Assembly (NCBI GenBank): GCA_902586025.1
Contig: CACIFV010000001.1
Location: 1-64,000 of the forward strand
Reading direction: 5' to 3'
Origin: an uncultured Pelagibacteraceae bacterium
GTDB taxonomy: Bacteria > Pseudomonadota > Alphaproteobacteria > Pelagibacterales > Pelagibacteraceae
Length of the DNA stretch: 64,000 nt
The notes beneath the pieces were generated by a model, which did not search any database, was not told where the DNA came from, and worked only from the letters and a program-made list of their open reading frames with translations. Position numbers and translations under genes: made by a program. Within the stretch, counting starts at the first letter, position 1, and each line of letters opens with the position of its first letter. Of this stretch, positions 1 through 64,000 are shown in pieces.

Positions 1-1
1 A

Positions 2-373
2 AAAAACAAAAACAAATACTTTAAGAAAAAAAATGTTTTTCATAGACCATGGGGAAGATATACAAACCTATACGAGGGTAAAAACTTTTTGGTAAAAGAA
101 TTAGTGGTCAATTCTAAGTCTAAATTAAGCTTACAAAAGCATTTTCATCGATCTGAATATTGGACCATTACTGATGGAAAACCTCTAATTACATTAAACA
201 AGAAAAATTTCTTAAAAAAACCAGGAGAAAAAATATTCATACCAAGAGAAGCAATTCATCGAATAGAAAATAAATTTAAGAAAAAAGTAAAAATTATTGA
301 AATACAAACTGGACCTATTTTAAAAGAGACAGATATAGTTAGATATCAAGATATTTACGGTAGAGTGAATTAA
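2..373 (+). CDS. Mannose-6-phosphate isomerase type II / ManC-like cupin, 3' end (partial at left edge)
   Basis: The reading frame is open from base 2 to the stop at 373 and has no start codon before the left edge, so this is the C-terminal part of a longer gene. It carries the type II phosphomannose isomerase cupin signature: an HRPWG motif at bases 41-55, then LSLQKHFHRSEYW and a PGEKIFIPREAIHRIEN segment. The domain occurs either fused to mannose-1-phosphate guanylyltransferase (ManC/AlgA) or alone, and acts in GDP-mannose supply for surface sugars. A TTG at 89 could be mistaken for a start, but it would cut off the conserved RPWG motif. Which of the two architectures applies cannot be seen from here. 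Confidence 0.8.
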   Translation, partial: KNKNKYFKKKNVFHRPWGRYTNLYEGKNFLVKELVVNSKSKLSLQKHFHRSEYWTITDGKPLITLNKKNFLKKPGEKIFIPREAIHRIENKFKKKVKIIEIQTGPILKETDIVRYQDIYGRVN

Positions 374-381
374 TACTCTTT

Positions 382-1221
382 ATGGATACATTAGTATTTT
401 CTGTCGTTTTATTGGCAGCACTACTTCATGCCACTTGGAATGGCATGGTCAAAAAACACTCGGATAAAGCAGTTGCTCTAGCAGGTATAATTTTAGGTCA
501 TATACCTTTTTCAATTGTTGCAATCATCTTGTTACCCGCACCCTCAATAGAAAGTATACCTTATATCTTCGCAAGTATTGTTGTACACATTGGCTATCAA
601 TGGTTCTTGCTTAAATCATATGAGATTGGGGATTTGACAAAAGTCTATCCTATAGCAAGAGGAACGGGGCCATTATTGGTAACGATCATTTCAATTCTAT
701 TGTTAGGAGTAGTGTTAAATAAATTAATACTCATCTCTATTTTCTTAATATGTTTTGGTATTTTTTTTCTTGGTATTTCTGATTATAAAAACAGCAGCTT
801 AAATGTTATTAAATTTTCGATAATTACAGGTTTGTTTATTGGATCATACTCACTTGTAGATGGATATGGAGCAAGAGTGAGTAATTCTGCAATATCTTTT
901 GTCAGCTGGTCTTTCATATTAAACGCTATGATTTTCCCATTTATTCTAAGTTTAAGAGGTCAAAAGGATATTATTAAAAGGGTTTATAGAGACGGTAAAA
1001 TGATATTTTTTTACGGTGTAACATTATCATATGCTAGTTATGCCTTGGCTGTATGGGCATTTACAAAAGCTCCAATACCTGTTGTTACATCCTTAAGAGA
1101 AACAAGTATTTTATTATCAATATTTATTGGATATTTTTTATTAAAAGAAAGTATCAATTTAAAAAAAATCATATCAATTTTATTTATTTTAATAGGTGTG
1201 ATTGGGATTAAATTATTTTAA
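382..1221 (+). CDS. EamA/DMT-superfamily permease
   Basis: A 279-residue, strongly hydrophobic protein with about ten predicted membrane helices, the length and layout of drug/metabolite transporter (EamA) exporters. The N-terminus has LLAALLHATWNGMVKKHSDK, close to the HATWN segment often found in this family. The second EamA half shows SLRETSILLSIFIGYFLLKE near the C-terminus, another family hallmark. The substrate cannot be told from sequence. The gene starts 8 nt after the cupin gene, so the two may be co-transcribed. A strong hairpin about 120 nt downstream probably ends the transcript. Confidence 0.8.
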   Translation: MDTLVFSVVLLAALLHATWNGMVKKHSDKAVALAGIILGHIPFSIVAIILLPAPSIESIPYIFASIVVHIGYQWFLLKSYEIGDLTKVYPIARGTGPLLVTIISILLLGVVLNKLILISIFLICFGIFFLGISDYKNSSLNVIKFSIITGLFIGSYSLVDGYGARVSNSAISFVSWSFILNAMIFPFILSLRGQKDIIKRVYRDGKMIFFYGVTLSYASYALAVWAFTKAPIPVVTSLRETSILLSIFIGYFLLKESINLKKIISILFILIGVIGIKLF

Positions 1222-1341
1222 TTAAATTGTAACAATCTATAAATATTTTTGTCATTAAAGTTTATTAAAAATAATTAACAAAAATTTTAAATAATAAAAC
1301 ATCTTCATTTCCTCTTTGTTTAAAATTTTGTTGATTAACTA

Positions 1342-1383
1342 CCTTCCCCTTTTTGTTATAAAAAAGGGGAGGGACAATTTTTA
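1342..1383 (+). terminator. Rho-independent terminator after the EamA gene
   Basis: A hairpin with left arm 1342-1354 (CCTTCCCCTTTTT) and right arm 1361-1373 gives about 13 base pairs, one a T-G wobble, around a 6-nt loop. A short T run follows on the plus strand at 1378-1382. The T run suits the plus strand. The minus-strand gene that ends at 1388 may also use the stem. Confidence 0.65.
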
Positions 1384-1387
1384 TACA

Positions 1388-1597
1388 TTAATTATTAACA
1401 GACGCAGGACTCTCACTAGTTTTCTTTTTAGCTAATTTTTTTGCTTTTTTTTCGGCAACTTTTTTTTCAATACCTGCAATTTTTATATTAATTTTAGCTA
1501 GTTTTTTTTCCTTTAAATTAATCTTATTTTTAAGTTTATCTATTGATTTGATAAACTTTTTTTTTCTTCTTTCATTTTTCTTTAACTTCTTACCCAT
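1388..1597 (-). CDS. Small lysine-rich basic protein, function unknown
   Basis: A 69-residue protein, very rich in Lys with alternating Ala, Glu and Ile; residues ~15-60 look like one long amphipathic helix or coiled coil, and the tail SESPASVNN is uncharged. There are three consecutive in-frame start triplets (GTG 1603, ATG 1600, ATG 1597). The last is chosen because it lies 5 nt from a perfect AGGAGG at 1608-1603. It stands alone between two convergent-facing neighbours. The charge resembles small nucleic-acid- or ribosome-associated proteins, but no family is recognised, so function is left open. Confidence 0.55.
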   Translation of the reverse strand: MGKKLKKNERRKKKFIKSIDKLKNKINLKEKKLAKINIKIAGIEKKVAEKKAKKLAKKKTSESPASVNN

Positions 1598-1602
1598 CAT
1601 CA

Positions 1603-1608
1603 CCTCCT
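1603..1608 (-). promoter_or_regulatory. Perfect Shine-Dalgarno AGGAGG that decides a start
   Basis: On the minus strand AGGAGG is followed by TG-ATG-ATG. The second ATG (1597) has the optimal 5-nt spacing. Such complete anti-16S matches are rare in this window, where most genes have weak sites or overlap their upstream neighbour, so this small gene may be strongly translated. Confidence 0.6.
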
Positions 1609-1681
1609 ATGAAAATTTAAATTATTATATTTAATTTAAATTTCTAAGTAAAATAATTTGTCTAAAATTTTGTTATTAAAA

Positions 1682-2566
1682 TTATAGTAAAAAATTTACT
1701 TTTTTTTGTGAAAATTCAATATCAATCTTATTGTGACATCCAAAATTATCTCCATCAACCTGAACGGGAATTTCAAAATTATTGCAATTAATTTGGATAC
1801 TTTTTGAATAGGTGGTTATAACAGATTTGTTTCTTGATAAATCTCCATAAATAATTATCAAAATAATATAATACATTAATTTTAGCCTACTTAAATCTTT
1901 AAAAACATAAGTTATTAATCTATCATCAAAAATGTTTGACTTATTTATCTTATGATGACCAGCATAATATTTGGTATTAGAACTTAATACCCAATCAGCT
2001 TGATATTTTTGACCATCAAAGAAAACATCAAGTTTATTATTTTTCATAAATAAAAAATGCTGAAACCCTTTTAAACCAAATATTATCTTACCAAGTATTT
2101 TTTTTATACGTGTATCAATAGAGTGAACAATTTTAGCATCCCAACCAATACCAGCCATTAAAAAAAAATAATTTTTATTTATTTTTATAAGATTAGATTG
2201 TTTATAATTATTTGATGTTAAAATATTACAAATATCGTTTACTTTTTTATTTATCGATAACTCTGCTTGAAGTAAATTGGCTGTTCCAGCCGGTATGTAC
2301 CCAATTGCAAATTTATCATTAAAATCAAAGTCATTTTTTATCAATTCATTGATAGCAAATGATACTGATCCATCTCCACCAGCAACTATCAATCTATCAT
2401 AATTTTTATTTTTAAATTCCAAAAATATTTCTTTCGCCTCTTTTTCAGATTTGGTTTTGAAATAATCTACAGAGTTGTTAATTTTTAATTTTTCATAAAT
2501 CTTATTTACAAATTTTATTTTTTTCCCTGTTGAAGAATTAAGGTTATAAATCAAACAATAATGCAT
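1682..2566 (-). CDS. Diacylglycerol/lipid kinase family protein (YegS/DgkB-like)
   Basis: A 294-residue member of the diacylglycerol kinase catalytic family. It has the nucleotide-binding GGDGS at 63-67 inside RLIVAGGDGSVSFAINELI, and the second conserved segment IPAGTANLLQ at 91-100. The C-terminal half is the beta-sandwich domain typical of YegS/DgkB, ending with VQVDGDNFG. The family phosphorylates diacylglycerol or related lipids with ATP. It diverges from plcP and agt, and PhoB-box-like repeats lie in the shared upstream region. A likely job is re-phosphorylating diacylglycerol released by PlcP, or tuning its pool, under phosphate limitation; that role is inference. Confidence 0.8.
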   Translation of the reverse strand: MHYCLIYNLNSSTGKKIKFVNKIYEKLKINNSVDYFKTKSEKEAKEIFLEFKNKNYDRLIVAGGDGSVSFAINELIKNDFDFNDKFAIGYIPAGTANLLQAELSINKKVNDICNILTSNNYKQSNLIKINKNYFFLMAGIGWDAKIVHSIDTRIKKILGKIIFGLKGFQHFLFMKNNKLDVFFDGQKYQADWVLSSNTKYYAGHHKINKSNIFDDRLITYVFKDLSRLKLMYYIILIIIYGDLSRNKSVITTYSKSIQINCNNFEIPVQVDGDNFGCHNKIDIEFSQKKVNFLL

Positions 2567-2597
2567 AATTTTTTCGTAACTAATTTTTAATAAATCT

Positions 2598-2615
2598 TTA
2601 ACATTTCAATGACAT
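2598..2615 (-). promoter_or_regulatory. Pho-box-like direct repeat upstream of the lipid kinase
   Basis: Read on the minus strand this is ATGTCAT-TGAA-ATGTTAA, two 7-mers with a 4-nt spacer (11-bp period), matching the PhoB box layout CTGTCAT-N4-CTGTCAT. It ends 32 nt upstream of the lipid-kinase start codon. With the copy at 2634-2651 it forms a tandem pair in the divergent plcP/kinase promoter. Assignment rests on the motif and the phosphate-gene context. Confidence 0.5.
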
Positions 2616-2633
2616 AAGAATTAAATGATTCGA

Positions 2634-2651
2634 GTTACAGTTGTGTTACAA
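2634..2651 (-). promoter_or_regulatory. Second Pho-box-like direct repeat in the plcP/kinase divergent region
   Basis: On the minus strand it reads TTGTAAC-ACAA-CTGTAAC, close to the CTGTAAT-AATT-CTGTAAT box before pstS in the same window. On the plus strand it is a GTTACA repeat at an exact 11-nt period. It lies only 14 nt before the plcP ATG, so PhoB bound here could act on either divergent gene. Confidence 0.5.
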
Positions 2652-2665
2652 AATAGGTTTTTTTA

Positions 2666-3472
2666 ATGCCTCCGTTATTAAAATATAAGAGTATATTTAT
2701 ATCTGATGTGCATCTTGGTACCAAAGGTTGTCAAGCTAACAAGCTTTTAGAATTTTTTAAGAATTCAAGATCCGAGAACCTTTATTTAGTTGGAGATATA
2801 ATCGATGTTTGGGCAATGCAAAAGAGTTTCTATTGGCCTCAAGAGCATAATGATGTCATACAAAAAATATTGAGAAAAGCCAGGCACGGGACAAAAGTAT
2901 TTTACATAATTGGAAATCATGATGAGGTATTTAGAAAATTTATTCCAATGCATTTAGGTGATATTAAAATAGTAAATAGAGTTATTCATGAAACGCAGTT
3001 AGGAAAAAAATATTTAGTTGTTCATGGTGATGCTTGGGACGGAGTAATGAAATATGCTAAATGGCTTTCTAAATTAGGAGCTATTGCCTATGAATTATTA
3101 CTTAAAATTAATGTTATTATAAATTTTTTTAGAAAATTGAGAGGTAAAGACTATTGGTCATTGGCAAAATTTTTAAAATATAAGGTAAAAAATGCTGTAA
3201 AATTTATAGGTGAATATGAAAACACACTTTCTTCATATGCAAAAAGGAAAAAATTTGATGGAATAATTTGTGGACACATACATCATGCTGAAAATTTAAA
3301 TCTTGATGGTGTTAATTATTTAAATTGTGGCGATTGGGTTGAGTCATGTACAGCCTTGGCAGAAAAATATGATGGAACTTTTGAGATAATTTGTTGGGAT
3401 AAAAAAAGAAACGAATATATTTCAGAAAATATTGATAATAACAGGATCGGTTCATTCAAAAAAGCATCTTAA
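2666..3472 (+). CDS. plcP: PlcP-type phospholipase C (calcineurin-like metallophosphoesterase)
   Basis: A 268-residue metallophosphoesterase of the LpxH-like COG2908 group. All metal-site motifs are present in order: SDVHLG 13-18, GDIID 43-47, GNHDE 83-87, VHGD 119-122 and GHIHH 203-207. LpxH hydrolyses UDP-diacylglucosamine, but the partnership with a GT4 glycosyltransferase 3 nt downstream and the Pho setting match PlcP of Sinorhizobium and marine alphaproteobacteria. PlcP strips head groups from phospholipids to give diacylglycerol when phosphate is scarce. Both sequence and context support PlcP; an LpxH-type role remains the alternative. The upstream region holds PhoB-box-like repeats. 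Confidence 0.8.
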   Translation: MPPLLKYKSIFISDVHLGTKGCQANKLLEFFKNSRSENLYLVGDIIDVWAMQKSFYWPQEHNDVIQKILRKARHGTKVFYIIGNHDEVFRKFIPMHLGDIKIVNRVIHETQLGKKYLVVHGDAWDGVMKYAKWLSKLGAIAYELLLKINVIINFFRKLRGKDYWSLAKFLKYKVKNAVKFIGEYENTLSSYAKRKKFDGIICGHIHHAENLNLDGVNYLNCGDWVESCTALAEKYDGTFEIICWDKKRNEYISENIDNNRIGSFKKAS

Positions 3473-3475
3473 AGA

Positions 3476-4483
3476 ATGAAAATATTAATTGTTACCGATG
3501 CTTATTACCCTCAAGTTAATGGTGTTGTAAGAACTCTCCACGAAACTGGTGAAATTCTTAAATCACAAGGTCAAACTATTGAATATATTACTCCTCAACA
3601 ATTTCTTACCATGCCCATGCCAAAATATAATGAAATTAGATTGTCCTTAAATGTTTGGCCCCGTGTAAGTAACTTAATTAAATCAATTAAACCTGATGCA
3701 ATACATATTGCAACAGAAGGACCCTTAGGGTTTATGGCACGAAGACATTGCATTAAAAATGGCTTAAAATTTACCACAAGTTTTCACACAAGATTTGATA
3801 AATACATGAAACTTTATATGCCTATCATTCCAGCTAAATGGTCAGAAAAATTTTTATGCAATTTTCATAATAAAGCTGAAAGAATTTTAGTAACAACAGA
3901 ATCTATGCGTGAAGAATTAATTTCTTTAGGTATTGATAACAATAAAATGGTTACATGGACCAGAGGAGGTAATCATGGTGCATTTAAAAACCCCATTAAG
4001 AAAGACTTACCTTATAAAAGACCTATATGGATATATGTTGGAAGAGTTGCTGTTGAAAAAAATATCAAAGCATTTTTAGATTTAGATCTTGAAGGTACTA
4101 AAATTATAATTGGTAAAGGTCCTGATTTAAACAATTTAAAAAAAAAGTTTCCAAAAGACATTTTTTTAGGTGAGAAAACAAATGGAGAATTAGCTTCTCA
4201 TTTTGCATCATCTGATGTTTTTGTATTTCCAAGTAAAACAGATACGTTTGGTATAGTTGTCTTAGAGTCTTTAAATTGTGGCACACCAGTCGCAGCTTAC
4301 CCTGTACCGGGACCTAAAGATATATTAGGGGGTACTAATATTGATACTTTAGATAATGATTTGAAAACCTCTGCTTTAAAAGCTTTGAAGGTAAGTCGTC
4401 AAGATTGTCTTGATTTTGCAAAAAAATATTCTTGGGAGGAAACGGCAAAAATATTTTTTGAAAATATTTCACCTAATAATTAA
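3476..4483 (+). CDS. agt: Agt-like GT4 glycosyltransferase for glycolipid synthesis
   Basis: A 335-residue GT-B fold glycosyltransferase. The N-terminal acceptor domain begins with DAYYPQVNGVVRTL (8-21), as in SqdX/PimB-type lipid glycosyltransferases. The C-terminal donor domain has IYVGRVAVEKN (187-196) and SKTDTFGIVVLE (253-264) followed by SLNCGTPV. It starts 3 nt after plcP, so the pair is certainly one operon. In marine bacteria the plcP-agt pair makes monoglycosyl- or glucuronosyl-diacylglycerol to replace phospholipids in phosphate starvation. The sugar donor cannot be read from the sequence. Confidence 0.8.
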   Translation: MKILIVTDAYYPQVNGVVRTLHETGEILKSQGQTIEYITPQQFLTMPMPKYNEIRLSLNVWPRVSNLIKSIKPDAIHIATEGPLGFMARRHCIKNGLKFTTSFHTRFDKYMKLYMPIIPAKWSEKFLCNFHNKAERILVTTESMREELISLGIDNNKMVTWTRGGNHGAFKNPIKKDLPYKRPIWIYVGRVAVEKNIKAFLDLDLEGTKIIIGKGPDLNNLKKKFPKDIFLGEKTNGELASHFASSDVFVFPSKTDTFGIVVLESLNCGTPVAAYPVPGPKDILGGTNIDTLDNDLKTSALKALKVSRQDCLDFAKKYSWEETAKIFFENISPNN

Positions 4484-4517
4484 AGACAATATACATTACA
4501 TTTGTTAAAACATATCC

Positions 4518-5666
4518 ATGTTTTGGGCAGAGTTGATACTTATAGTTATAATAATCATTTTATTATATTTTTTATTTAAAAAAAATATTAAGCCAGAAAA
4601 CACAGCACCAGTTGTAAACAAGACTAATAAGGATGATTTAGGAAAAAGAGTAATTATTGAAGAATTAGAAGATCAATTCTTTGCTTTAGATAAATATAAT
4701 TTAATCAAATATCTAAACAAAAGTGCAAAACAACGTTTTGGAGAAAACCTAATTGATAAAAATATTTCAAGTGTAATTAGAGATACAAAATTATTAGAAA
4801 CGATTGAAGAGGCTATCAAAGATCAAACTACAAAAAATGTCAATGTAGAAATAAATTTACCATCTTATCAACTTTACAAAATCTATGTTATTCCTGGTCC
4901 GACCCATTTGTTTCCAGAAATAAACTCTGTCGTATTGTTTCTAAAAGATTTTACAGAAATAACAAAAGCACAAAAACTAAAAACTGATTTTGTTGCAAAT
5001 GTGAGTCATGAATTAAGAACACCTTTAGTTTCGATTAAAGGTTCGTTAGAAACTATTCTTGGACCAGCTTCAAAAGACCAAGAGGCGCAAAAAAAATTTA
5101 TGTCTATCATGTCTGATCAAGTATTAAGAATGGAAAACCTAATCAATGATTTATTGATTTTAAGTAGAATAGAATTGGAAGAACATATCAAGCCTAATAA
5201 AATTGTGAGCTTAAATGATCTTTTTACAAATATTAAAAGTAACTTTGAATTAATTCTTAAAAAAAAGAAAATCAATTTACATATTGAACTTATGGAACCA
5301 ACCTTAGTTTTTGGTGATAATGATAAATTGTTAACTGTATTTTCAAATTTAATTGATAATTCAATTAAATATTCACAAGATGGAAAAAATATATACGTAA
5401 AAAGTCAAATCAGTGAAGGTAAATTAATTGATAAAAATATTGCCATTATCATTAAAGATGAAGGTGTTGGAATACCTCACCAGCTAATTCCAAGAATAAC
5501 TGAAAGATTTTTTAGAGTAGATACAGAAAAAAGTAAAAAGGTTGGTGGTACAGGTTTAGGTTTAGCTATAATGAAACATATTATATCTCAACACAGAGGT
5601 GACTATGAGATTCTCAGTAAAGTTAATGAAGGTACTGAAATTAAGATATATCTTCCAACAAAATAA
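4518..5666 (+). CDS. phoR: Phosphate-regulon sensor histidine kinase PhoR
   Basis: A 382-residue membrane histidine kinase. One N-terminal transmembrane helix (~3-21) is followed by a PAS-like region (~48-150) and a HisKA domain with the phospho-acceptor His164 in NVSHELRTPL. The ATPase domain has an N box (NLIDNSIKYS), G1 (DEGVGIP) and G2 (GGTGLGL). There is no sizeable periplasmic sensor loop, as is usual for PhoR, which senses through Pst and PhoU. It sits between the plcP-agt pair and pstS, while its partner phoB is 6 kb downstream after phoU. The separation is unusual but the assignment is strong from context. Confidence 0.85.
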   Translation: MFWAELILIVIIIILLYFLFKKNIKPENTAPVVNKTNKDDLGKRVIIEELEDQFFALDKYNLIKYLNKSAKQRFGENLIDKNISSVIRDTKLLETIEEAIKDQTTKNVNVEINLPSYQLYKIYVIPGPTHLFPEINSVVLFLKDFTEITKAQKLKTDFVANVSHELRTPLVSIKGSLETILGPASKDQEAQKKFMSIMSDQVLRMENLINDLLILSRIELEEHIKPNKIVSLNDLFTNIKSNFELILKKKKINLHIELMEPTLVFGDNDKLLTVFSNLIDNSIKYSQDGKNIYVKSQISEGKLIDKNIAIIIKDEGVGIPHQLIPRITERFFRVDTEKSKKVGGTGLGLAIMKHIISQHRGDYEILSKVNEGTEIKIYLPTK

Positions 5667-5706
5667 TTAATTTAAAAAATTGTTTAAAATTAACTCTTAT
5701 TCAACC

Positions 5707-5727
5707 AAGATTTAACAAATCTTTTGT
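5707..5727 (+). terminator. Possible weak terminator after phoR
   Basis: A short hairpin AAGATTT (5707-5713), loop AAC, AAATCTT (5717-5723) is followed by a few T residues. The stem has only one G-C pair on each side and is AT-rich, so it is weak. It lies between phoR and the unknown gene at 5761. Confidence 0.3.
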
Positions 5728-5760
5728 TGATTCGTATCTTAGTTTATTTAAAATTAATTT

Positions 5761-6369
5761 ATGATTAAGATATTACATAGTATTTTAATTATTATTTTTT
5801 TTTTAATGTCGATCATTACTAAAAGTAATGCATCAGATATTTCTACAATTTTAAGAAACCAGCAATTAACTGTTTTTGATATTGGTATCTTTAGATTACA
5901 GGAAGACTTAAAAAGTTCATATCCTGAAATAAAAAAACATAAAGATGTACCGTATGAAGATATATATATAGATGTTCTCAGTTCCTATTGGAGAAATACA
6001 GTAGATTTAATTGTTTCAATTCCAGTAAATGAAAATTTAAAAAAAGAGAACTACATGTCAGATTCATTGAGATGTCGAAACATATTTAATTCTGTTAGAG
6101 ATCATTTACTGAGAAATGAAAATATGAGTAATTATAGGTTTACTATGGCGACAAGCTATTTAACATCTATTTTTTCTACTCCTACTAGTTGGCCAAAATG
6201 GCGTTATGACCAAAGTATTCTTGAGGAATTAGTTAATTTGGTAAAACTGGAAGTTGTTTTAAGACCAACCCCAGATCTTGCTTTTAAGGATAACGTAAAT
6301 CCAGTTTCATGCAAAGGTGGTCTAGAAACTGAAAATAGTGAGATTATTGTCTCAATGAAATACAACTAA
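5761..6369 (+). CDS. Unknown secreted protein between phoR and pstS
   Basis: A 202-residue protein with a clear signal peptide (hydrophobic ~4-20, likely cut near KSNA/SD at 24-25), so periplasmic. The mature part is about 178 residues, mixed alpha/beta in look, with just two Cys (105 and 184) that could form a disulfide. Other features are a segment rich in Trp and Ser/Thr-Pro around 139-148 and a C-terminal GGLETENSEIIVSMKY. I recognise no domain. Its place between phoR and the Pho-boxed pstS suggests a role in phosphate stress or phosphate-ester handling, but nothing in the sequence proves that. No Pho box was seen directly upstream. Confidence 0.7.
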   Translation: MIKILHSILIIIFFLMSIITKSNASDISTILRNQQLTVFDIGIFRLQEDLKSSYPEIKKHKDVPYEDIYIDVLSSYWRNTVDLIVSIPVNENLKKENYMSDSLRCRNIFNSVRDHLLRNENMSNYRFTMATSYLTSIFSTPTSWPKWRYDQSILEELVNLVKLEVVLRPTPDLAFKDNVNPVSCKGGLETENSEIIVSMKYN

Positions 6370-6390
6370 AAAGTTAGGTTTTTAACAAAA

Positions 6391-6408
6391 CTGTAATAAT
6401 TCTGTAAT
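6391..6408 (+). promoter_or_regulatory. PhoB box upstream of pstS
   Basis: A perfect direct repeat CTGTAAT-AATT-CTGTAAT (7-4-7), differing from the classical CTGTCAT-N4-CTGTCAT only at position 5 of each half. It is 70 nt before the pstS ATG. AT-rich -10 candidates follow, including TTTATAC at 6426-6432. This is the clearest Pho box in the window and serves as reference for the others. Confidence 0.75.
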
Positions 6409-6478
6409 ATTAAAGATTCAATAAATTTATACGAGTCAGGCATCATTTAATTAATAAATAACGAAAGGATTAAAGATA

Positions 6479-7510
6479 ATGAAAAAACTAACTATAGTGA
6501 TTGCTTCTTTAGTTGCTCTATCAATAGCAACTGTTGCTCAAGCAAGAGATCAAATTAAGATAGTTGGTTCGTCTACAGTATTCCCTTACGCGACTGTTGT
6601 TGCTGAAAGATTTGGTGGTTCAGGATTCAAAACTCCTGTAATCGAGTCGACTGGTACTGGTGGAGGAGCTAAACTATTCTGTGCTGGTGTTGGTGAGCAA
6701 CATCCAGATATTACAAATGCATCAAGAGCTATGAAAGACAAAGAGAAAGCCCTATGTAAGAAAAATGGTGTAAATGATATTGTTGAGATCGTAATTGGTA
6801 ACGATGGTATTACATTAGCTTACAGCAAAGATGCAAAACCAGTAAACTTTACTAAAGAACAATTATATTTAGCATTAGCTGCTCATACAGTAGTTGATGG
6901 TAAGTTAGTTCCAAATATTTATAAAACCTGGGACCAAATTGACCCTAGCTTACCAAAACAAAAAATTTCAGTAATGATCCCACCAGGAACATCAGGAACT
7001 AGAGATGCTTGGAATTCTTTAGTAATGAAAAAAGGTATGACTAAAGAAGCTAAAGCTCTTTATAAAGCAGGTTTTGAAGCTGGAAATAAAAAATACAAAA
7101 AACCACAAAAACTTTACAGAGAAGATGGAGCTGCTATTGAAGTAGGAGAAAACGATAGTTTAATCATCCAAAAGTTAACTCAAGATAAAGATATGTTTGG
7201 TTTCTTTGGTTTCAGCTATTTCTTAGCTGCTAAAGATAAATTACAAGCTGCTAGCATAGATGGTGGACAACCCTCTCTAGCGAGTATTCAAGACTACAGT
7301 TATGCAGTTGCAAGACCATTATTTTTCTATGTGAAAAAAGCTCACGTTGGAGTAATCCCAGGATTACATGAGTTTGTGAAAGAATTCACAACTAAGAAAG
7401 CTATTGGAAAAGGTGGTTACTTAGCAGATATTGGTTTAGTTCCATTAGACTCTAAGTTGTATAAAACAACTAGAACTAATGCTACGAAGCTAGTTGCTAT
7501 GGGTAATTAA
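6479..7510 (+). CDS. pstS: Phosphate ABC transporter substrate-binding protein PstS
   Basis: A 343-residue periplasmic binding protein. A signal peptide (~1-22, ending VAQA-RD) is followed by the phosphate-contacting IVGSSTVFPYA (28-38), STGTGGGAKLFC and SGTRDAWNS. It captures inorganic phosphate for PstCAB. A good ribosome-binding site (GAAAGGA) precedes the ATG, unlike most genes here, which fits very high expression. Its codon use is less AT-extreme than that of its neighbours, another sign of a highly expressed gene. A terminator directly after it separates pstS from the permease genes. PhoB control is indicated by the box at 6391-6408. Confidence 0.97.
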   Translation: MKKLTIVIASLVALSIATVAQARDQIKIVGSSTVFPYATVVAERFGGSGFKTPVIESTGTGGGAKLFCAGVGEQHPDITNASRAMKDKEKALCKKNGVNDIVEIVIGNDGITLAYSKDAKPVNFTKEQLYLALAAHTVVDGKLVPNIYKTWDQIDPSLPKQKISVMIPPGTSGTRDAWNSLVMKKGMTKEAKALYKAGFEAGNKKYKKPQKLYREDGAAIEVGENDSLIIQKLTQDKDMFGFFGFSYFLAAKDKLQAASIDGGQPSLASIQDYSYAVARPLFFYVKKAHVGVIPGLHEFVKEFTTKKAIGKGGYLADIGLVPLDSKLYKTTRTNATKLVAMGN

Positions 7511-7534
7511 TTATTACTCTGTTAACAAATAATT

Positions 7535-7566
7535 AAAAAAGGGGTCTTTTTAGACCCCTTTTTTTT
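7535..7566 (+). terminator. Rho-independent terminator between pstS and pstC
   Basis: Arms 7535-7547 (AAAAAAGGGGTCT) and 7552-7564 form a 13-bp stem with a TTTT loop, and the right arm runs straight into a T tract. It is a textbook intrinsic terminator. Partial read-through would give much more PstS than permease, the usual need for a binding-protein transporter. Confidence 0.9.
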
Positions 7567-7590
7567 GAAATAAGAGTAAAGTCCTCAATA

Positions 7591-7597
7591 AAGGAGA
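7591..7597 (+). promoter_or_regulatory. Ribosome-binding site that fixes the TTG start of pstC
   Basis: AAGGAGA at 7591-7597 lies 4 nt before the TTG at 7602, supporting that non-ATG start. No ATG sits closer to the beginning of the first membrane helix. Confidence 0.55.
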
Positions 7598-7601
7598 TTC
7601 T

Positions 7602-8987
7602 TTGAACTTAATATTGTTTATATTTATTGTTCTTCTGGGTTTCACAAGTTATTATTTTGGACGTAAAAAAGCATATACAATTCAATCTACAAATAAAAGA
7701 TTAACCGCATTACCACAATTTTATGGTTATTATCTTGCAATTTGGTGTGCAATACCAGCTTTTATAATTTTTTCTTTATGGGCAATTTTTGAGCCCACAA
7801 TTGTAAAACTATTAATCTTAAGTGATTATTCAAATCAAGGTTATCTTGATGATGAATTAAATTTAATTTACGAAAAAACAAAAGCATTGTCTCGAGGACA
7901 ATTTACCGGAGAAATTACACCTTTTATTGAGGCTTCAGCTGAAAAATATTTAAGTCTTCGATCAATAGCTCAAAGTTCAAAAGCTGTTATAGTATTATCT
8001 ATAATTATTGCCTCTGTTGCTTACGCTTATAAAAAAATTTCATCTAATTCTAGAACAAGAGAACCAGTTGAAAAATTTTTGAAAGCAGTTTTATTTACAG
8101 CTTCTTTAGCTGCAATATTAACTACTGTTGGAATAGTATTTTCACTTATATTTCAAACTATAGATTTTTTTAAAGTAATTCCATTATTTGATTTTGTCTT
8201 TGGAACTCATTGGTATCCTGCAAAAGCTTTTGTTAGAGATTCTTCAGAGGCTTTAGATCCGACAATGTACTCCGATACTTTTGGAGCAGTCCCTATTTTT
8301 GCTGGTACTTTTTTTATTGCTTTCATAGCTATGTGTGTTGCTATTCCTATTGGACTAATGAGTGGAATTTATTTGGCTGAGTATGCATCAGTTAAAGTTA
8401 GACAATACGCAAAACCTTTAATTGAAATTTTAGCTGGTATACCAACAGTTGTTTATGGATTTTTTGCTGCTCTAACAGTTGGACCTTTTTTAAAGGAAAT
8501 AGGTAATAGCATGGGTTTAGACGTTTCAGCTGAAAGCGCTTTAGCGGCAGGCGGAGTAATGGGCATTATGATTATACCATTCATTTCAAGTTTAAGTGAC
8601 GATGTGATTACAAGTGTACCTCAAAGTTTAAGAGATGGAAGTTATGCCATGGGAGCAACCAAATCAGAAACAATAAAAAAAGTTATTTTTCCTGCAGCAT
8701 TGCCTGGTATAGTTGGATCTATTTTGCTTGGTGTTTCAAGAGCAATTGGAGAAACAATGATAGTTGTTATGGCCTCTGGTTTAGCTGCTAATTTAACTTT
8801 AAATCCATTAGAATCTACTTCAACAATTACAGCGCAAATTGTTGTAATATTAATTGGAGATCAAGCTTTTGGCGACCCAAAAACGCAAGCTGCATTTGCT
8901 TTAGGTATGTCATTATTTTTAGTAACGCTCTGTTTGAATATTGTGGCCTTAAGAGTAGTTAAAAAATATAGAGAAAAATATGAATAA
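7602..8987 (+). CDS. pstC: Phosphate ABC transporter permease PstC
   Basis: A 461-residue inner-membrane permease, TTG start with a good RBS. It is much longer than the ~310-320 residue enterobacterial PstC because of an extra N-terminal region with additional helices and a periplasmic part (~1-200), the large form common in alphaproteobacteria. The core permease follows, with the EAA-type cytoplasmic loop SYAMGATKSETIKKVIFPAA at ~346-365 that contacts PstB. It pairs with PstA. Its last 8 nt overlap pstA. Confidence 0.93.
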   Translation: MNLILFIFIVLLGFTSYYFGRKKAYTIQSTNKRLTALPQFYGYYLAIWCAIPAFIIFSLWAIFEPTIVKLLILSDYSNQGYLDDELNLIYEKTKALSRGQFTGEITPFIEASAEKYLSLRSIAQSSKAVIVLSIIIASVAYAYKKISSNSRTREPVEKFLKAVLFTASLAAILTTVGIVFSLIFQTIDFFKVIPLFDFVFGTHWYPAKAFVRDSSEALDPTMYSDTFGAVPIFAGTFFIAFIAMCVAIPIGLMSGIYLAEYASVKVRQYAKPLIEILAGIPTVVYGFFAALTVGPFLKEIGNSMGLDVSAESALAAGGVMGIMIIPFISSLSDDVITSVPQSLRDGSYAMGATKSETIKKVIFPAALPGIVGSILLGVSRAIGETMIVVMASGLAANLTLNPLESTSTITAQIVVILIGDQAFGDPKTQAAFALGMSLFLVTLCLNIVALRVVKKYREKYE

Positions 8988-10248
8988 AAATAAAGAACAA
9001 TTATTAAATAAAAGATATAAAGCTGAAAAGAGATTTCGATTATACGGTCAAAGTGCAATTTTTATGGCACTTTTATTTTTAACAATCTTTATTTTTAAAA
9101 TTTTTTCGACAGGCTATTCAGCCTTTCAAAAAACTTGGCTTATTGTTCCAGTTACTTTTGATGCTGAATTAATGATGTTAGAGCAAAATCCTTCTAAAGA
9201 GGATTTAAAAGATGCTGATTATTACGATATAGCATTAAAATCAATGGCTGATTTGGATCCAAATGCTAATGAGAATCAAGAAAATGAGCTGAAGAGAATG
9301 GTCTCTTACTTTTTCGAAAGAGAGATTAAAAGGGAACTTTTAAACGACCCTTCATTAATTGGAAAAACTAAAGATGTTTATTTAACTGCCTCAGATGATT
9401 TAGATCAAGTATTTAAAGGCAATTATCCAAGAGATTTACCTGAAGATCAAAGAAGAGTTACGGATTATCAATTAAAGATTTTTGATCAACTTGTAGAACT
9501 AGGAAAAGTTGAAAGTAAATTCAATTTAAGTTTTTTTACATATCCTGATTCAAGAGAAGCTGAATTAGCTGGTATAGCAAGTTCATTTATGGGATCAATA
9601 TTTTCTATACTTGTTTGTTTAATGATAGCTTTTCCTGTAGCAGTTCTAGCAGCTATTTATTTAGAGGAATTTGCTCCTAAAAACAGATTTACTGATTTTA
9701 TTGAGGTAAATATAAATAATTTAGCAGCAGTACCTTCAATTGTTTTTGGTCTTTTAGGACTGGGTATTTTACTTGCTGTATTTCAATTACCTAGGTCAAC
9801 ACCTCTAGTCGGTGGAATAACTTTATCGTTGATGACTTTACCAACAATTATTATTGCTTGTAGAGCATCTTTAAAAGCAGTTCCTCCAAGTATAAGAGAG
9901 GCAGCACTTGCAATGGGTGCTAGTAAAATGCAAACTACAATGCATCATACAGTTCCGTTATCTATGCCAGGGACTTTATCCGGTACAATAATTGGTTTGG
10001 CCCAAGCTTTAGGCGAAACCGCACCTTTGATATTGATTGGCATGGTGGCTTTTGTAAATACAATACCAGGATCTCCTTTAGATCCAGCTGCAAGTTTGCC
10101 AGTGCAAATTTATATTTGGGCAGAGAGCGCTGAAAGAGGTTTTGTCGAGAAAGTTTCTGCCTGTATTATGGTTCTATTAGGATTTTTAATTATAATGAAC
10201 TTATTTGCACAAATAATTAGACATAAATTTGAAAAAAAATGGAGTTAA
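8980..10248 (+). CDS. pstA: Phosphate ABC transporter permease PstA
   Basis: A 422-residue permease overlapping pstC by 8 nt. After the first helix (~24-45) comes a long hydrophilic, probably periplasmic insertion (~50-195) absent from E. coli PstA (about 296 residues). The membrane core then follows with the EAA loop [20 protein letters not shown] at ~306-325. The large-form PstA matches the large-form PstC beside it. It forms the phosphate channel with PstC. Confidence 0.93.
10241..10244 (+). promoter_or_regulatory. Ribosome-binding site that selects the pstB start
   Basis: GGAG at 10241-10244 is 5 nt before the ATG at 10250. An upstream in-frame ATG at 10229 would lie 20 nt inside pstA without such a site. 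Confidence 0.5.
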
Positions 10249-10249
10249 G

Positions 10250-11005
10250 ATGATAAAGATAAATTCAAAAAATGTAGATGTTTTCTATGGAAAAAAACAA
10301 GCTCTATTCAATATAAATTTAGATATTGAAGAAAATCAAGTTACAGCACTGATTGGGCCTTCAGGTTGTGGTAAATCTACTTTTTTAAGATGTCTAAACC
10401 GAATGAATGACGTTATTGATATATGTAGAGTAAAAGGGCAGATTATAATTAATGATTTTGATATCAATGATAAAAGTTGTGATGTTGTTAGATTAAGAGA
10501 AAAAATTGGTATGGTTTTTCAAAAACCAAATCCTTTTCCTAAAACTATTTATGAAAATATTTCTTATGGTCCAACAATTCATGGTATGGCTCAATCAAAG
10601 AATGAAATGGATGAAATAGTTGAAACTAGCTTAAAAAAGGCAGCATTATGGGAAGAGGTGAAAGATAGACTTCATGAACCAGGTACTGGTTTGTCTGGTG
10701 GTCAACAACAAAGATTATGTATAGCAAGAGCAATTTCAGTTAAACCTGAAGTTATTCTAATGGACGAGCCTTGTTCTGCTTTAGATCCTATTGCTACAGC
10801 TCAAATAGAAGAACTAATTGATGAGTTAAAAAAAGACCATACTATTATAATAGTCACTCACTCAATGGCACAAGCTGCAAGAGTTTCTCAAAATACAGGT
10901 TTTTTTCACCTTGGAGAATTGATAGAACATGGTTCTACTGATAAAATATTTAAGAATCCAGAAAACAAAAAAACTCAGGATTATATCACAGGGAGGTTTG
11001 GATAA
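10250..11005 (+). CDS. pstB: Phosphate ABC transporter ATPase PstB
   Basis: A 251-residue ATPase when started at ATG 10250, which has the better RBS; an in-frame ATG at 10229 would add 7 residues. It has Walker [10 protein letters not shown] (~35-43), the PstB-typical [21 protein letters not shown]-loop region, the signature [14 protein letters not shown] (~148) and Walker [14 protein letters not shown] (~167-179). It drives phosphate import through PstCA, and with PhoU and PhoR reports phosphate status. The TAA stop overlaps the phoU ATG by one base. Confidence 0.95.
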
Positions 11006-11712
11006 TGACCGAAGCACCACATACAGTAAAGTCTTACGAAGAAGAACTTAAAAATTTAAATAGCAATATAATTAAAATGGGTGGATTTTGTGAAGAAGCT
11101 TTGGGTAAAGCTATTCAAGCAATTACTACAAGAAATAGTGATAATGCTGAGGCAGTAATTAAAGATGATGAAAAAATTGATAAATTTGAGACTTTAATTG
11201 AACAGCAAGTAGTAAATTTAATTGCTTTAAGACAACCTATGGCCATAGATCTTAGAGAAACAGTCACTGCTTTAAAGATATCTTCTGACCTTGAGAGAAT
11301 AGGTGATTTAGCAAAAAATATTTCTAAAAGAACTCTTTTGTTAAATGAAAATTTACCAAAAAATTTAGTAGATGCTATTATAAGAGTATCTTCGGATGCT
11401 CAAAAACAATTGAAATCAATATTAGATGCATATTTAGAAAGATCTTCGAGTATGGCAATTAATGTATGGGAAAGCGACGAACAAATTGATGATTTAACAA
11501 ATTTATGCATGCAAGAAGTGATTAGATATTTAAAAGATAACGAAAATAACTTAAGTGATGGAACCCACTTATTATTTGTAACTAAAAATATAGAGAGAAT
11601 AGGTGATCATACAACCAACATTGCTGAGCAAGTATATTATTTAGTTGAGGGAGAATATCTAGAGGGTGATCGACCAAAAGGCACAGAACCTATTGTTACT
11701 GGAGAAAAGTAA
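11005..11712 (+). CDS. phoU: Phosphate signalling complex protein PhoU
   Basis: A 235-residue all-helical protein made of two PhoU repeats, each with the E/DxxxD-type metal-cluster motifs: SDLERIGDLAKNI in the first half and KNIERIGDHTTNIAEQV near the C-terminus. GGGAGG lies just before the ATG. It is the negative regulator linking the Pst transporter to PhoR. The order pstB-phoU-phoB is the common alphaproteobacterial one. Confidence 0.95.
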   Translation: MTEAPHTVKSYEEELKNLNSNIIKMGGFCEEALGKAIQAITTRNSDNAEAVIKDDEKIDKFETLIEQQVVNLIALRQPMAIDLRETVTALKISSDLERIGDLAKNISKRTLLLNENLPKNLVDAIIRVSSDAQKQLKSILDAYLERSSSMAINVWESDEQIDDLTNLCMQEVIRYLKDNENNLSDGTHLLFVTKNIERIGDHTTNIAEQVYYLVEGEYLEGDRPKGTEPIVTGEK

Positions 11713-11715
11713 AAT

Positions 11716-12399
11716 ATGTCGGCTCACATTTTTATAGCTGAGGACGAGGCTGCTATAATAACTCTACTAAAGTATAACCTTGAAAAAGAAGGTTACAAAG
11801 TAAGTTTCTGTGAAAATGGTGAAGATGCGCTTAAACAAATTAAAGATAAGCTTCCTGACTTAATATTAATGGATTGGATGTTGCCCGATTTGTCAGGCGT
11901 TGAAATATGTAAAAATTTAAAAAAAGACAAAAAGCATAATGACATACCAGTAATAATGTTAACAGCAAAAGGCGAGGAGGAGGACAAATTAAGAGCTTTT
12001 GATACAGGTGCAGATGATTATGTAACAAAACCATTTAGTCAAAAAGAACTTAATGCAAGAATTAAATCTTTACTCAGAAGATCAAAACCACAATCCACCG
12101 TTGATGTTGTTGAGTTTACAGATCTAAAAATAGATAGAATAACAAAAAGAGTTTATAGAAATAACATTGAAATATCTCTAGGACCTACAGAATTTAAATT
12201 ATTAGATTTTTTTATCAAAAATCCAAAAAGGGTATATTCAAGAGAACAACTCTTAAACAATGTTTGGGGAGAAAATATTTACGTTGAAACTAGAACTGTC
12301 GATGTGCATATCAGAAGATTAAGACAGGCTATTAATATAGATAATACTAAGCCTTTAATTAGAACTGTAAGATCAGCAGGTTATTCTTTAGAATCTTGA
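11716..12399 (+). CDS. phoB: Phosphate-regulon response regulator PhoB
   Basis: A 227-residue OmpR/PhoB-type response regulator. The receiver has acidic residues ED at 9-10, the phospho-acceptor Asp53 in LMDWMLPD, and the conserved Lys of DDYVTKPFS at ~103. The C-terminal winged helix has LGPTEFKLLDFF and TRTVDVHIRRLRQAI, typical of PhoB. It starts 3 nt after phoU. It should bind the 7-4-7 repeats noted before pstS, the lipid kinase/plcP and the ars operon. Its last 19 nt overlap sixA on the other strand. Confidence 0.95.
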   Translation: MSAHIFIAEDEAAIITLLKYNLEKEGYKVSFCENGEDALKQIKDKLPDLILMDWMLPDLSGVEICKNLKKDKKHNDIPVIMLTAKGEEEDKLRAFDTGADDYVTKPFSQKELNARIKSLLRRSKPQSTVDVVEFTDLKIDRITKRVYRNNIEISLGPTEFKLLDFFIKNPKRVYSREQLLNNVWGENIYVETRTVDVHIRRLRQAINIDNTKPLIRTVRSAGYSLES

Positions 12400-12905
12400 A
12401 GGTCTTTAGGTCTAGTAAATTCTTTAATTAAACCATTTCCATCTAATTTATTCCATTCATTAAAATCAAAATAAATTTTTGCAAATGCCGATGTCGGAAA
12501 TTTGTAGTTTAATAATTTAAAATGGTTGTTGTTGTGATTTTTTGTCAGTGATCGTATTAGATTTCTAACAGTAGGTTCATGGTTAATTAAAAGCACTGAT
12601 TTATATTTTTTTGGTATTTTTTTTATTGTATCTATAATTTTATCTTCACTTGATAAGTATAATTTTTTTGAAGAAATAATTTTTTTTGGTTTATCTATTT
12701 TTTTTAATAAAATTTTTAAAGTTTTCTTTGTTCTTTTTGATGATGAAAGTAATATGTAATCAAACTTATAATTTTTTTTAACAAAAAATTCACAAATCTT
12801 TTTTGCATTTTTCTCGCCACGCTTACTTAATGGTCTTTCATGATCATCAAGATTTGGGTGGTCCCAGCTAGATTTTGCATGACGCATAACGTATAATTTA
12901 AGCAT
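12381..12905 (-). CDS. sixA: SixA-family phosphohistidine phosphatase
   Basis: A 174-residue histidine-phosphatase (phosphoglycerate-mutase-like) protein. The catalytic RHA motif is at 8-10 (His9) within MLKLYVMRHAKSSWD, followed by DHERPLSKRGEKNA, and NHEPTV further on supplies the second catalytic His. SixA removes phosphate from phosphohistidine, for example on phosphorelay or PTS proteins. The ATG at 12905 is used because the family begins right before the RHA motif; a longer frame to 12998 would run into ppk. It converges on phoB and diverges from ppk with a 13-nt gap. Confidence 0.85.
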   Translation of the reverse strand: MLKLYVMRHAKSSWDHPNLDDHERPLSKRGEKNAKKICEFFVKKNYKFDYILLSSSKRTKKTLKILLKKIDKPKKIISSKKLYLSSEDKIIDTIKKIPKKYKSVLLINHEPTVRNLIRSLTKNHNNNHFKLLNYKFPTSAFAKIYFDFNEWNKLDGNGLIKEFTRPKDLQDSKE

Positions 12906-12918
12906 AAATTTTAAATAT

Positions 12919-15069
12919 ATGACTGCATTAAAAAAACAAGATAAAGAAACACTAAAATCTAAATACATAAATAGAGAGCTGTCTTGGCTAAAATTCAACG
13001 ACAGAGTTCTTCTTGAGGCCCAAAATTTTGAAAATCCTCTTTATGAAAGAATTAAATTTTTATCTATAGCTGGATCAAATTTAGATGAATTTTTCATGGT
13101 TCGTGTTGCAGGTTTATATAGTCAAATCAAACAAGATGTAGATTCACTTAGTTCTGATGGTCTTACTCCTGATGAACAAATGAGTGAAGTTATTTTGGAA
13201 ACAAATAATCTTCTTAATAAACAAAATAAAATATATAGAGATTTAATTCTTCAATTAAAAAAAGCAAATATAAGTATAGTTAAACCTGAAAGTTTAAGTA
13301 AACCTGAACAAAAAAGATTATTTAAAATTTTTAATGAAGAAATTTACCCTCTGCTAACCCCATCAGCAATAGACCCAGCTCATCCCTTTCCATTTATTGC
13401 AAATCAAGGAAGAGCATTAGTTATGAGATTAAATAAGAAAAATAAAAAAAGGACTTTAAATACAATAATAGTAATTCCAAAAGCTTTATCAAGATTTATT
13501 GAAATAGATGGAAATAAAAGTTTTAAAAAATTTTTAATTATAGATGATGTTATAAGTTTTTTTGCCTCTGAAATATTTCCTGATCATGATTTAGATAAAA
13601 AAATGTTATTTAGAGTTATAAGAGATAGTGATGTAGAAATTCAAGAGGAGGCCGAAGATTTAGTAAGATCTTTTGAATTGGCTTTAAAAAGAAGAAGAAC
13701 AGGTGACATAGTACGTTTAGAAATTTTAAAAAATAGTAATAATGACTTAATTAAGTTTATAACCAATAAGTTAAACGTAAAATCTGAATACATCTATGAA
13801 ATTGAAGGCATTGTTGGAATTCAAGATATAGACCAAGTTTGTAAAATTAAAAATTCTAAATTAAGATTTAAAAATTTTAATCCCAGGGAGGTTGAGAGAT
13901 TAAAGGAGTTTAATAATAATTTTTTTGATACTATAAAAAAAAAAGATTTAATAGTTCATCACCCTTTTGAAACATTTGATGCTGTCGTTGAGTTTTTAAA
14001 TCAAGCTGCATATGATAAAAAAGTTATAGCAATTAAACAAACTCTATACAGAACAACGCTAGATTCTCCAATTGTTAAAGCATTAATAACAGCAGCTGAA
14101 AATGGAAAGACAGTAACCGCTTTAATAGAGATCAAAGCAAGATTTGATGAAGAAGCAAACATTCAACTTTCAAGAAGTTTAGAAAAGGCAGGAATTCAAA
14201 TAGTTTATGGTTTTGCAAAATATAAAACACATGCAAAATCATCTTTAATATTAAGAAAAGAGCAGGGAAAAATTCAAACTTATATACATCTGGGAACTGG
14301 CAATTATCACCCAGTTAATGCAAAAATTTATACTGACTTATCTTTATTTAGTTCTGATAAAAAATTAGCAACTGATGTGGAAAAATTTTTTAATTATGTA
14401 ACTGGTTATTCAAAACCACGAAATCTTAGTAAAATATCTATATCACCAATTAATCTTAGGGAAACCTTGAACAAATGTATTGCTAACGAGATTACAAATG
14501 TCAAAAAAGGTAAAAAAGGTGAAATATGGGCCAAAATGAATTCCTTAGTAGATCCAGCGATAATTGATAAATTTTACGAAGCTTCAAATGCTGGAGTAAA
14601 GATATTTTTATTTGTAAGAGGTGTTTGTTGTTTAAGACCTGGAGTTAAAGATAAATCTGAAAATATAATAGTTAAAAGCATGATTGGAAGATTTTTGGAA
14701 CACTCAAGAATTTATTGTTTTGCAAATGGAAAAACAATGCCTAGTAGAGATGCAAAAGTTTTTATTTCATCAGCAGATTTAATGCCAAGAAATTTAAATC
14801 GAAGAGTAGAACTTCTAGTTCCAATTGAAAACCAAACAGTCCACGAACAAGTTCTTGATCAAATTATGTTAGCTAATTATTTAGATAAAAACCAAAGTTG
14901 GGAACTTGATGCTAGTGGAAATTATAAAAAAATTAAATATAGTGAAAATGATTCTTTTTCAGCCCATGATTATTTTATGAATAATCCTAGTTTATCTGGA
15001 AGAGGTAAAGCTAAATTAAAAATGAAACCAAAAAAATTAAATTTAAGATTAATTAAAAGTGGAAATTAA
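12919..15069 (+). CDS. ppk1: Polyphosphate kinase 1
   Basis: A 716-residue PPK1. The N-terminal domain has INRELSWLKFNDRVL and SNLDEFFMVRVAGL, the middle has the VHHPFETFD segment. The catalytic phospho-acceptor His438 lies in KYKTHAKSSLIL, followed by HLGTGNYHP. The second conserved His is in EHSRIYCFANG. It makes polyphosphate from ATP reversibly. It overlaps ppx by 11 nt, giving a synthesis/degradation pair next to the Pho regulon. The 13-nt gap to sixA leaves little room for a promoter outside that gene. Confidence 0.95.
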   Translation: MTALKKQDKETLKSKYINRELSWLKFNDRVLLEAQNFENPLYERIKFLSIAGSNLDEFFMVRVAGLYSQIKQDVDSLSSDGLTPDEQMSEVILETNNLLNKQNKIYRDLILQLKKANISIVKPESLSKPEQKRLFKIFNEEIYPLLTPSAIDPAHPFPFIANQGRALVMRLNKKNKKRTLNTIIVIPKALSRFIEIDGNKSFKKFLIIDDVISFFASEIFPDHDLDKKMLFRVIRDSDVEIQEEAEDLVRSFELALKRRRTGDIVRLEILKNSNNDLIKFITNKLNVKSEYIYEIEGIVGIQDIDQVCKIKNSKLRFKNFNPREVERLKEFNNNFFDTIKKKDLIVHHPFETFDAVVEFLNQAAYDKKVIAIKQTLYRTTLDSPIVKALITAAENGKTVTALIEIKARFDEEANIQLSRSLEKAGIQIVYGFAKYKTHAKSSLILRKEQGKIQTYIHLGTGNYHPVNAKIYTDLSLFSSDKKLATDVEKFFNYVTGYSKPRNLSKISISPINLRETLNKCIANEITNVKKGKKGEIWAKMNSLVDPAIIDKFYEASNAGVKIFLFVRGVCCLRPGVKDKSENIIVKSMIGRFLEHSRIYCFANGKTMPSRDAKVFISSADLMPRNLNRRVELLVPIENQTVHEQVLDQIMLANYLDKNQSWELDASGNYKKIKYSENDSFSAHDYFMNNPSLSGRGKAKLKMKPKKLNLRLIKSGN

Positions 15070-16570
15070 AGTTTTAAAAAATAATCAAAATCTGAAATTA
15101 AAACCTGCTAAATTAGCAGTAATTGATATAGGTTCCAATTCTATCAGGATGTTAATCTATGAAGATTTTAACTCATCTCGTGTGCCTTTTTTCAATGAAA
15201 AAGCCGTTTGTGAACTTGGTAAAAATTTAGATAAGTCAAGAAAACTTCATAAATCTGGTGTGGATTATGCCCAAAAAGTATTGAAGAGATTTTCAGAAAT
15301 TTTAAATGTTTCCAAAATTGTTAATTTAAAAATAATAGCAACTGCTGTTTTAAGAGAAGCAACAGATGCAAAACCCTTTGTTGAATACGTAGAAAACCTT
15401 TTTAAAAAAAAAATAGAAATCTTAAGTGGTGACGAAGAAGCAATTTGTTCAGCTGAAGGTGTTAAAATTGGATTTGATAATGTAGATGGGTTAGTTGCTG
15501 ATCTTGGTGGAGGAAGTTTAGAATTGGCTAGAGTTGAAAATGGTTTGATTACTAATAAAACATCTTTTCCTTTAGGTGTTTTAAGACTACTTAATAATCC
15601 AATTGTAAAAAAGAGAAACCTTTCTAAATATATAAAACAACTTTTGAGAGATGAGAAATGGTTATCTAAAAAAAAATTTCAAAATTTGTATTTAGTTGGA
15701 GGAACATGGAGAGCTTTATTTAAACTTCATCTGTTTCAAAATAAACATCCTGTCCATATAATTCATCAGTATTCAGTAAATTATGAAACTATATCATCAT
15801 TTGTAGAAAAAATAGCATCGTTTAATAAAGCAAAACTAAAAACAGTTGAATATATATCTAAATCTAGAACACCTTATCTACCATATAGTTCTATTATTTT
15901 AGATGAGATCATGAAAGTCACAAATCCAAAAAACATAATTTGTTCTATAAGCGGTATTAGGGAGGGATCTTTGACGAAAGATTACTTTAAAAATATTGAT
16001 AACTCTCAAGTTTTTGAAAAATCATTAGAATATATTTCTAAGAAAAGAGGTGATTTGGGATTAACTTACAAAAAGTATTATGAATTTATCAAACCTGTAT
16101 TTGATGGTAATGAATATTTTAATGAAAAATTACTTAACTTAGCTTGTGTTTTAAGTCATATGGATTGGGGACTAGGTGCTTTTCAAAAGGCAGAATTAGT
16201 TTTTCAAGAAACATTAAATACCCCTTTATTGAGACTTTCACATAAAGAAAGAATTCAAATAGCTCTTTCATGTTATTGGAGGTACTGCAGTATTAAATAC
16301 AATCCAAAAATAGAATATTTGACTTTTTTAAATAATAATGAAATTTTTTCTAGCAAACAAGTTGGTGCAGCCTTAAGATTTGCTCACTCACTAACATCTA
16401 TTTCAACTATCTTTTTAGAGGAATTTAAATTGTATAAAAGAGGCAACTCTGTATTTTTAAAAATTCCAGCACAACATCAAGAAATAATTTCTAAACAAGC
16501 CACAAAAAGATTTAAAGCTCTGGCGAGAGAATTATTTTTAGAACCAAGAGTAATTTATTCAAATAATTAA
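15059..16570 (+). CDS. ppx: Exopolyphosphatase (Ppx/GppA family)
   Basis: A 503-residue Ppx/GppA phosphatase starting with GTG inside the end of ppk. The actin-like ATPase fold motifs are present: AVIDIGSNSIRMLIYE (~20-35), SGDEEA, and the phosphate-binding VADLGGGSLELARVE (~147-161). The C-terminal half (~310-503) is the helical extension of longer family members. It releases phosphate from polyphosphate ends, or hydrolyses pppGpp. The location after ppk favours exopolyphosphatase. Confidence 0.92.
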   Translation: MEIKVLKNNQNLKLKPAKLAVIDIGSNSIRMLIYEDFNSSRVPFFNEKAVCELGKNLDKSRKLHKSGVDYAQKVLKRFSEILNVSKIVNLKIIATAVLREATDAKPFVEYVENLFKKKIEILSGDEEAICSAEGVKIGFDNVDGLVADLGGGSLELARVENGLITNKTSFPLGVLRLLNNPIVKKRNLSKYIKQLLRDEKWLSKKKFQNLYLVGGTWRALFKLHLFQNKHPVHIIHQYSVNYETISSFVEKIASFNKAKLKTVEYISKSRTPYLPYSSIILDEIMKVTNPKNIICSISGIREGSLTKDYFKNIDNSQVFEKSLEYISKKRGDLGLTYKKYYEFIKPVFDGNEYFNEKLLNLACVLSHMDWGLGAFQKAELVFQETLNTPLLRLSHKERIQIALSCYWRYCSIKYNPKIEYLTFLNNNEIFSSKQVGAALRFAHSLTSISTIFLEEFKLYKRGNSVFLKIPAQHQEIISKQATKRFKALARELFLEPRVIYSNN

Positions 16571-16702
16571 TATATAATTTAATTTATTACAACTCACAGG
16601 TTAGTGATTTTTCTTCTTTAATATATTTTTAATTTTATTGAAACATATCTTTAATCCAAATGTAATATTCTTCTGTGTTTAAATTGTAAACATTAAACCC
16701 CT

Positions 16703-16742
16703 GAAATACGCTCGGTATTATTATTGAGCGTATTTCTTTTTA
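16703..16742 (+). terminator. Terminator after ppx, overlapping the end of the Nudix gene
   Basis: An 11-bp stem, GAAATACGCTC (16703-16713) with GAGCGTATTTC (16726-16736), and a 12-nt loop, followed by TTTTT on the plus strand. It should end the ppk-ppx transcript about 130 nt after the ppx stop. The right arm lies in the last codons of the opposite-strand Nudix gene. The 130 nt between ppx and the hairpin holds no ORF that I can support. Confidence 0.7.
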
Positions 16743-17209
16743 TAAAACAAATACATTCCTATATGAGATGCATTGTTAAATTTACCATTCTCAATTAATT
16801 TAATTATTTGATGATCTGAAACTATGTGGATTTTAATTCCTTTTTCAGGCTTTAAAATTTTAATAAGATTATTACAAAAAAAACCAGTAATTTTAGTGGT
16901 GAGTCGACCTGGTTCAGAATAAAATGAAGTAATTTTTCTCAATTTATTTCTTGATTTATATCCTGTTTCTTCAATTAATTCTTTTTTAGCAGATATTAAA
17001 GCTGTTTCATGTTTTTCAATTATACCAGATGGAAACTCAAAATTAATTTGATTTATAGGAATTCTTTTTTGTGAAACCAAAATATACTTGTTCTTAATTT
17101 TTGGTATTACTATTGAAAGGTTTGAGGTTTTTAAAAAATGATAAAATTCTTTTTTTTTAAATTTTTTATTAATTAATTTAATATTGTTTGTTAGTTTTAA
17201 ATTTTTCAA
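16721..17209 (-). CDS. Nudix hydrolase (ADP-ribose pyrophosphatase-like)
   Basis: A 162-residue Nudix protein. The Nudix box is complete: G-I-I-E-K-H-E, then AKKELIEETGY, matching GX5EX7REUXEEXGU with Lys-Glu at the RE position. A PGRLTTKITGFFC segment after it resembles ADP-sugar pyrophosphatases. There is no ATG. The start is taken as TTG 17209, because it overlaps the aquaporin stop (TTGA), which fits translational coupling; the frame stays open upstream to 17380 only within the aquaporin gene. The substrate is unknown. Its position at the end of the arsenate operon is of note. Confidence 0.75.
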   Translation of the reverse strand: MKNLKLTNNIKLINKKFKKKEFYHFLKTSNLSIVIPKIKNKYILVSQKRIPINQINFEFPSGIIEKHETALISAKKELIEETGYKSRNKLRKITSFYSEPGRLTTKITGFFCNNLIKILKPEKGIKIHIVSDHQIIKLIENGKFNNASHIGMYLFYKKKYAQ

Positions 17210-17865
17210 TCTTTTTTTAAGAATAATTTTTTTGCGATATAAACAGCAATTAACATACCAATTAATTCTGCAATTATATAAAAAGGAGTGTTTAAATAAC
17301 TTATACCAGTAAACGACTCTGTGAATGTTCTTGCTATTGTTACAGCAGGATTTGCAAAAGAAGTTGAAGAGGTAAACCAATAACCAGCAGTGATATATAA
17401 ACCTACTGATCCAGCAACAGCTATTTTACCTGATCTCATTGAACCAAAAATTATTAAAATAAGACCCAACGTAGCAACTATTTCAGAAGTAAAAATATAA
17501 ATCCCACTCCTTGACTTTGTTGATAATTCAAAAACCTGATGTTCAAAAAAGAAATTAGCTAATGCTACACCTAGCAAACATCCAAGTATCTGAGCAGAAA
17601 TATAAAAGGGTAGAAGGTTTTTTTTTAACTTTCCTGTAATTGTCATAGCAATACTTACAAATGGATTGAAATGAGCCCCAGATACATCAGCAAATACTGT
17701 TATTAGCACAAACAATCCAGCTCCGGTTGCCAATGTGTTTGCTATTAGCATTACTGCTATATCATTAGTTAGATTTTCTGCCATTAAACCTGATCCAACT
17801 ATGATCATGACCAGAAAGCAACTTCCAATGAACTCTGAAAGAAAATATCTATTTTTATTTTTCAT
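17206..17865 (-). CDS. aqpS: MIP-family aquaporin/aquaglyceroporin, AqpS-like
   Basis: A 219-residue channel with six expected membrane helices and both pore loops. The first loop reads GAHFNPFVSIAM, so the usual NPA is NPF, and the second is SFANPAVTIARTF with a normal NPA. It overlaps arsC by 11 nt. In Sinorhizobium an aquaglyceroporin, AqpS, sits with ArsC and lets arsenite leave the cell; the same pairing suggests that role here. A water- or glycerol-specific function cannot be excluded. Confidence 0.85.
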   Translation of the reverse strand: MKNKNRYFLSEFIGSCFLVMIIVGSGLMAENLTNDIAVMLIANTLATGAGLFVLITVFADVSGAHFNPFVSIAMTITGKLKKNLLPFYISAQILGCLLGVALANFFFEHQVFELSTKSRSGIYIFTSEIVATLGLILIIFGSMRSGKIAVAGSVGLYITAGYWFTSSTSFANPAVTIARTFTESFTGISYLNTPFYIIAELIGMLIAVYIAKKLFLKKD

Positions 17866-18286
17866 CTATCCAATCTTTAATTTTATTACTTATAATATTG
17901 AAAGTTTTTCTAATGATTATTTGCTTTTCTTCGTCATTTGCATTTTGAAGTTTAGCTACCGGATCTTCTATATCCCAATGTATAATTTGGTTTTTATCAG
18001 GCCAAATAGGACATACCTCATTATTTGCGTTGTTGCATACTGTTATTACATGATCCAATTTTAATTCTTTATTGATAAATTCTTCAAAGTTTTTAGAACT
18101 ATAATTAGTTAGATCATAACTTTTATTTTTTTCTAAAAAACTTTTAACATCTTCATTGATTTTTCCAGATGGATTACTACCAGCACTAAAAGCATTAAAT
18201 TTATTTGAGTATTCGTTATTAATAATACTCTCAGCGATAATGCTTCTCGCTGAATTTCCTGTGCATACAAATAAAATATTTTTCAT
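17855..18286 (-). CDS. arsC: Arsenate reductase ArsC (low-molecular-weight phosphatase type)
   Basis: A 143-residue protein with the P-loop VCTGNSARS (Cys8, Arg14) of the LMW tyrosine phosphatase fold. The downstream pair Cys84 and Cys92 in VCNNANNEVCP is the redox-cysteine arrangement of thioredoxin-coupled arsenate reductases, and HWDIEDPV carries the catalytic Asp. It reduces arsenate to arsenite, which the adjacent channel can release. It overlaps the upstream small membrane gene by one base and the aquaporin by 11 nt. Confidence 0.93.
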   Translation of the reverse strand: MKNILFVCTGNSARSIIAESIINNEYSNKFNAFSAGSNPSGKINEDVKSFLEKNKSYDLTNYSSKNFEEFINKELKLDHVITVCNNANNEVCPIWPDKNQIIHWDIEDPVAKLQNANDEEKQIIIRKTFNIISNKIKDWIDEK

Positions 18287-18507
18287 TAAAAAATAATTTT
18301 ATAAATACCAATTACAAATAATGGAATTTGTAATCCAAAATTAGTTAATATGGCCTTATCTTTTAATAAAAAACCCGATATTGTCCATCCAACTACACCA
18401 AGACCATGAAAATATATATTAATTGGATATATATTTAAATTTGTAAGCAATATTCCTGTTAAGACTAAAAACGTGCTTATCCATTTGAGATATTTTTTTA
18501 AAAACAT
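18286..18507 (-). CDS. Small membrane protein, first gene of the ars operon
   Basis: A 73-residue protein with two or three short hydrophobic helices (~10-28, 33-48, 54-72) and the motif HGLGVVGWTISGFLLKDKA. Similar short unknown-function proteins occur in marine bacteria, but I cannot name a proven role. An AAAGGAG site lies just before the ATG. Its stop overlaps the arsC start, so the two are translated together, which suggests a function in arsenate or phosphate stress. Confidence 0.65.
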   Translation of the reverse strand: MFLKKYLKWISTFLVLTGILLTNLNIYPINIYFHGLGVVGWTISGFLLKDKAILTNFGLQIPLFVIGIYKIIF

Positions 18508-18528
18508 AAAACTCCTTTCTCTATACTT

Positions 18529-18546
18529 ATGACAGTTATGTTAAAG
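18529..18546 (-). promoter_or_regulatory. Pho-box-like repeat upstream of the arsenate operon
   Basis: On the minus strand it reads CTTTAAC-ATAA-CTGTCAT: the second half is a perfect classical Pho half-site and the first matches 4 of 7. The 7-4-7 spacing is exact. A TATAGA hexamer follows only 3 nt later, which is close for a PhoB-activated promoter. It lies 21 nt from the start codon of the small membrane gene. Confidence 0.5.
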
Positions 18547-18565
18547 ATTTATTAAAATTATTATT

Positions 18566-18904
18566 TTATATTAAATTGATTATGTATCTATGGATAAAAT
18601 ATCCTCCGATTAACAATATTAAACCTGCAATATAAATTATGAAAAAATTCATATTCAATGATTTTGCAAAAAAGAAGGGTACAAAAAATAAATAACTTGC
18701 TGGTACTGCAATAAATATACTTTTTGTAAACATTACAGTTTTTTCTGTATCATTATGCTCATAATAGGAAAACAATATCGCTATTAGTGATACCAACGGT
18801 AATGCAATAATAAATCCAGCGAGCTTAGGATTTTGACCTGCTAACCAACTTGAAAAAGCAACAATTAAACCTGCTGCTACAACTTTAAAAATAAAAAATA
18901 ACAT
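18566..18904 (-). CDS. Small four-helix membrane protein (possibly DUF3147-like)
   Basis: A 112-residue integral membrane protein with four predicted helices and little soluble sequence. The pattern AFSSWLAGQNPKLAGFIIAL resembles the DUF3147 group of unknown function; this match is from memory and not certain. It is 6 nt downstream of the peroxiredoxin gene, at the end of the znuC-znuB-zur run, so it may be a late gene of the zinc-responsive operon. Confidence 0.65.
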   Translation of the reverse strand: MLFFIFKVVAAGLIVAFSSWLAGQNPKLAGFIIALPLVSLIAILFSYYEHNDTEKTVMFTKSIFIAVPASYLFFVPFFFAKSLNMNFFIIYIAGLILLIGGYFIHRYIINLI

Positions 18905-18910
18905 CTATTT

Positions 18911-19450
18911 TTAGGTTGTTGCAAATTCTTTAATTTTTTCAAAACTGAAGTGATCGGCTATATCTTTCTTGGCGTAGTATACCTCATCAACTGTGCCTTG
19001 TTCGTTTATTAAAACATCTGTAACAGCTATATCAAAATGACCTTTAATTTTTAAAGGAATATATCCCTTTAACATTGCAGGTATTATTTTATGAGACTTA
19101 AATAACATTGCAGATAATGTTTTCATCATTGATCTTTCAATTTCATATTTTTGAAAATATTTAAAATCTTCATCAGCTAATACAGTAAAAGGTAAATTTT
19201 TATGTTTTTTCATGTAAGACTTTAAATTATCAACTGGTGAATGAAATATTGCTACATGTGTAAAATTACTTCCCAGCTCGTTAAATCTTTTATTAATTTC
19301 GTTTAATCTAAGATTGCAAAAACTACATCCAGCTATTCTATAAAAAGTTAAAAGAACTTTTTTTCCGTGTGTTTCTGACAAATTAAATATAGACCCGTCA
19401 TCTCTTGGAAGTGTAATTTCCTCTAATTTATCTCCTTTAGAAATCTTCAT
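18911..19450 (-). CDS. Peroxiredoxin-like (AhpC/TSA) thioredoxin-fold protein
   Basis: A 179-residue thioredoxin-fold protein. FYRIAGCSFCNLRLNEI places a CxxC pair at Cys42/Cys45 where AhpC/TSA peroxiredoxins have their peroxidatic Cys; the ITLPRDDGSIFNLSE start and VLINEQGTVDEVYYAK end are typical. It is probably a peroxidase or thiol oxidoreductase. The start overlaps the zur stop by 4 nt, so the two are coupled; oxidative-stress genes are often kept near metal regulators. Confidence 0.75.
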   Translation of the reverse strand: MKISKGDKLEEITLPRDDGSIFNLSETHGKKVLLTFYRIAGCSFCNLRLNEINKRFNELGSNFTHVAIFHSPVDNLKSYMKKHKNLPFTVLADEDFKYFQKYEIERSMMKTLSAMLFKSHKIIPAMLKGYIPLKIKGHFDIAVTDVLINEQGTVDEVYYAKKDIADHFSFEKIKEFATT

Positions 19451-19842
19451 TTAATAGAGCATTTTTTACAAAGCCCAAAAAATTCAAGGTTATATTTATT
19501 AAATTTCATTCCTGTTTTTTCTTGAAAAGTTTTCAAATATTTTGATAATTTGTGATCACTTATTTCACTTACTTCCTCACAACTTTCACATATAGAAAAT
19601 GCTGTAGCCTTCGATATTTGGCAATTAGAATTTTTGCATGCAACAAAAGCATTTTTACTTTCAATTTTATGAATTTTACCAATTTCAACTAATTTATCCA
19701 GCGCTCTATACACTTGAAGTGGGGCTTTAATACCTTTTTTTTGGACGTTATGAAGAATTGAATAAGCTTTAATCGGTTCATTTACTTTTTCTATATAATC
19801 GAGAATAATTTTTTGGTTTTTTGAAAGTGTTTCTTTCTGCAT
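19447..19842 (-). CDS. zur: Zinc-responsive repressor Zur (Fur family)
   Basis: A 131-residue Fur-family regulator. The N-terminal winged helix contains LQVYRALDKLVEIGKIHKIES. The dimerisation domain has the structural zinc site Cys85-x2-Cys88 and Cys125-x2-Cys128. Two further Cys (69, 74) occur where Fur has His-rich ligands. Placement between znuB and a peroxiredoxin gene in a zinc-uptake operon identifies it as Zur rather than Fur or PerR. It should bind the palindrome between znuC and znuA, so the operon is self-regulated. Confidence 0.88.
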   Translation of the reverse strand: MQKETLSKNQKIILDYIEKVNEPIKAYSILHNVQKKGIKAPLQVYRALDKLVEIGKIHKIESKNAFVACKNSNCQISKATAFSICESCEEVSEISDHKLSKYLKTFQEKTGMKFNKYNLEFFGLCKKCSIK

Positions 19843-19865
19843 TATTTTATTTTATCAATTTAGTG

Positions 19866-20669
19866 TTAATTTTTCAATTGAATGGTCTGTTTTATTTTAA
19901 ATAAAGAAATTATAAATAAGAACAAAGCCGCTGCAATTATCGATGGACCTGAAGGTGTATTAAATTCTAATGATGAAAATAGACCTATAAAAACTGATAA
20001 CAATCCTCCAATTATTGAAAAAACAACCATTTTTTTTGGATTATCAGAAAGATTTCTAGCCATAGCTGTTGGAATTATCAACATCCCTGTAATCAATAAA
20101 ACTCCAACTAGTTTTATAGAAATAGCTATTAGTGCAGCTAATAGGACTGTAAAGATTGCTTTAGCTTTATCAGGATTTAGTCCTTCAGCTTCAGCTAGCT
20201 CATAATTTACTGTTGAAGCAAATAATGGTTTCCAAATCAATTTTAAAACTATTAATATTAAAGCACCACCAAACCAAATTATAAATAAGTCCTTTTTATT
20301 AACTGCTAAAATATCTCCAAACAATAATCCCATTATATCAAATCTAATAAAGGTTAAAAATCCAATCACAACTAATCCAACTGCTAACGACGAGTGAGCT
20401 AACAGACCAAGTAAAGCATCGCTTGGAAGATTTGTTTTTCTTTGTAATTGTATTAAAATTAAAGCGATAGCAGACGAAATGAAAAATATTGAAACAGCAA
20501 TATTAAAATCCAATGAGTAAGCAATAGTAACACCTAACAAAGCTGAATGCGCAAGTGTATCTCCAAAATAAGATAACCTTCTCCAAACTACAAAACAACC
20601 AAGTGGGCCAGTAACAAATGCTATACCTATACCTGCAAATATTGCTCTTATAAAAAAATCATCAAACAT
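19866..20669 (-). CDS. znuB: Zinc ABC transporter permease ZnuB
   Basis: A 267-residue metal-type ABC permease with about eight helices. Family motifs are GPLGCFVVWRRLSYFGDTLAHS (split here as GPLGCFVVWRR and FGDTLAHSALLG) near the N-terminus and LLITGMLIIPTAMARNLSD near 190-210. It is one nucleotide downstream of znuC. It forms the channel that moves zinc delivered by ZnuA, powered by ZnuC. Confidence 0.93.
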   Translation of the reverse strand: MFDDFFIRAIFAGIGIAFVTGPLGCFVVWRRLSYFGDTLAHSALLGVTIAYSLDFNIAVSIFFISSAIALILIQLQRKTNLPSDALLGLLAHSSLAVGLVVIGFLTFIRFDIMGLLFGDILAVNKKDLFIIWFGGALILIVLKLIWKPLFASTVNYELAEAEGLNPDKAKAIFTVLLAALIAISIKLVGVLLITGMLIIPTAMARNLSDNPKKMVVFSIIGGLLSVFIGLFSSLEFNTPSGPSIIAAALFLFIISLFKIKQTIQLKN

Positions 20670-20670
20670 T

Positions 20671-21417
20671 TTAATTTTTTTTTATTTCTCCGTCACTTGA
20701 ATGTACATGATCGTGTTTATGTTCATAAATTGAGAGTGTTTGTGAAGCTTGCTCTCCAAACAAAGCTTTATATTCTTTATTTTTAGCAACATCCAATGGT
20801 GATCCTGAACAACATACATGTCCATTTAAACAAACAACATGATCTGTTGCACTCATTACAGTGTGTAAGTCATGAGATATTAATAAAATACCACAATTTA
20901 AATTTTCTGAAATTTTTTTGATCAATTCATACAAAGCTATCTCACCCGTAAAATCAACTCCTTGTACAGGTTCATCAAGTACTAATAATTCAGGTTTCTT
21001 TGAAATAGCTCTAGCTAATAAAACTCTTTGAAATTCACCACCTGACAAATTTCCTAAATTTTTATTCTTAAGATGATCTACCCCAGTTAATGTTAATGCT
21101 TCATCTATCAATTTGTCATTTAAATCATCTGTTAATAACATAAAATCTTTCACTCTTAGAGGAAGAGTCCAATCAATAGAAATTTTCTGTGGGACATATC
21201 CAATTTTATCTGTGAGTTTTTGTACTTCACCTTCAATATTTTTATGTAAGCCTAGTGCAATTTTAGCGGTAGTGCTTTTACCAGATCCATTTGGTCCTAT
21301 TAACGTAATAATCTTGCCTTTTTCAACCACAAGTGAAACACCTTTGACAAGCCATTTGTCATTTCGCTTTAGCCCAACATCTTTCAATTTTACTAAAATA
21401 TTATTTTCTATTCTCAT
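20671..21417 (-). CDS. znuC: Zinc ABC transporter ATPase ZnuC
   Basis: A 248-residue ABC ATPase: Walker A GPNGSGKST (~42-50), signature LSGGEFQRVLLARA, Walker B LLVLDEPVQGVD, and the H-loop LISHDLHTV. The C-terminal tail EHKHDHVHSSDGE is His-rich and may sense or bind zinc. It is the first gene of the minus-strand zinc operon. The Zur-like palindrome is 39 nt upstream. Confidence 0.94.
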   Translation of the reverse strand: MRIENNILVKLKDVGLKRNDKWLVKGVSLVVEKGKIITLIGPNGSGKSTTAKIALGLHKNIEGEVQKLTDKIGYVPQKISIDWTLPLRVKDFMLLTDDLNDKLIDEALTLTGVDHLKNKNLGNLSGGEFQRVLLARAISKKPELLVLDEPVQGVDFTGEIALYELIKKISENLNCGILLISHDLHTVMSATDHVVCLNGHVCCSGSPLDVAKNKEYKALFGEQASQTLSIYEHKHDHVHSSDGEIKKN

Positions 21418-21455
21418 TTATTTACTTGACTAAAATAAGTTTAATTATTATTTAA

Positions 21456-21470
21456 TGTTATATTATAACA
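21456..21470. promoter_or_regulatory. Zur operator between znuC and znuA
   Basis: A perfect 15-bp inverted repeat TGTTATA-T-TATAACA, extended by AA before and AT after. This half-site is the one seen in alphaproteobacterial Zur boxes. It lies 39 nt from the znuC start and 21 nt from the znuA start, so one operator can repress both divergent transcripts. Confidence 0.8.
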
Positions 21471-21490
21471 ATTAACAAAAACCAATTATT

Positions 21491-22585
21491 ATGAAAAATT
21501 TAAAAAAAACATCTATAACACTTACTATAATATCATTTTTAACTTTATTTACACCAGCAAATGCTGACATTAAAGTTGTTACATCGATTAAACCAATACA
21601 CTCTTTAGCTAGCTATTTAATGGATGGTGTTGCTAAACCTGATTTAATAGTTGATGGATATGCTTCTCCACATGGCTTTCCAATGAAACCTTCACATGCA
21701 AAAATGTTACAAAATGCAGATATTGTATTTTGGGTAGGTGAAGACTTAGAAAATTTTTTAGAAAAACCTTTAGACTCAATTGCTGCAAAAGCAGAAAAAA
21801 TTGAGCTTATGGAAATAAAAGGTTTAGTTAAATTAAAATTTAGAGAAAGAAATATTTTTGATGATCATGACGATCATGGACACAAGAAAAAAGATGATCA
21901 TGATGACCACGACCATGACGACCATGCAAAAAAAGAAGATGGGCATAAAGAGGATGATCATGACGATCATGGACACAAGAAAAAAGATGATCATGATGAC
22001 CACGACCATGACGATCATGCAAAGAAAAAGGATGGACATGATGATCACGACGATCATGATGGACATGAAGGTCATCACCATGGTGAATTTGACCCGCACA
22101 TTTGGTTAGATCCAATTAATGCAAAAGTTATTTTATTTGAAATGTCTGAGCACTTAATTGAAAATGATCCATCCAATGAGTCAGCTTACAGAGCTAATTT
22201 AAGTAAGGCTTACAAAGATATTGATAAATTAATAAGTGATGTAACAGCTGAGCTTAACGAAAGTACAGCCTCTATTGTTTTTCATGATGCTTACCAATAT
22301 TTTGAAGAAAGATTTAAAGTTAATATATTAGGCGCTTTTACTGTAAATACAGATGTATTACCTGGAGCAGAACAATTAGCTGAAATAAGAGAGGTAATTG
22401 AACATGATAAAGTTGCTTGTGTGTTTTCAGAACCTCAATTTAATCCTAATATCATTAAAGCTGTTGCAAAAGATATGAATATTAAAACTGGTGTTGTTGA
22501 TCCATTAGGTGCAACATTAACTCCCGGAAAAGGTTTATATTTTGATTTAATAAAAAATATGTCAAAATCCTTTAAAGGGTGTTAA
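21491..22585 (+). CDS. znuA: Zinc ABC transporter substrate-binding protein ZnuA
   Basis: A 364-residue periplasmic zinc-binding protein with a signal peptide (~1-26, ending NADI). Zinc ligands are expected at the His of YASPHGFPMKPS, FDPHIWLDP, IVFHDAYQYF and the acidic EPQFNP region. Between the first two, residues ~124-197 form a very long His/Asp/Lys loop that ZnuA proteins use to gather zinc. The loop is unusually long because a 93-bp unit is duplicated. The protein starts 21 nt after the Zur-like operator and is followed 8 nt later by the CobW-family gene. Confidence 0.95.
   Translation: MKNLKKTSITLTIISFLTLFTPANADIKVVTSIKPIHSLASYLMDGVAKPDLIVDGYASPHGFPMKPSHAKMLQNADIVFWVGEDLENFLEKPLDSIAAKAEKIELMEIKGLVKLKFRERNIFDDHDDHGHKKKDDHDDHDHDDHAKKEDGHKEDDHDDHGHKKKDDHDDHDHDDHAKKKDGHDDHDDHDGHEGHHHGEFDPHIWLDPINAKVILFEMSEHLIENDPSNESAYRANLSKAYKDIDKLISDVTAELNESTASIVFHDAYQYFEERFKVNILGAFTVNTDVLPGAEQLAEIREVIEHDKVACVFSEPQFNPNIIKAVAKDMNIKTGVVDPLGATLTPGKGLYFDLIKNMSKSFKGC
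21860..22045 (+). repeat. 93-bp tandem duplication inside znuA
   Basis: Unit one is 21860-21952 and unit two 21953-22045, each 31 codons. The first 22 residues of the two units are identical (DDHDDHGHKKK then DDHDDHDHDDH) and only the last third differs by a few residues. DNA identity is very high, so the duplication is recent or kept uniform by recombination. It is a coding metal-binding loop, not a CRISPR or intergenic repeat. Confidence 0.9.
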
Positions 22586-22593
22586 TTTAATTA

Positions 22594-23568
22594 ATGGGAG
22601 AAACTAACAAACAAGTTCCAGTTACTGTTTTAACTGGCTTTTTAGGCGCTGGAAAAACTACTCTTTTAAATAGAATATTAACTGAGCAGCATGGAAAAAA
22701 ATATGCTGTGATAGTTAATGAGTTTGGTGAGCAGGGCATTGATAACGATTTAGTTGTCGATGCTGATGAAGAAGTATTTGAGATGAACAACGGTTGCATA
22801 TGTTGCACTGTAAGAGGTGATCTAATCCGTATTCTAAGTGGCCTCATGAAGCGTGCAGATAAACTTGATGCAATCATAGTAGAAACTACTGGATTAGCTG
22901 ATCCAGCTCCTGTTGCACAAACATTTTTTGTTGATCAAGATGTTGCGGATCGTACAAAATTAGATGCAATTGTTACTGTTGCTGATGCTGTTCACTTGAG
23001 TACACAATTATCAGATCATCATGAAGCAGAAGAACAAATTGCATTTGCTGATGTTGTATTATTAAACAAAATAGATCTTGTTGATGAAAGTGGATTAGAA
23101 GTTGTTAAAGAGAGAATAAAAAAAATTAATCCATTTGCAAAAATTATTCATACCACTAAATGTGGAGTATCTTTAAGTGAGATTTTAAATCTTGATGCTT
23201 TTAATTTAAAACGTATTTTAGATACTGAGCCTGATTTTTTAACATCAGATCACGATCATGAACATGATGATGATGTAACTAGCTTATCATTTGTTTCAGA
23301 TACTCCTTTAGATATGGAAAAGTTTCAGGATTGGTTTAGCAAGCTTTTACAAACAAAGGGACAAGATATATTAAGAACCAAAGGGATTCTCGATTTTACT
23401 GGAGAAAATGATAGATATGTTTTTCAAGGTGTGCATATGCTTATGGATGCCTCGCCGATGGGTAAATGGCCAGAAGGCAAAGAACGAAGCTCTCGACTAG
23501 TTTTTATTGGTCGAAATCTTGAGAGTATGAATTTGAAAGAAGGATTTGAAAATTGCAAATCGGCATGA
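22594..23568 (+). CDS. CobW/COG0523 G3E-family zinc metallochaperone GTPase
   Basis: A 324-residue G3E GTPase. Walker A is GFLGAGKT at 15-22, the metal-binding CICC at 68-71 sits in NNGCICCTVRGDL, Walker B is in VETTGLADPAP, and the guanine motif is NKID. A small His-rich stretch SDHDHEHDD lies near residue 225, before the C-terminal CobW domain. Being within a Zur-controlled unit behind znuA, it is probably a ZigA/ZNG1-type zinc chaperone that feeds key zinc enzymes in deficiency, not a cobalamin protein. Its last 4 nt overlap the WD40 gene. Confidence 0.88.
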   Translation: MGETNKQVPVTVLTGFLGAGKTTLLNRILTEQHGKKYAVIVNEFGEQGIDNDLVVDADEEVFEMNNGCICCTVRGDLIRILSGLMKRADKLDAIIVETTGLADPAPVAQTFFVDQDVADRTKLDAIVTVADAVHLSTQLSDHHEAEEQIAFADVVLLNKIDLVDESGLEVVKERIKKINPFAKIIHTTKCGVSLSEILNLDAFNLKRILDTEPDFLTSDHDHEHDDDVTSLSFVSDTPLDMEKFQDWFSKLLQTKGQDILRTKGILDFTGENDRYVFQGVHMLMDASPMGKWPEGKERSSRLVFIGRNLESMNLKEGFENCKSA

Positions 23569-24608
23569 AAGCTGATTCAAATAAGTTTCCAGAGTTAAAT
23601 AAAACCAAATTTGAAAATAGAGGAAAGGAGTTTAAGCTTAGAATTCCTGTTACTAATGCAATTACGATTGGGAATTCTGTAGCTGTTGGATTTGGAGATG
23701 GAACCGTAAGAATATTTCGTTCAGGACAAATTTCAGAGGTAATAAAAGCACATAGTGGTGTTGTTCTTAGTATTTCTAAAGATGGTGAAGATATTTTAAC
23801 TGGTGGCGATGATGGTAGATTTTTAAAAATTTCACTTGATGGAGAAATAAAAGAAATTGCAAACTTTGGTTCTCGATGGGTAGATCATGTTACTGCATAT
23901 AATGGTAGTTTGGTATGTACATCTGGTAATATTGTTTATCTATGGATGCCAAATAAAAAAGAACCAAAATTATTAGAACACGAGAGTACCATTGGTGGTG
24001 TAGCATTTGATTCAAAAGGAAGAAGACTAGCAGTGTCTCGTTATGGTGGAGTTACTCTTTGGAAAAAAGATTATAGTAATAAGTGGAGCTCATCCAATTT
24101 AATTTGGAAAGGCTCGCACAATAAAGTCATTTTTAGCACTGATGATCGATTTTTGGTTACATCTATGCAAGAAAACCAACTTCATTTTTGGCGCTTAAAA
24201 GATAAAACAGATTCTTTCATGTCTGGCTATGGAGCAAAAGTCAAAAGTTTTGCTTTTGTTTATGACTCAAAATTTTTAGTAACATCCGGTTCAAATGATG
24301 CAATTTGTTGGCCGTTTGATGGAAATGGACCAGAAGGTCGTAAACCAATTTGCCTTCCTTATGTTGGGAATAAACTTGTAACCTTTGTTGAGCCATTCCC
24401 AAATGAAAATGCTATTTTTACTGGATTAAGTGATGGTTCGGTTTTTTTATCAGAAATTGAAAAATCAACTAATACAATCATCATTCGTAGTTTTACTCAG
24501 TCAGAGGTAACAGCAATTGCAGTGACCGAAGATTGTTCAAGTATATTAATCGGTGATATCGGAGGAAATATTTTGTGGACATCTATATGGGATGAAGAGG
24601 AAAAATAA
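23565..24608 (+). CDS. WD40-repeat protein of the zinc locus
   Basis: A 347-residue beta-propeller-like protein with roughly seven WD40-type blades, for example VAVGFGDGTVRIF, DILTGGDDGRFLKI, VVGG/RLAVSRYGGVTLW, FLVTSMQENQLHFW and ILIGDIGGNILW. No signal peptide, so cytoplasmic. The start is ATG 23565, overlapping the cobW stop (ATGA); a TTG four codons upstream is less likely. WD40 proteins are scaffolds. Coupling to the CobW GTPase suggests the two proteins interact or act together in zinc delivery; I know of no proven function for bacterial proteins in this position. Confidence 0.82.
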   Translation: MKADSNKFPELNKTKFENRGKEFKLRIPVTNAITIGNSVAVGFGDGTVRIFRSGQISEVIKAHSGVVLSISKDGEDILTGGDDGRFLKISLDGEIKEIANFGSRWVDHVTAYNGSLVCTSGNIVYLWMPNKKEPKLLEHESTIGGVAFDSKGRRLAVSRYGGVTLWKKDYSNKWSSSNLIWKGSHNKVIFSTDDRFLVTSMQENQLHFWRLKDKTDSFMSGYGAKVKSFAFVYDSKFLVTSGSNDAICWPFDGNGPEGRKPICLPYVGNKLVTFVEPFPNENAIFTGLSDGSVFLSEIEKSTNTIIIRSFTQSEVTAIAVTEDCSSILIGDIGGNILWTSIWDEEEK

Positions 24609-24610
24609 AT

Positions 24611-24874
24611 ATGTTCAATAAAAAAAAACCAAATGTAGAAAAAATAAGAAATTTAAAAAAAATATTTTTAAAAGAAAAAGATATTCCCGAAACATCAATT
24701 TTAAGCATTGCAGAATTAAGCTGCCATGAACCTAATTGTCCTCCTATTGAGACAATCATAACTGAAAGAAAAATCGATGGAAAAATAAGAAATTGGCGTA
24801 TTGGAAAACCAATTAATGATATTTTAGAAATAGATATTGTTCAATTGAGTAACTCTCTTAACCACTCTCATTAA
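24611..24874 (+). CDS. Small CHEPNCPP-motif protein, function unknown
   Basis: An 87-residue protein, last of the znuA-cobW-WD40 unit, 2 nt after the WD40 gene. The N-terminal third is basic. The core ELSCHEPNCPPIETII holds Cys38, His39 and Cys43, which could bind metal, and the chain ends NHSH. I recognise the motif as conserved in short proteins of unknown function, but cannot name a family. Its context suggests a zinc-deficiency role. Confidence 0.65.
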   Translation: MFNKKKPNVEKIRNLKKIFLKEKDIPETSILSIAELSCHEPNCPPIETIITERKIDGKIRNWRIGKPINDILEIDIVQLSNSLNHSH

Positions 24875-24879
24875 AATAC

Positions 24880-25473
24880 TTATTTTTTTAATGCTTCCTC
24901 AAGATAGTCTAATCTATCTTGCCCCCAAAAAATTTCATTATTTAAGACATATGAAGGTGCACCAAATACGTCATTTTTTATCGCATCCTCTGAATTTTGT
25001 TGATATTCTTTTTTGATCTCATCATTTAGTGCCAATTTCTTTATCTCTTCAAAATTTAAACTCAATTTTTCACAAATTTCCTCAAGAATATTAAAATCTG
25101 AAATATCTTTTTCTAATGACCATAAATATTTTAAACATTCATTTCCAAAACTAAGTTTATTTCCCATTTTATTTGAAGCAATTACAAATTTTGCTGGTAA
25201 ATGAGGGTCTTTAGGTGGAAAAAATTTTGGCTGTTTATTAATTGGCAAATTTAGTTTTTTTGCAATTCTTGTAAGCTCTAAAAGTCTATATTTTTGTCGT
25301 GCAGGATGTCTTTTTGGAACTGGCAATCCTCCTGTGTTTGGAAATATATCTCCAACTAAATCAAATGGTTTTTCTATAACTTCAACATCGTAATCGTTTA
25401 TTATCTTAGCAAATCTATCTTTGCCCAAATAAGTAAATGGAGACAATACACTGAAATAGTATTCAATTTTCAT
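24880..25473 (-). CDS. 2-hydroxychromene-2-carboxylate isomerase family protein (DsbA-like fold)
   Basis: A 197-residue thioredoxin/DsbA-like protein. SVLSPFTYLGKDRF near the N-terminus is the glutathione-binding Ser region of HCCA isomerases (kappa GST-like), and VFGAPSYVLNNEIFWGQDRLD near the end is the family's signature C-terminal segment. The enzyme isomerises hydroxychromene carboxylate in aromatic degradation, but many relatives without such a pathway have unknown substrates. No aromatic genes are nearby, so the exact role is open. Confidence 0.8.
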   Translation of the reverse strand: MKIEYYFSVLSPFTYLGKDRFAKIINDYDVEVIEKPFDLVGDIFPNTGGLPVPKRHPARQKYRLLELTRIAKKLNLPINKQPKFFPPKDPHLPAKFVIASNKMGNKLSFGNECLKYLWSLEKDISDFNILEEICEKLSLNFEEIKKLALNDEIKKEYQQNSEDAIKNDVFGAPSYVLNNEIFWGQDRLDYLEEALKK

Positions 25474-25596
25474 ATAATTTAATTTTTTTATTATAGTAAA
25501 ACTTTATCTTAATCATATATAAAAATAATAAGTAATGAACATTTCTAATAGTTTAAGTAATTGCTTTTTTTCATTAAATAAGTTCTAATAATATTA

Positions 25597-26595
25597 ATGA
25601 CAACTGTTTCTCTGACTTTAGATGAAGTTTTTGAATTAGCTAACAAAACTTTACTTGCAAATGGATGCGATGAAGAAACAGCAGATACTTTATCTACTTT
25701 AATCAAAAATGCTGAAAGAGACGGATCATTATCTCATGGTCTATTTAGATTACCCGCTTATGTATCTGGTTTAAAAAGTGGAAAAATTAATGGTAAGGCT
25801 AGACCAGTGATTTCAAAATTAACCCCTAGTGTTGTTAAAGCAGATGGGAAAAATAGTCTTGCCCCTATGGTTTTAAAATATGGAATACCAGAACTTGTTA
25901 AAGCTGCAAAAGAAAATGGAATAGCGGTTTTAGCAATTACTAATTCTCATCATATGGCTGCTATGTGGCCCGAGACAGAAGCAATTGCAGAGCAAGGACT
26001 TGTTGCTTTTGCTTGTACATCATACAAGCCAGCAGTTGCACCAGCAGGAGCAATTAAACCTTTATTTGGAACAAACCCAATTTCATTTGCTTGGCCAAGA
26101 AAAAATAAACCACCTGTAGTTTATGATATGGCTACTGCATCGATGGCTATGGGAGAGGTTCAAGTTGCAAAAAGAGAAGGGCACAAGGTCCCAATAGGAA
26201 CTGGTTTAACTAAAGATGGAAAAGAAACAACAGATCCTGGTGAAATAGCAGATGGTGGAGTTTTGTTGCCATTTGGCGGCTATAAAGGCTCAGGAATTGC
26301 AATGATGGTTGAATTGCTTGCTGGAGCCTTAGTTGGAGATAATTTTAGTTATGAGACGGCTGAGAAGGATACAGATGATAGTGGACCACCAAGTGGTGGA
26401 GAGTTTATTTTGGCAATATCTCCTGACAAATTAACAAATTCTGATTGGGATAGTCATTCAAATAAATTCTTTGAGAAAATGAAATCAATGGGAGAGGTTA
26501 GATTACCAGGTGAAAGACGTCACAAAAACAGATTAGACACCGGACCAAGAAATATTAATGAGGAACTTGTTAATAAAATAAAATCTTTAAGTTAA
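25597..26595 (+). CDS. Ldh family (malate/L-lactate dehydrogenase type) NAD(P)-dependent oxidoreductase
   Basis: A 332-residue member of the MDH/LDH2 family. Conserved catalytic His lies in AITNSHHMAAMW and the region is followed by LFGTNPISFAWPR, DMATASMAMGEV and LPFGGYKGSGIAMMVELL, all family marks. Relatives reduce 2-oxo acids, including delta-1-piperideine-2-carboxylate and ureidoglycolate; the substrate here is uncertain. The 3' end overlaps the convergent xth gene by 9 nt. Confidence 0.83.
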   Translation: MTTVSLTLDEVFELANKTLLANGCDEETADTLSTLIKNAERDGSLSHGLFRLPAYVSGLKSGKINGKARPVISKLTPSVVKADGKNSLAPMVLKYGIPELVKAAKENGIAVLAITNSHHMAAMWPETEAIAEQGLVAFACTSYKPAVAPAGAIKPLFGTNPISFAWPRKNKPPVVYDMATASMAMGEVQVAKREGHKVPIGTGLTKDGKETTDPGEIADGGVLLPFGGYKGSGIAMMVELLAGALVGDNFSYETAEKDTDDSGPPSGGEFILAISPDKLTNSDWDSHSNKFFEKMKSMGEVRLPGERRHKNRLDTGPRNINEELVNKIKSLS

Positions 26596-27363
26596 TTCAA
26601 TTTCAATTGGTGTGTGATCCGAAGGTTTTTGTCTTCCACGAGGAAATTTATTAATTTTTACATCTTTCACAAGATTTATAATTGAATTTGAAACTAAGAA
26701 ATGATCAATTCTCATACCATTATTTTTTTGCCATGCACCGCTTGTATAATCCCAAAAAGTATATCCTTCTTTATCAGGATGAATATATCTATATGCATCA
26801 TGAAAACCTAAACTTAATAATTCTCTTAATTTTTTTCTTATCTCAAGTCTAAATAATGCATCATTTTCATATCCTTTAGGATTATGAACATCTTCTGCAG
26901 ATGGAATTATATTAAAATCACCACCAATAATTATATTTTCTTTTTTATTTAAATAAACTTTTAACTTCTTAATTAAACTTTCTAGCCAATATAATTTGTA
27001 AGTATATTTTTCTGTATCAACTGGATTTCCATTGGGTGTGTATATATTTATTAATTTAATAGTTTTTGATTTATGTTTTAGATCTGCAGTAATAATTCTA
27101 GATTGCTTATTTTTGTCTTTAAAAATATCTTTTTCAATTTTGTCTAATTTTTTTTTAGAAATTATCGCAACCCCATTATATGATTTTTGACCAAATACAT
27201 AATTTTGATAATTTGATTTTTCTAAATCTTCATAGGGATAGTTTTCATCTTGAGCCTTGATCTCTTGCATCATTAAAATATCTGGTGAATATTTTTTTAG
27301 ATACTCTTTGATATTTTCGATTCTTGCTCTTACAGAGTTAACGTTCCAGGAACTAATTATCAT
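26587..27363 (-). CDS. xth: Exodeoxyribonuclease III (AP endonuclease)
   Basis: A 258-residue EEP-superfamily nuclease. Motifs in order: ISSWNVNSVRAR at the start, MMQEIKAQDENYP with the metal-binding Glu, IIGGDFNIIPSAEDVHNP, RIDHFLVS, and SDHTPIEIEL with the catalytic His at the end. It cuts at abasic sites and trims 3' ends in base excision repair. The ATG at 27363 overlaps the erpA stop by one base (TAATG), which decides the start; a longer frame to 27393 would lack conservation. Confidence 0.92.
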   Translation of the reverse strand: MIISSWNVNSVRARIENIKEYLKKYSPDILMMQEIKAQDENYPYEDLEKSNYQNYVFGQKSYNGVAIISKKKLDKIEKDIFKDKNKQSRIITADLKHKSKTIKLINIYTPNGNPVDTEKYTYKLYWLESLIKKLKVYLNKKENIIIGGDFNIIPSAEDVHNPKGYENDALFRLEIRKKLRELLSLGFHDAYRYIHPDKEGYTFWDYTSGAWQKNNGMRIDHFLVSNSIINLVKDVKINKFPRGRQKPSDHTPIEIELT

Positions 27364-27680
27364 TAAAGCGAGAAAGATACGCCACAACCACAAGAAGATT
27401 TGCTTTGCGGGTTGTTTATTTTAAAAGAATCTCCAATCAATTCTTTTACAAAATCAACTTCAGATCCTTTTAGTAAATCTGCCGATGTTTTGTCGATAAG
27501 GATATTATCTTGTTGTAGATCATCCTCCTTAGCAGAGCTATCAAATGAGAAATCATATTGAAATCCAGAGCATCCACCGCCTTTAATAGCGATTCTAAAA
27601 TATGATCCTTTATCTTTTAATGATAGAAGATGGTTTATCTGCTTTATAGCATTATCTGTAAATTTAATTTCTTTAATCAT
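27363..27680 (-). CDS. erpA: Iron-sulfur cluster insertion protein ErpA (A-type carrier)
   Basis: A 105-residue HesB/IscA-family protein with the three ligating cysteines in GGGCSGFQY and SSCGCGVSFSL. It delivers Fe-S clusters to apo-enzymes. It starts at ATG 27680, at MIKEIKFTDNAIKQI, where the family begins; a longer frame to 27767 would overlap the divergent dgt gene. It is translated together with xth downstream. Confidence 0.93.
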   Translation of the reverse strand: MIKEIKFTDNAIKQINHLLSLKDKGSYFRIAIKGGGCSGFQYDFSFDSSAKEDDLQQDNILIDKTSADLLKGSEVDFVKELIGDSFKINNPQSKSSCGCGVSFSL

Positions 27681-27730
27681 AATTAAACATTGATAAAAAC
27701 AATATAATAATATTTTGCCATTTTTAAAGA

Positions 27731-28849
27731 ATGAAAAATTACTCAAAATTAGGAACATTTGCATCAAAAGGTAGACTGTTCAAAGAAGCGAGCAATCCTT
27801 TCAGATCACCTTTTCAAAGAGATAGAGATAGAATAATTCATTCTACCTCATTTAGAAGATTGAAGCACAAAACCCAGGTATTTGTGAATACTGAAGGAGA
27901 TCATTATAGAACCAGAATCACGCATTCCATTGAAGTTTCACAAATTGCTAGAACAATTGCTAAATACTTAGGTTTAAATGATGATTTAGCTGAAACATTA
28001 AGTTTAGCTCATGATTTAGGTCATACCCCTTTTGGTCATGCGGGAGAAGAGTCCCTAAATGAATGTATGTATGAATATGGGGGATTTGACCACAACCTTC
28101 AAACACTTAGGATAGTAATGTTCATTGAAAATAAATATTTTAAATTTGAAGGTCTTAATTTAACATTAGAAACATTAGATGGACTTATTAAACATAATGG
28201 TCCGGTAACAAAGCTAGTCAAAATCAATAATTTAATTGGTTTGAAAAATTTAAAAAATAAAATTAATTTTTCAAAAAACTCCTCACTGGAGGCTCAAATT
28301 GCATCTATATCCGATGACGTTGCATACAATAACCATGATATTCAAGATGGAATAAAAGCTAAATTGTTTAAGTTAAACGATCTTAAGCAAATCTCTTTTT
28401 TTAACGAAATTTTAAAATCATATAAAAATAAATTAAAGAGTGAAAATAATGATATTCTTGTATATCAAACTATAAGAGACTCAATAAATTTAATGGTTCA
28501 AGACTTAATAAAAACAACGACAAGAAACATTTTAGTGAATAAAATATCTACAAAAAAAGATGTATCAAATAAAAAAAATCAAATTGTTGATTTTTCCAAC
28601 AAATTAAAAATAACTATAAATGAGATTAGAGATTTCCTTAGAATAACTATGTACAATAATAAAGATGTACTAAAAAAAAATAACGAAGGAAAAAAGATAA
28701 TTAAAAAGCTATTTAATGTAATTAACAAAAATCCAAAAAAGTACATTAAAAATAAATATTTAAAAACTAACAAAGAAAGAGCTATATCTGATTATATTTC
28801 TGGTATGACTGATAGGTACGCCATACAATTATACAGAGCATCAAAATGA
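27731..28849 (+). CDS. dgt: Deoxyguanosinetriphosphate triphosphohydrolase-like protein
   Basis: A 372-residue HD-domain dNTPase. RDRDRIIHSTSFRRLKHKTQ is the nucleic-acid/dNTP-contacting N-terminal signature, RITHSIEVSQIAR gives the first metal His, and SLAHDLGHTPFGHAGEE the HD doublet. It splits dNTPs into nucleoside and tripolyphosphate. It begins the long plus-strand run and overlaps argS by 4 nt, the standard alphaproteobacterial arrangement after erpA/xth. Confidence 0.9.
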   Translation: MKNYSKLGTFASKGRLFKEASNPFRSPFQRDRDRIIHSTSFRRLKHKTQVFVNTEGDHYRTRITHSIEVSQIARTIAKYLGLNDDLAETLSLAHDLGHTPFGHAGEESLNECMYEYGGFDHNLQTLRIVMFIENKYFKFEGLNLTLETLDGLIKHNGPVTKLVKINNLIGLKNLKNKINFSKNSSLEAQIASISDDVAYNNHDIQDGIKAKLFKLNDLKQISFFNEILKSYKNKLKSENNDILVYQTIRDSINLMVQDLIKTTTRNILVNKISTKKDVSNKKNQIVDFSNKLKITINEIRDFLRITMYNNKDVLKKNNEGKKIIKKLFNVINKNPKKYIKNKYLKTNKERAISDYISGMTDRYAIQLYRASK

Positions 28850-30576
28850 ATATATTTGAGGAATACTTAAATAAAATTTTAGATAAAATTAAATTAGCAA
28901 GTGAAGAAAAGCTAATTTTATTACCTGAAAGTTTATCTGGTATAAACGTAGACATACCTCCTAAAAAATTTAAGTGCGATCTGTCAACTAATGTTGCAAT
29001 GGTTTTATCTAAAACAAATAATGAACCACCAATTAAAATTGCTGAAAAATTAAAAGATATTATTTTTAAAGAGGATAATAATATTGAGAAGATAGAAATA
29101 GCAAAGCCTGGATTTATAAATATTATTTTAAAAAAAGAGTTTTGGACTTCATTTCTCTTAAATATAAATAACCTTAATAATTTTGGTGCAGCTCTTAATG
29201 GCTCTAAAAAGAAGCATTTAATTGAATTCGTGTCTGCAAATCCTACTGGACCATTACACGTTGGTCATTGTAGAGGTGCTATTCTAGGTGATGTTATCTC
29301 TAATTTGCTAAAATTTAACAATCAAGAAGTTGTAAAAGAATATTATGTAAATGATCATGGTAATCAAATTTTACATTTTACTAGATCTGTATATTTGAGA
29401 ATAAAAGAAAAATTAGATAATCAAACTTTTCCACTAAATGAGGATGATTTATATCCAGGAGAATACATCAAGGATATAGCCCAACATATTATAGATAATA
29501 ATAAAGATTTACAATTTGATGATTATGAAAAAATAAAGTTAACACTTACTAAATTAGCAATTAAAGAGTCACTTAAACTCATTAAGACTAATTTAAATAA
29601 TTTGGGAATTATTCATGATAATTTTGCGAGTGAGACTGAAATAGTTGAAAATAAAGAGGTTGATAAGGTTATTGAGAAACTTAAAAAAGATAAATTTGTA
29701 TATATAGGAAAAATCAAAGCACCCGAAGGAGAAGACACAACTAATTGGGTAGAAAGAGATCAATTACTTTTTAGATCAACAGATTTTGGGGATGATAAAG
29801 ATAGGGCATTACAAAAATCTGACAACACATGGACTTATTTTGCTGGAGACGTTGCGTATCATAATACAAAACTAAATAGAAACTTTGATAAATTAATAAA
29901 TATTTTAGGAGCGGATCATGCAGGTTATATAAAAAGAATTACTTCTGTTGTTGAAGCATTATCTGGAGAAAAAAATAAATTAATTTGTAAAGTAAGCCAA
30001 CTTGTTAAGTTAATAAAAGATGGCAAACCTTTTAAAATGTCTAAAAGAAAAGGTGATTACATTACCGTTGAAGATTTAATTTCTGAGGTTGGAAAAGATG
30101 CAACAAGATTTATTATGCTAAGTAGAAGCAATGATGCTGAATTAGATTTTGATTTTACAAAAGTAAAAGAAAAATCTAAAGACAATCCGCTTTATTATGT
30201 TCAATATTGTTATGCTAGAATTTCATCGGTTTTTAGAAATATAAATAAAAATATTGATGACAACATTGATAATGAAAATAAAAATATGCAATTCAATAAT
30301 GAAGAAATTGAAATTTTTAAAAAAATTTCTGAATGGCCAAAATGTGTAGAAATTTCAACTAAAAAACTAGAACCTCATAGGATCCCTGTATATTTATATG
30401 AGTTATCATCACAGTTTCATTCCTATTGGAATATGGGAAAAGATGATGTTGAAAAAAGATTTATCAATGATGATAAAACAATAAATATAGAAAAACTAAT
30501 ATTTTTAAAATCTATTGCAAAAACAATTAAAACTGGAATGGATATTATAGGTGTTGATACACCTGAAAAAATGTAA
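28846..30576 (+). CDS. argS: Arginyl-tRNA synthetase
   Basis: A 576-residue class I synthetase. SANPTGPLHVGHCRGAILGD carries the HIGH-type motif (HVGH) and FKMSKRKGDYIT the KMSKS-type motif; the N-terminal additional domain and the C-terminal anticodon-binding DALR domain are present. It charges tRNA-Arg. Four-nt overlap with dgt and one-nt contact with the next gene indicate an operon. Confidence 0.96.
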   Translation: MNIFEEYLNKILDKIKLASEEKLILLPESLSGINVDIPPKKFKCDLSTNVAMVLSKTNNEPPIKIAEKLKDIIFKEDNNIEKIEIAKPGFINIILKKEFWTSFLLNINNLNNFGAALNGSKKKHLIEFVSANPTGPLHVGHCRGAILGDVISNLLKFNNQEVVKEYYVNDHGNQILHFTRSVYLRIKEKLDNQTFPLNEDDLYPGEYIKDIAQHIIDNNKDLQFDDYEKIKLTLTKLAIKESLKLIKTNLNNLGIIHDNFASETEIVENKEVDKVIEKLKKDKFVYIGKIKAPEGEDTTNWVERDQLLFRSTDFGDDKDRALQKSDNTWTYFAGDVAYHNTKLNRNFDKLINILGADHAGYIKRITSVVEALSGEKNKLICKVSQLVKLIKDGKPFKMSKRKGDYITVEDLISEVGKDATRFIMLSRSNDAELDFDFTKVKEKSKDNPLYYVQYCYARISSVFRNINKNIDDNIDNENKNMQFNNEEIEIFKKISEWPKCVEISTKKLEPHRIPVYLYELSSQFHSYWNMGKDDVEKRFINDDKTINIEKLIFLKSIAKTIKTGMDIIGVDTPEKM

Positions 30577-30833
30577 TGCTAAAAGAGCTCAAATATCTAT
30601 TTTATTTAATAATTATATTTTTCTTTCTATTCTTTACTCTAAGATATTATTTTTCAGATGATAATTACAAGAAATCATATAGAGCAGTTTCAAGTATTGA
30701 TGAAAAAATCTCATCTAACCAAAATAATTTATTTATTCTTAAAAATGATACAGACAACATTATTGAATATGTAGAATACAAAAATAAAAACACAAAAAAA
30801 TATTCTTTTTGGGAATTATTATATAATGATTAA
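30576..30833 (+). CDS. Small single-pass membrane protein in the SPOR-gene position
   Basis: An 85-residue protein with one N-terminal membrane helix (~7-27) and a short polar tail. In alphaproteobacteria the slot between argS and nagZ is normally held by a SPOR-domain cell-division protein of 200+ residues. Here only the N-terminal membrane anchor seems to remain, without a SPOR domain. This may be a reduced homologue or a replacement. It overlaps nagZ by 8 nt. Confidence 0.65.
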   Translation: MLKELKYLFYLIIIFFFLFFTLRYYFSDDNYKKSYRAVSSIDEKISSNQNNLFILKNDTDNIIEYVEYKNKNTKKYSFWELLYND

Positions 30834-31776
30834 AAAAACTAGAGCTTTTATATGTGGCATTAGTGGACATAATTTAAAAAAAAGTGAAGTAAGTTTTTTA
30901 AAAAAATATAAGCCATGGGGAATAATCCTTTTTTCAAGAAATATAAAATCAATCAATCAAGTTCAAAAATTAACCATTTCGATTAAAAAAATATTTAAAA
31001 ACTCTAACTATCCAATTCTAATTGATGAAGAAGGTGGAAGAGTAAGCAGATTAAGAAAATTTATAGATAATTCTATTTTTAGTGCAAAATATTTTGGTGA
31101 TTTATATTCAAAAGATAGAAAAAAATTTGATATTTATTTCAATGTTTATGTGAAGCAAATATCCTATTTGTTAAGACTTATTGGTATTAATATTAATACA
31201 GTTCCCGTATTGGATTTAAGACGAAATAAGTCTCATAAAATTATAGGTGATCGATCCTATTCAAATGATAAAAAAACTCTGTCTAAAATTGGCGATATAT
31301 CTATCGAAAAATTTCACGAAAATAGGGTTGGTACAGTAATTAAACATCTTCCAGGTCATGGTTTAGCTAAAGTTGATAGTCATTATAAATTACCAGTTAT
31401 AGACAAAGATCTAAAGTATCTTAATAAATATGATTTTTTTCCATTTACCAAAAAAAAATCTGTTTTAGGTATGACCGGTCACTTGTTGTTTAAGAAACTT
31501 GATCCGATAAATAACGTTTCACATTCTAAAAAAATCATAAAAATGATTAGAAGAGAAATATCATTCAAGGGAATATTAATGTCAGATGATATTTCAATGG
31601 GTGCTCTTAAAGGTAATTTAAAAAATAACGTTATTAAATCTTTTCGTGCAGGTTGTAATTTGGTGCTTCATTGCAATGGAAAAATGAGAGAAATGAATGT
31701 GGTAGGTCAAAATTCACCTTATATCGATGATTTTATTGTAAAAAAAACTTCTAAATTAATTCAAATAATAAGTTAA
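30826..31776 (+). CDS. nagZ: Beta-N-acetylhexosaminidase NagZ (GH3)
   Basis: A 316-residue family-3 glycoside hydrolase. The substrate-binding IKHLPGHGLAKVDSHYKLP (~172-190) is intact, with the His/Asp pair of bacterial NagZ, and the nucleophile Asp is in ILMSDDISMGAL. The N-terminal LIDEEGGRVSRL is typical. It removes GlcNAc from muropeptides during cell-wall recycling in the cytoplasm. Confidence 0.92.
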   Translation: MIKKTRAFICGISGHNLKKSEVSFLKKYKPWGIILFSRNIKSINQVQKLTISIKKIFKNSNYPILIDEEGGRVSRLRKFIDNSIFSAKYFGDLYSKDRKKFDIYFNVYVKQISYLLRLIGININTVPVLDLRRNKSHKIIGDRSYSNDKKTLSKIGDISIEKFHENRVGTVIKHLPGHGLAKVDSHYKLPVIDKDLKYLNKYDFFPFTKKKSVLGMTGHLLFKKLDPINNVSHSKKIIKMIRREISFKGILMSDDISMGALKGNLKNNVIKSFRAGCNLVLHCNGKMREMNVVGQNSPYIDDFIVKKTSKLIQIIS

Positions 31777-31786
31777 ATTTAAATCC

Positions 31787-32518
31787 ATGAGTGATTCTTT
31801 AGAATTTAATGTTGATCTTAGTAATTACTCTGGATCATTAGAAATACTTTTAGATTTAGCTAAATCACAAAAAGTTGATTTGGAAAATATATCAATCACC
31901 AAATTAGCAGATCAATTTCATGATTTTATAACAAAAACTGAAAATTTAAATTTAGAATTGGCCTCAGAATATTTGTTAATGGCTACTTGGTTAACTTATC
32001 TTAAATCTAAACTACTATTACCAGAAACAGAGGAAGAGGAATTTAAAGCTCTTGAAGTAGCAGAGAAATTAAAACTCCAACTTAAAAAACTTGAATTAAT
32101 AAGATTATTGTCTTCTCAGATGTTGAGCAGAAAAAGATTAGGTAAAGATATTTTTATGAGAGGTTCAAAAAGTGGAATGAGATCAATTTATAATTCTCAA
32201 TATTCATTAACATTGTTTGAATTATTAAAAACGTATTCAAATATCGTAATGACAAAAGATTTTCAGAGAATGAATATTCCAAAACTCCCAGTATTTACTA
32301 CCGAAGAGGGTATTAAAGTCATAAAAGAGTTTTACAATAATTTAAATGATTGGAAAAATATGACTGATTTAATACCAAAAAATTTTAGAAATTCTAAAAC
32401 TTTAAGTAAGACAGGTAATGCAGGAATTTTTGCCGGATCTTTAGAGCTTGCAAAAGAAGGTAATATATCTATTAAACAAGATAATTTATTTGAGGATATT
32501 TATATTAAAAAAATCTAA
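31787..32518 (+). CDS. scpA: Segregation and condensation protein A
   Basis: A 243-residue ScpA kleisin. The N-terminal YSGSLEILLDLAKSQKVDLENI and ASEYLLMATWLTYLKSKLLLP segments are the SMC-binding signature. It bridges the SMC heads during chromosome organisation. The stop codon shares its last bases with the scpB start (TAATG), so the pair is translationally coupled. Confidence 0.9.
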   Translation: MSDSLEFNVDLSNYSGSLEILLDLAKSQKVDLENISITKLADQFHDFITKTENLNLELASEYLLMATWLTYLKSKLLLPETEEEEFKALEVAEKLKLQLKKLELIRLLSSQMLSRKRLGKDIFMRGSKSGMRSIYNSQYSLTLFELLKTYSNIVMTKDFQRMNIPKLPVFTTEEGIKVIKEFYNNLNDWKNMTDLIPKNFRNSKTLSKTGNAGIFAGSLELAKEGNISIKQDNLFEDIYIKKI

Positions 32519-33210
32519 TGAATAAATTAAAAAAAAATAATGTTGTATCATTTCCATCTAAATTAAGTGATGTTGATAAAGAAATAGAGGCTATTGTTTT
32601 TGCAGCTGCAGAGCCTTTAAATATTGAAACTATTGAAAATAAAATTTCAAAAAAGACAGATGTTGAAAAATCTTTACTAAAACTTCAGAATTTTTATTCT
32701 GATCGTGGAATAAATTTAGTCTGTATATCAAATAAATGGTCTTTTAGAACTTCACCAAATTTATCCTCATTAATGTCTCAACAAAAAACTGTTGAAAAAA
32801 AATTATCAAAGGCTGCGATAGAAACACTTGCAATTATTGTTTATCATCAACCAGTCACTAGAGCTGAAATAGAAGAAATTCGTGGAGTTGCGTTTGGAAA
32901 TAATACACTTGAGATATTGATGGAATTGAACTGGGTTAGACCTCAAGGTCGAAAAGATGCCCCTGGTAAACCTATTCAATATGGAACAACAGATGACTTT
33001 TTAAGTCATTTCAATCTCCAAAAATTGTCAGATCTTCCAACCGTTGATGAATTAGGAACCGCAGGTCTTATTGATACATCTAGTGTAGATGCATCTATAT
33101 TTGGAACAGGCAAATTCTATAAAGAAAAACAAGAGGATAAAAAGGAAAATATATACTCTGATATAGATGAGATGCTTAATAGCACTCTTAATACCGATAA
33201 CGATAAATAA
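32518..33210 (+). CDS. scpB: Segregation and condensation protein B
   Basis: A 230-residue ScpB. Tandem winged helices are visible: EIEAIVFAAAEPLNIETIEN in the first, and LSKAAIETLAIIVYHQPVTR followed by EIEEIRGVAFGNNTLEIL in the second. It binds ScpA in the SMC complex. The acidic tail (~205-230) is poorly ordered. The twin gene scpA is immediately upstream. Confidence 0.92.
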   Translation: MNKLKKNNVVSFPSKLSDVDKEIEAIVFAAAEPLNIETIENKISKKTDVEKSLLKLQNFYSDRGINLVCISNKWSFRTSPNLSSLMSQQKTVEKKLSKAAIETLAIIVYHQPVTRAEIEEIRGVAFGNNTLEILMELNWVRPQGRKDAPGKPIQYGTTDDFLSHFNLQKLSDLPTVDELGTAGLIDTSSVDASIFGTGKFYKEKQEDKKENIYSDIDEMLNSTLNTDNDK

Positions 33211-33252
33211 AAAAATAGTTTTAAAACTAAAATTATAAGGTTATAAGTAATT

Positions 33253-33450
33253 ATGAGTATAGGATTTTGGCAAATTGCAATTGTAGTAATTTTAGTAGTA
33301 TTACTTTTTGGTAGAGGTAAAATCTCTAGTTTAATGGGTGATGTTGCTAAAGGAATTAAAAGTTTTAAAAAGGGTATGGCTACAGATGCTACAGAAGATA
33401 GCCAACCAAAAAATATATCTGAAAATCAAGACTCAGACAAAAAAGAGTAA
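33253..33450 (+). CDS. tatA: Twin-arginine translocase subunit TatA
   Basis: A 65-residue protein with an N-terminal membrane helix followed by the hinge [24 protein letters not shown], an amphipathic helix, and an acidic tail. It forms the pore element of the Tat protein exporter. It is 3 nt before tatB. At least one probable Tat substrate occurs in the window, the M48 lipoprotein with an RR motif. Confidence 0.93.
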
Positions 33451-33453
33451 TCA

Positions 33454-33690
33454 ATGCCACAGATCGGCTGGTTTGAAATATTAATAATAGTATCTATTGC
33501 AATAATAGTTGTAGGACCAAAAGACTTTCCTGTAATGTTAAAAAAAGTTGGATCATGGATAGGTTCAGCCAAAAGATATTTTTCAGATGTTCAAAATCAA
33601 GTTGCAGAAATAACGGATGTTTCAATTAAAGAAGAATTAAAAAAAAATACTGAAATTATGAAAGAGGACAAACCTAAAGATGACAGCTAA
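33454..33690 (+). CDS. tatB: Twin-arginine translocase subunit TatB
   Basis: A 78-residue TatB, short for the family. One N-terminal helix with IGWFEILIIVSIAIIVVGPK, the Gly-Pro hinge typical of TatB, then an amphipathic helix. It recognises Tat signal peptides with TatC. It overlaps tatC by 11 nt. Confidence 0.92.
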   Translation: MPQIGWFEILIIVSIAIIVVGPKDFPVMLKKVGSWIGSAKRYFSDVQNQVAEITDVSIKEELKKNTEIMKEDKPKDDS

Positions 33691-34453
33691 AAAAAAAGAA
33701 ACTGGTTTTATAAGTCATCTTACTGAATTAAGACAAAGACTAATAAATTCATTTATCTTCTTAGCAGTATTGTTTGTGGTTTGTTACTATTTTTCTGAAT
33801 ACATATATGGATTTTTAGTTGAACCTTATGCCAATGCAGTAAAGGATGATAATGTTGATAGAAGATTAATCTTTACCGCTCTTCAAGAAACATTTTTAAC
33901 ATATCTTAAAGTTTCTTTTTTTGCTGCTTTCTTTGTGACCAGTCCATATATCCTTATTCAAATTTGGAAATTTATTGCGCCAGGATTATACACTCACGAA
34001 AAGAAAGCAATTATGCCTTACTTAGTAATTACACCAATACTTTTTTTACTAGGAGGTATGCTTGTTTATTATCTAATTATGCCACTAGCATTTAAATTCT
34101 TTTTATCATTTGAAAGTGCAGGGCTTGGAACTAGCTTACCAATTCAATTAGAAGCCAAAGTAAACGAATATTTATCTCTTGTAATGAAATTGATTTTTGC
34201 ATTTGGATTAAGTTTTCAGCTACCAGTTGTACTAAGTTTGCTTGCAAGAATCGGAGTTGTAAATTCAACTTATTTAAGAGAAAGAAGAAAATATTTCGTT
34301 GTAATAATATTTGCTGCTGCTGCAATATTAACTCCGCCAGATCCAATTACGCAAATAGGTTTAGCAATACCTTTGTTAATTTTATATGAATTATCAATTT
34401 TTTCTGTAAATATTATCGAAAAGAAAGCTCAAGAGAGAAATGCACAATATTAA
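33680..34453 (+). CDS. tatC: Twin-arginine translocase subunit TatC
   Basis: A 257-residue membrane protein with six helices. The N-terminus FISHLTELRQRLINS and the segment FIAPGLYTHEKK are the classic TatC signatures, and ILTPPDPITQIGLAIPLLILYE closes the core. It is the signal-peptide receptor of the Tat exporter. It overlaps serS by 14 nt. Confidence 0.95.
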   Translation: MTAKKKETGFISHLTELRQRLINSFIFLAVLFVVCYYFSEYIYGFLVEPYANAVKDDNVDRRLIFTALQETFLTYLKVSFFAAFFVTSPYILIQIWKFIAPGLYTHEKKAIMPYLVITPILFLLGGMLVYYLIMPLAFKFFLSFESAGLGTSLPIQLEAKVNEYLSLVMKLIFAFGLSFQLPVVLSLLARIGVVNSTYLRERRKYFVVIIFAAAAILTPPDPITQIGLAIPLLILYELSIFSVNIIEKKAQERNAQY

Positions 34454-35699
34454 GGATATTAGAAAAGATTTCGATAATTTTAAAAATACAATTAAAAATC
34501 GAAACGTTGATGTAGACTTTGATCAAATATTAAATCTTGATGAAGAAAATAGAAAATTAATTCAAGAAAAAGAAAAATTAGAAATGGAAAAAAAATCTAT
34601 TTCTAAATCTAAAGATGAAACCCTTTTTGAAAAATCAAAAGAAATTTCAAATAAAATAGATGATTTAAGTAAAAATCAAAAAAATGTTAAAGACCAACTT
34701 GATCAGATATTAAGTAATATTCCTAATTTATCATTGAATGATGTCCCCGTAGGTAAGGATGAAAATAGCAATAAAGAGGTTGTAAAATCTGGTGAAATTA
34801 AAGAGATGAGTTTTAAACCAAAATCTCATTATGAAATTGGTGAAAAACTGAATATGTTAGATTTTGATTTAGCAACAAAAACAACTGGATCAAGATTTGT
34901 TTTTGTTAAAGACAAATTAGCATCATTAGAAAGAGCAATTTCAAATTTTATGATTGATACACATGTTAATAATAATGGCTACACTGAAATTTCTCCACCT
35001 TTAATGGCTACAGACAACACTATGTTTGGGACTGGCCAATTGCCCAAATTTGAAAATGATCAATTCGAAATTAAATTTGATGATAAAAATGATAGAAAGT
35101 TTTTAATCCCTACTGCAGAAGTGATCTTAACTAATATGGTTAAAAATCAGATTTTGAACATAAAATCATTGCCAATGAGATTAGTTGCATCAACACCTTG
35201 TTTTAGAAAAGAAGCAGGAAGTTATGGTAAAGACACAAAGGGCATGATTAGACAACATCAATTTTATAAAGTTGAATTAGTCAGTATTGTAGAAAATAAT
35301 AAATGCATTGAAGAACTAGAGAGAATGACAAATTGTGCAACTAAAATTTTAGATGATTTACAATTACCTTACAGAAAAATTATTTTAAGCACTGGTGATA
35401 TGGGTTTTAGTGCAGAAAAAACTTATGACATTGAGGTTTGGCTTCCATCTGAAAATAAATATAGAGAAATATCAAGCTGTTCTTCATGTGGAACATTTCA
35501 GGCTAAAAGAATGAAAGCTAGATATAAAAATAATAATAACGAAAATGAATTTGTTGGTACTTTAAATGGGAGCGGACTTGCCGTTGGTAGAACTTTAATT
35601 GCGATATTAGAAAATTATCAAACTGAGGATGGTTCAATAATTATTCCTGAAAAACTAAGACCATATATGAACAATATGGAGAAAATAGGTATCAATTAA
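34440..35699 (+). CDS. serS: Seryl-tRNA synthetase
   Basis: A 419-residue class II synthetase. The N-terminal ~110 residues form the tRNA-binding coiled coil (rich in Lys and Glu). Class II motifs follow: motif 2 in STPCFRKEAGSYGKDTKG with RQHQFYKVE, and motif 3 in LNGSGLAVGRTLIAILENYQ. It charges tRNA-Ser; a tRNA-Ser(UGA) is at 51.3 kb. Confidence 0.96.
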   Translation: MHNIKDIRKDFDNFKNTIKNRNVDVDFDQILNLDEENRKLIQEKEKLEMEKKSISKSKDETLFEKSKEISNKIDDLSKNQKNVKDQLDQILSNIPNLSLNDVPVGKDENSNKEVVKSGEIKEMSFKPKSHYEIGEKLNMLDFDLATKTTGSRFVFVKDKLASLERAISNFMIDTHVNNNGYTEISPPLMATDNTMFGTGQLPKFENDQFEIKFDDKNDRKFLIPTAEVILTNMVKNQILNIKSLPMRLVASTPCFRKEAGSYGKDTKGMIRQHQFYKVELVSIVENNKCIEELERMTNCATKILDDLQLPYRKIILSTGDMGFSAEKTYDIEVWLPSENKYREISSCSSCGTFQAKRMKARYKNNNNENEFVGTLNGSGLAVGRTLIAILENYQTEDGSIIIPEKLRPYMNNMEKIGIN

Positions 35700-35702
35700 G
35701 AG

Positions 35703-35730
35703 TTGTCTTCTAAAAGTATATGGTATAAAT
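35703..35730 (+). promoter_or_regulatory. Possible sigma-70 promoter of yajC-secDF
   Basis: TTGTCT at 35703-35708 and TGGTATAAAT at 35721-35730, an extended -10 (TG-N-TATAAA), with a 15-nt spacer. It lies in the 57-nt gap before yajC, one of the few gaps in this long run. AAGGA precedes the yajC ATG. Confidence 0.4.
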
Positions 35731-35756
35731 AATCGTTAAATTTTTAAGGACTTAAC

Positions 35757-36041
35757 ATGGACGCAGGAATTGGACAATTTATACCCCTAATTTTAATATT
35801 CGTAATATTTTACTTTTTCTTAATTAGACCCCAGCAAAAGAAAGTTAAAGAACACAAGGCTATGGTTGAAGCTTTAAAGCGTGGAGATAAAGTTATTACT
35901 TCTGGCGGTATCGTTGGTACTGTAGAACGAGTTATCGATAATGAAAAAGTAGAAGTTATGATAGCTGATAATGTTAAAGTTGAAATTGTTCGAGCTACAG
36001 GAATACAAGGACTAGTTACTAAAGCTGAACCAAAAAAATAA
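35757..36041 (+). CDS. yajC: Preprotein translocase subunit YajC
   Basis: A 94-residue protein with one membrane helix (~8-25) ending YFFLIRPQQKKVKEHKAMV, the YajC hallmark, and a small beta domain with ITSGGIVGTVERV. It associates with SecDF in protein secretion. It is 12 nt before secD, the normal order. Confidence 0.95.
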   Translation: MDAGIGQFIPLILIFVIFYFFLIRPQQKKVKEHKAMVEALKRGDKVITSGGIVGTVERVIDNEKVEVMIADNVKVEIVRATGIQGLVTKAEPKK

Positions 36042-36053
36042 TAACTTCCTAAA

Positions 36054-37607
36054 GTGTTATATTTTTCTAAATTAAGAGTTTTTAGTGTTTTAATTTTTAC
36101 ACTTATTATTTCATATTTTACGATTTCCAATTTTACAAATGTTGATGATGAATTTTTCTCAAAAAATATAAAATTAGGATTAGATTTACAAGGTGGCTCT
36201 TATTTATTGTTAGAGATAGATAACGAACCAGTCATTACTCAAAGATTGCAAAGTAAAGTATTAGAGTTTAAAAAATTTTTCAAAGATAAAGATATTAAGG
36301 TTAGAAATTTTGTAATTGAGGATAAGTCAATTATATTCGATGTTGAAAATTCTAAGATTGAGGATGTTAAATCTCTTTTAGATGATGATAAAAGTGAGAT
36401 AAATCCTTATTTTCAACAATATAAATCCCATCAATTTAACTTTGAAAACATGGATACCTCATTCAAGTTAGAATTTTCTGACTATGGATTAGTATTGTTA
36501 AAAAATTCATCATTAGATCAAGCAATTGAAATTGTAAGAAGAAGAGTTGATGAAGTAGGAACTAATGAGCCAAATATTTTAAAAAGAGGTAATGATAGAA
36601 TTCTTGTTGAGTTGCCAGGATTAGACGATCCTGGTAGAATTAAATCTTTATTAGGTAAAACAGCAAACCTAACATTCCAATTTATATCCAGTAGTTCTGA
36701 AGAATCATTTGGTACAGAAAAACTTTCTTTTGAAGATGGCTCTAGCGAAGCTATTGTTAGTAAACGAATTGTTTTAAGTGGTGATAATCTTATGGATGCA
36801 AAGCCAACTATGAATAATCAAACTAATGAGACTGTTGTTTCATTTAGTTTAGATAGGGTAGGAGCAAAAAAGTTTGGTAAAGCGACTTCAAATGGTGTTG
36901 GAAAAAGGTTAGCAATTGTTTTGGATGGAAAAATTATTAGCGCTCCTGAAGTCAGAGAACCAATTATTGGAGGAAATGGACAGATATCTGGTAATTTCAC
37001 CTTTCAATCAGCAACAGATTTAGCTTTACTTTTAAGATCGGGTGCTTTGCCGGCTCCACTAAATATTATCGAAGAAAGAACTGTAGGTCCTGACCTTGGA
37101 AAAGACTCAATTAATGCAGGAATTATGTCATTGATAATAGGATTTATCTTAGTCGTTGCCTTTATGTTTTATAAATATAGATTTTTTGGCTTAATTGCTA
37201 ACTTAGCCTTAATTTCTAATTTATTTTTATTAGTCGGTATTCTAACATTATTTGAAGCAACTCTTACACTCCCTGGAATTGCAGGTATTATTTTAACAGT
37301 AGGTATGGCTGTTGATGCAAATGTTTTAATTTTTGAGAGAATTAAAGAAGAATTAAAAAATGAAAATAATTCAATTGTAGCTTTTGATTCTGGTTATACA
37401 AAATCACGAACAACAATTTTAGATGCCAATATTACAACTTTAATCGCTGCAGTAATCCTTTTTTTCATGGGTTCAGGTCCAATTAAAGGATTTTCTATAA
37501 CTCTTGGAGTTGGAATACTTACAACACTATTTTCAGTATATTTCATTGCTCGTTTGATTACTGCTTACTATGTCATCAAAAATAAACATAAGGAAAAACT
37601 TATATAA
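36054..37607 (+). CDS. secD: Protein translocase subunit SecD
   Basis: A 517-residue RND-type protein with GTG start. After the first helix comes GLDLQGGSYLLLEID, then the large P1 periplasmic domain with LDQAIEIVRRRVDEVGTNEPN and RILVELPG, then the membrane part with GMAVDANVLIFERIKEEL. It uses the proton gradient to help complete Sec export. The stop codon touches the secF start. Confidence 0.96.
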   Translation: MLYFSKLRVFSVLIFTLIISYFTISNFTNVDDEFFSKNIKLGLDLQGGSYLLLEIDNEPVITQRLQSKVLEFKKFFKDKDIKVRNFVIEDKSIIFDVENSKIEDVKSLLDDDKSEINPYFQQYKSHQFNFENMDTSFKLEFSDYGLVLLKNSSLDQAIEIVRRRVDEVGTNEPNILKRGNDRILVELPGLDDPGRIKSLLGKTANLTFQFISSSSEESFGTEKLSFEDGSSEAIVSKRIVLSGDNLMDAKPTMNNQTNETVVSFSLDRVGAKKFGKATSNGVGKRLAIVLDGKIISAPEVREPIIGGNGQISGNFTFQSATDLALLLRSGALPAPLNIIEERTVGPDLGKDSINAGIMSLIIGFILVVAFMFYKYRFFGLIANLALISNLFLLVGILTLFEATLTLPGIAGIILTVGMAVDANVLIFERIKEELKNENNSIVAFDSGYTKSRTTILDANITTLIAAVILFFMGSGPIKGFSITLGVGILTTLFSVYFIARLITAYYVIKNKHKEKLI

Positions 37608-38500
37608 TGAAAACAATCTATTTTAATAAGTTTTATAAAAGTTTTAATATACTTTCAGGTATATTAATTATTGCTTCCTTAGTTTTCTTAGTTTTTAAAG
37701 GATTGAATTTTGGTGTTGATTTTAAAGGGGGTACTTTAATAGAGCTAAGGACTGACAAATCTTCTGCTAATATCACAAAAATAAGAGATAGTTTTAATCA
37801 AATGAATCTTGGTGATGTTTCAGTGAAAAATTTTGGTAATGAAACAGATTTTGTAGTTAAATTTGAAAAACAAAATTCAAATGACCCACAATTTATAGAA
37901 GAGATAAAAACTAAGCTATCAAATTCGATAGGTAATGTTGATTTTAGAAGAGTAGAAAATGTTGGGCCAAAAGTTAGTGCAGAACTTTTGAGATCAGGTG
38001 TAATTGCGATAGCTTTATCTTTAGCAGCTATGCTTTTATATATATGGATCAGATTTGAGTGGCAATTTAGTCTTGGAGCTATTTTAGCTTTATTTCATGA
38101 CGTTATAATTACATTGGGAGTATTTTCTGTATTTTCATTAGAAATCAATCTTTCTATCGTTGCAGCTGTTTTAACAATAGTTGGATATTCAATGAATGAT
38201 ACAGTTGTAATATTTGATAGAGTTAGAGAAAATTTACGTAAATATGCAGATGTTAAAATATTTGAACTAACAAATATCTCAATAAATGAAACTTTATCAC
38301 GAACAATAATAACTTCAGTTACTACATTGTTGGCACTTTTATCTATATTTATTTTTGGTGGAGAAATATTAAAAGGATTTTCATTAGCAATGATATTAGG
38401 AGTAATTTTTGGAACTTATTCATCTATTTATATTGCAAACCCAGTGTTGGTTTCTTTAAAAGTTAGCCAAAGAACGATTGTTAAGGAAGAAAAAGAATAA
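37607..38500 (+). CDS. secF: Protein translocase subunit SecF
   Basis: A 297-residue partner of SecD. Signature segments are LNFGVDFKGGTLIE near the N-terminus and VGYSMNDTVVIFDRVRENLR in the membrane region, followed by TLSRTIITSVTTLLALL. It forms a heterodimer with SecD in the inner membrane. It ends one base before the convergent membrane-protein gene. Confidence 0.96.
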   Translation: MKTIYFNKFYKSFNILSGILIIASLVFLVFKGLNFGVDFKGGTLIELRTDKSSANITKIRDSFNQMNLGDVSVKNFGNETDFVVKFEKQNSNDPQFIEEIKTKLSNSIGNVDFRRVENVGPKVSAELLRSGVIAIALSLAAMLLYIWIRFEWQFSLGAILALFHDVIITLGVFSVFSLEINLSIVAAVLTIVGYSMNDTVVIFDRVRENLRKYADVKIFELTNISINETLSRTIITSVTTLLALLSIFIFGGEILKGFSLAMILGVIFGTYSSIYIANPVLVSLKVSQRTIVKEEKE

Positions 38501-39103
38501 TTAATAAAGATTTTGTGCCGCTACCATTGTTAATAACATTGGTAAAGATAAAAGTGTGTTTGTTCTAGAAAACAGCATTGCTGTCTTTGCTGATTTAGCT
38601 TTAACTTCAGGTTCGCACTCTACCATACCTAAAGCTCTTTTTTGATTTGGCCATATAACAAACCAAACATTGAATGCCATTATTAATCCTAACCACATTC
38701 CAATTCCTATTGCAGTATTTTTTCCGCCACCTGATCCAATTCCTAATGTCATCGCTTGATGAACGTATCCATTAAAATAGGCTAATAATAATCCTGATAT
38801 GATTGTAAATAGCGCTGCCCATCTAAACCAAAATAATGCTGCAGGAGCTATAACTTTGCCTATTGCTGGTTTTTGTTCGTCTGGAATTTTAGCCATGTTG
38901 GGAATTTGAACAAAATTGAAATACCACAGTAAACCAATCCACATAATACTTACAGTTACATGTACGTATCTTAATAACCAGCTCCAAAATAAAACATCAA
39001 AATCAAATCCACCATTACCTATGTAAAGACCAAAGAATAGTAATATTGCAATAGCTAATGATAAATGAACAGTTTTTGATAATGATTGTAATATCGAAGT
39101 CAT
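38501..39103 (-). CDS. Urate hydroxylase PuuD-like membrane protein (truncated relative)
   Basis: A 200-residue integral membrane protein matching the N-terminal membrane domain of PuuD/urate oxidase (DUF989): WLLRYVHVTVSIMWIGLLWYFNFVQIPNM, read here as RYVHVTVSIMWIGLLWYFN and VQIPNM, and WPNQKRALGMVE are typical. Conserved His in the first helices may bind haem. Full PuuD has eight helices plus a cytochrome c domain; this protein has about five helices and no CxxCH. No purine genes are nearby, so a urate role is doubtful. Confidence 0.75.
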   Translation of the reverse strand: MTSILQSLSKTVHLSLAIAILLFFGLYIGNGGFDFDVLFWSWLLRYVHVTVSIMWIGLLWYFNFVQIPNMAKIPDEQKPAIGKVIAPAALFWFRWAALFTIISGLLLAYFNGYVHQAMTLGIGSGGGKNTAIGIGMWLGLIMAFNVWFVIWPNQKRALGMVECEPEVKAKSAKTAMLFSRTNTLLSLPMLLTMVAAQNLY

Positions 39104-39138
39104 CTATAAGATGATTTTATATTATTTTTCTATAAAGA

Positions 39139-42015
39139 TTAAGCGGTTTTTTTAAATTTTGTATCTAATAAAGGCTTTAAAAATTTACCTGTATAGCTAT
39201 CCTTCACCTTTGCAACTTCCTCGGGTTTGCCTTCAGCAATAATATTTCCACCTTTAACACCGCCCTCGGGTCCCATATCTACAATATAATCGGCAGTTTT
39301 AATAACATCTAAATTATGCTCAATAACTACAACTGAATTACCCGTTGCAACAAATGTGTGTAAAATTTCCAAAAGTTTTTTTATATCATGTTGATGCAAT
39401 CCAGTAGTTGGTTCATCTAATATATACATTGTTCTTCCTGTAGATCTTTTAGATAATTCTTTAGCGAGCTTTATACGCTGAGCCTCTCCACCAGAAAGAG
39501 TTGTAGCTTGCTGACCAATTTTTATGTAGCCAAGACCCACTTTCTTTAACGTTAGGAGTTTAGTTTTGATGTTTGAAATATTTTCAAAATACTCACATCC
39601 TTCATCAACAGTCATATTTAAAACATCTGCAATACTCTTATCTTTGAATTTAATCTCTAATGTTTCTCTGTTGTATCTAGTACCTTTGCATTCATCGCAT
39701 GTTATGTAAACATCAGGAAGAAAGTGCATTTCGTAAGTAATTACACCATCTCCTTCACATGCTTCACATCTTCCACCCTTTACATTGAAGGAAAATCTTC
39801 CAGGTTTATAGCCTCTACTTTTTGCTTCAGGTAAATTGGTAAACCAGTCTCTTATAGGACCAAAAGCTCCAGTATATGTAGCAGGATTTGATCTAGGAGT
39901 TCTACCAATAGGTGATTGATCTATATCTATAACTTTATCAATTAATTCTATTCCTTTAAATCCTCTAAATGGCTGAGGAATTTTTCTAGATTTATTATTA
40001 TTCAAAGTAAGATTTAATGCATTGTATAAAGTTTGAAGTATCAAAGTAGATTTACCACTTCCAGATACACCAGTAACACAAGTGAAACTACCTAAAGGTA
40101 TTTTTAAATTTACATTATTTAAATTATTTCCTGATGCACCATTGATTTCTAAAAATCTACCATTTTTTGCAAGTCTTCTATTTTTTGGAATAGGTATGAA
40201 ACTCTTATTTGATAAATATCTTCCAGTAATACTTTTATCATTTTTTAAAATTTGCTCATATGTACCTTCAGCAACAATTTCTCCACCTTTATTTCCAGCT
40301 TCAGGTCCTAAATCTATTATATGATCTGCATTCTCCATTGTTTCTGTATCGTGCTCAACAACAATAACAGTATTACCTAAGTCTCTTAATCTTTTTAATG
40401 CATCTATAAGTTTAACATTATCTTTTTGATGTAAACCAATTGATGGTTCATCTAAAACGTATAGAACTCCAGTTAAACCTGATCCTATTTGTGAGGCTAG
40501 TCTAATCCTTTGTGCTTCACCTCCAGATAATGTTCCAGACTCTCTAGATAAAGTTAAATAATCAAGACCAACATTTAAAAGAAAATCTAAACGTTCATTA
40601 ATTTCTTTTAATATATGTTGAGCAATTTTAATTTGTCTTTTGTCTAATTTAACTTCTAAAGATCTAAACCATTCCTTAGCATCAAAAATTGATTTTTCTG
40701 TAACTTGGCTTATGTTTAATTCATTTATTTTAACACATAGAGCTTCATCTTTTAATCGATAACCATTGCATCTTTCACATTTTGTATCTGATTGATATTG
40801 AGCAATTTCTTCTCTTTTCCAATCGCTATCTGTTTCTAAATATCTTCTCTCTAGATTATTGACAACACCTTCAAAGGTTTTTTTATGCGAATACTTCTCA
40901 TAGCCATCGTCATAAGTAAATTTAATTTCTTCATCATCAGATCCATACAAAATTACATCCTTAATTTTTTTTGGTAGTTTTGACCATTTATCATCTAATG
41001 AAAAACCATAATGTTTAGATAAAGATGCCAATGTTTGGGCGTAATACATTGATGTAGATTTTGCCCAAGGTTCAATAGCACCATCTGCGATAGATTTTTT
41101 TTCATTTGGAACAACTAAATTTGGATCAACATTTAATTTCATCCCAATACCTTCACATTCTTCACAAGCTCCATACGGACTGTTGAATGAGAAAAGTCTT
41201 GGTTCAATCTCTTCAATAGTAAAACCACTTTCAGGACAAGCAAATTTGGTTGAGAAAATTAATTTTTCAATTTTTCTGTATTTTTTTGGAAGTGTTTCAT
41301 TTTCATATTCAACAAAAAGCAAACCATTTGCTAAATTAACAGCTGTTTCAACACTTTCGGCTAATCTGTTTCCTAATGAGGAATTTATTACAATTCTATC
41401 AACTAAAATTGAAATATCGTGTTTAAGTTTTTTATTTAATTCTGGAACACTCTCAATATCATATAATTGATCATCAACTTTAATTTTTCTAAATCCTCTT
41501 TTTTTGTATCCTAATATATCTTTTTTGTATTCACCCTTACGTCCTCGCACGACTGGAGCATATAAATATATTGTAGATTTTTTTGGTAATTCTTTAATCT
41601 TATCAACAATTTGACTAATAGTTTGTGAAGTAATTGGTTTACCAGTGAATGGAGAGTAGGGTATTCCAGCTCTTGCATAAAGTACTCTCATGTAATCGTA
41701 TATTTCGGTTACAGTTGCAACTGTTGATCTTGGATTTTTAGAAGTATTTTTTTGTTCTATTGAAATTGCTGGACTCAAACCTTCGATTAAATCTACATTT
41801 GGTTTTTTCATTTTATCTAAAAACTGTCTTGCATATGCAGATAAACTTTCAACATATCGTCTTTGACCTTCTGCATAGACAGTATCAAATGCTAATGATG
41901 ATTTTCCCGATCCAGATAGACCTGTTATTACAACAAATTTGTCTTTAGGAATCTCTAGTGAAATATTCTTTAAATTGTGCTCTTTTGCGCCCTTAATAAG
42001 TATCTTTTTAAGCAT
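39139..42015 (-). CDS. uvrA: Excinuclease ABC subunit A
   Basis: A 958-residue UvrA with two ABC ATPase halves. First Walker [13 protein letters not shown] (~33-44), second [10 protein letters not shown] (~645); two LSGGEAQRI(R/K)LA signatures. Zinc motifs include CPESG...CEECEGIG and CEACEGDG...CDECKGTR. It finds DNA damage in nucleotide excision repair. It diverges from ssb; the 80-nt gap contains a palindrome. Confidence 0.97.
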
Positions 42016-42060
42016 AATTTTAGTTGCTTTAGATTAATAAAATTAATATTCAAGCCTATT

Positions 42061-42078
42061 AATGTTATAAATAACATT
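42061..42078. promoter_or_regulatory. Palindrome between uvrA and ssb
   Basis: Arms AATGTTAT (42061-42068) and ATAACATT (42071-42078) are a perfect 8-bp inverted repeat around AA. The half-site TGTTAT is also that of the Zur-like operator at 21456, but the spacer is one base shorter. It lies in the divergent promoter of two DNA-repair genes, so it could be a LexA-like or Zur-like operator, or chance in AT-rich DNA. Confidence 0.45.
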
Positions 42079-42095
42079 TCAAATATATAAATATT

Positions 42096-42542
42096 ATGGC
42101 AGGAAGCTTAAATAAAGTACTTTTAATCGGTCGATTAGGCGCAGATCCAGAAGTTAAACAAATGGTTAACGGTAAAAGTGTAGCAAGATTAAGCCTGGCT
42201 ACTAGTCAATCATGGAAAGATAAAAATACCGGTGAAAAAAAGGAAAAAACTGAATGGCATAGAGTAGTTGTTTTCAATGAAGGACTAGTAAATGTAGTTC
42301 AACAATATTTAAAAAAAGGAGCACAAGTATACGTTGAAGGACAACTGACTACTAGAAAATGGAAAGATGAACAATCAGGTCAAGATAAATATTCTACAGA
42401 AATCTTAATTCAAGGATATAATTCATCATTAACAATGTTAGGCGGGGGAAATCAAAATTCAATTCCATCTCAAGATAACAAACAAAGTTTTGATGATAGT
42501 TCTATGGCTCAAAACGAGTTAGACGATGATATCCCTTTCTAA
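42096..42542 (+). CDS. ssb: Single-stranded DNA-binding protein
   Basis: A 148-residue SSB. The OB-fold N-terminal part starts [20 protein letters not shown] and includes EWHRVVVF and [11 protein letters not shown]; a short flexible linker leads to the acidic tip DDDIPF that docks partner proteins. It protects single-stranded DNA. It is 4 nt before gyrA and diverges from uvrA, a conserved alphaproteobacterial order. Confidence 0.97.
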
Positions 42543-42546
42543 ATAA

Positions 42547-45120
42547 ATGCAAAAAAACGAAGTAACTAGAGATTTAAATATCAAACCAATTTCAATGTAT
42601 GATGAAATGAGTTCATCATATTTATCTTACGCCATGAGCGTAATAATTAGTAGGGCATTACCTGACATAAGAGATGGACTTAAACCTGTTCATAGAAGAA
42701 TTTTATTTGCGATGCACAAAGGTGGTTTTGATTGGACAAAACAATTTAGAAAGTCTGCAAGAATTGTTGGAGACGTAATTGGTAAATACCATCCGCATGG
42801 TGATCAAGCTGTATATGATGCTTTAGTAAGAATGGTTCAAGATTTTTCAATGAGTGTTCCATTAATTGATGGTCAGGGCAATTTTGGTTCAATAGATGGA
42901 GATCCACCTGCAGCAATGAGGTATACAGAAACCAAACTTGCAAAAATTTCTCAATTTTTGATTGATGATATAGAAAAAAATACTGTTTCATTTAAAAGTA
43001 ACTACGATGAAACTGAGCAAGAACCCACAGTACTACCAGCTCAATATCCTAATCTTTTAGTAAATGGAGCCGGAGGTATCGCTGTTGGTATGGCTACTAG
43101 TATACCACCACATAATCTTGGTGAAATTATTGATGGAACTTTAGCGCTTATAAAAAATAAGGATATTAAAGTTAAAGAGTTAATGAAGCATATTCCTGGC
43201 CCTGATTTTCCAACAGGAGGAGTTATTATTGGTAAAGATATTATTCGAGAAGGATACAAAACAGGCAGAGGCTCTTTTAAAATTAGAGGTGAAATAAATG
43301 TAGAAAATCTTAAAAATGGTAAAGATAGATTAGTAATTACTTCAATACCTTATCAAGTAAACAAATCTAACTTAAATGAAAAAATTGCAGAATTAGTTAG
43401 AGACAAAAAAATAGAAGGTATAAGCGATATAAGAGATGAATCCAATAGAGAAGGTATAAGAGTTGCCATTGATTTAAGAAGAAGCGTTGAGCCCGAGACA
43501 ATAAAAAGACAACTTTATAAATATACATCCATTGAAACTTCATTCGGTTTTAATTCATTAGCGATTGTTGATAACAAACCCAAAACATGTTCATTAAAAG
43601 ATTTTTTAGAAAACTTTTTAAAATTTAGAGAAGATGTTGTTATTAAAAAAACCAAATATGATTTAAAAAAAGCTGAAGACCGTGTTCATGTTTTACTCGG
43701 TTTATCGGTTAGTGTAGAAAACATTGATAAAGTAATAAAAATTATTAGATCTTCAAAAAATCCGGAAGAAGCAAAAAATACTCTTATAAAAACTAAATGG
43801 AAAATAACAAAATCTGCAAAATTAATTAAATTAGTTGACAGTAAAAATTATAAAGGATCATACAATTTATCTGAAACTCAAGTCACATCAATACTAGACC
43901 TTAGATTACAAAAATTAACAGCTCTTGGAATTAACGAAATTGAAGAAGAAATAAAAAAATTATCTGAATTAATTACAAAGTATAAAAAAATAATAAATTC
44001 TAAAAGTGAACTATTGAAAGTAATTAGTAATGAGTTATCTCAAATTAAAGAGAAATTTTCATCTCCGAGAAGAACACAGATTATAGATGCTGTTTTAAAC
44101 TATAATATAGAAGAAACTATTCAAAAAGAGTCTGTAATAATTACAATTACTTTACAAGGATACATTAAAAGAGGTGCTTTAAGTAATGTTAAACAGCAAA
44201 AAAGAGGTGGTAAAGGCAAAACTGGAATTAAGACAAGGGAAGAAGATTCTGTAGTACAAACATTATCGGTAAACACTCACACATCTGTACTATTTTTCTC
44301 TACAGAAGGATTAGCATACAAAGTTAAAGCTTGGAAAATTCCTGAAGGATCAGCCGCGTCAAAAGGTAAGTCTTTATTTAATATTCTTCCTCTAAAAAAT
44401 CATCAATCAATTAGTTCAATTATGCCATTTCCAGATAGTGATGTTGATACAAAAGACATGCATATCATTTTTGCAACAAGTGAAGGAAAAATTAGAAAGA
44501 ATAATCTTGAAGATTTTACCTCAATTAATGCTTCAGGTAAAATTGCAATGAAACTTGACGGTAATGATAAAATTATTGGTGTTAAAATTTGTAGAGACGA
44601 TCAGGATATAATTTTAAGTACTAAATTAGGAAAATGTATAAGGTTTGAGTCTAAAAAACTTAGAGTTTTCAAAGGTAGATCATCAAAAGGTATAAGAGGT
44701 ATCAATTTAGCAGAAAATGATACTATTGTATCTCTGTCTATTATTGATCATGATTCAAATAAGAAAGCAAAAAATAAAGACCAAAAATCAGAAATTAAAG
44801 CTAAAGAAAAATTCATATTATCAATCACAGAAAATGGTTACGGTAAGAGAACATCTCATTATGATTATAGAGTTACAAATAGAGGGGGAAAGGGAATTAT
44901 TGGTATTGTAAATTCACAAAGAAACGGGAATGTTTCTTCATCCTTTCCTGTTTTTGAAGGAGATCAAATATTAATTTCAACAAATAAAGGTAGAGTAATA
45001 AGAACAGCTGTTAAAGAAATAAGAATAGCTGGTCGTAATACCCAAGGTGTTAGAATAATTAAACTGACTGGTGATGAAAAAGTAGTTTCTGCTATTAAAT
45101 TAGATGATAATCTTATTTAA
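42547..45120 (+). CDS. gyrA: DNA gyrase subunit A
   Basis: An 857-residue type II topoisomerase A subunit. The catalytic Tyr126 is in AAMRYTET, and the quinolone-determining region is [19 protein letters not shown] (~78-96). A GyrA box QQKRGGKG in the C-terminal pinwheel domain marks gyrase rather than topoisomerase IV. At the position of E. coli Ser83 there is Gln87. Stop and coaD start overlap by one base. Confidence 0.96.
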
Positions 45121-45614
45121 TGAAAAATATAGCTATCTATCCAGGAACTTTTGATCCAATTACTTTTGGCCATATAGATGTCATTAAAAAATCACTTAAG
45201 ATAGTAGATAAAGTAATTGTAGGTATTTCAGATGGAAATCAGAAAAACTTCCTATTTTCATTAGATGAAAGAATAGAAATTGTTAAAAGAGCTCTTTATA
45301 AAGATCTAAAATTTAAAAAGAATAAGGTTGATATTATAAAATTTAATACTTTGACAACAGATCTTTGTAAAAAGTATAAATCAAATATAATCTTAAGAGG
45401 CTTAAGAGCAGTTTCTGATTTTGAGTACGAATTCCAACTTGCTGGAATGAATAGAAAACTTAATAATCAAGTTGAGACAATTTTTTTAATGTCAGATGTT
45501 GAAAATCAAATAATATCATCTAGGTTCGTTAAAGAAATCGCTCAACATAATGGTGATTTGAAAAAATTTACGACCAAAAGTACAATTAAATCATTGAAAG
45601 AGGTTTATGAATAA
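45120..45614 (+). CDS. coaD: Phosphopantetheine adenylyltransferase CoaD
   Basis: A 164-residue nucleotidyltransferase. The YPGTFDPITFGHID start contains the TxGH motif at 15-18, RGLRAVSDFEYEFQLAGMN is the pantetheine-binding segment, and ISSRFVKEIAQ is near the end. It makes dephospho-CoA. It overlaps the cyclophilin gene by 8 nt. Confidence 0.95.
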   Translation: MKNIAIYPGTFDPITFGHIDVIKKSLKIVDKVIVGISDGNQKNFLFSLDERIEIVKRALYKDLKFKKNKVDIIKFNTLTTDLCKKYKSNIILRGLRAVSDFEYEFQLAGMNRKLNNQVETIFLMSDVENQIISSRFVKEIAQHNGDLKKFTTKSTIKSLKEVYE

Positions 45615-46164
45615 ATTTTTAAATATTTTAATTATTTTTTTTATTTCTTTATCAACAAATTTAATAGCAAAGGAGAATATAATGATCTTAAAATTAAAAG
45701 ATGGCGATGTAAAAATTGAAATGTATCCTGATGTTGCACCAAATCATGTTAAAAGAATACAAGAGTTAGCAGACTCAGGACAATATGATAATGTTGTGTT
45801 TCATAGAGTAATTGATGGGTTTATGGCACAAACAGGTGATGTAAAATTTGGAAATTCATCTTCAAAAGATTTCGATTTAAGAAGAGCGGGTATTGGTGGA
45901 TCTGATTTACCAAATTTAAATCAAGAGTTTAATGACCTACCTCATGATAGAGGAACTGTTTCTATGGCAAGATCGTCAGATCCTAATAGCGCCAATAGTC
46001 AATTTTTTATATGTTTTAAACCAGCACCTTTCCTAGATAGACAATATACTGTTTTTGGAAAAGTAATAGAAGGAATGGAATTTGTTGATATGATTATAAA
46101 AGGTGATGGCGATAACGGAGCAGTTTCAAATCCAGATAAAATTATTAGTTTTAAATCTCAATAA
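45607..46164 (+). CDS. Cyclophilin-type peptidyl-prolyl cis-trans isomerase, secreted
   Basis: A 185-residue cyclophilin with an N-terminal signal peptide (~1-21, ending LIAKE), so periplasmic. Active-site segments VVFHRVIDGFMAQTGD and SMARSSDPNSANSQFFI (catalytic Arg, Gln, Phe) are intact. It speeds proline isomerisation during folding of exported proteins. An internal Met (25, MILKLKDG) could give a cytoplasmic form, but the longer start couples with coaD. Confidence 0.9.
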   Translation: MNKFLNILIIFFISLSTNLIAKENIMILKLKDGDVKIEMYPDVAPNHVKRIQELADSGQYDNVVFHRVIDGFMAQTGDVKFGNSSSKDFDLRRAGIGGSDLPNLNQEFNDLPHDRGTVSMARSSDPNSANSQFFICFKPAPFLDRQYTVFGKVIEGMEFVDMIIKGDGDNGAVSNPDKIISFKSQ

Positions 46165-46175
46165 TTAAATAATGA

Positions 46176-47288
46176 ATGTCATTAAAAGATTTCAATTTTA
46201 ATGTTCATCATACTCAAAATTATGCAAGAGTTGGAATTATAGAGACCCATAGAGGTAATATAAACACTCCTGCATTTATGCCAGTTGGTACTCAAGCAAC
46301 TGTTAAAGGTGTTTTTTTAGAAGATATAAAAAAAACAGGTAGTGAGATAATTTTATCAAATACATATCATTTAATGATAAGGCCTGGTGTTGAAAGAATT
46401 GAAAGTGTTGGAGGACTTCATGAATTCATGAATTGTGATTTACCAATTTTAACGGACTCAGGTGGTTTTCAAGTTATGTCTCTGTCAAAATTAAATAAAA
46501 TTGATAGAGATAAAGGTGCAATTTTTCAATCACATATAGATGGTAAAACTTTTATTTTAAGCCCTGAAGAAAGCATAAGAATTCAAAAAGGTTTGAACTC
46601 AGACATAGTAATGGTTATGGATGAATGCCCTAAAAATACTAAAGATTATGATAAAATTAAAAAATCAATGGAATTATCATCAGAGTGGGCAAAAAGATCA
46701 AAAGATGTATTTGGAATAAATGACCACAAAGGTTTATTTGGAATTGTACAAGGTGGATTATTTAATGATCTACGAATCAAATCTTTAAACAATCTTATCG
46801 ATATTGGATTTAATGGATATGCTCTAGGAGGATTGGCAGTAGGGGAAACACAAAATGAAATGTTTGATGTTCTTGATGGAATAAAAGATCATATGCCTAA
46901 AGATAAACCAAGATATTTAATGGGTGTTGGTACTCCATCTGATATACTCGGAGCAGTTAAGAGGGGTGTTGATATGTTTGACTGTGTAATGCCAACGAGA
47001 TCAGGGAGGACTGGTTTAGCTTTTACATGGGATGGACAAATTCAAATTAGAAATTCAAAATATAAAAATGATAATACTCCTCTGGACAAAAATGTCACAA
47101 AGTTCAATTTAAATAAATATTCTAAGAATTATTTAAATCATTTATTTAATACTAATGAAATGTTGGCCTCAATGATTCTGACCTTAAATAACATCAACTT
47201 TTATCAAGATTTAATGAGAAACATTAGAGACAATATAAAACATGGTACTTTTGATGAATTTCACGATAAGTACATCAATAAATTGTAA
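46176..47288 (+). CDS. tgt: tRNA-guanine transglycosylase
   Basis: A 370-residue Tgt. LTDSGGFQVMSLSKLNK carries the catalytic general-acid Asp, GIVQGGLFNDLR and ALGGLAVGE the base-binding residues, and VDMFDCVMPTRSGRTG the nucleophile Asp. The zinc site normally CxCx2Cx25H is missing from the C-terminal region (YKNDNTPLDKNV stands where the Cys cluster is expected). It inserts the queuosine precursor into tRNA wobble positions. Confidence 0.93.
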   Translation: MSLKDFNFNVHHTQNYARVGIIETHRGNINTPAFMPVGTQATVKGVFLEDIKKTGSEIILSNTYHLMIRPGVERIESVGGLHEFMNCDLPILTDSGGFQVMSLSKLNKIDRDKGAIFQSHIDGKTFILSPEESIRIQKGLNSDIVMVMDECPKNTKDYDKIKKSMELSSEWAKRSKDVFGINDHKGLFGIVQGGLFNDLRIKSLNNLIDIGFNGYALGGLAVGETQNEMFDVLDGIKDHMPKDKPRYLMGVGTPSDILGAVKRGVDMFDCVMPTRSGRTGLAFTWDGQIQIRNSKYKNDNTPLDKNVTKFNLNKYSKNYLNHLFNTNEMLASMILTLNNINFYQDLMRNIRDNIKHGTFDEFHDKYINKL

Positions 47289-47337
47289 ATTTTTAACATT
47301 GATTAATAAAAAAAAATCAATATAAAAAACGCTTTTT

Positions 47338-47413
<76 letters not shown>

Positions 47414-47414
47414 C

Positions 47415-48236
47415 TTATGCAATGGGTGGATATTTAATAATAATTTCGTTTATCCAGTTCGTAATATTATTAATTCTATTTGTTGAAGATGGGTGAGTAG
47501 ACATAAATTCTGGTGGTTCTTTCCCTTTTTTAGCTTCTTTCATTCTTTCCCAAACTTTGATTGTTTCCCTTATGTCATAACCAGATAGTGATGCAAATAT
47601 TAAACCAAGATAATCAGCTTCACTCTCTTGTTTTCTATTGAAAGGATTCATAATTCCTATCTGTGATAATAAGCCGACAGCATTCATCCCTGTGGTTCTA
47701 TTTATTTGAGATACTTTACCTTTAGTTGCTATATCTAAAATTGCTGTCCCTGTATTTAATAAAACACCTCTACTTGCTCTTTCTACTGAATGTTTTGCAA
47801 CTGCATGCGCTATTTCATGGCCCATTACAGCTGCCAATCCATCTTCATTTTTAGTTATATCTAATAGACCTGTATAAACAGCTATTTTACCTCCAGGCAT
47901 ACACCAAGCATTTTTAACTTTTTTTTTATCAATAAGTATATATTCCCAATCAAAATTTATAGTAGGGTCAGGTATATTATTGCGGTCAAAGTATTCTGAT
48001 ATTGAATATTCAATTTTAGATCCAATTTCTTTTATTTGATTTAATGTTTTAGTATCATCACTTAAAGTTTCTTTTTCTTTTACCTTTTCATATAATTGAG
48101 CAGCTTTCGCATTGAGGTTAGATTCGGGAATTAATTTTAGTTGTTTTCGATCTGTTATCGGTGCACTACCACATGCAGATAGGCCAAAAGATAAGCAACT
48201 ACAACCAAATAAATGTATGAAATTTCTTCTATTCAC
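47415..48236 (-). CDS. M48-family metalloprotease lipoprotein, probable Tat substrate
   Basis: A 273-residue secreted zinc protease. The N-terminus has NRRNF (twin Arg 3-4), then a short hydrophobic stretch and a lipobox LSAC with lipidated Cys22. The zinc motif HEIAH is at 140-144 and the third ligand Glu in ESEADYLGL. It resembles BepA/LoiP-type outer-membrane quality-control proteases. The stop lies one base from the tRNA-Lys end on the other strand. Confidence 0.88.
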   Translation of the reverse strand: MNRRNFIHLFGCSCLSFGLSACGSAPITDRKQLKLIPESNLNAKAAQLYEKVKEKETLSDDTKTLNQIKEIGSKIEYSISEYFDRNNIPDPTINFDWEYILIDKKKVKNAWCMPGGKIAVYTGLLDITKNEDGLAAVMGHEIAHAVAKHSVERASRGVLLNTGTAILDIATKGKVSQINRTTGMNAVGLLSQIGIMNPFNRKQESEADYLGLIFASLSGYDIRETIKVWERMKEAKKGKEPPEFMSTHPSSTNRINNITNWINEIIIKYPPIA

Positions 48237-48278
48237 TTTTTTTACTTAATATATTACACCTTTTTTATAATAATTTAT

Positions 48279-48356
48279 ATGATACTTAATAACAAAATTT
48301 TAATAGTACTATTTGTGCTGGCAGTCATATTTGTTTTATATGCAAGTTACAGTTAA
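48279..48356 (+). CDS. Possible 25-residue single-helix membrane microprotein
   Basis: An ATG-TAA frame of 25 codons: MILNNK, then ILIVLFVLAVIFVLYA, then SYS. It is one membrane helix with a short polar start, ending 3 nt before the DUF502 membrane-protein ATG. No Shine-Dalgarno is seen, and an AT-rich region can produce such frames by chance, so this is a candidate only. Confidence 0.3.
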   Translation: MILNNKILIVLFVLAVIFVLYASYS

Positions 48357-48359
48357 TTT

Positions 48360-48983
48360 ATGGCAAAATTAAAGAGAAGAGGCATTTCAATCCTTGGAAG
48401 ACTTAGAAACTATTTTATAGCAGGAATAGTTGTTCTTGTTCCAATAGGTATCACATTATATTTAACTAGATTTTTTATATCTATATCGTCAAAATTAATA
48501 CCAAACGAATTAAACCCAAATAGTTATTTGCCTTTTGCAATACCAGGTTTGGAAATATTATTAGCTATAATTTTTATTACAATAATTGGAAGTTTATCTC
48601 TTTCATTTATTGGAAAAAAAATACTTAAAATATTTAATGATATATTAAAAAGGATACCAATTCTTAGAACAATTTATTCAGCAATTGGCCAAATGACTGA
48701 AACATTAGCACCAAAAAAAGGATCAAAGAAAAGTGTAGTCTTAGTTGAGTATCCGAGAAAAGGTAGTTGGGCAGTAGGGTTTGCGACCAGAGAAAATGAT
48801 AGTGAAATATCAAAAAAAACAAATACTAATCTTATTAATGTATTTGTTCCAACAACGCCAAATCCTACCAGTGGATTTTTATTAATGTTTCCCAAAGATG
48901 AAGTTATTTATTTAGATATGACTTTTGAAGAAGCGTCTAAATTTATTGTTTCAGCCGGCACTTCAGATCCAAAAAAAATTTAA
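48360..48983 (+). CDS. DUF502 family membrane protein
   Basis: A 207-residue protein with two N-terminal membrane helices (~17-38 and 60-82) and a C-terminal soluble part. RNYFIAGIVVLVPIGITLYL, PILRTIYSAIGQM, RKGSWAVGFAT and VFVPTTPNPTSGFL are the DUF502 marks. Function is unknown; plant relatives are linked to membrane trafficking. It converges on recG with a 4-nt overlap. Confidence 0.88.
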   Translation: MAKLKRRGISILGRLRNYFIAGIVVLVPIGITLYLTRFFISISSKLIPNELNPNSYLPFAIPGLEILLAIIFITIIGSLSLSFIGKKILKIFNDILKRIPILRTIYSAIGQMTETLAPKKGSKKSVVLVEYPRKGSWAVGFATRENDSEISKKTNTNLINVFVPTTPNPTSGFLLMFPKDEVIYLDMTFEEASKFIVSAGTSDPKKI

Positions 48984-51019
48984 GAAATTTCGTTAATTAT
49001 TGAGGCTCGATCGTATAATTTTAATAATTTATTATATTTACTGAAATTATCACCTTTCATCTCTAATTTTTTTACTTCTGCCTCAGCAAGTAAGAATAAA
49101 TCTTCATTTAATATGGGATCAGCTAATCTAAAATTTTTAATTCCACTTTGCTTAAATCCTAACAAATCCCCATATCCACGTAATTTCATATCTTCTTCAG
49201 AAATTATAAAACCGTCATCTGAACTTTTGAGAATGTTAATTCTTTTTTTTGCATTTTCACTTAGTGAGGATTTAAACATCAATATACAGTAAGATTGTTT
49301 ACTACCACGTCCGACACGACCTCGTAACTGATGTAATTGGGATAAACCATACTTATCAGCATTTTCAATAACAATTACGTTAGCATTAGGAAAATCAATT
49401 CCAACCTCAATAACAGTGGTTGAAACCAATATATCCAACTTTCTATCTAAGAAATTATTTAAAATTTTGTTCCTTTCATCCTTATCAAGTGAACCATGAA
49501 TTAATCCAATTCTATTTTTAAAATATTTTTCTAAATACTTAAATTTATTTACAACAGATTGTTGTTGAACTTTTTTCGACTCTTCTATCAAAGGACAAAC
49601 CCAGAAAATCTGATTTTTATTAGAAATTTCTTTTTTAACAAATCTAATTATTTCAGATATTTTATTTTCTAACTTACTGTAAGTGACTATTTTTTTTCTA
49701 TTTTTTGGTTTTTCTTTAATTAAGGTTAAATCCATATCACCATAAACCGTCATCATCATTGTTCTTGGTATTGGAGTTGCAGACATGACTAGAACATCAC
49801 AGTTATTTCCACCTTTTTCTGATAACTCTTTACGCTGACGAACACCAAACTTATGTTGTTCATCAATAATTATTAAACCCAGTTTATTATATTCAACTTT
49901 TTTTTGGAATAACGCATGTGTTCCTATCAGAAAGTCTATTTTACCAAGTTTAAGATTTTCTAAAATTTTCTTTCTATCGGCATATTTTGACTTACCTGTT
50001 AACATTTCAATTTTTACATTTTTGGGTAGATATTTTTTAGCAAAAGAAAAATGTTGCTTTGCTAGAATTTCAGTAGGCACCATAAAGCTTGTTTGATATC
50101 CAGCATTTATACAATTTACCGCTGCTATCATTGATACAATTGTTTTACCAGATCCAACATCTCCTTGTAAAAGTCTAAACATTCTACTTTTTGATTTAAG
50201 ATCTTCGTTTATAATTTTTATTGCTGCCTCTTGATCATTTGTTAATTTAAAATTTAAATCTCGTATCAATTTTTCCTTACAATCTTTAAAAATTTTTTGT
50301 GATTTCTTTATTTTTTTTATTTTAGTTCTTATTTTTGAAGATAATAAAAAATGAGCAAACAATTCGTCAAAAACTAACCGTTTATAATACTTAGATTTTA
50401 AAATTTCTTTAGTATCAAGACTGTGAATTTTTAAGATTGCGTCTTTCCACTTAATATTATTAAATTTTTTCTTTATATCGTCATTTAGCCACTCATCTAA
50501 ATCTGGTAATTCCTTTAAAACTTCATTAATTATATTATTGTATTTATTGATTGTAAGACCTTCTGTAAGACTATATTTATTTTGAGTCTCTAAAATATTT
50601 TCATTACTTTCTTTAACCTGAGTCGGATTAGTGATTTGATATTTATTTCTAAAAAAATTAATTTTTCCACTTATTATTATTTCAGTGTTTAATGGTAAGA
50701 TTTTTTTTATATATCCTTCATATGAATTAAAAAAAACACAATCAATTTTTATATCATTACTTTGACATACAACTCGGTTAGGTAATCGTCTTATTCTAGG
50801 AAAATTATATTTTAAGGGTGTTAATTTAATTGTTTGTAATTTACCTATTTGTATATCACCAATATTTGTTACTTTTGAATTTTCAATTTTACTCGTAGGT
50901 AGATGCCACAATAAATCAAAAATTGTATTTATATTTTTTCTTTTAAATAATTGGCTTGTTTTTTTCCCTATACCTTTAATATTTTGAATATTTGACAATA
51001 AATATTCGTGATCATTCAT
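48980..51019 (-). CDS. recG: ATP-dependent DNA helicase RecG
   Basis: A 679-residue superfamily 2 helicase. An N-terminal wedge/OB domain precedes the motor domains with Walker A LLQGDVGSGKTIVS, the DEQH box in LIIIDEQHKFGVRQR, SATPIPRT motif III and the QLRGRVGRG motif VI. It remodels stalled forks. The divergent sdhE beside it is the common alphaproteobacterial arrangement. Confidence 0.96.
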   Translation of the reverse strand: MNDHEYLLSNIQNIKGIGKKTSQLFKRKNINTIFDLLWHLPTSKIENSKVTNIGDIQIGKLQTIKLTPLKYNFPRIRRLPNRVVCQSNDIKIDCVFFNSYEGYIKKILPLNTEIIISGKINFFRNKYQITNPTQVKESNENILETQNKYSLTEGLTINKYNNIINEVLKELPDLDEWLNDDIKKKFNNIKWKDAILKIHSLDTKEILKSKYYKRLVFDELFAHFLLSSKIRTKIKKIKKSQKIFKDCKEKLIRDLNFKLTNDQEAAIKIINEDLKSKSRMFRLLQGDVGSGKTIVSMIAAVNCINAGYQTSFMVPTEILAKQHFSFAKKYLPKNVKIEMLTGKSKYADRKKILENLKLGKIDFLIGTHALFQKKVEYNKLGLIIIDEQHKFGVRQRKELSEKGGNNCDVLVMSATPIPRTMMMTVYGDMDLTLIKEKPKNRKKIVTYSKLENKISEIIRFVKKEISNKNQIFWVCPLIEESKKVQQQSVVNKFKYLEKYFKNRIGLIHGSLDKDERNKILNNFLDRKLDILVSTTVIEVGIDFPNANVIVIENADKYGLSQLHQLRGRVGRGSKQSYCILMFKSSLSENAKKRINILKSSDDGFIISEEDMKLRGYGDLLGFKQSGIKNFRLADPILNEDLFLLAEAEVKKLEMKGDNFSKYNKLLKLYDRASIINEIS

Positions 51020-51045
51020 GATTTATATATATAAAGATTTAATTA

Positions 51046-51306
51046 ATGGATTCAAATAAACAAAATTTAATTAATAAAATTTTATACAGAGCTCAATATC
51101 GAGGAACTAAAGAAATGGATATCTTTGTTTCTAAATTTGTTAAATCAATTATTGACAATCTCGATTATAAAGAATTAGTTTCTTTAGATAAGTTAATTAA
51201 TTTTGATGACGAAACTATAGTCAACATAAGTTTAGGAAAAAATTCAAAAGATTTTGAAGATAAAATCATTTTAGAAAAACTTATAGAATTTAAAAATAAA
51301 TATTAG
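51046..51306 (+). CDS. sdhE: FAD assembly factor SdhE
   Basis: An 86-residue small helical protein of the SdhE/SDHAF2 family. The RGTKEMD motif (19-25) corresponds to the essential RGxxE of the family, and the LVSLDKLINFDDETI segment follows as usual. It helps insert FAD into succinate dehydrogenase. It lies 26 nt from recG, and the stop touches the tRNA-Ser 3' end. Confidence 0.85.
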   Translation: MDSNKQNLINKILYRAQYRGTKEMDIFVSKFVKSIIDNLDYKELVSLDKLINFDDETIVNISLGKNSKDFEDKIILEKLIEFKNKY

Positions 51307-51396
51307 TGGCGGAGAGACTGGGATTCGAACCCAGGAAAGAGTTGCCCCTTTGCCGGTTTTCAAGACCGGTGCTTTCAACCGCTCAGCCATCTCTCC
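51307..51396 (-). tRNA. trnS: tRNA-Ser (UGA)
   Basis: On the minus strand it starts GGAGAGA at 51396 and ends with CCA at 51309-51307. The anticodon arm is CCGGT-CTTGAAA-ACCGG with anticodon TGA. A long variable arm and the T arm CTGGG-TTCGAAT-CCCAG are present, as expected of a class II serine tRNA, 90 nt with CCA. Confidence 0.96.
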
Positions 51397-51456
51397 TAAT
51401 TTGTAATAATTAAAATTCTATATTTCATAAACAAAATAGTTTAATTGATCAATATA

Positions 51457-52341
51457 ATGTTAAGCAAAAATCAATTTAATAAAGGTATAATTTTAACGGC
51501 ATTTGGTTCTTTCTGGTGGGGTTTTATTGGAGTTATATATTTTAAATATATTGCTTTTGCTGGCCACATTGAAGTTGTCCTACATCGAAGTGCATGGACA
51601 ACTGTTATGCTAATTTTAACAACAATCATTTTATCAAAGTGGAAAAAATTTAGCTCGGTTTTTAAAGATAAAAAAAAAATTATGATGTTGTTTTTATCTG
51701 GATTATTAATTTTTACGAATTGGGCTGTTTGGATTTATGCAATAGGGAATGATCAAGTTATAGATGCTAGTTTTGGATATTTTATAATGCCTATAATAAG
51801 TGTTTTTTTAGGTTATTTTTTTTTAAAAGAGGAATTAAGTTTCAAAACTAAAATTTCACTTTTAATCGTAACTATATCAATTTTTTATTTAGTTATATCA
51901 AGTTTCCAATCAATACCATGGGTTGGATTAATTGTAGCTTTAAGTTGGAGTTTTTATAATTTAGTAAGAAAAAAAATTGATGTAGACACAGATATTGGTT
52001 TATTAGTTGAAAGTTTATTTATTTTTCCAGCGGTAATATTTGCATTTTATTTAATTGTACAAAATGATTTTAATGATTTTGACATATCTAATATCAAATT
52101 AATGCTAATATTCATGCTGGCAGGTCCTATGACCGTGATTCCTTTATATTTATATGTTAGGGGTGTTGAACTATGTGGTTTAGGTCCAACAGGTATGGTT
52201 TTTTATATAACTCCAACTTTACAATTTTTGTTGGGTTATTACTTATATAATGAGGAATTAGATATACATAAATTAATCAGCTTTATTTTGATATGGATTG
52301 CTGTATCGATATACCTAAAAGATTTGTATGAAAAAAATTAA
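51457..52341 (+). CDS. rarD: RarD-type EamA/DMT permease
   Basis: A 294-residue, ten-helix transporter. FGSFWWGFIGVIYFKYIA and VLHRSAWTTVML near the start, NWAVWIYAI and the ending GPTGMVFYITPTLQFLLGY are RarD features. Family members are linked to chloramphenicol resistance in name only; the real substrate is unknown. ATG 51457 is preferred; a TTG four codons upstream is the alternative. It overlaps mltB by 14 nt. Confidence 0.83.
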   Translation: MLSKNQFNKGIILTAFGSFWWGFIGVIYFKYIAFAGHIEVVLHRSAWTTVMLILTTIILSKWKKFSSVFKDKKKIMMLFLSGLLIFTNWAVWIYAIGNDQVIDASFGYFIMPIISVFLGYFFLKEELSFKTKISLLIVTISIFYLVISSFQSIPWVGLIVALSWSFYNLVRKKIDVDTDIGLLVESLFIFPAVIFAFYLIVQNDFNDFDISNIKLMLIFMLAGPMTVIPLYLYVRGVELCGLGPTGMVFYITPTLQFLLGYYLYNEELDIHKLISFILIWIAVSIYLKDLYEKN

Positions 52342-53323
52342 ATTATTTGTCGTATCAATATTAATTATATTAAATTCTGCAACTCTAATTGCTGATGATT
52401 TCAATGATTGGAAAGTTAAATTTAAAAAAAGAGCAATTAAAGAAGGTGTTAGTAAGGCAACAGTCGATAAATTAATAGACAGATCAAAATTTTTATCTGA
52501 TGTAATTAAATATGATAGATATCAACCAGAATTTTATGAAGACACAAAGACTTATATTTCTAAAAGAACCTCATCAAAAAAAGTAAAATTAGGAAAAATT
52601 ATATTAAATAAAGAAAACAATATTATTAATAAAGTATCTTCCGAATACAAAGTAGATAAAAATTTACTATTAGCACTAATGGGTATTGAAACTAACTTTG
52701 GAAACTATTTAGGTAAAATGGATATCGTTTCTTCACTTGCAACATTAAGCTACGATCAAAGAAGAAGTGAATTTTTTACTAAAGAATTAATCACCCTTTT
52801 AAAATTAGTAGATGCAAAAATTATAGATCCGAGTACATTATTTGGATCTTGGGCAGGTGCATTTGGTAATTTTCAATTTATGCCATCCACAATTAAAAAT
52901 CATGCAATTGACTATAATAATGATGGATCAATTGATCTAAAAAATATTGAGGATTCTTTTGCCTCTGCAGCTAACTATTTAAGTAATCTTGGATGGAATG
53001 ATAATACCCCGTGTTTTTATAGAATTAATCTAAATGAAAATATTCCTGATGAATATTTAAATACTTCAGCAAAAAAAATTAAAAAAGAGAGAAAAGTAAA
53101 ATATTTAAAAAATTATATAAAAAATTCATCTTTTTTGGATAAATATGACAATTTGACAGCTGCAATAGTTACTCCAGATGCTGAAATAGTTGAAAATGCA
53201 AATAAACTTAAACCAGCATATATTATTTTTAATAATTATAAGCTAATCTTAAAGTGGAATAGATCATTAAGATTTAGTTTAGCGGTATGCACATTAAAAA
53301 ATAATTTTGAAAATGAAACTTAA
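52328..53323 (+). CDS. mltB: Lytic murein transglycosylase (MltB/GH103)
   Basis: A 331-residue peptidoglycan lytic transglycosylase with a signal peptide (~1-22) and no lipobox Cys. The catalytic Glu is in LMGIETNFG, and GAFGNFQFMPSTIKNHAIDY with NDGSIDL completes the GH103 site. It cleaves glycan strands in the periplasm. It overlaps the RlpA-like gene by 11 nt, starting the conserved run to tatD. Confidence 0.9.
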   Translation: MKKIKLFVVSILIILNSATLIADDFNDWKVKFKKRAIKEGVSKATVDKLIDRSKFLSDVIKYDRYQPEFYEDTKTYISKRTSSKKVKLGKIILNKENNIINKVSSEYKVDKNLLLALMGIETNFGNYLGKMDIVSSLATLSYDQRRSEFFTKELITLLKLVDAKIIDPSTLFGSWAGAFGNFQFMPSTIKNHAIDYNNDGSIDLKNIEDSFASAANYLSNLGWNDNTPCFYRINLNENIPDEYLNTSAKKIKKERKVKYLKNYIKNSSFLDKYDNLTAAIVTPDAEIVENANKLKPAYIIFNNYKLILKWNRSLRFSLAVCTLKNNFENET

Positions 53324-54065
53324 GATAATAATTTTTTTAGCAATAATTTTAACATCATGTGAAACAACTAATAAAAAGGTAATTACCAATAAAGATTTCA
53401 AAAATTATTCAAATGATGGATTTGCTCTTATATTTAATAATGATATTTTCAAAAAACGAATAGTTTCAAAAAAAATTGATCAAAGATCATTAATTATCTT
53501 CAATAATAAACTTAAGAAAGATACAGAAATTAAAATAACAAATTTGTTAAATGAAAAGTATTTGATTGCTAAAGTAGGAAAAAAATCAAAATATCCAATA
53601 TTTTATAATTCGGTTATTTCTGAAAGAATAGCAACTGAACTTGATATAGATCCTGATCAACCCTATGTACGTGTAGAAACAATAAATTCTAATAATACTT
53701 TTGTTGTAAATAAAGCAAAAACATTTGATGAGGAAAAAAAAGTAGCTAATAAAGCTCCAGTAGACAGTATTTCAATCCAAAATATATCCCTTGAAAAAGA
53801 TAATAATACAAAAGTAAAAAAAGTAAAAAATACAAAATTTGAATTTATAATAAAATTTGCTGATTTATTTTTTGAAGAATCTGCAATTACATTAAAAAAA
53901 AGACTTGAGGATGAATTCAATTTAAAAGATATAAATATCAAACAAATGTCTAAAAATTTATATAGGGTTTATAAGGGTCCTTTTTATAATTTAGGTTCAA
54001 TTAAAAATGTATATAATGAAATTGCTGATATAAATTTTGAAAATATTGAATTAATAAAATTATGA
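53313..54065 (+). CDS. RlpA-like SPOR-domain lipoprotein
   Basis: A 250-residue lipoprotein: signal peptide and lipobox LTSC with Cys16. A degenerate double-psi beta-barrel (~40-130) ends in ERIATELDIDPDQPYVRVETI, read as ERIATELDI and YVRVETI, and a SPOR domain occupies ~170-250. The expected catalytic His and Asp of RlpA are not where they should be (FNNKLKK for xAHKTLP, VGKKSKYP for VNDRGP), so it may be non-catalytic. ATG 53313 is used; the TTG at 53307 is less likely. Its place between mltB and dacC is the usual rlpA slot. Confidence 0.8.
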   Translation: MKLKIIIFLAIILTSCETTNKKVITNKDFKNYSNDGFALIFNNDIFKKRIVSKKIDQRSLIIFNNKLKKDTEIKITNLLNEKYLIAKVGKKSKYPIFYNSVISERIATELDIDPDQPYVRVETINSNNTFVVNKAKTFDEEKKVANKAPVDSISIQNISLEKDNNTKVKKVKNTKFEFIIKFADLFFEESAITLKKRLEDEFNLKDINIKQMSKNLYRVYKGPFYNLGSIKNVYNEIADINFENIELIKL

Positions 54066-55216
54066 AAATAAAAATATTATTAAGTTTTGTTCTATCGTTT
54101 TTAATTATAACTAATATTTCTTACGCAAAATTTAACATAAATGCACGCACTGCAATTTTGCAAGACTATTTATCTGGTGAAATTTTATATGAAAAAAATC
54201 CTGACGAGAGAATATTTCCCGCTTCTATGACAAAAATAATGACTTCAATTGTTGCTTTTGATTTATTGAAAAGTGGTGAAATCACCTTAGATGAAAAATT
54301 TATGGTTTCAGAAAATGCATGGAGATTATCATCATCTGGTTATTCATCAATGTTCATAATGGTTGGAGATGAAGTTACAGTAGAAGATTTGTTATTAGGT
54401 ATAATTGTTGCTTCAGGTAATGATGCTTGTGTAGCTCTAGCAGAAGGTATTGCTGGTACCGAAGACGAGTTTGCTTTGCTAATGACTGAGAAAGCTCAAG
54501 AAATTGGAATGGAAAATACAAATTTTTCAAATTCATCAGGGATTAATGATGATAATAATTATTCAACCGTTCGAGATATTTTAATTATGTCTAATTACCT
54601 GATTAAGGAACATCCTAAATATTATGAGTATTTTAAAATTAAAGAATTTACTTGGAGTAGGACAGGCGGGGATCCCATTACACAAGGAAATAGAAATCCT
54701 TTATTATATAAAAATATGGGTGTTGATGGAATTAAAACTGGCTACCTTGGTTCAGAAAAATATTCACTTGCATCGTCAATATTAAGAAAAGAGAGAAGAT
54801 TAATAGCTGTTGCAAGTGGTTTTGAAACTAAAAATTCTAGGTCGAAGCAATCACAAAAATTGTTAACATGGGGAATTACAAATTTTGATACGATAAAAAT
54901 AAGTAATGATAATGAATATCTTTACGAACTAGATGTTTGGCAGGGAAATAAGAAAAAAGTAAAAGTTAATACTAATGATATAATTTACAAGACCATTCCA
55001 AAAGCTAAAAAAAAATACATGAAAGTGAAGATTGTTTATGACGGTCCTATAAAAGCACCTATAAAAATGGGAGAAAAGTTAGCAGAAATAAAAATATTTT
55101 ATAAAGACGAAGTTATATCTAATCATGACTTATTTTCTACAGAGAATATCAAACAGCAAAATGCAATATCAAGGTTGATAACATCTATCAATTTTTTGAT
55201 ATGGGGTGATGTCTAA
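54062..55216 (+). CDS. dacC: D-alanyl-D-alanine carboxypeptidase (PBP5/6 type)
   Basis: A 384-residue penicillin-binding protein with a signal peptide (~1-22). Active-site motifs: Ser55-x-x-Lys58 in PASMTKIM, SGN in ASGNDACVAL (~118), and KTG in GIKTGYLGS (~225). A C-terminal beta domain and amphipathic tail follow. It trims terminal D-Ala from peptidoglycan. It overlaps rlpA by 4 nt and tmk by 8 nt. Confidence 0.95.
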   Translation: MKIKILLSFVLSFLIITNISYAKFNINARTAILQDYLSGEILYEKNPDERIFPASMTKIMTSIVAFDLLKSGEITLDEKFMVSENAWRLSSSGYSSMFIMVGDEVTVEDLLLGIIVASGNDACVALAEGIAGTEDEFALLMTEKAQEIGMENTNFSNSSGINDDNNYSTVRDILIMSNYLIKEHPKYYEYFKIKEFTWSRTGGDPITQGNRNPLLYKNMGVDGIKTGYLGSEKYSLASSILRKERRLIAVASGFETKNSRSKQSQKLLTWGITNFDTIKISNDNEYLYELDVWQGNKKKVKVNTNDIIYKTIPKAKKKYMKVKIVYDGPIKAPIKMGEKLAEIKIFYKDEVISNHDLFSTENIKQQNAISRLITSINFLIWGDV

Positions 55217-55823
55217 ATATCCAATTATTATATTTGAAGGCATTGAAGCCTCAGGAAAAACTACAAATTTTAAAATTGCTGCAAATTATTTAAAAAAACG
55301 GAGAAAAAGTTTTATAAAATTAAGAGAGCCTGGTGGTTCACTTTTTTCTGAAAAAATAAGAAAATTGATTTTAAATAAGAAACTAAATTTAAATAATAAA
55401 ACTGATCTATTACTATTTTATGCTGGAAGATCAGAAAATTTTGAGAAAATTATTAAAAAAAATTATAAAAAAAAAATAATACTAATTGATCGTTTTACAG
55501 ATTCTACTATCGCTTATCAACATTATGGAATGAAAATTGATTTAAAAGTAATTAAAATGCTGAATAAGTTTATAATTGGAAATTTTAATCCTAATATAGT
55601 TTTTTTAAGTACTGTAAATTCAAAAAATTTACAAAAAAGACTTAGAGATAGATCTAAATTAAATAGATATGATAAATTTAAACTTAAATTTTATAACAAA
55701 GTTCAGAACGGATATGAAAAAATATCAAGTAATAAAAGCAAATATATTAAAATTAATTCAAACACTAATACTATAAACGAAGTAAAAAAAATCATAATTA
55801 ATAAACTTGAGAAAATAATATAA
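55209..55823 (+). CDS. tmk: Thymidylate kinase
   Basis: A 204-residue kinase. The P-loop EGIEASGKTT is at 10-19, LREPGG follows the substrate Arg, and DRFTDSTIAYQHYG is the Tmk DR motif. It makes dTDP. Start ATG 55209 is chosen; GTG 55206 directly before it is possible. It lies directly before holB, as in many bacteria. Confidence 0.93.
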   Translation: MSKYPIIIFEGIEASGKTTNFKIAANYLKKRRKSFIKLREPGGSLFSEKIRKLILNKKLNLNNKTDLLLFYAGRSENFEKIIKKNYKKKIILIDRFTDSTIAYQHYGMKIDLKVIKMLNKFIIGNFNPNIVFLSTVNSKNLQKRLRDRSKLNRYDKFKLKFYNKVQNGYEKISSNKSKYIKINSNTNTINEVKKIIINKLEKII

Positions 55824-56693
55824 ATGTCTGAACATTTACTAATAGGACATGATGCATATTTAGAAAAATTTGTAACACTTTACGAAAATAATGAACTTCC
55901 AAATAAAATTTTATTATCTGGTAAAAAAGGTATTGGAAAATCATTGCTTGCTGAAAAATTTTTATATAAAATTTTTAATTCTAAAAACGATTACGAACTA
56001 ATAAAAAACAAGTCTCATCCTAATGTTTTAAATATAAAAAAAAATAATGATAAAAAAAATATAGAAATTGATCAAATTAGAGAAATCGTAAATTTTACAA
56101 ATCAATCTTCCTTTAATAATAAGTCGAGATTTATAATTCTGGAAGATGTCGAATTTTTAAATATAAATTCATCAAATGCTTTATTAAAAAATTTGGAAGA
56201 ACCAAAAGAAGATGTCTTTTTTATTTTAATTTTTAATTCAGAAAAATTTTTAATAGATACGATAAAATCACGATGTATAGAATTTAAATTACTTTTATCT
56301 AATGAAAATGTCAGATTAATTGTCAATAATTACTTTAATGAAAATATATACGATCAAATAAATTCAAATTTGATAAATTATTACTCAACACCTTTTTTTT
56401 TGATATCCTTGATAAATTATATGAATGAATATGAATTATCGGTATCAGAAACCACAGTTGATGATTTATTATTATATTTAATTAATAATAAGCACTTTAT
56501 TAAAGAAGAGTTTATAAAGGATAATTTAAATATGATTATTGAATTATTCTTTTATAAACATATAAAAGCAAAAAAAAAATTTTCATATAAAGTTAAAGAA
56601 TATTATTATTCAAAACTATCTAATGTAAAAAAATTTAATCTTGATTATGAAACTTTTTTTTTAGAATTTAAGGATAAATTACTAAGTGAATAA
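55824..56693 (+). CDS. holB: DNA polymerase III subunit delta' (HolB)
   Basis: A 289-residue AAA+ clamp-loader subunit. The P-loop SGKKGIGKS is at 32-40, the sensor region FIILEDVEFLNINSSNALLK and LEEP segment follow, and IKSRCIEFKL is the SRC motif. It is shorter than E. coli HolB (334) and lacks the zinc-ribbon Cys cluster. It overlaps metG by 8 nt. Confidence 0.88.
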   Translation: MSEHLLIGHDAYLEKFVTLYENNELPNKILLSGKKGIGKSLLAEKFLYKIFNSKNDYELIKNKSHPNVLNIKKNNDKKNIEIDQIREIVNFTNQSSFNNKSRFIILEDVEFLNINSSNALLKNLEEPKEDVFFILIFNSEKFLIDTIKSRCIEFKLLLSNENVRLIVNNYFNENIYDQINSNLINYYSTPFFLISLINYMNEYELSVSETTVDDLLLYLINNKHFIKEEFIKDNLNMIIELFFYKHIKAKKKFSYKVKEYYYSKLSNVKKFNLDYETFFLEFKDKLLSE

Positions 56694-58212
56694 GAATTAT
56701 TATATAACAACACCAATTTACTATCCTTCAGCTAAGCCTCATATGGGACATGCATATTCAAGTATTATTGCTGATTTTTTTGCTCGTTTTAAAAAAATTG
56801 ACGGTTTTAATATCTATTTTTTAACAGGCACAGATGAACATGGATTAAAAATACAAAGATCAGCTGAAAAGCTAAATAAAGATCCAAAATCATTTTGTGA
56901 TGAAATAAGTAAAACATTTGAGGATTTAACTAAAACATTAAACTTATCCAATACAGATTTTATTAGAACTACAGAAGATAGACATAAAATTTCTGTGCAA
57001 AATTTATGGAATATACTTGAAAAAAATAAACAAATTTTTTTGTCCAAATATTCTGGTTGGTATTCTGTATCAGATGAGGCTTTTTACAATGAAGATGAAG
57101 TTGAGGAAAAAGATGGTTTAAAAATTGCTAAATCATCTGGTTCAGCAGTTGAGTGGGTCGAAGAAGAGTCTTTTTTTTTTAAACTTTCAGAATGGGAAAA
57201 ACCGTTATTAGAATTTTATGAAAAAAATAAAAATTTTATTTTACCTGAAAGTAGAAGAAATGAGGTAATCAGCTTTGTCAAAAGTGGCTTAAAAGATTTA
57301 TCTGTCAGTAGAAAAACATTTTCTTGGGGTGTAAAAGTGCCGAGTGATGAAAATCATGTAGTTTATGTATGGTTAGATGCATTAACAAATTATTTAAGTT
57401 CTTTAAAATATCCAGATGAAAATAATGAATTATATAAAAATTTTTGGCCAGCAGATTTACATATTATTGGTAAAGATATATTAAGATTTCATGCTATTTA
57501 TTGGCCAGCATTCTTGTTAGCTGCGAAAATAGAGCCTCCCAAAAGAGTTTATGGACATGGATGGATCCTTTCCGGTGATGAAAAGATGTCAAAATCAAAA
57601 GGAAATATTTTAGATCCATTAGAAATTATAAATGTTTATGGTCTGGATCCATTAAGATATTATTTACTTAAAGAAGTTTCTTTTGGTAATGATGGTAATA
57701 TTTCAGAGGAAAAACTAGAAAATTGTATTAATAGTGATTTGGCAAATAATTTTGGAAATCTTTGTCAAAGAGTACTTTCTTTTGCAGAAAAAAATTGTTC
57801 TTCTTTAATACCTGATCACAAATATAATGATGAAGATTTAGAAATTTTAAAACCATTAAATAATTTAGATAAAATAAGATCATTTATAGACAATCAAGAC
57901 ATAAACCAATATATGAATTTTATTGTTGATAGATTGTTTGCGGCAAACAAATATTTTAATGATCAGGAACCTTGGAAGAAGAAAGATGATAGATCAAGGT
58001 TAAATACAATTGTTTATACTGCATTAGAATTAATTAGAAAAATTACTATCTTGCTTTATCCAGTAATGCCAGAAACATCAGTAAAAGTGCTAAAAGTTTT
58101 TAATGAAACAGAAAATTCTATTGATTTTACATCAATTGATAATAATGAAATTTTAAAAAAAGATTTAAAAATTAATAAATTAGATATTTTGTTTAAAAAA
58201 ATTGAAAAATGA
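56686..58212 (+). CDS. metG: Methionyl-tRNA synthetase
   Basis: A 508-residue class I synthetase, GTG start. TTPIYYPSAKPHMGHAYSS includes the HMGH signature (19-22), and KMSKSKGNILDP the KMSKS loop. No Cys4 zinc knuckle is visible, so it is the shorter zinc-free type. It lacks the C-terminal dimerisation domain. It overlaps tatD by 4 nt. Confidence 0.95.
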   Translation: MNKNYYITTPIYYPSAKPHMGHAYSSIIADFFARFKKIDGFNIYFLTGTDEHGLKIQRSAEKLNKDPKSFCDEISKTFEDLTKTLNLSNTDFIRTTEDRHKISVQNLWNILEKNKQIFLSKYSGWYSVSDEAFYNEDEVEEKDGLKIAKSSGSAVEWVEEESFFFKLSEWEKPLLEFYEKNKNFILPESRRNEVISFVKSGLKDLSVSRKTFSWGVKVPSDENHVVYVWLDALTNYLSSLKYPDENNELYKNFWPADLHIIGKDILRFHAIYWPAFLLAAKIEPPKRVYGHGWILSGDEKMSKSKGNILDPLEIINVYGLDPLRYYLLKEVSFGNDGNISEEKLENCINSDLANNFGNLCQRVLSFAEKNCSSLIPDHKYNDEDLEILKPLNNLDKIRSFIDNQDINQYMNFIVDRLFAANKYFNDQEPWKKKDDRSRLNTIVYTALELIRKITILLYPVMPETSVKVLKVFNETENSIDFTSIDNNEILKKDLKINKLDILFKKIEK

Positions 58213-58970
58213 TAGACTCACATTGTCATCTTGATCACGAGCCTCTTTATTCAAATATCAGCGATGTTATTAAACGTTCTAAAAAAAATGGATTAAAGAA
58301 AATTTTAACTATTTCAACCAATTCAAAAAGTTTTGAAAATATTAAAAAGATTATAAATTTTGATGAAATAATTTATGGAAGTATAGGAATTCATCCTCAT
58401 GAATCTAGCAATGATAAGATGGATAAAAAGTTCATTGTTGAAAATGCTAATAAAATCAAAAAAATAATTGGAGTAGGAGAAACAGGATTAGATTTCTATT
58501 ATGAAAATAGTCATAAAGATGATCAGATTGAAAGTTTTGAGACACATATAGAAGCCTCTATTGAACTAAATTATCCTTTAATAATTCATTCTAGAAGTGC
58601 TGAAAAAGAAACTTTTGATATTTTAAATAGATATAAAAATAGAGATATTAAAATACTTATGCACTGTTTTACAGGTTCAAAAGAGTTTGCTAAAAAAATG
58701 ATGTCATTAAATGCATATTTTTCTGCTAGTGGAATAATAACTTTTAAAAATAGTAATGATCTTCAAGAAACATTTAAAATGATTGAAAATGATAAAATTT
58801 TAATTGAAACAGATAGTCCTTTTTTAGCACCCATACCAATGAGAGGTAAAAAAAACGAACCTTCTTTTATTAAATATACATTGGAAAAACTTTCAGAATT
58901 AAAATCAATAACCTTTGATGAATTAGAAACTATTACAAACAATAATTTTGAAAGATTATTTTTTCAATAA
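58209..58970 (+). CDS. tatD: TatD family metal-dependent hydrolase
   Basis: A 253-residue TIM-barrel hydrolase. MIDSHCHLDH provides His5 and His7, IGVGETGLDFYY the bridging Glu, IIHSR and LMHCFTGS the later His, and IETDSPFLAPIPMRGKKNEP the final Asp. It is a DNase-type TatD family enzyme. It touches the next gene's start. Confidence 0.93.
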   Translation: MIDSHCHLDHEPLYSNISDVIKRSKKNGLKKILTISTNSKSFENIKKIINFDEIIYGSIGIHPHESSNDKMDKKFIVENANKIKKIIGVGETGLDFYYENSHKDDQIESFETHIEASIELNYPLIIHSRSAEKETFDILNRYKNRDIKILMHCFTGSKEFAKKMMSLNAYFSASGIITFKNSNDLQETFKMIENDKILIETDSPFLAPIPMRGKKNEPSFIKYTLEKLSELKSITFDELETITNNNFERLFFQ

Positions 58971-59746
58971 TGAGTATAAAATTTATAATATTAGGTTGCG
59001 GAAGTTCAATGGGTGTACCAAGACCTGATGGATTTTTTGGTAATTGCGATCCTAGAAATAAGAAAAACTACAGAACAAGATGTTCTGCACTTATTAAAAC
59101 ATCTAATGAAAACGTTTTAGTTGATACATCGCCTGATTTAAGACAGCAATTGCTACGTCATAAAATTAAAAAAATCGATAAAGTATACTACTCACATATG
59201 CATGCCGACCAAACTCATGGTATCAATGATTTAAGATCTTTCTTTATCAATAGCAGAAAACAAGTAAACGTTTTTGCAGATAGCCCTACATCTAAACATT
59301 TGAAAGAAAGCTTTTCTTATTGTTTTAAAAGTTACTCAAAGGAATATCCTGCTACTCTAAAATTAAATAAATTAAAAAAAAATTCATTTATTAAACATAA
59401 AAATAAAAATATAAAATTTAAATCGATTGTAGTTGAGCATGGTGCGGTTAAATCTAATTGTTTTATAATTGATAAAAAACTTGCATACATTACTGATGTA
59501 AGTAATATTTACAAAAAAGATTATTCTTATTTTAAAAATCTGAAGTATTTAATAATTGATTGTCTATGGTATAATTTTCATCCATCACACTTTAATTTAG
59601 ACAAATCTTTATTTTTTATTAAGAAATTTAAACCAAAAAAAGCTATTCTTTCAAATTTATCACCAGTGTTAGATTATAATCAGTTAAAGAGAGTTATACC
59701 TAAAAATGTTATACCAGCACATGATGGTTTAACTATAGAACTATAG
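58970..59746 (+). CDS. Metallo-beta-lactamase fold hydrolase (PhnP-like)
   Basis: A 258-residue MBL hydrolase. The metal motif HMHADQTHG gives His76, His78, Asp80 and His83. GCGSSMGVPRPDG near the start and the Cys in GNCDP resemble PhnP/cyclic phosphodiesterases. It may cleave cyclic phosphate esters. It ends the mltB-tatD run and overlaps the convergent peroxidase gene by 6 nt. Confidence 0.88.
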   Translation: MSIKFIILGCGSSMGVPRPDGFFGNCDPRNKKNYRTRCSALIKTSNENVLVDTSPDLRQQLLRHKIKKIDKVYYSHMHADQTHGINDLRSFFINSRKQVNVFADSPTSKHLKESFSYCFKSYSKEYPATLKLNKLKKNSFIKHKNKNIKFKSIVVEHGAVKSNCFIIDKKLAYITDVSNIYKKDYSYFKNLKYLIIDCLWYNFHPSHFNLDKSLFFIKKFKPKKAILSNLSPVLDYNQLKRVIPKNVIPAHDGLTIEL

Positions 59747-60286
59747 TATTTCTTCAATTTTATTTGTAATTTTATTTGATGTAGGTTTTGTAAAAGAAGC
59801 ATATGTTTCCTCTACATTTCCCTCTTTATTGATTAATATTTTATGAAAATTCCATTTAGGAATTGCAGATTTGCCAAAATTATTTTCTGCCCACTTAAAA
59901 ATCTCATGAGCATTCCTTCCTTTTACCTCTGTAATAGTTGTTAATGGAAAATTTATTTCAAAATTAACTTCACAAAATTCTTTTACTTCACTATTGGTTT
60001 TTTTTTCTTGATTAAAAGAGTCTGAGGGAACTCCAAGGACAATAAGACCCTTAGATTTATATTTATCCCATAATTCTTGAAGATCTTCATATTGTTTCGT
60101 GAAACCACAATAACTAGCAGTATTTACTATAAGTATAACTTTATTTTGATAACTTTTTAATTTAATGATTTCTCCATTGATACTTTCTATTTCTAGATCA
60201 TAAAAATTTTCCTGATTATTGCTCATTGCTGAATTTTTAAAAAAAAACATTATTATTGTTAAACTTATTATTATTAATTTTTTCAT
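59741..60286 (-). CDS. Glutathione peroxidase, secreted
   Basis: A 181-residue thiol peroxidase with a signal peptide (~1-20), so probably periplasmic. The catalytic Cys60 is in NTASYCGFTKQYEDLQ, the conserved Gln in DSFNQE and the Trp-Asn pair in PKWNFHKILI. It reduces peroxides. It is 7 nt after nhaA, forming the end of a zinc-ribbon-nhaA-peroxidase operon. Confidence 0.9.
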   Translation of the reverse strand: MKKLIIISLTIIMFFFKNSAMSNNQENFYDLEIESINGEIIKLKSYQNKVILIVNTASYCGFTKQYEDLQELWDKYKSKGLIVLGVPSDSFNQEKKTNSEVKEFCEVNFEINFPLTTITEVKGRNAHEIFKWAENNFGKSAIPKWNFHKILINKEGNVEETYASFTKPTSNKITNKIEEIL

Positions 60287-60293
60287 AAACTAC

Positions 60294-61466
60294 TTACTTA
60301 TTTGGTGTAAGTAGTATTAAGAAGTACCCAAATAAAGTGGATAATAATGACCCAGTTAAAACTCCTATTTTAACTCCATCCATGTATTGCATATTTTCAA
60401 CAAAAGCTAAATTCCCCACAAATAAGCTCATTGTAAATCCAATACCTGTTAAAACACCAACACCGTAAAAATTAAACCAGTTAGAATTATTAGGCATTTG
60501 CGCTATTTTCATTTTTATTGAAACATAAGAAAACAAAAATACACCTAATTGTTTTCCAACAAACAATCCTAACAATATTCCCAATGGAACTTTATTAAGT
60601 AACGATGCAAAAGATAAACCTTCTAATGAAACACCAGCATTTGCAAAAGCAAATAATGGCATAATACCAAATGCAACATAAGGACTGATAGCATGTTCAA
60701 TTTTTATTAATAGTGAAAAGTCTTTATCTTTTTTTCTATGAGGTATAGTCATTGCTAGCAATACACCAGCAATCGTTGCATGAATGCCAGAATTGTGAGT
60801 GAAGTCCCAAAGAAATATTCCAACAATTAAATAAGGTAAAAAATTTTTTATATTAAATTTATTTATTACTAGAAGAACAATAAATGCTAGCAGCATTAAG
60901 CTTAAATATTTAATACTCAGATCTCCTGAATAGAATAATGCAATAATTACAATTGCCCCTAGATCATCTATAATAGCTAAAGCAGTTAGAAAAACTTTTA
61001 AAGATAATGGAACTCTTTTACCCAATAATGAAAGTACACCTAAAGAAAATGCAATATCAGTTGCAGATGGAATAGCCCAACCATTCATTGTTTCACTGTC
61101 CCCAAAATTTATAAAAACATAAAATAATGCAGGAACTAACATGCCTCCTACTGCAGCTATAATTGGAAGAAGTGCTTGTTTTATATTTGAAAGTTCCCCT
61201 TGTAAGAATTCTCTTTTAATTTCCAAAGTTACAAAGAAAAAGAAAATTGCCATTAATGCATCATTTATCCAATGTAACACTGATAACTTTAAACCAAAAT
61301 TATTGATTCCTAAAAATAAATATTTATTCAATGTAGAAAAATATAATTCAGACAAATTAGAATTACTTACAATTAAAGCTATAATGGCTGCAAATAGTAA
61401 AACGAGACCACTAGCAGCTTCTAATTTGAAAAACCATCTAAATGGTTTTGTAATTATCTGAATCAT
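60294..61466 (-). CDS. nhaA: Na+/H+ antiporter NhaA
   Basis: A 390-residue antiporter with about 12 helices. ATDIAFSLGVLSLLG and TALAIIDDLGAIVIIALFYSG carry the essential Asp pair of NhaA, and VTLEIKREFLQGELS is the classic N-terminal loop. It exports sodium in exchange for protons, fitting a marine cell. It starts 2 nt after the zinc-ribbon gene. Confidence 0.95.
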   Translation of the reverse strand: MIQIITKPFRWFFKLEAASGLVLLFAAIIALIVSNSNLSELYFSTLNKYLFLGINNFGLKLSVLHWINDALMAIFFFFVTLEIKREFLQGELSNIKQALLPIIAAVGGMLVPALFYVFINFGDSETMNGWAIPSATDIAFSLGVLSLLGKRVPLSLKVFLTALAIIDDLGAIVIIALFYSGDLSIKYLSLMLLAFIVLLVINKFNIKNFLPYLIVGIFLWDFTHNSGIHATIAGVLLAMTIPHRKKDKDFSLLIKIEHAISPYVAFGIMPLFAFANAGVSLEGLSFASLLNKVPLGILLGLFVGKQLGVFLFSYVSIKMKIAQMPNNSNWFNFYGVGVLTGIGFTMSLFVGNLAFVENMQYMDGVKIGVLTGSLLSTLFGYFLILLTPNK

Positions 61467-61468
61467 TT

Positions 61469-61963
61469 TTACCTGACTAAATCTTTAATAAATAATTTCA
61501 AGTCATTTATTACTTGATACAAACTATCTGACATTTGCACTATGCCAGGAAATATAACGGATAATTGATTTTTAAATGTGTCTATAAGCAAAATAAAGGC
61601 AATAATTGAAATAATTGTTAGAAATATTTTTTTAATAATATTGTTTTCTCTTGAAACCGAACTTTTATCAATAGACACTAATTCTTTTGACGTACTCTCT
61701 TTTGTTGAAGATTTTTTTGATATTTTTTTTCTTATTTTTTTTGTTTCTTTTATAGGGACATCAACTGGTTCTATATTAATCTCTGATTTATTTTCGTTAA
61801 TTTCATTTATATTTATAGTTTCAGTTTCTAATTTTAAATTATCTTCCTTTTTATAAAACCATGTGTGATCGCAATTGCCGCACTTTAAAAGTCTACCTTC
61901 ATCTGGAATTAATTTTTCATCAATATTGAACTTCTTAGCACAGGACGGACATACGATGATCAT
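61469..61963 (-). CDS. Zinc-ribbon (MJ0042-type) single-pass membrane protein
   Basis: A 164-residue protein. The N-terminal zinc ribbon CPSC...CGNC (Cys5/8 and 28/31) is of the MJ0042 kind, followed by a charged linker (~40-110), one membrane helix (~112-132) and a short C-terminal part. Similar proteins are known in alphaproteobacteria, function unknown. It leads the nhaA-peroxidase operon. Confidence 0.85.
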   Translation of the reverse strand: MIIVCPSCAKKFNIDEKLIPDEGRLLKCGNCDHTWFYKKEDNLKLETETININEINENKSEINIEPVDVPIKETKKIRKKISKKSSTKESTSKELVSIDKSSVSRENNIIKKIFLTIISIIAFILLIDTFKNQLSVIFPGIVQMSDSLYQVINDLKLFIKDLVR

Positions 61964-62058
61964 AGATACTTATATACAGCAATTTTTATAAAATTTCCTT
62001 TTAAATAGTGATTAATATACTTTGAAATTTTTTTTATCTACTGTATTAGTACTCAATT

Positions 62059-62135
62059 CGGGGTGTAGCGCAGCCTGGTAGCGCACTTGGTTTGGGACCA
62101 AGGGGCCGTAGGTTCAAATCCTACCACCCCGACCA
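62059..62135 (+). tRNA. trnP: tRNA-Pro (UGG)
   Basis: Acceptor CGGGGTG/CACCCCG, D arm GCGC/GCGC, anticodon stem CTTGG/CCAAG with loop TTTGGGA giving TGG, T arm GTAGG/CCTAC, and CCA encoded at 62133-62135. The acceptor is fully paired. It is 4 nt before the next gene. Confidence 0.97.
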
Positions 62136-62139
62136 TTTT

Positions 62140-62421
62140 ATGAAAAAAGCAAAAATTTATAAACCATCTAAAACTGCTATGCAGTCAGGATTAAAGAAAT
62201 TTGATAAATGGATTATTGAATACATTACTGATGATCCTGGCACTAATCCTTTGATGGGTTGGGAGAGTTCCACAGATACTTATGGTGAATTAAAATTAGA
62301 ATTTTCCACCAAAGAATTAGCAATAGAATATGCAAAAAAAAATAATATTGATTTTGAAGTAATTGAACCAAATAAAAGAAAAATTACCTTAAAATCCTAC
62401 GCTGATAATTTTATAAAATAA
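62140..62421 (+). CDS. NDUFS4-like ETC complex I subunit
   Basis: A 93-residue accessory subunit of NADH:quinone oxidoreductase. KIYKPSKTAMQSGLKK, PLMGWESSTDT and LKLEFSTKELAIEYAKKNN are the NDUFS4/ETC_C1 family marks. It starts at ATG 62140 right after the tRNA; a longer frame would extend into tRNA-Pro and is rejected. It is found in mitochondria and alphaproteobacteria. It is one base before the sbmA-like gene. Confidence 0.88.
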   Translation: MKKAKIYKPSKTAMQSGLKKFDKWIIEYITDDPGTNPLMGWESSTDTYGELKLEFSTKELAIEYAKKNNIDFEVIEPNKRKITLKSYADNFIK

Positions 62422-63419
62422 TGTTTAAATTTTTTACAGAAAGAAGATGGTACGGTTGGAGTATATTTGGATCAATCTTCATATTAGTTTCTACTTGGTA
62501 TCAAGTACAACTGGATGTAAAAATTAACGAATGGTTTGGTGAATTTTACGATACTCTTCAAAAAGCTTTAACAGAACCTGGTTCAGTAACAGAAACTGAA
62601 TTTATTGGATATTTGTTTACATTTGCAAAAGTTGCAGGTCTTTGGATTATAATTGCAATTATAACAGGATTTTTTGTATCTCATTGGGTGTTTAGGTGGA
62701 GAACTTCAATGGCTGAATATTATCATTCACAATGGTTAAAAGCTCGTTTAACAGAAGGAGCTTCACAGAGAGTTCAAGAAGACACTTTAAAATTTGCAAG
62801 AATAATGGAGGGCCTTGGTGTCGGGCTTCTAGATAGTATAATGACTTTAGTGGCCTTCCTACCAATATTATGGGGATTATCTAAACAAGTCGATGTGCTT
62901 CCATGGATTGGTGAAGTTGATCATGCTTTAGTTTGGGTTGCAATAATATCTGCACTTGGAGGAACAGTTTTATTAGCGGCTGTAGGTATTAAATTGCCTG
63001 GTATTGAATATGATATTCAAAAAGAAGAAGCTGGTTATAGAAAAGAACTAGTTCATGGAGAAGATGATCCTATAAGGGCAGCTCCACCTACTATAGGTCA
63101 ATTATATGACAGAGTAAGAGGTATTCACTATAAATCATATTTTCACTACTTATATTTTAATGCAGTGAAGTGGAGTTATTTTCAAGGTATGGTAATTGTT
63201 CCATATTTGGCTTTAGCGCCAACTATTGTATCAGGTGCGATTACTTTGGGTTTTGTTCAACAAATAACCAGAGCATTTGGAAGAGTTGAAAATTCATTAC
63301 AATATTTAGTTAGAAGCTGGTCTACAATAGTAGAATTAATTTCAGTTTGGAAAAGATTAAGTGAATTTGAAGCTAGATTGAAATATAATTTAGAGGAATC
63401 CAATGTTGAAAATATTTAA
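62421..63419 (+). CDS. sbmA: SbmA/BacA-like peptide transporter
   Basis: A 332-residue membrane protein of the SbmA/BacA group. Marks are STWYQVQLDVKINEWFGEFYDTLQ (read as WYQVQLDVKINEWFGEFYD), HWVFRWRTSMAEYY, ASQRVQEDTLKFA, and SWSTIVELISVWKRLSEFE at the end. E. coli SbmA is 406 residues, so this is a shorter form. Family members import antimicrobial peptides and modified compounds, and in Rhizobium BacA affects lipid A. Its stop overlaps the glpX ATG. Confidence 0.88.
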   Translation: MFKFFTERRWYGWSIFGSIFILVSTWYQVQLDVKINEWFGEFYDTLQKALTEPGSVTETEFIGYLFTFAKVAGLWIIIAIITGFFVSHWVFRWRTSMAEYYHSQWLKARLTEGASQRVQEDTLKFARIMEGLGVGLLDSIMTLVAFLPILWGLSKQVDVLPWIGEVDHALVWVAIISALGGTVLLAAVGIKLPGIEYDIQKEEAGYRKELVHGEDDPIRAAPPTIGQLYDRVRGIHYKSYFHYLYFNAVKWSYFQGMVIVPYLALAPTIVSGAITLGFVQQITRAFGRVENSLQYLVRSWSTIVELISVWKRLSEFEARLKYNLEESNVENI

Positions 63420-64000
63420 TGTCTTTAGATAAAGATCTGATTAATCAATTTGTGAAAGTTACTTCAAGAGCTGCAATTAATTGTTATCAATTTCTTGGCA
63501 AAGAAAATAAAAAAATTGCTGATAAAGCTGCAACCGACTCTATGAGAAATGATTTAAATAATCTAGAAATTAATGGAGAAGTGGTGATAGGCGAGGGGGA
63601 ACTCGATGAAGCACCAATGTTATATATAGGTGAAAAACTGGGTAAGGGTAATGGTCCGTATTTAGATATAGCCGTAGACCCACTTGAAGGAACAAACTTT
63701 GCTGCAAAAAATATTCCAGGAGCAATATCAGTTTTAGCAATTTCAGAAAAAGGAAATTTATTCAATGCTCCAGAAACCTATATGAATAAAATTGCAGTGG
63801 GCAAAGATGTTCCATACGATGCGACTGATTTAGATTATCCTATAAAAAAAAATATTTCCAATATTGCAGAGGCCAAAAACAAAAATATTGATGAACTTAC
63901 AGTATGTATTCTCAATAGACCAAGACATAAAGATATCATTGAAGAATTAAAATCATTAAAAGTAAATTTAAAATTAATTTCAGATGGTGATATTTGCGGT
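63419..64000 (+). CDS. glpX: Class II fructose-1,6-bisphosphatase GlpX, 5' part (partial at right edge)
   Basis: The frame is open from ATG 63419 to the window end (194 codons). GEVVIGEGELDEAPMLYIGE and DIAVDPLEGTNFAAKN are the metal and substrate motifs of GlpX; ISDGDICG at the edge is also conserved. It hydrolyses fructose-1,6-bisphosphate in gluconeogenesis. About 130 further residues are expected beyond the window. Confidence 0.93.
   Translation, partial: MSLDKDLINQFVKVTSRAAINCYQFLGKENKKIADKAATDSMRNDLNNLEINGEVVIGEGELDEAPMLYIGEKLGKGNGPYLDIAVDPLEGTNFAAKNIPGAISVLAISEKGNLFNAPETYMNKIAVGKDVPYDATDLDYPIKKNISNIAEAKNKNIDELTVCILNRPRHKDIIEELKSLKVNLKLISDGDICG

Follow-up and report, generated by a model that had tools for sequence, protein, structure and literature searches.

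Three genes behind znuA

Within the 64,000-nucleotide stretch of SAR11 (Pelagibacteraceae) DNA analysed here (the window), the zinc importer gene znuA is followed by three genes on the same strand, cobW, wd40 and an unnamed gene that we call small (Table 1). Eight base pairs separate the znuA stop from cobW, cobW and wd40 share a 4-bp ATGA overlap, and small begins 2 bp behind wd40, which bears out an earlier note that described the three genes, from the sequence, as translationally coupled or nearly so behind znuA. The wd40 frame was 351 codons long, from an upstream TTG, in the open reading frame list, and is 347 codons long from its ATG. Divergent from znuA run znuC, znuB, a Fur-family regulator gene and a peroxiredoxin-like gene; for the regulator, NCBIfam Zur was the top match, at 72 bits against a cut-off of 167.

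Table 1. Features of the znuA operon and of the divergent genes in the window.
Feature	Position	Strand	Remarks
zur, Fur-family regulator, taken as Zur from its top model and gene neighbours	19447..19842	-	PF01475 36.9 bits (cut-off 23.1)
znuB, zinc ABC transporter permease	19866..20669	-	PF00950 233.6 bits
znuC, zinc ABC transporter ATPase	20671..21417	-	PF00005 90.8 bits
Zur-type palindrome TGTTATATTATAACA, between znuC and znuA	21456..21470	.	sole perfect site in the 64-kb window
znuA, zinc-binding protein of ABC importer, first operon gene, His/Asp-rich loop	21491..22585	+	PF01297 191.1 bits; NCBIfam ZnuA 272.9 bits (cut-off 268)
cobW, COG0523 (G3E) GTPase with CobW_C domain, 324 aa	22594..23568	+	PF02492 205.9 bits, PF07683 91 bits, both above cut-off
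Walker A GFLGAGKTT in cobW, residues 15-23	22636..22662	+	
CxCC metal motif CICC in cobW, residues 68-71	22795..22806	+	invariant, 16/16 alignment rows
wd40, cytosolic-type WD40 propeller, 347 aa from ATG	23565..24608	+	PF00400 and predicted structure
small, 87 aa, unnamed C-x4-C family	24611..24874	+	2 bp behind wd40
C-x4-C motif CHEPNC in small, residues 38-43	24722..24739	+	both Cys in 17/17 rows

The Zur-type palindrome was described by the pattern TGTTATANTATAACA, which was picked after inspection of the window; one perfect match, at 21456, was found in the real sequence and no site with 0 or 1 mismatch in 20 shuffles. Among SAR11 loci with divergent znuC and znuA, the best site had 0 mismatches in 28 and 1 mismatch in 43 (71 of 71 loci), against 18 of 1600 random 170-bp stretches from the same loci with at most one mismatch, some of which may overlap the real site. 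The window site resembles predicted Caulobacter Zur sites such as GATGTTATATCATAACAAT (PMC4176598), those given for Paracoccus (PMC5387054) being less like it. From the palindrome and the operon layout we infer that the trio is probably under Zur control in SAR11.

The product of cobW is a COG0523 (CobW/G3E) GTPase, as the earlier note had it, with both domains above cut-off and with Walker A, CxCC and NKxD (NKID, residues 158-161) motifs intact, besides a short His stretch, HDHEH, at residues 220-224. It is the sole PF02492 match in the source genome (~83% complete). Its top NCBIfam match, the YjiA-type GTPase model (NF008578), was scored below cut-off (244.6 versus 361 bits), as was the cobalamin-synthesis CobW model (TIGR02475; 206.1 versus 332.1 bits). 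All three genes are under purifying selection, cobW being the most constrained, with a median pairwise dN/dS of 0.032 (79 sequences) compared to 0.137 for wd40 (81 sequences) and 0.195 for small (77 sequences), the fastest evolving of the three.

The WD40 protein (PF00400, 45.8 bits versus a cut-off of 27) is predicted to fold as a propeller (pLDDT 85), with eight blades by our own count from the predicted strand list, and its model matched WD40 propellers of known structure, as well as Tako8, an eight-bladed design, at Z 31-36 (Tako8, Z 32; TBLR1, Rsa4 and ODA16, Z 33-36). Its N-terminus is not leader-like by a crude hydropathy measure (1.23 versus 1.81 for ZnuA), and the AztD model gave no match at E <= 1, against 414.7 bits for a true AztD. 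A signature that includes W209, W249, G255-P256, G258 and P261 was present in at least 40 of 43 aligned rows (these counting the G283 gene twice and a doubtful Caballeronia row, L153). No Cys reached 90% conservation in these rows and three His did: His63 and His185, which we take to be ordinary WD40 repeat residues, and His207, which is Arg in some SAR11 rows. Caballeronia WD40 genes were rejected as relatives, L153 being devoid of the GPxGxxP signature and of an annotated GTPase gene at its locus.

The earlier note had pointed to a Cys/His motif in the 87-residue protein, CHEPNCPP, that could hold metal. Across 17 diverse family members the cysteine half of this proposal stood, both Cys being invariant together with T48 (E35, P41, P44 and E47 nearly so), but the His is kept in just 9 of 17 and was thereby ruled out as a required residue. 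No significant Pfam or NCBIfam match was obtained for any of the 17 (best E 0.025 and 0.057 respectively), and in PDB searches the single protein had no match up to E 10 and the family profile a best E of 0.27. The predicted structure, alpha-beta-beta-beta-alpha (pLDDT 81), had no Foldseek match with E <= 0.001. In the VIA comparison, the hibernation factor pY ranked first (Z 4.6, rmsd 3.8 over 79 residues); MPY and RafH scored Z 4.2-4.5, and the unrelated VtrA/VtrC (Z 4.3) and gyrase (Z 4.2) nearly tied, values below Z 8 possibly reflecting a common arrangement only. A 341-aa frame in G239 that looked like a fusion was discarded as such, since only its C-terminal part is of the small type, and is read as starting at an internal start codon.

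Occurrence in SAR11 and beyond

The named loci nearest to small are from uncultured Pelagibacteraceae, with 98-100% protein identity among the best 80 of 118 matches. In these 80 loci, which were chosen by the small gene (a few matches being cut by contig ends), cobW, wd40 and small matches occurred in this order in every case, with a znuA match upstream in 77, while the outer neighbours dsbA, mdh, prx and xth shift place. When 118 SAR11 genomes, incomplete ones included, were searched, wd40 and small were found in the same 4, cobW in these and one more, and znuA in 66, all 4 trio genomes among them; the trio is therefore an optional extra on some znuA operons, znuA itself being patchy, as Hogle et al. 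(2016; PMC4771312) reported, with a presence in 50% of SAR11 genomes. For the rarity of WD40 propellers in such streamlined genomes, which the earlier note had supposed, the count to go by is the 4 of 118 for this particular wd40; a PF00400 survey of 60 SAR11 genomes yielded 0 matches with a single-repeat model that is too weak for the purpose, for it missed the WD40 gene of the window itself.

Outside SAR11, a WD40 profile matched 41 of 289 Alphaproteobacteria at E <= 1e-40, in 43 places. In the 30 best places, window included, cobW lay upstream within ~750 bp in 26 (one of the other four is at a contig end) and small followed WD40 in only 7, so that most GTPase-WD40 pairs manage without small. 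At E <= 0.01, a profile of small, built from the 17-row alignment, matched 10 genomes in a sample of 289 Alphaproteobacteria and 15 in an overlapping sample of 299 Pseudomonadota; matches in G004 (two internal stops) and G435 (E 0.0066, one stop) and a second one in G161 (E 0.0058, one stop) were dropped as due to chance. This left 25 loci, not phylogenetically independent, of which 9 are rows of the query alignment and 16 are not. Seven have the full cobW-wd40-small order (G000, G161, G247, G148, G163, G189, G676), eight have cobW-small without WD40 (G283, G528, G652, G484, G463, G445, G599 and a second G148 locus, on C117) and five, all of one family, have wd40-small with no cobW within 3.4-4.3 kb upstream (G283, G528, G652, G551, G536). 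A divergent, non-adjacent cobW ~1.2 kb away was seen in two (G104 and G210, the latter with a zinc-dehydrogenase gene between small and the GTPase gene), and neither GTPase nor WD40 lay near small in three (G239, G480, G583). The 16 loci outside the query alignment are distributed as one trio, seven cobW-small, four wd40-small, two divergent and two with neither. Thus, each pair exists without the third gene nearby. At the C117 locus, what is left of a deleted WD40 gene precedes the small frame, which makes this locus a deletion derivative rather than an independent case. In two of the GTPase-free wd40-small loci, the upstream genes were inspected for a link to zinc and none was seen.

A tblastn search of plasmids matched 18 records, 11 of which were examined. 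The plasmid of the freshwater bacterium Gemmobacter aquarius carries a regulator gene, importer genes, GTPase, WD40 and small. On six rhizobial plasmids (Agrobacterium rubi, Sinorhizobium numidicum, Phyllobacterium zundukense, Mesorhizobium huakuii, Shinella sp. and Sinorhizobium chiapasense), small stands directly behind the GTPase gene without WD40, the two genes overlapping by 4 bp on four of them; azt genes are annotated next to the pair on five of the six, the exception being A. rubi, whose pair adjoins a Fur-family gene and two further GTPase genes. A wd40-small pair was found on a Methylobacterium bullatum plasmid, and the remaining three records, from Calothrix sp. (near smtB and a cation ATPase gene), Rhizobium sp. 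WYJ-E13 and Sinorhizobium terangae, have neither partner. From these three and the three such loci among the 25, it follows that part of the family does something else. Where annotated, the plasmid homologues are called 'hypothetical protein' or 'nitrate reductase'. Separately, pSymB of Sinorhizobium meliloti has a creatininase-family gene next to GTPase and WD40 genes, which may fit the creatinase neighbours mentioned by Haas et al. (2009).

The co-occurrence in other genomes on which the earlier note had made its proposal depend was recovered. The module is not special to low-zinc seawater, for which the note had proposed it, given the freshwater Gemmobacter trio and the pairs or trios in many Alphaproteobacteria. 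In a tree of 55 bacterial COG0523 proteins, GTPases with small behind them fall in three places: a large WD40-linked group (support 96/79), whose WD40-less members are Phyllobacterium, G463, G445 and G599; a Shinella/Agrobacterium/Sinorhizobium group (100/99); and a group of G283, G528, G652 and G484 (100/100). Several deep branches are open or long, with a warning of long-branch joins, and for this reason only the separation of the three groups was used. By these sequence relationships, the GTPase partners of small span at least three COG0523 groups.

Possible roles of the trio

We lean towards reading the trio as a metallochaperone GTPase under Zur control, with the propeller as its adaptor and the small protein as its partner, an explanation that we judge somewhat better than even. 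What the data establish is linkage and conservation: the order and close packing of the genes, the Zur-type palindrome, their joint occurrence, and the recurrence of small next to GTPase genes from several groups. The three genes would form the tail of a Zur-repressed znuA operon, so that, when cell zinc drops and Zur leaves the palindrome, the importer and the trio would be made together. The cobW product would be a metallochaperone that holds zinc at its CxCC motif and uses GTP for hand-over to clients; zinc binding, GTP-driven transfer and the existence of clients are proposed by analogy with known COG0523 proteins, ZNG1 acting on METAP1 and ZagA on FolE (PMC13339975). The eight-bladed WD40 protein may serve as an adaptor that holds the GTPase together with a client or the small protein, and the latter would be a dedicated partner of COG0523 GTPases that need not act via WD40, its invariant C-x4-C pair most likely serving to hand zinc over or to dock at the metal site. 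In this scheme the three proteins would form a complex and the small one would bind metal. A broader version is conceivable, although we hold it only tentatively: C-x4-C small proteins could be general partners (a zinc relay, or an activator that the GTPase needs) of several zinc-starvation COG0523 subfamilies, WD40 being an optional adaptor, able to function with small alone as well.

Among the alternatives, one that we consider unlikely, if the least so, takes GTPase and WD40 as the working pair and small as a separate zinc-starvation protein, merely co-regulated and placed last because Zur loci collect such genes. The scarcity of small in WD40 loci (7 of 30), the family members that stand away from both GTPase and WD40 genes and the faster evolution of small compared to cobW and wd40 speak for it. 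However, in at least three groups of the tree there are COG0523 genes that small follows directly, with the 4-bp overlap on four of the six rhizobial plasmids, and the link of small to the GTPase persists without WD40 and with azt in place of znu importers; plain co-regulation would not so strongly favour a GTPase gene as the one neighbour of small.

Storage or buffering of zinc rather than its delivery, with zinc kept for later use by the small protein, by the loop of the GTPase and by the His-rich one of ZnuA, appears improbable to us. For ZrpX, a COG0523 protein of Caulobacter, a role as zinc reserve has been put forward (PMC4176598), but storage would not need conserved nucleotide-binding and CxCC motifs in a GTPase that is the most constrained protein of the three, and would assign no clear part to the propeller.

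Slightly more improbable still is that small acts on the ribosome, recruited by the GTPase during zinc starvation. The mycobacterial COG0523 protein Mrf recruits the hibernation factor MPY, and the similarity of the small model to pY, MPY and RafH would suit such a role, as would a match of the window GTPase to the NCBI model 'ribosome hibernation factor-recruiting GTPase MRF' (E 2e-10) and the better matches to it (E ~1e-50) of two ZigA-type GTPases, one of them with small behind (G484). Nonetheless, the window GTPase lies far under the MRF cut-off (40 versus 375 bits), unrelated structures tie with the hibernation factors among the modest Z scores of the predicted small structure, which Foldseek did not match at E <= 0.001, and hibernation factors, to our knowledge, lack the C-x4-C pair.

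Finally, it seems very improbable that the propeller itself carries zinc, as does AztD in the periplasm, likewise an eight-bladed propeller, which hands zinc over and shows frequent linkage to CobW genes (PMC6689063), given the lack of an AztD model match, of a leader-like N-terminus and of any conserved Cys or distinctive, invariant His in the WD40 protein.

The metallochaperone reading would bear on how COG0523 proteins of bacteria choose and load their zinc clients, a question for which small, as a gene that accompanies several GTPase groups in zinc loci, offers a ready handle. Genes at present annotated as 'hypothetical' or 'nitrate reductase' would be assigned to a family, and the trio would be a zinc-handling module whose cost some streamlined SAR11 cells bear in addition to that of ZnuABC.

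Comparison with known systems

Contrary to the earlier note, the module as a whole is not undescribed, because Haas et al. (2009; PMC2770081) reported, for their subfamily 5, clusters of COG0523 genes, WD40 genes and znuABC, with a predicted Zur site in several of them. The window shares the COG0523, WD40 and znuABC genes of these clusters and, by its gene order and palindrome, shows the neighbours and the kind of Zur site reported for them; the portion of that paper's text at hand is silent on a small C-x4-C protein and on SAR11. What is new is the 87-residue protein, as a recurrent companion of COG0523 GTPases in other bacteria, the GTPase-WD40 pair being already known. A search of open-access full texts, without supplements and mostly at the level of listings, returned no description of the small family, and the accessible part of PMC6103462 has nothing on the trio. 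In the Paracoccus denitrificans operon pden1338-1340, two hypothetical genes follow a COG0523 gene that has a Zur site, and the three are up 13.2-, 10.6- and 8.6-fold without zinc (PMC5387054). These may be the same genes, in which case their control by zinc is on record, although, unlike in the window, a dipeptide/nickel-type ABC transporter follows.

As in the window, a zinc importer occurs together with COG0523 GTPases at aztABCD loci, but AztD is a periplasmic zinc-carrying propeller and the window WD40 protein is of the cytosolic type. ZigA is likewise a zinc-starvation COG0523 metallochaperone GTPase, from which the window GTPase differs in scoring well below the ZigA equivalog (NF038288) cut-off (198.5 versus 600 bits); the G484 GTPase, with small behind it, reaches 596 of the 600 bits, just below that cut-off, and the G283, G528 and G652 GTPases fall in its tree group. 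The eukaryotic COG0523 zinc transferase ZNG1, in turn, is tied to subfamily 5 through the assignment of the human and most eukaryotic COG0523 proteins to it by Haas et al. (PMC2770081), the same subfamily whose gene clusters the window resembles.

ZnuA and the upstream side of cobW

The His/Asp-rich loop of ZnuA encoded in the window is built from near-identical repeats, with 22 His among residues 111-200. In another SAR11 contig (L019), mdh and xth occupy the place of znuA upstream of a partial cobW match, an arrangement that possibly reflects a rearrangement or an assembly break.

Incomplete trios and annotation of the small family

A cobW-small copy occurs at G148 C117 (records L136 and L093), where an apparent remnant of the WD40 N-terminus opens the frame ahead of the small protein; the arrangement looks like a duplicated trio that has lost its WD40 gene. 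Pairs of WD40 and small genes with no GTPase match within the flanks searched were found at L179-L183 and in Methylobacterium bullatum (L146); three of the genomes with such pairs (G283, G528 and G652) also carry a GTPase-small pair at a separate place. Among plasmid-borne members of the small family, those of L142 and L143 are annotated as 'nitrate reductase', which looks like misannotation of a zinc-locus gene, and a cyanobacterial one has smtB and a cation-transporting ATPase gene nearby and no GTPase.

Coordinates of features in the compared records
Record	Positions	Feature
Window	21860-22080	ZnuA His/Asp-rich loop
L136	~1071-1409	cobW-small copy
L142	5992-6279	small-family gene, 'nitrate reductase'
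L143	5992-6279	small-family gene, 'nitrate reductase'
L144 (Calothrix plasmid)	5947-6213	cyanobacterial small-family gene
L197 (E. coli K-12)	3910-5080	yjiX and yjiA

Other genes of COG0523 and zinc loci

A DUF1826 gene recurs in four zinc loci (L139, L151, L091 and L093), adjoined in L139, L091 and L093 by a further COG0523 GTPase gene, and may be another unnamed zinc-starvation gene. In E. coli K-12, the small gene yjiX (PF04328) adjoins the COG0523 gene yjiA, possibly a parallel to the GTPase-small pairing that draws on a different small-protein family.
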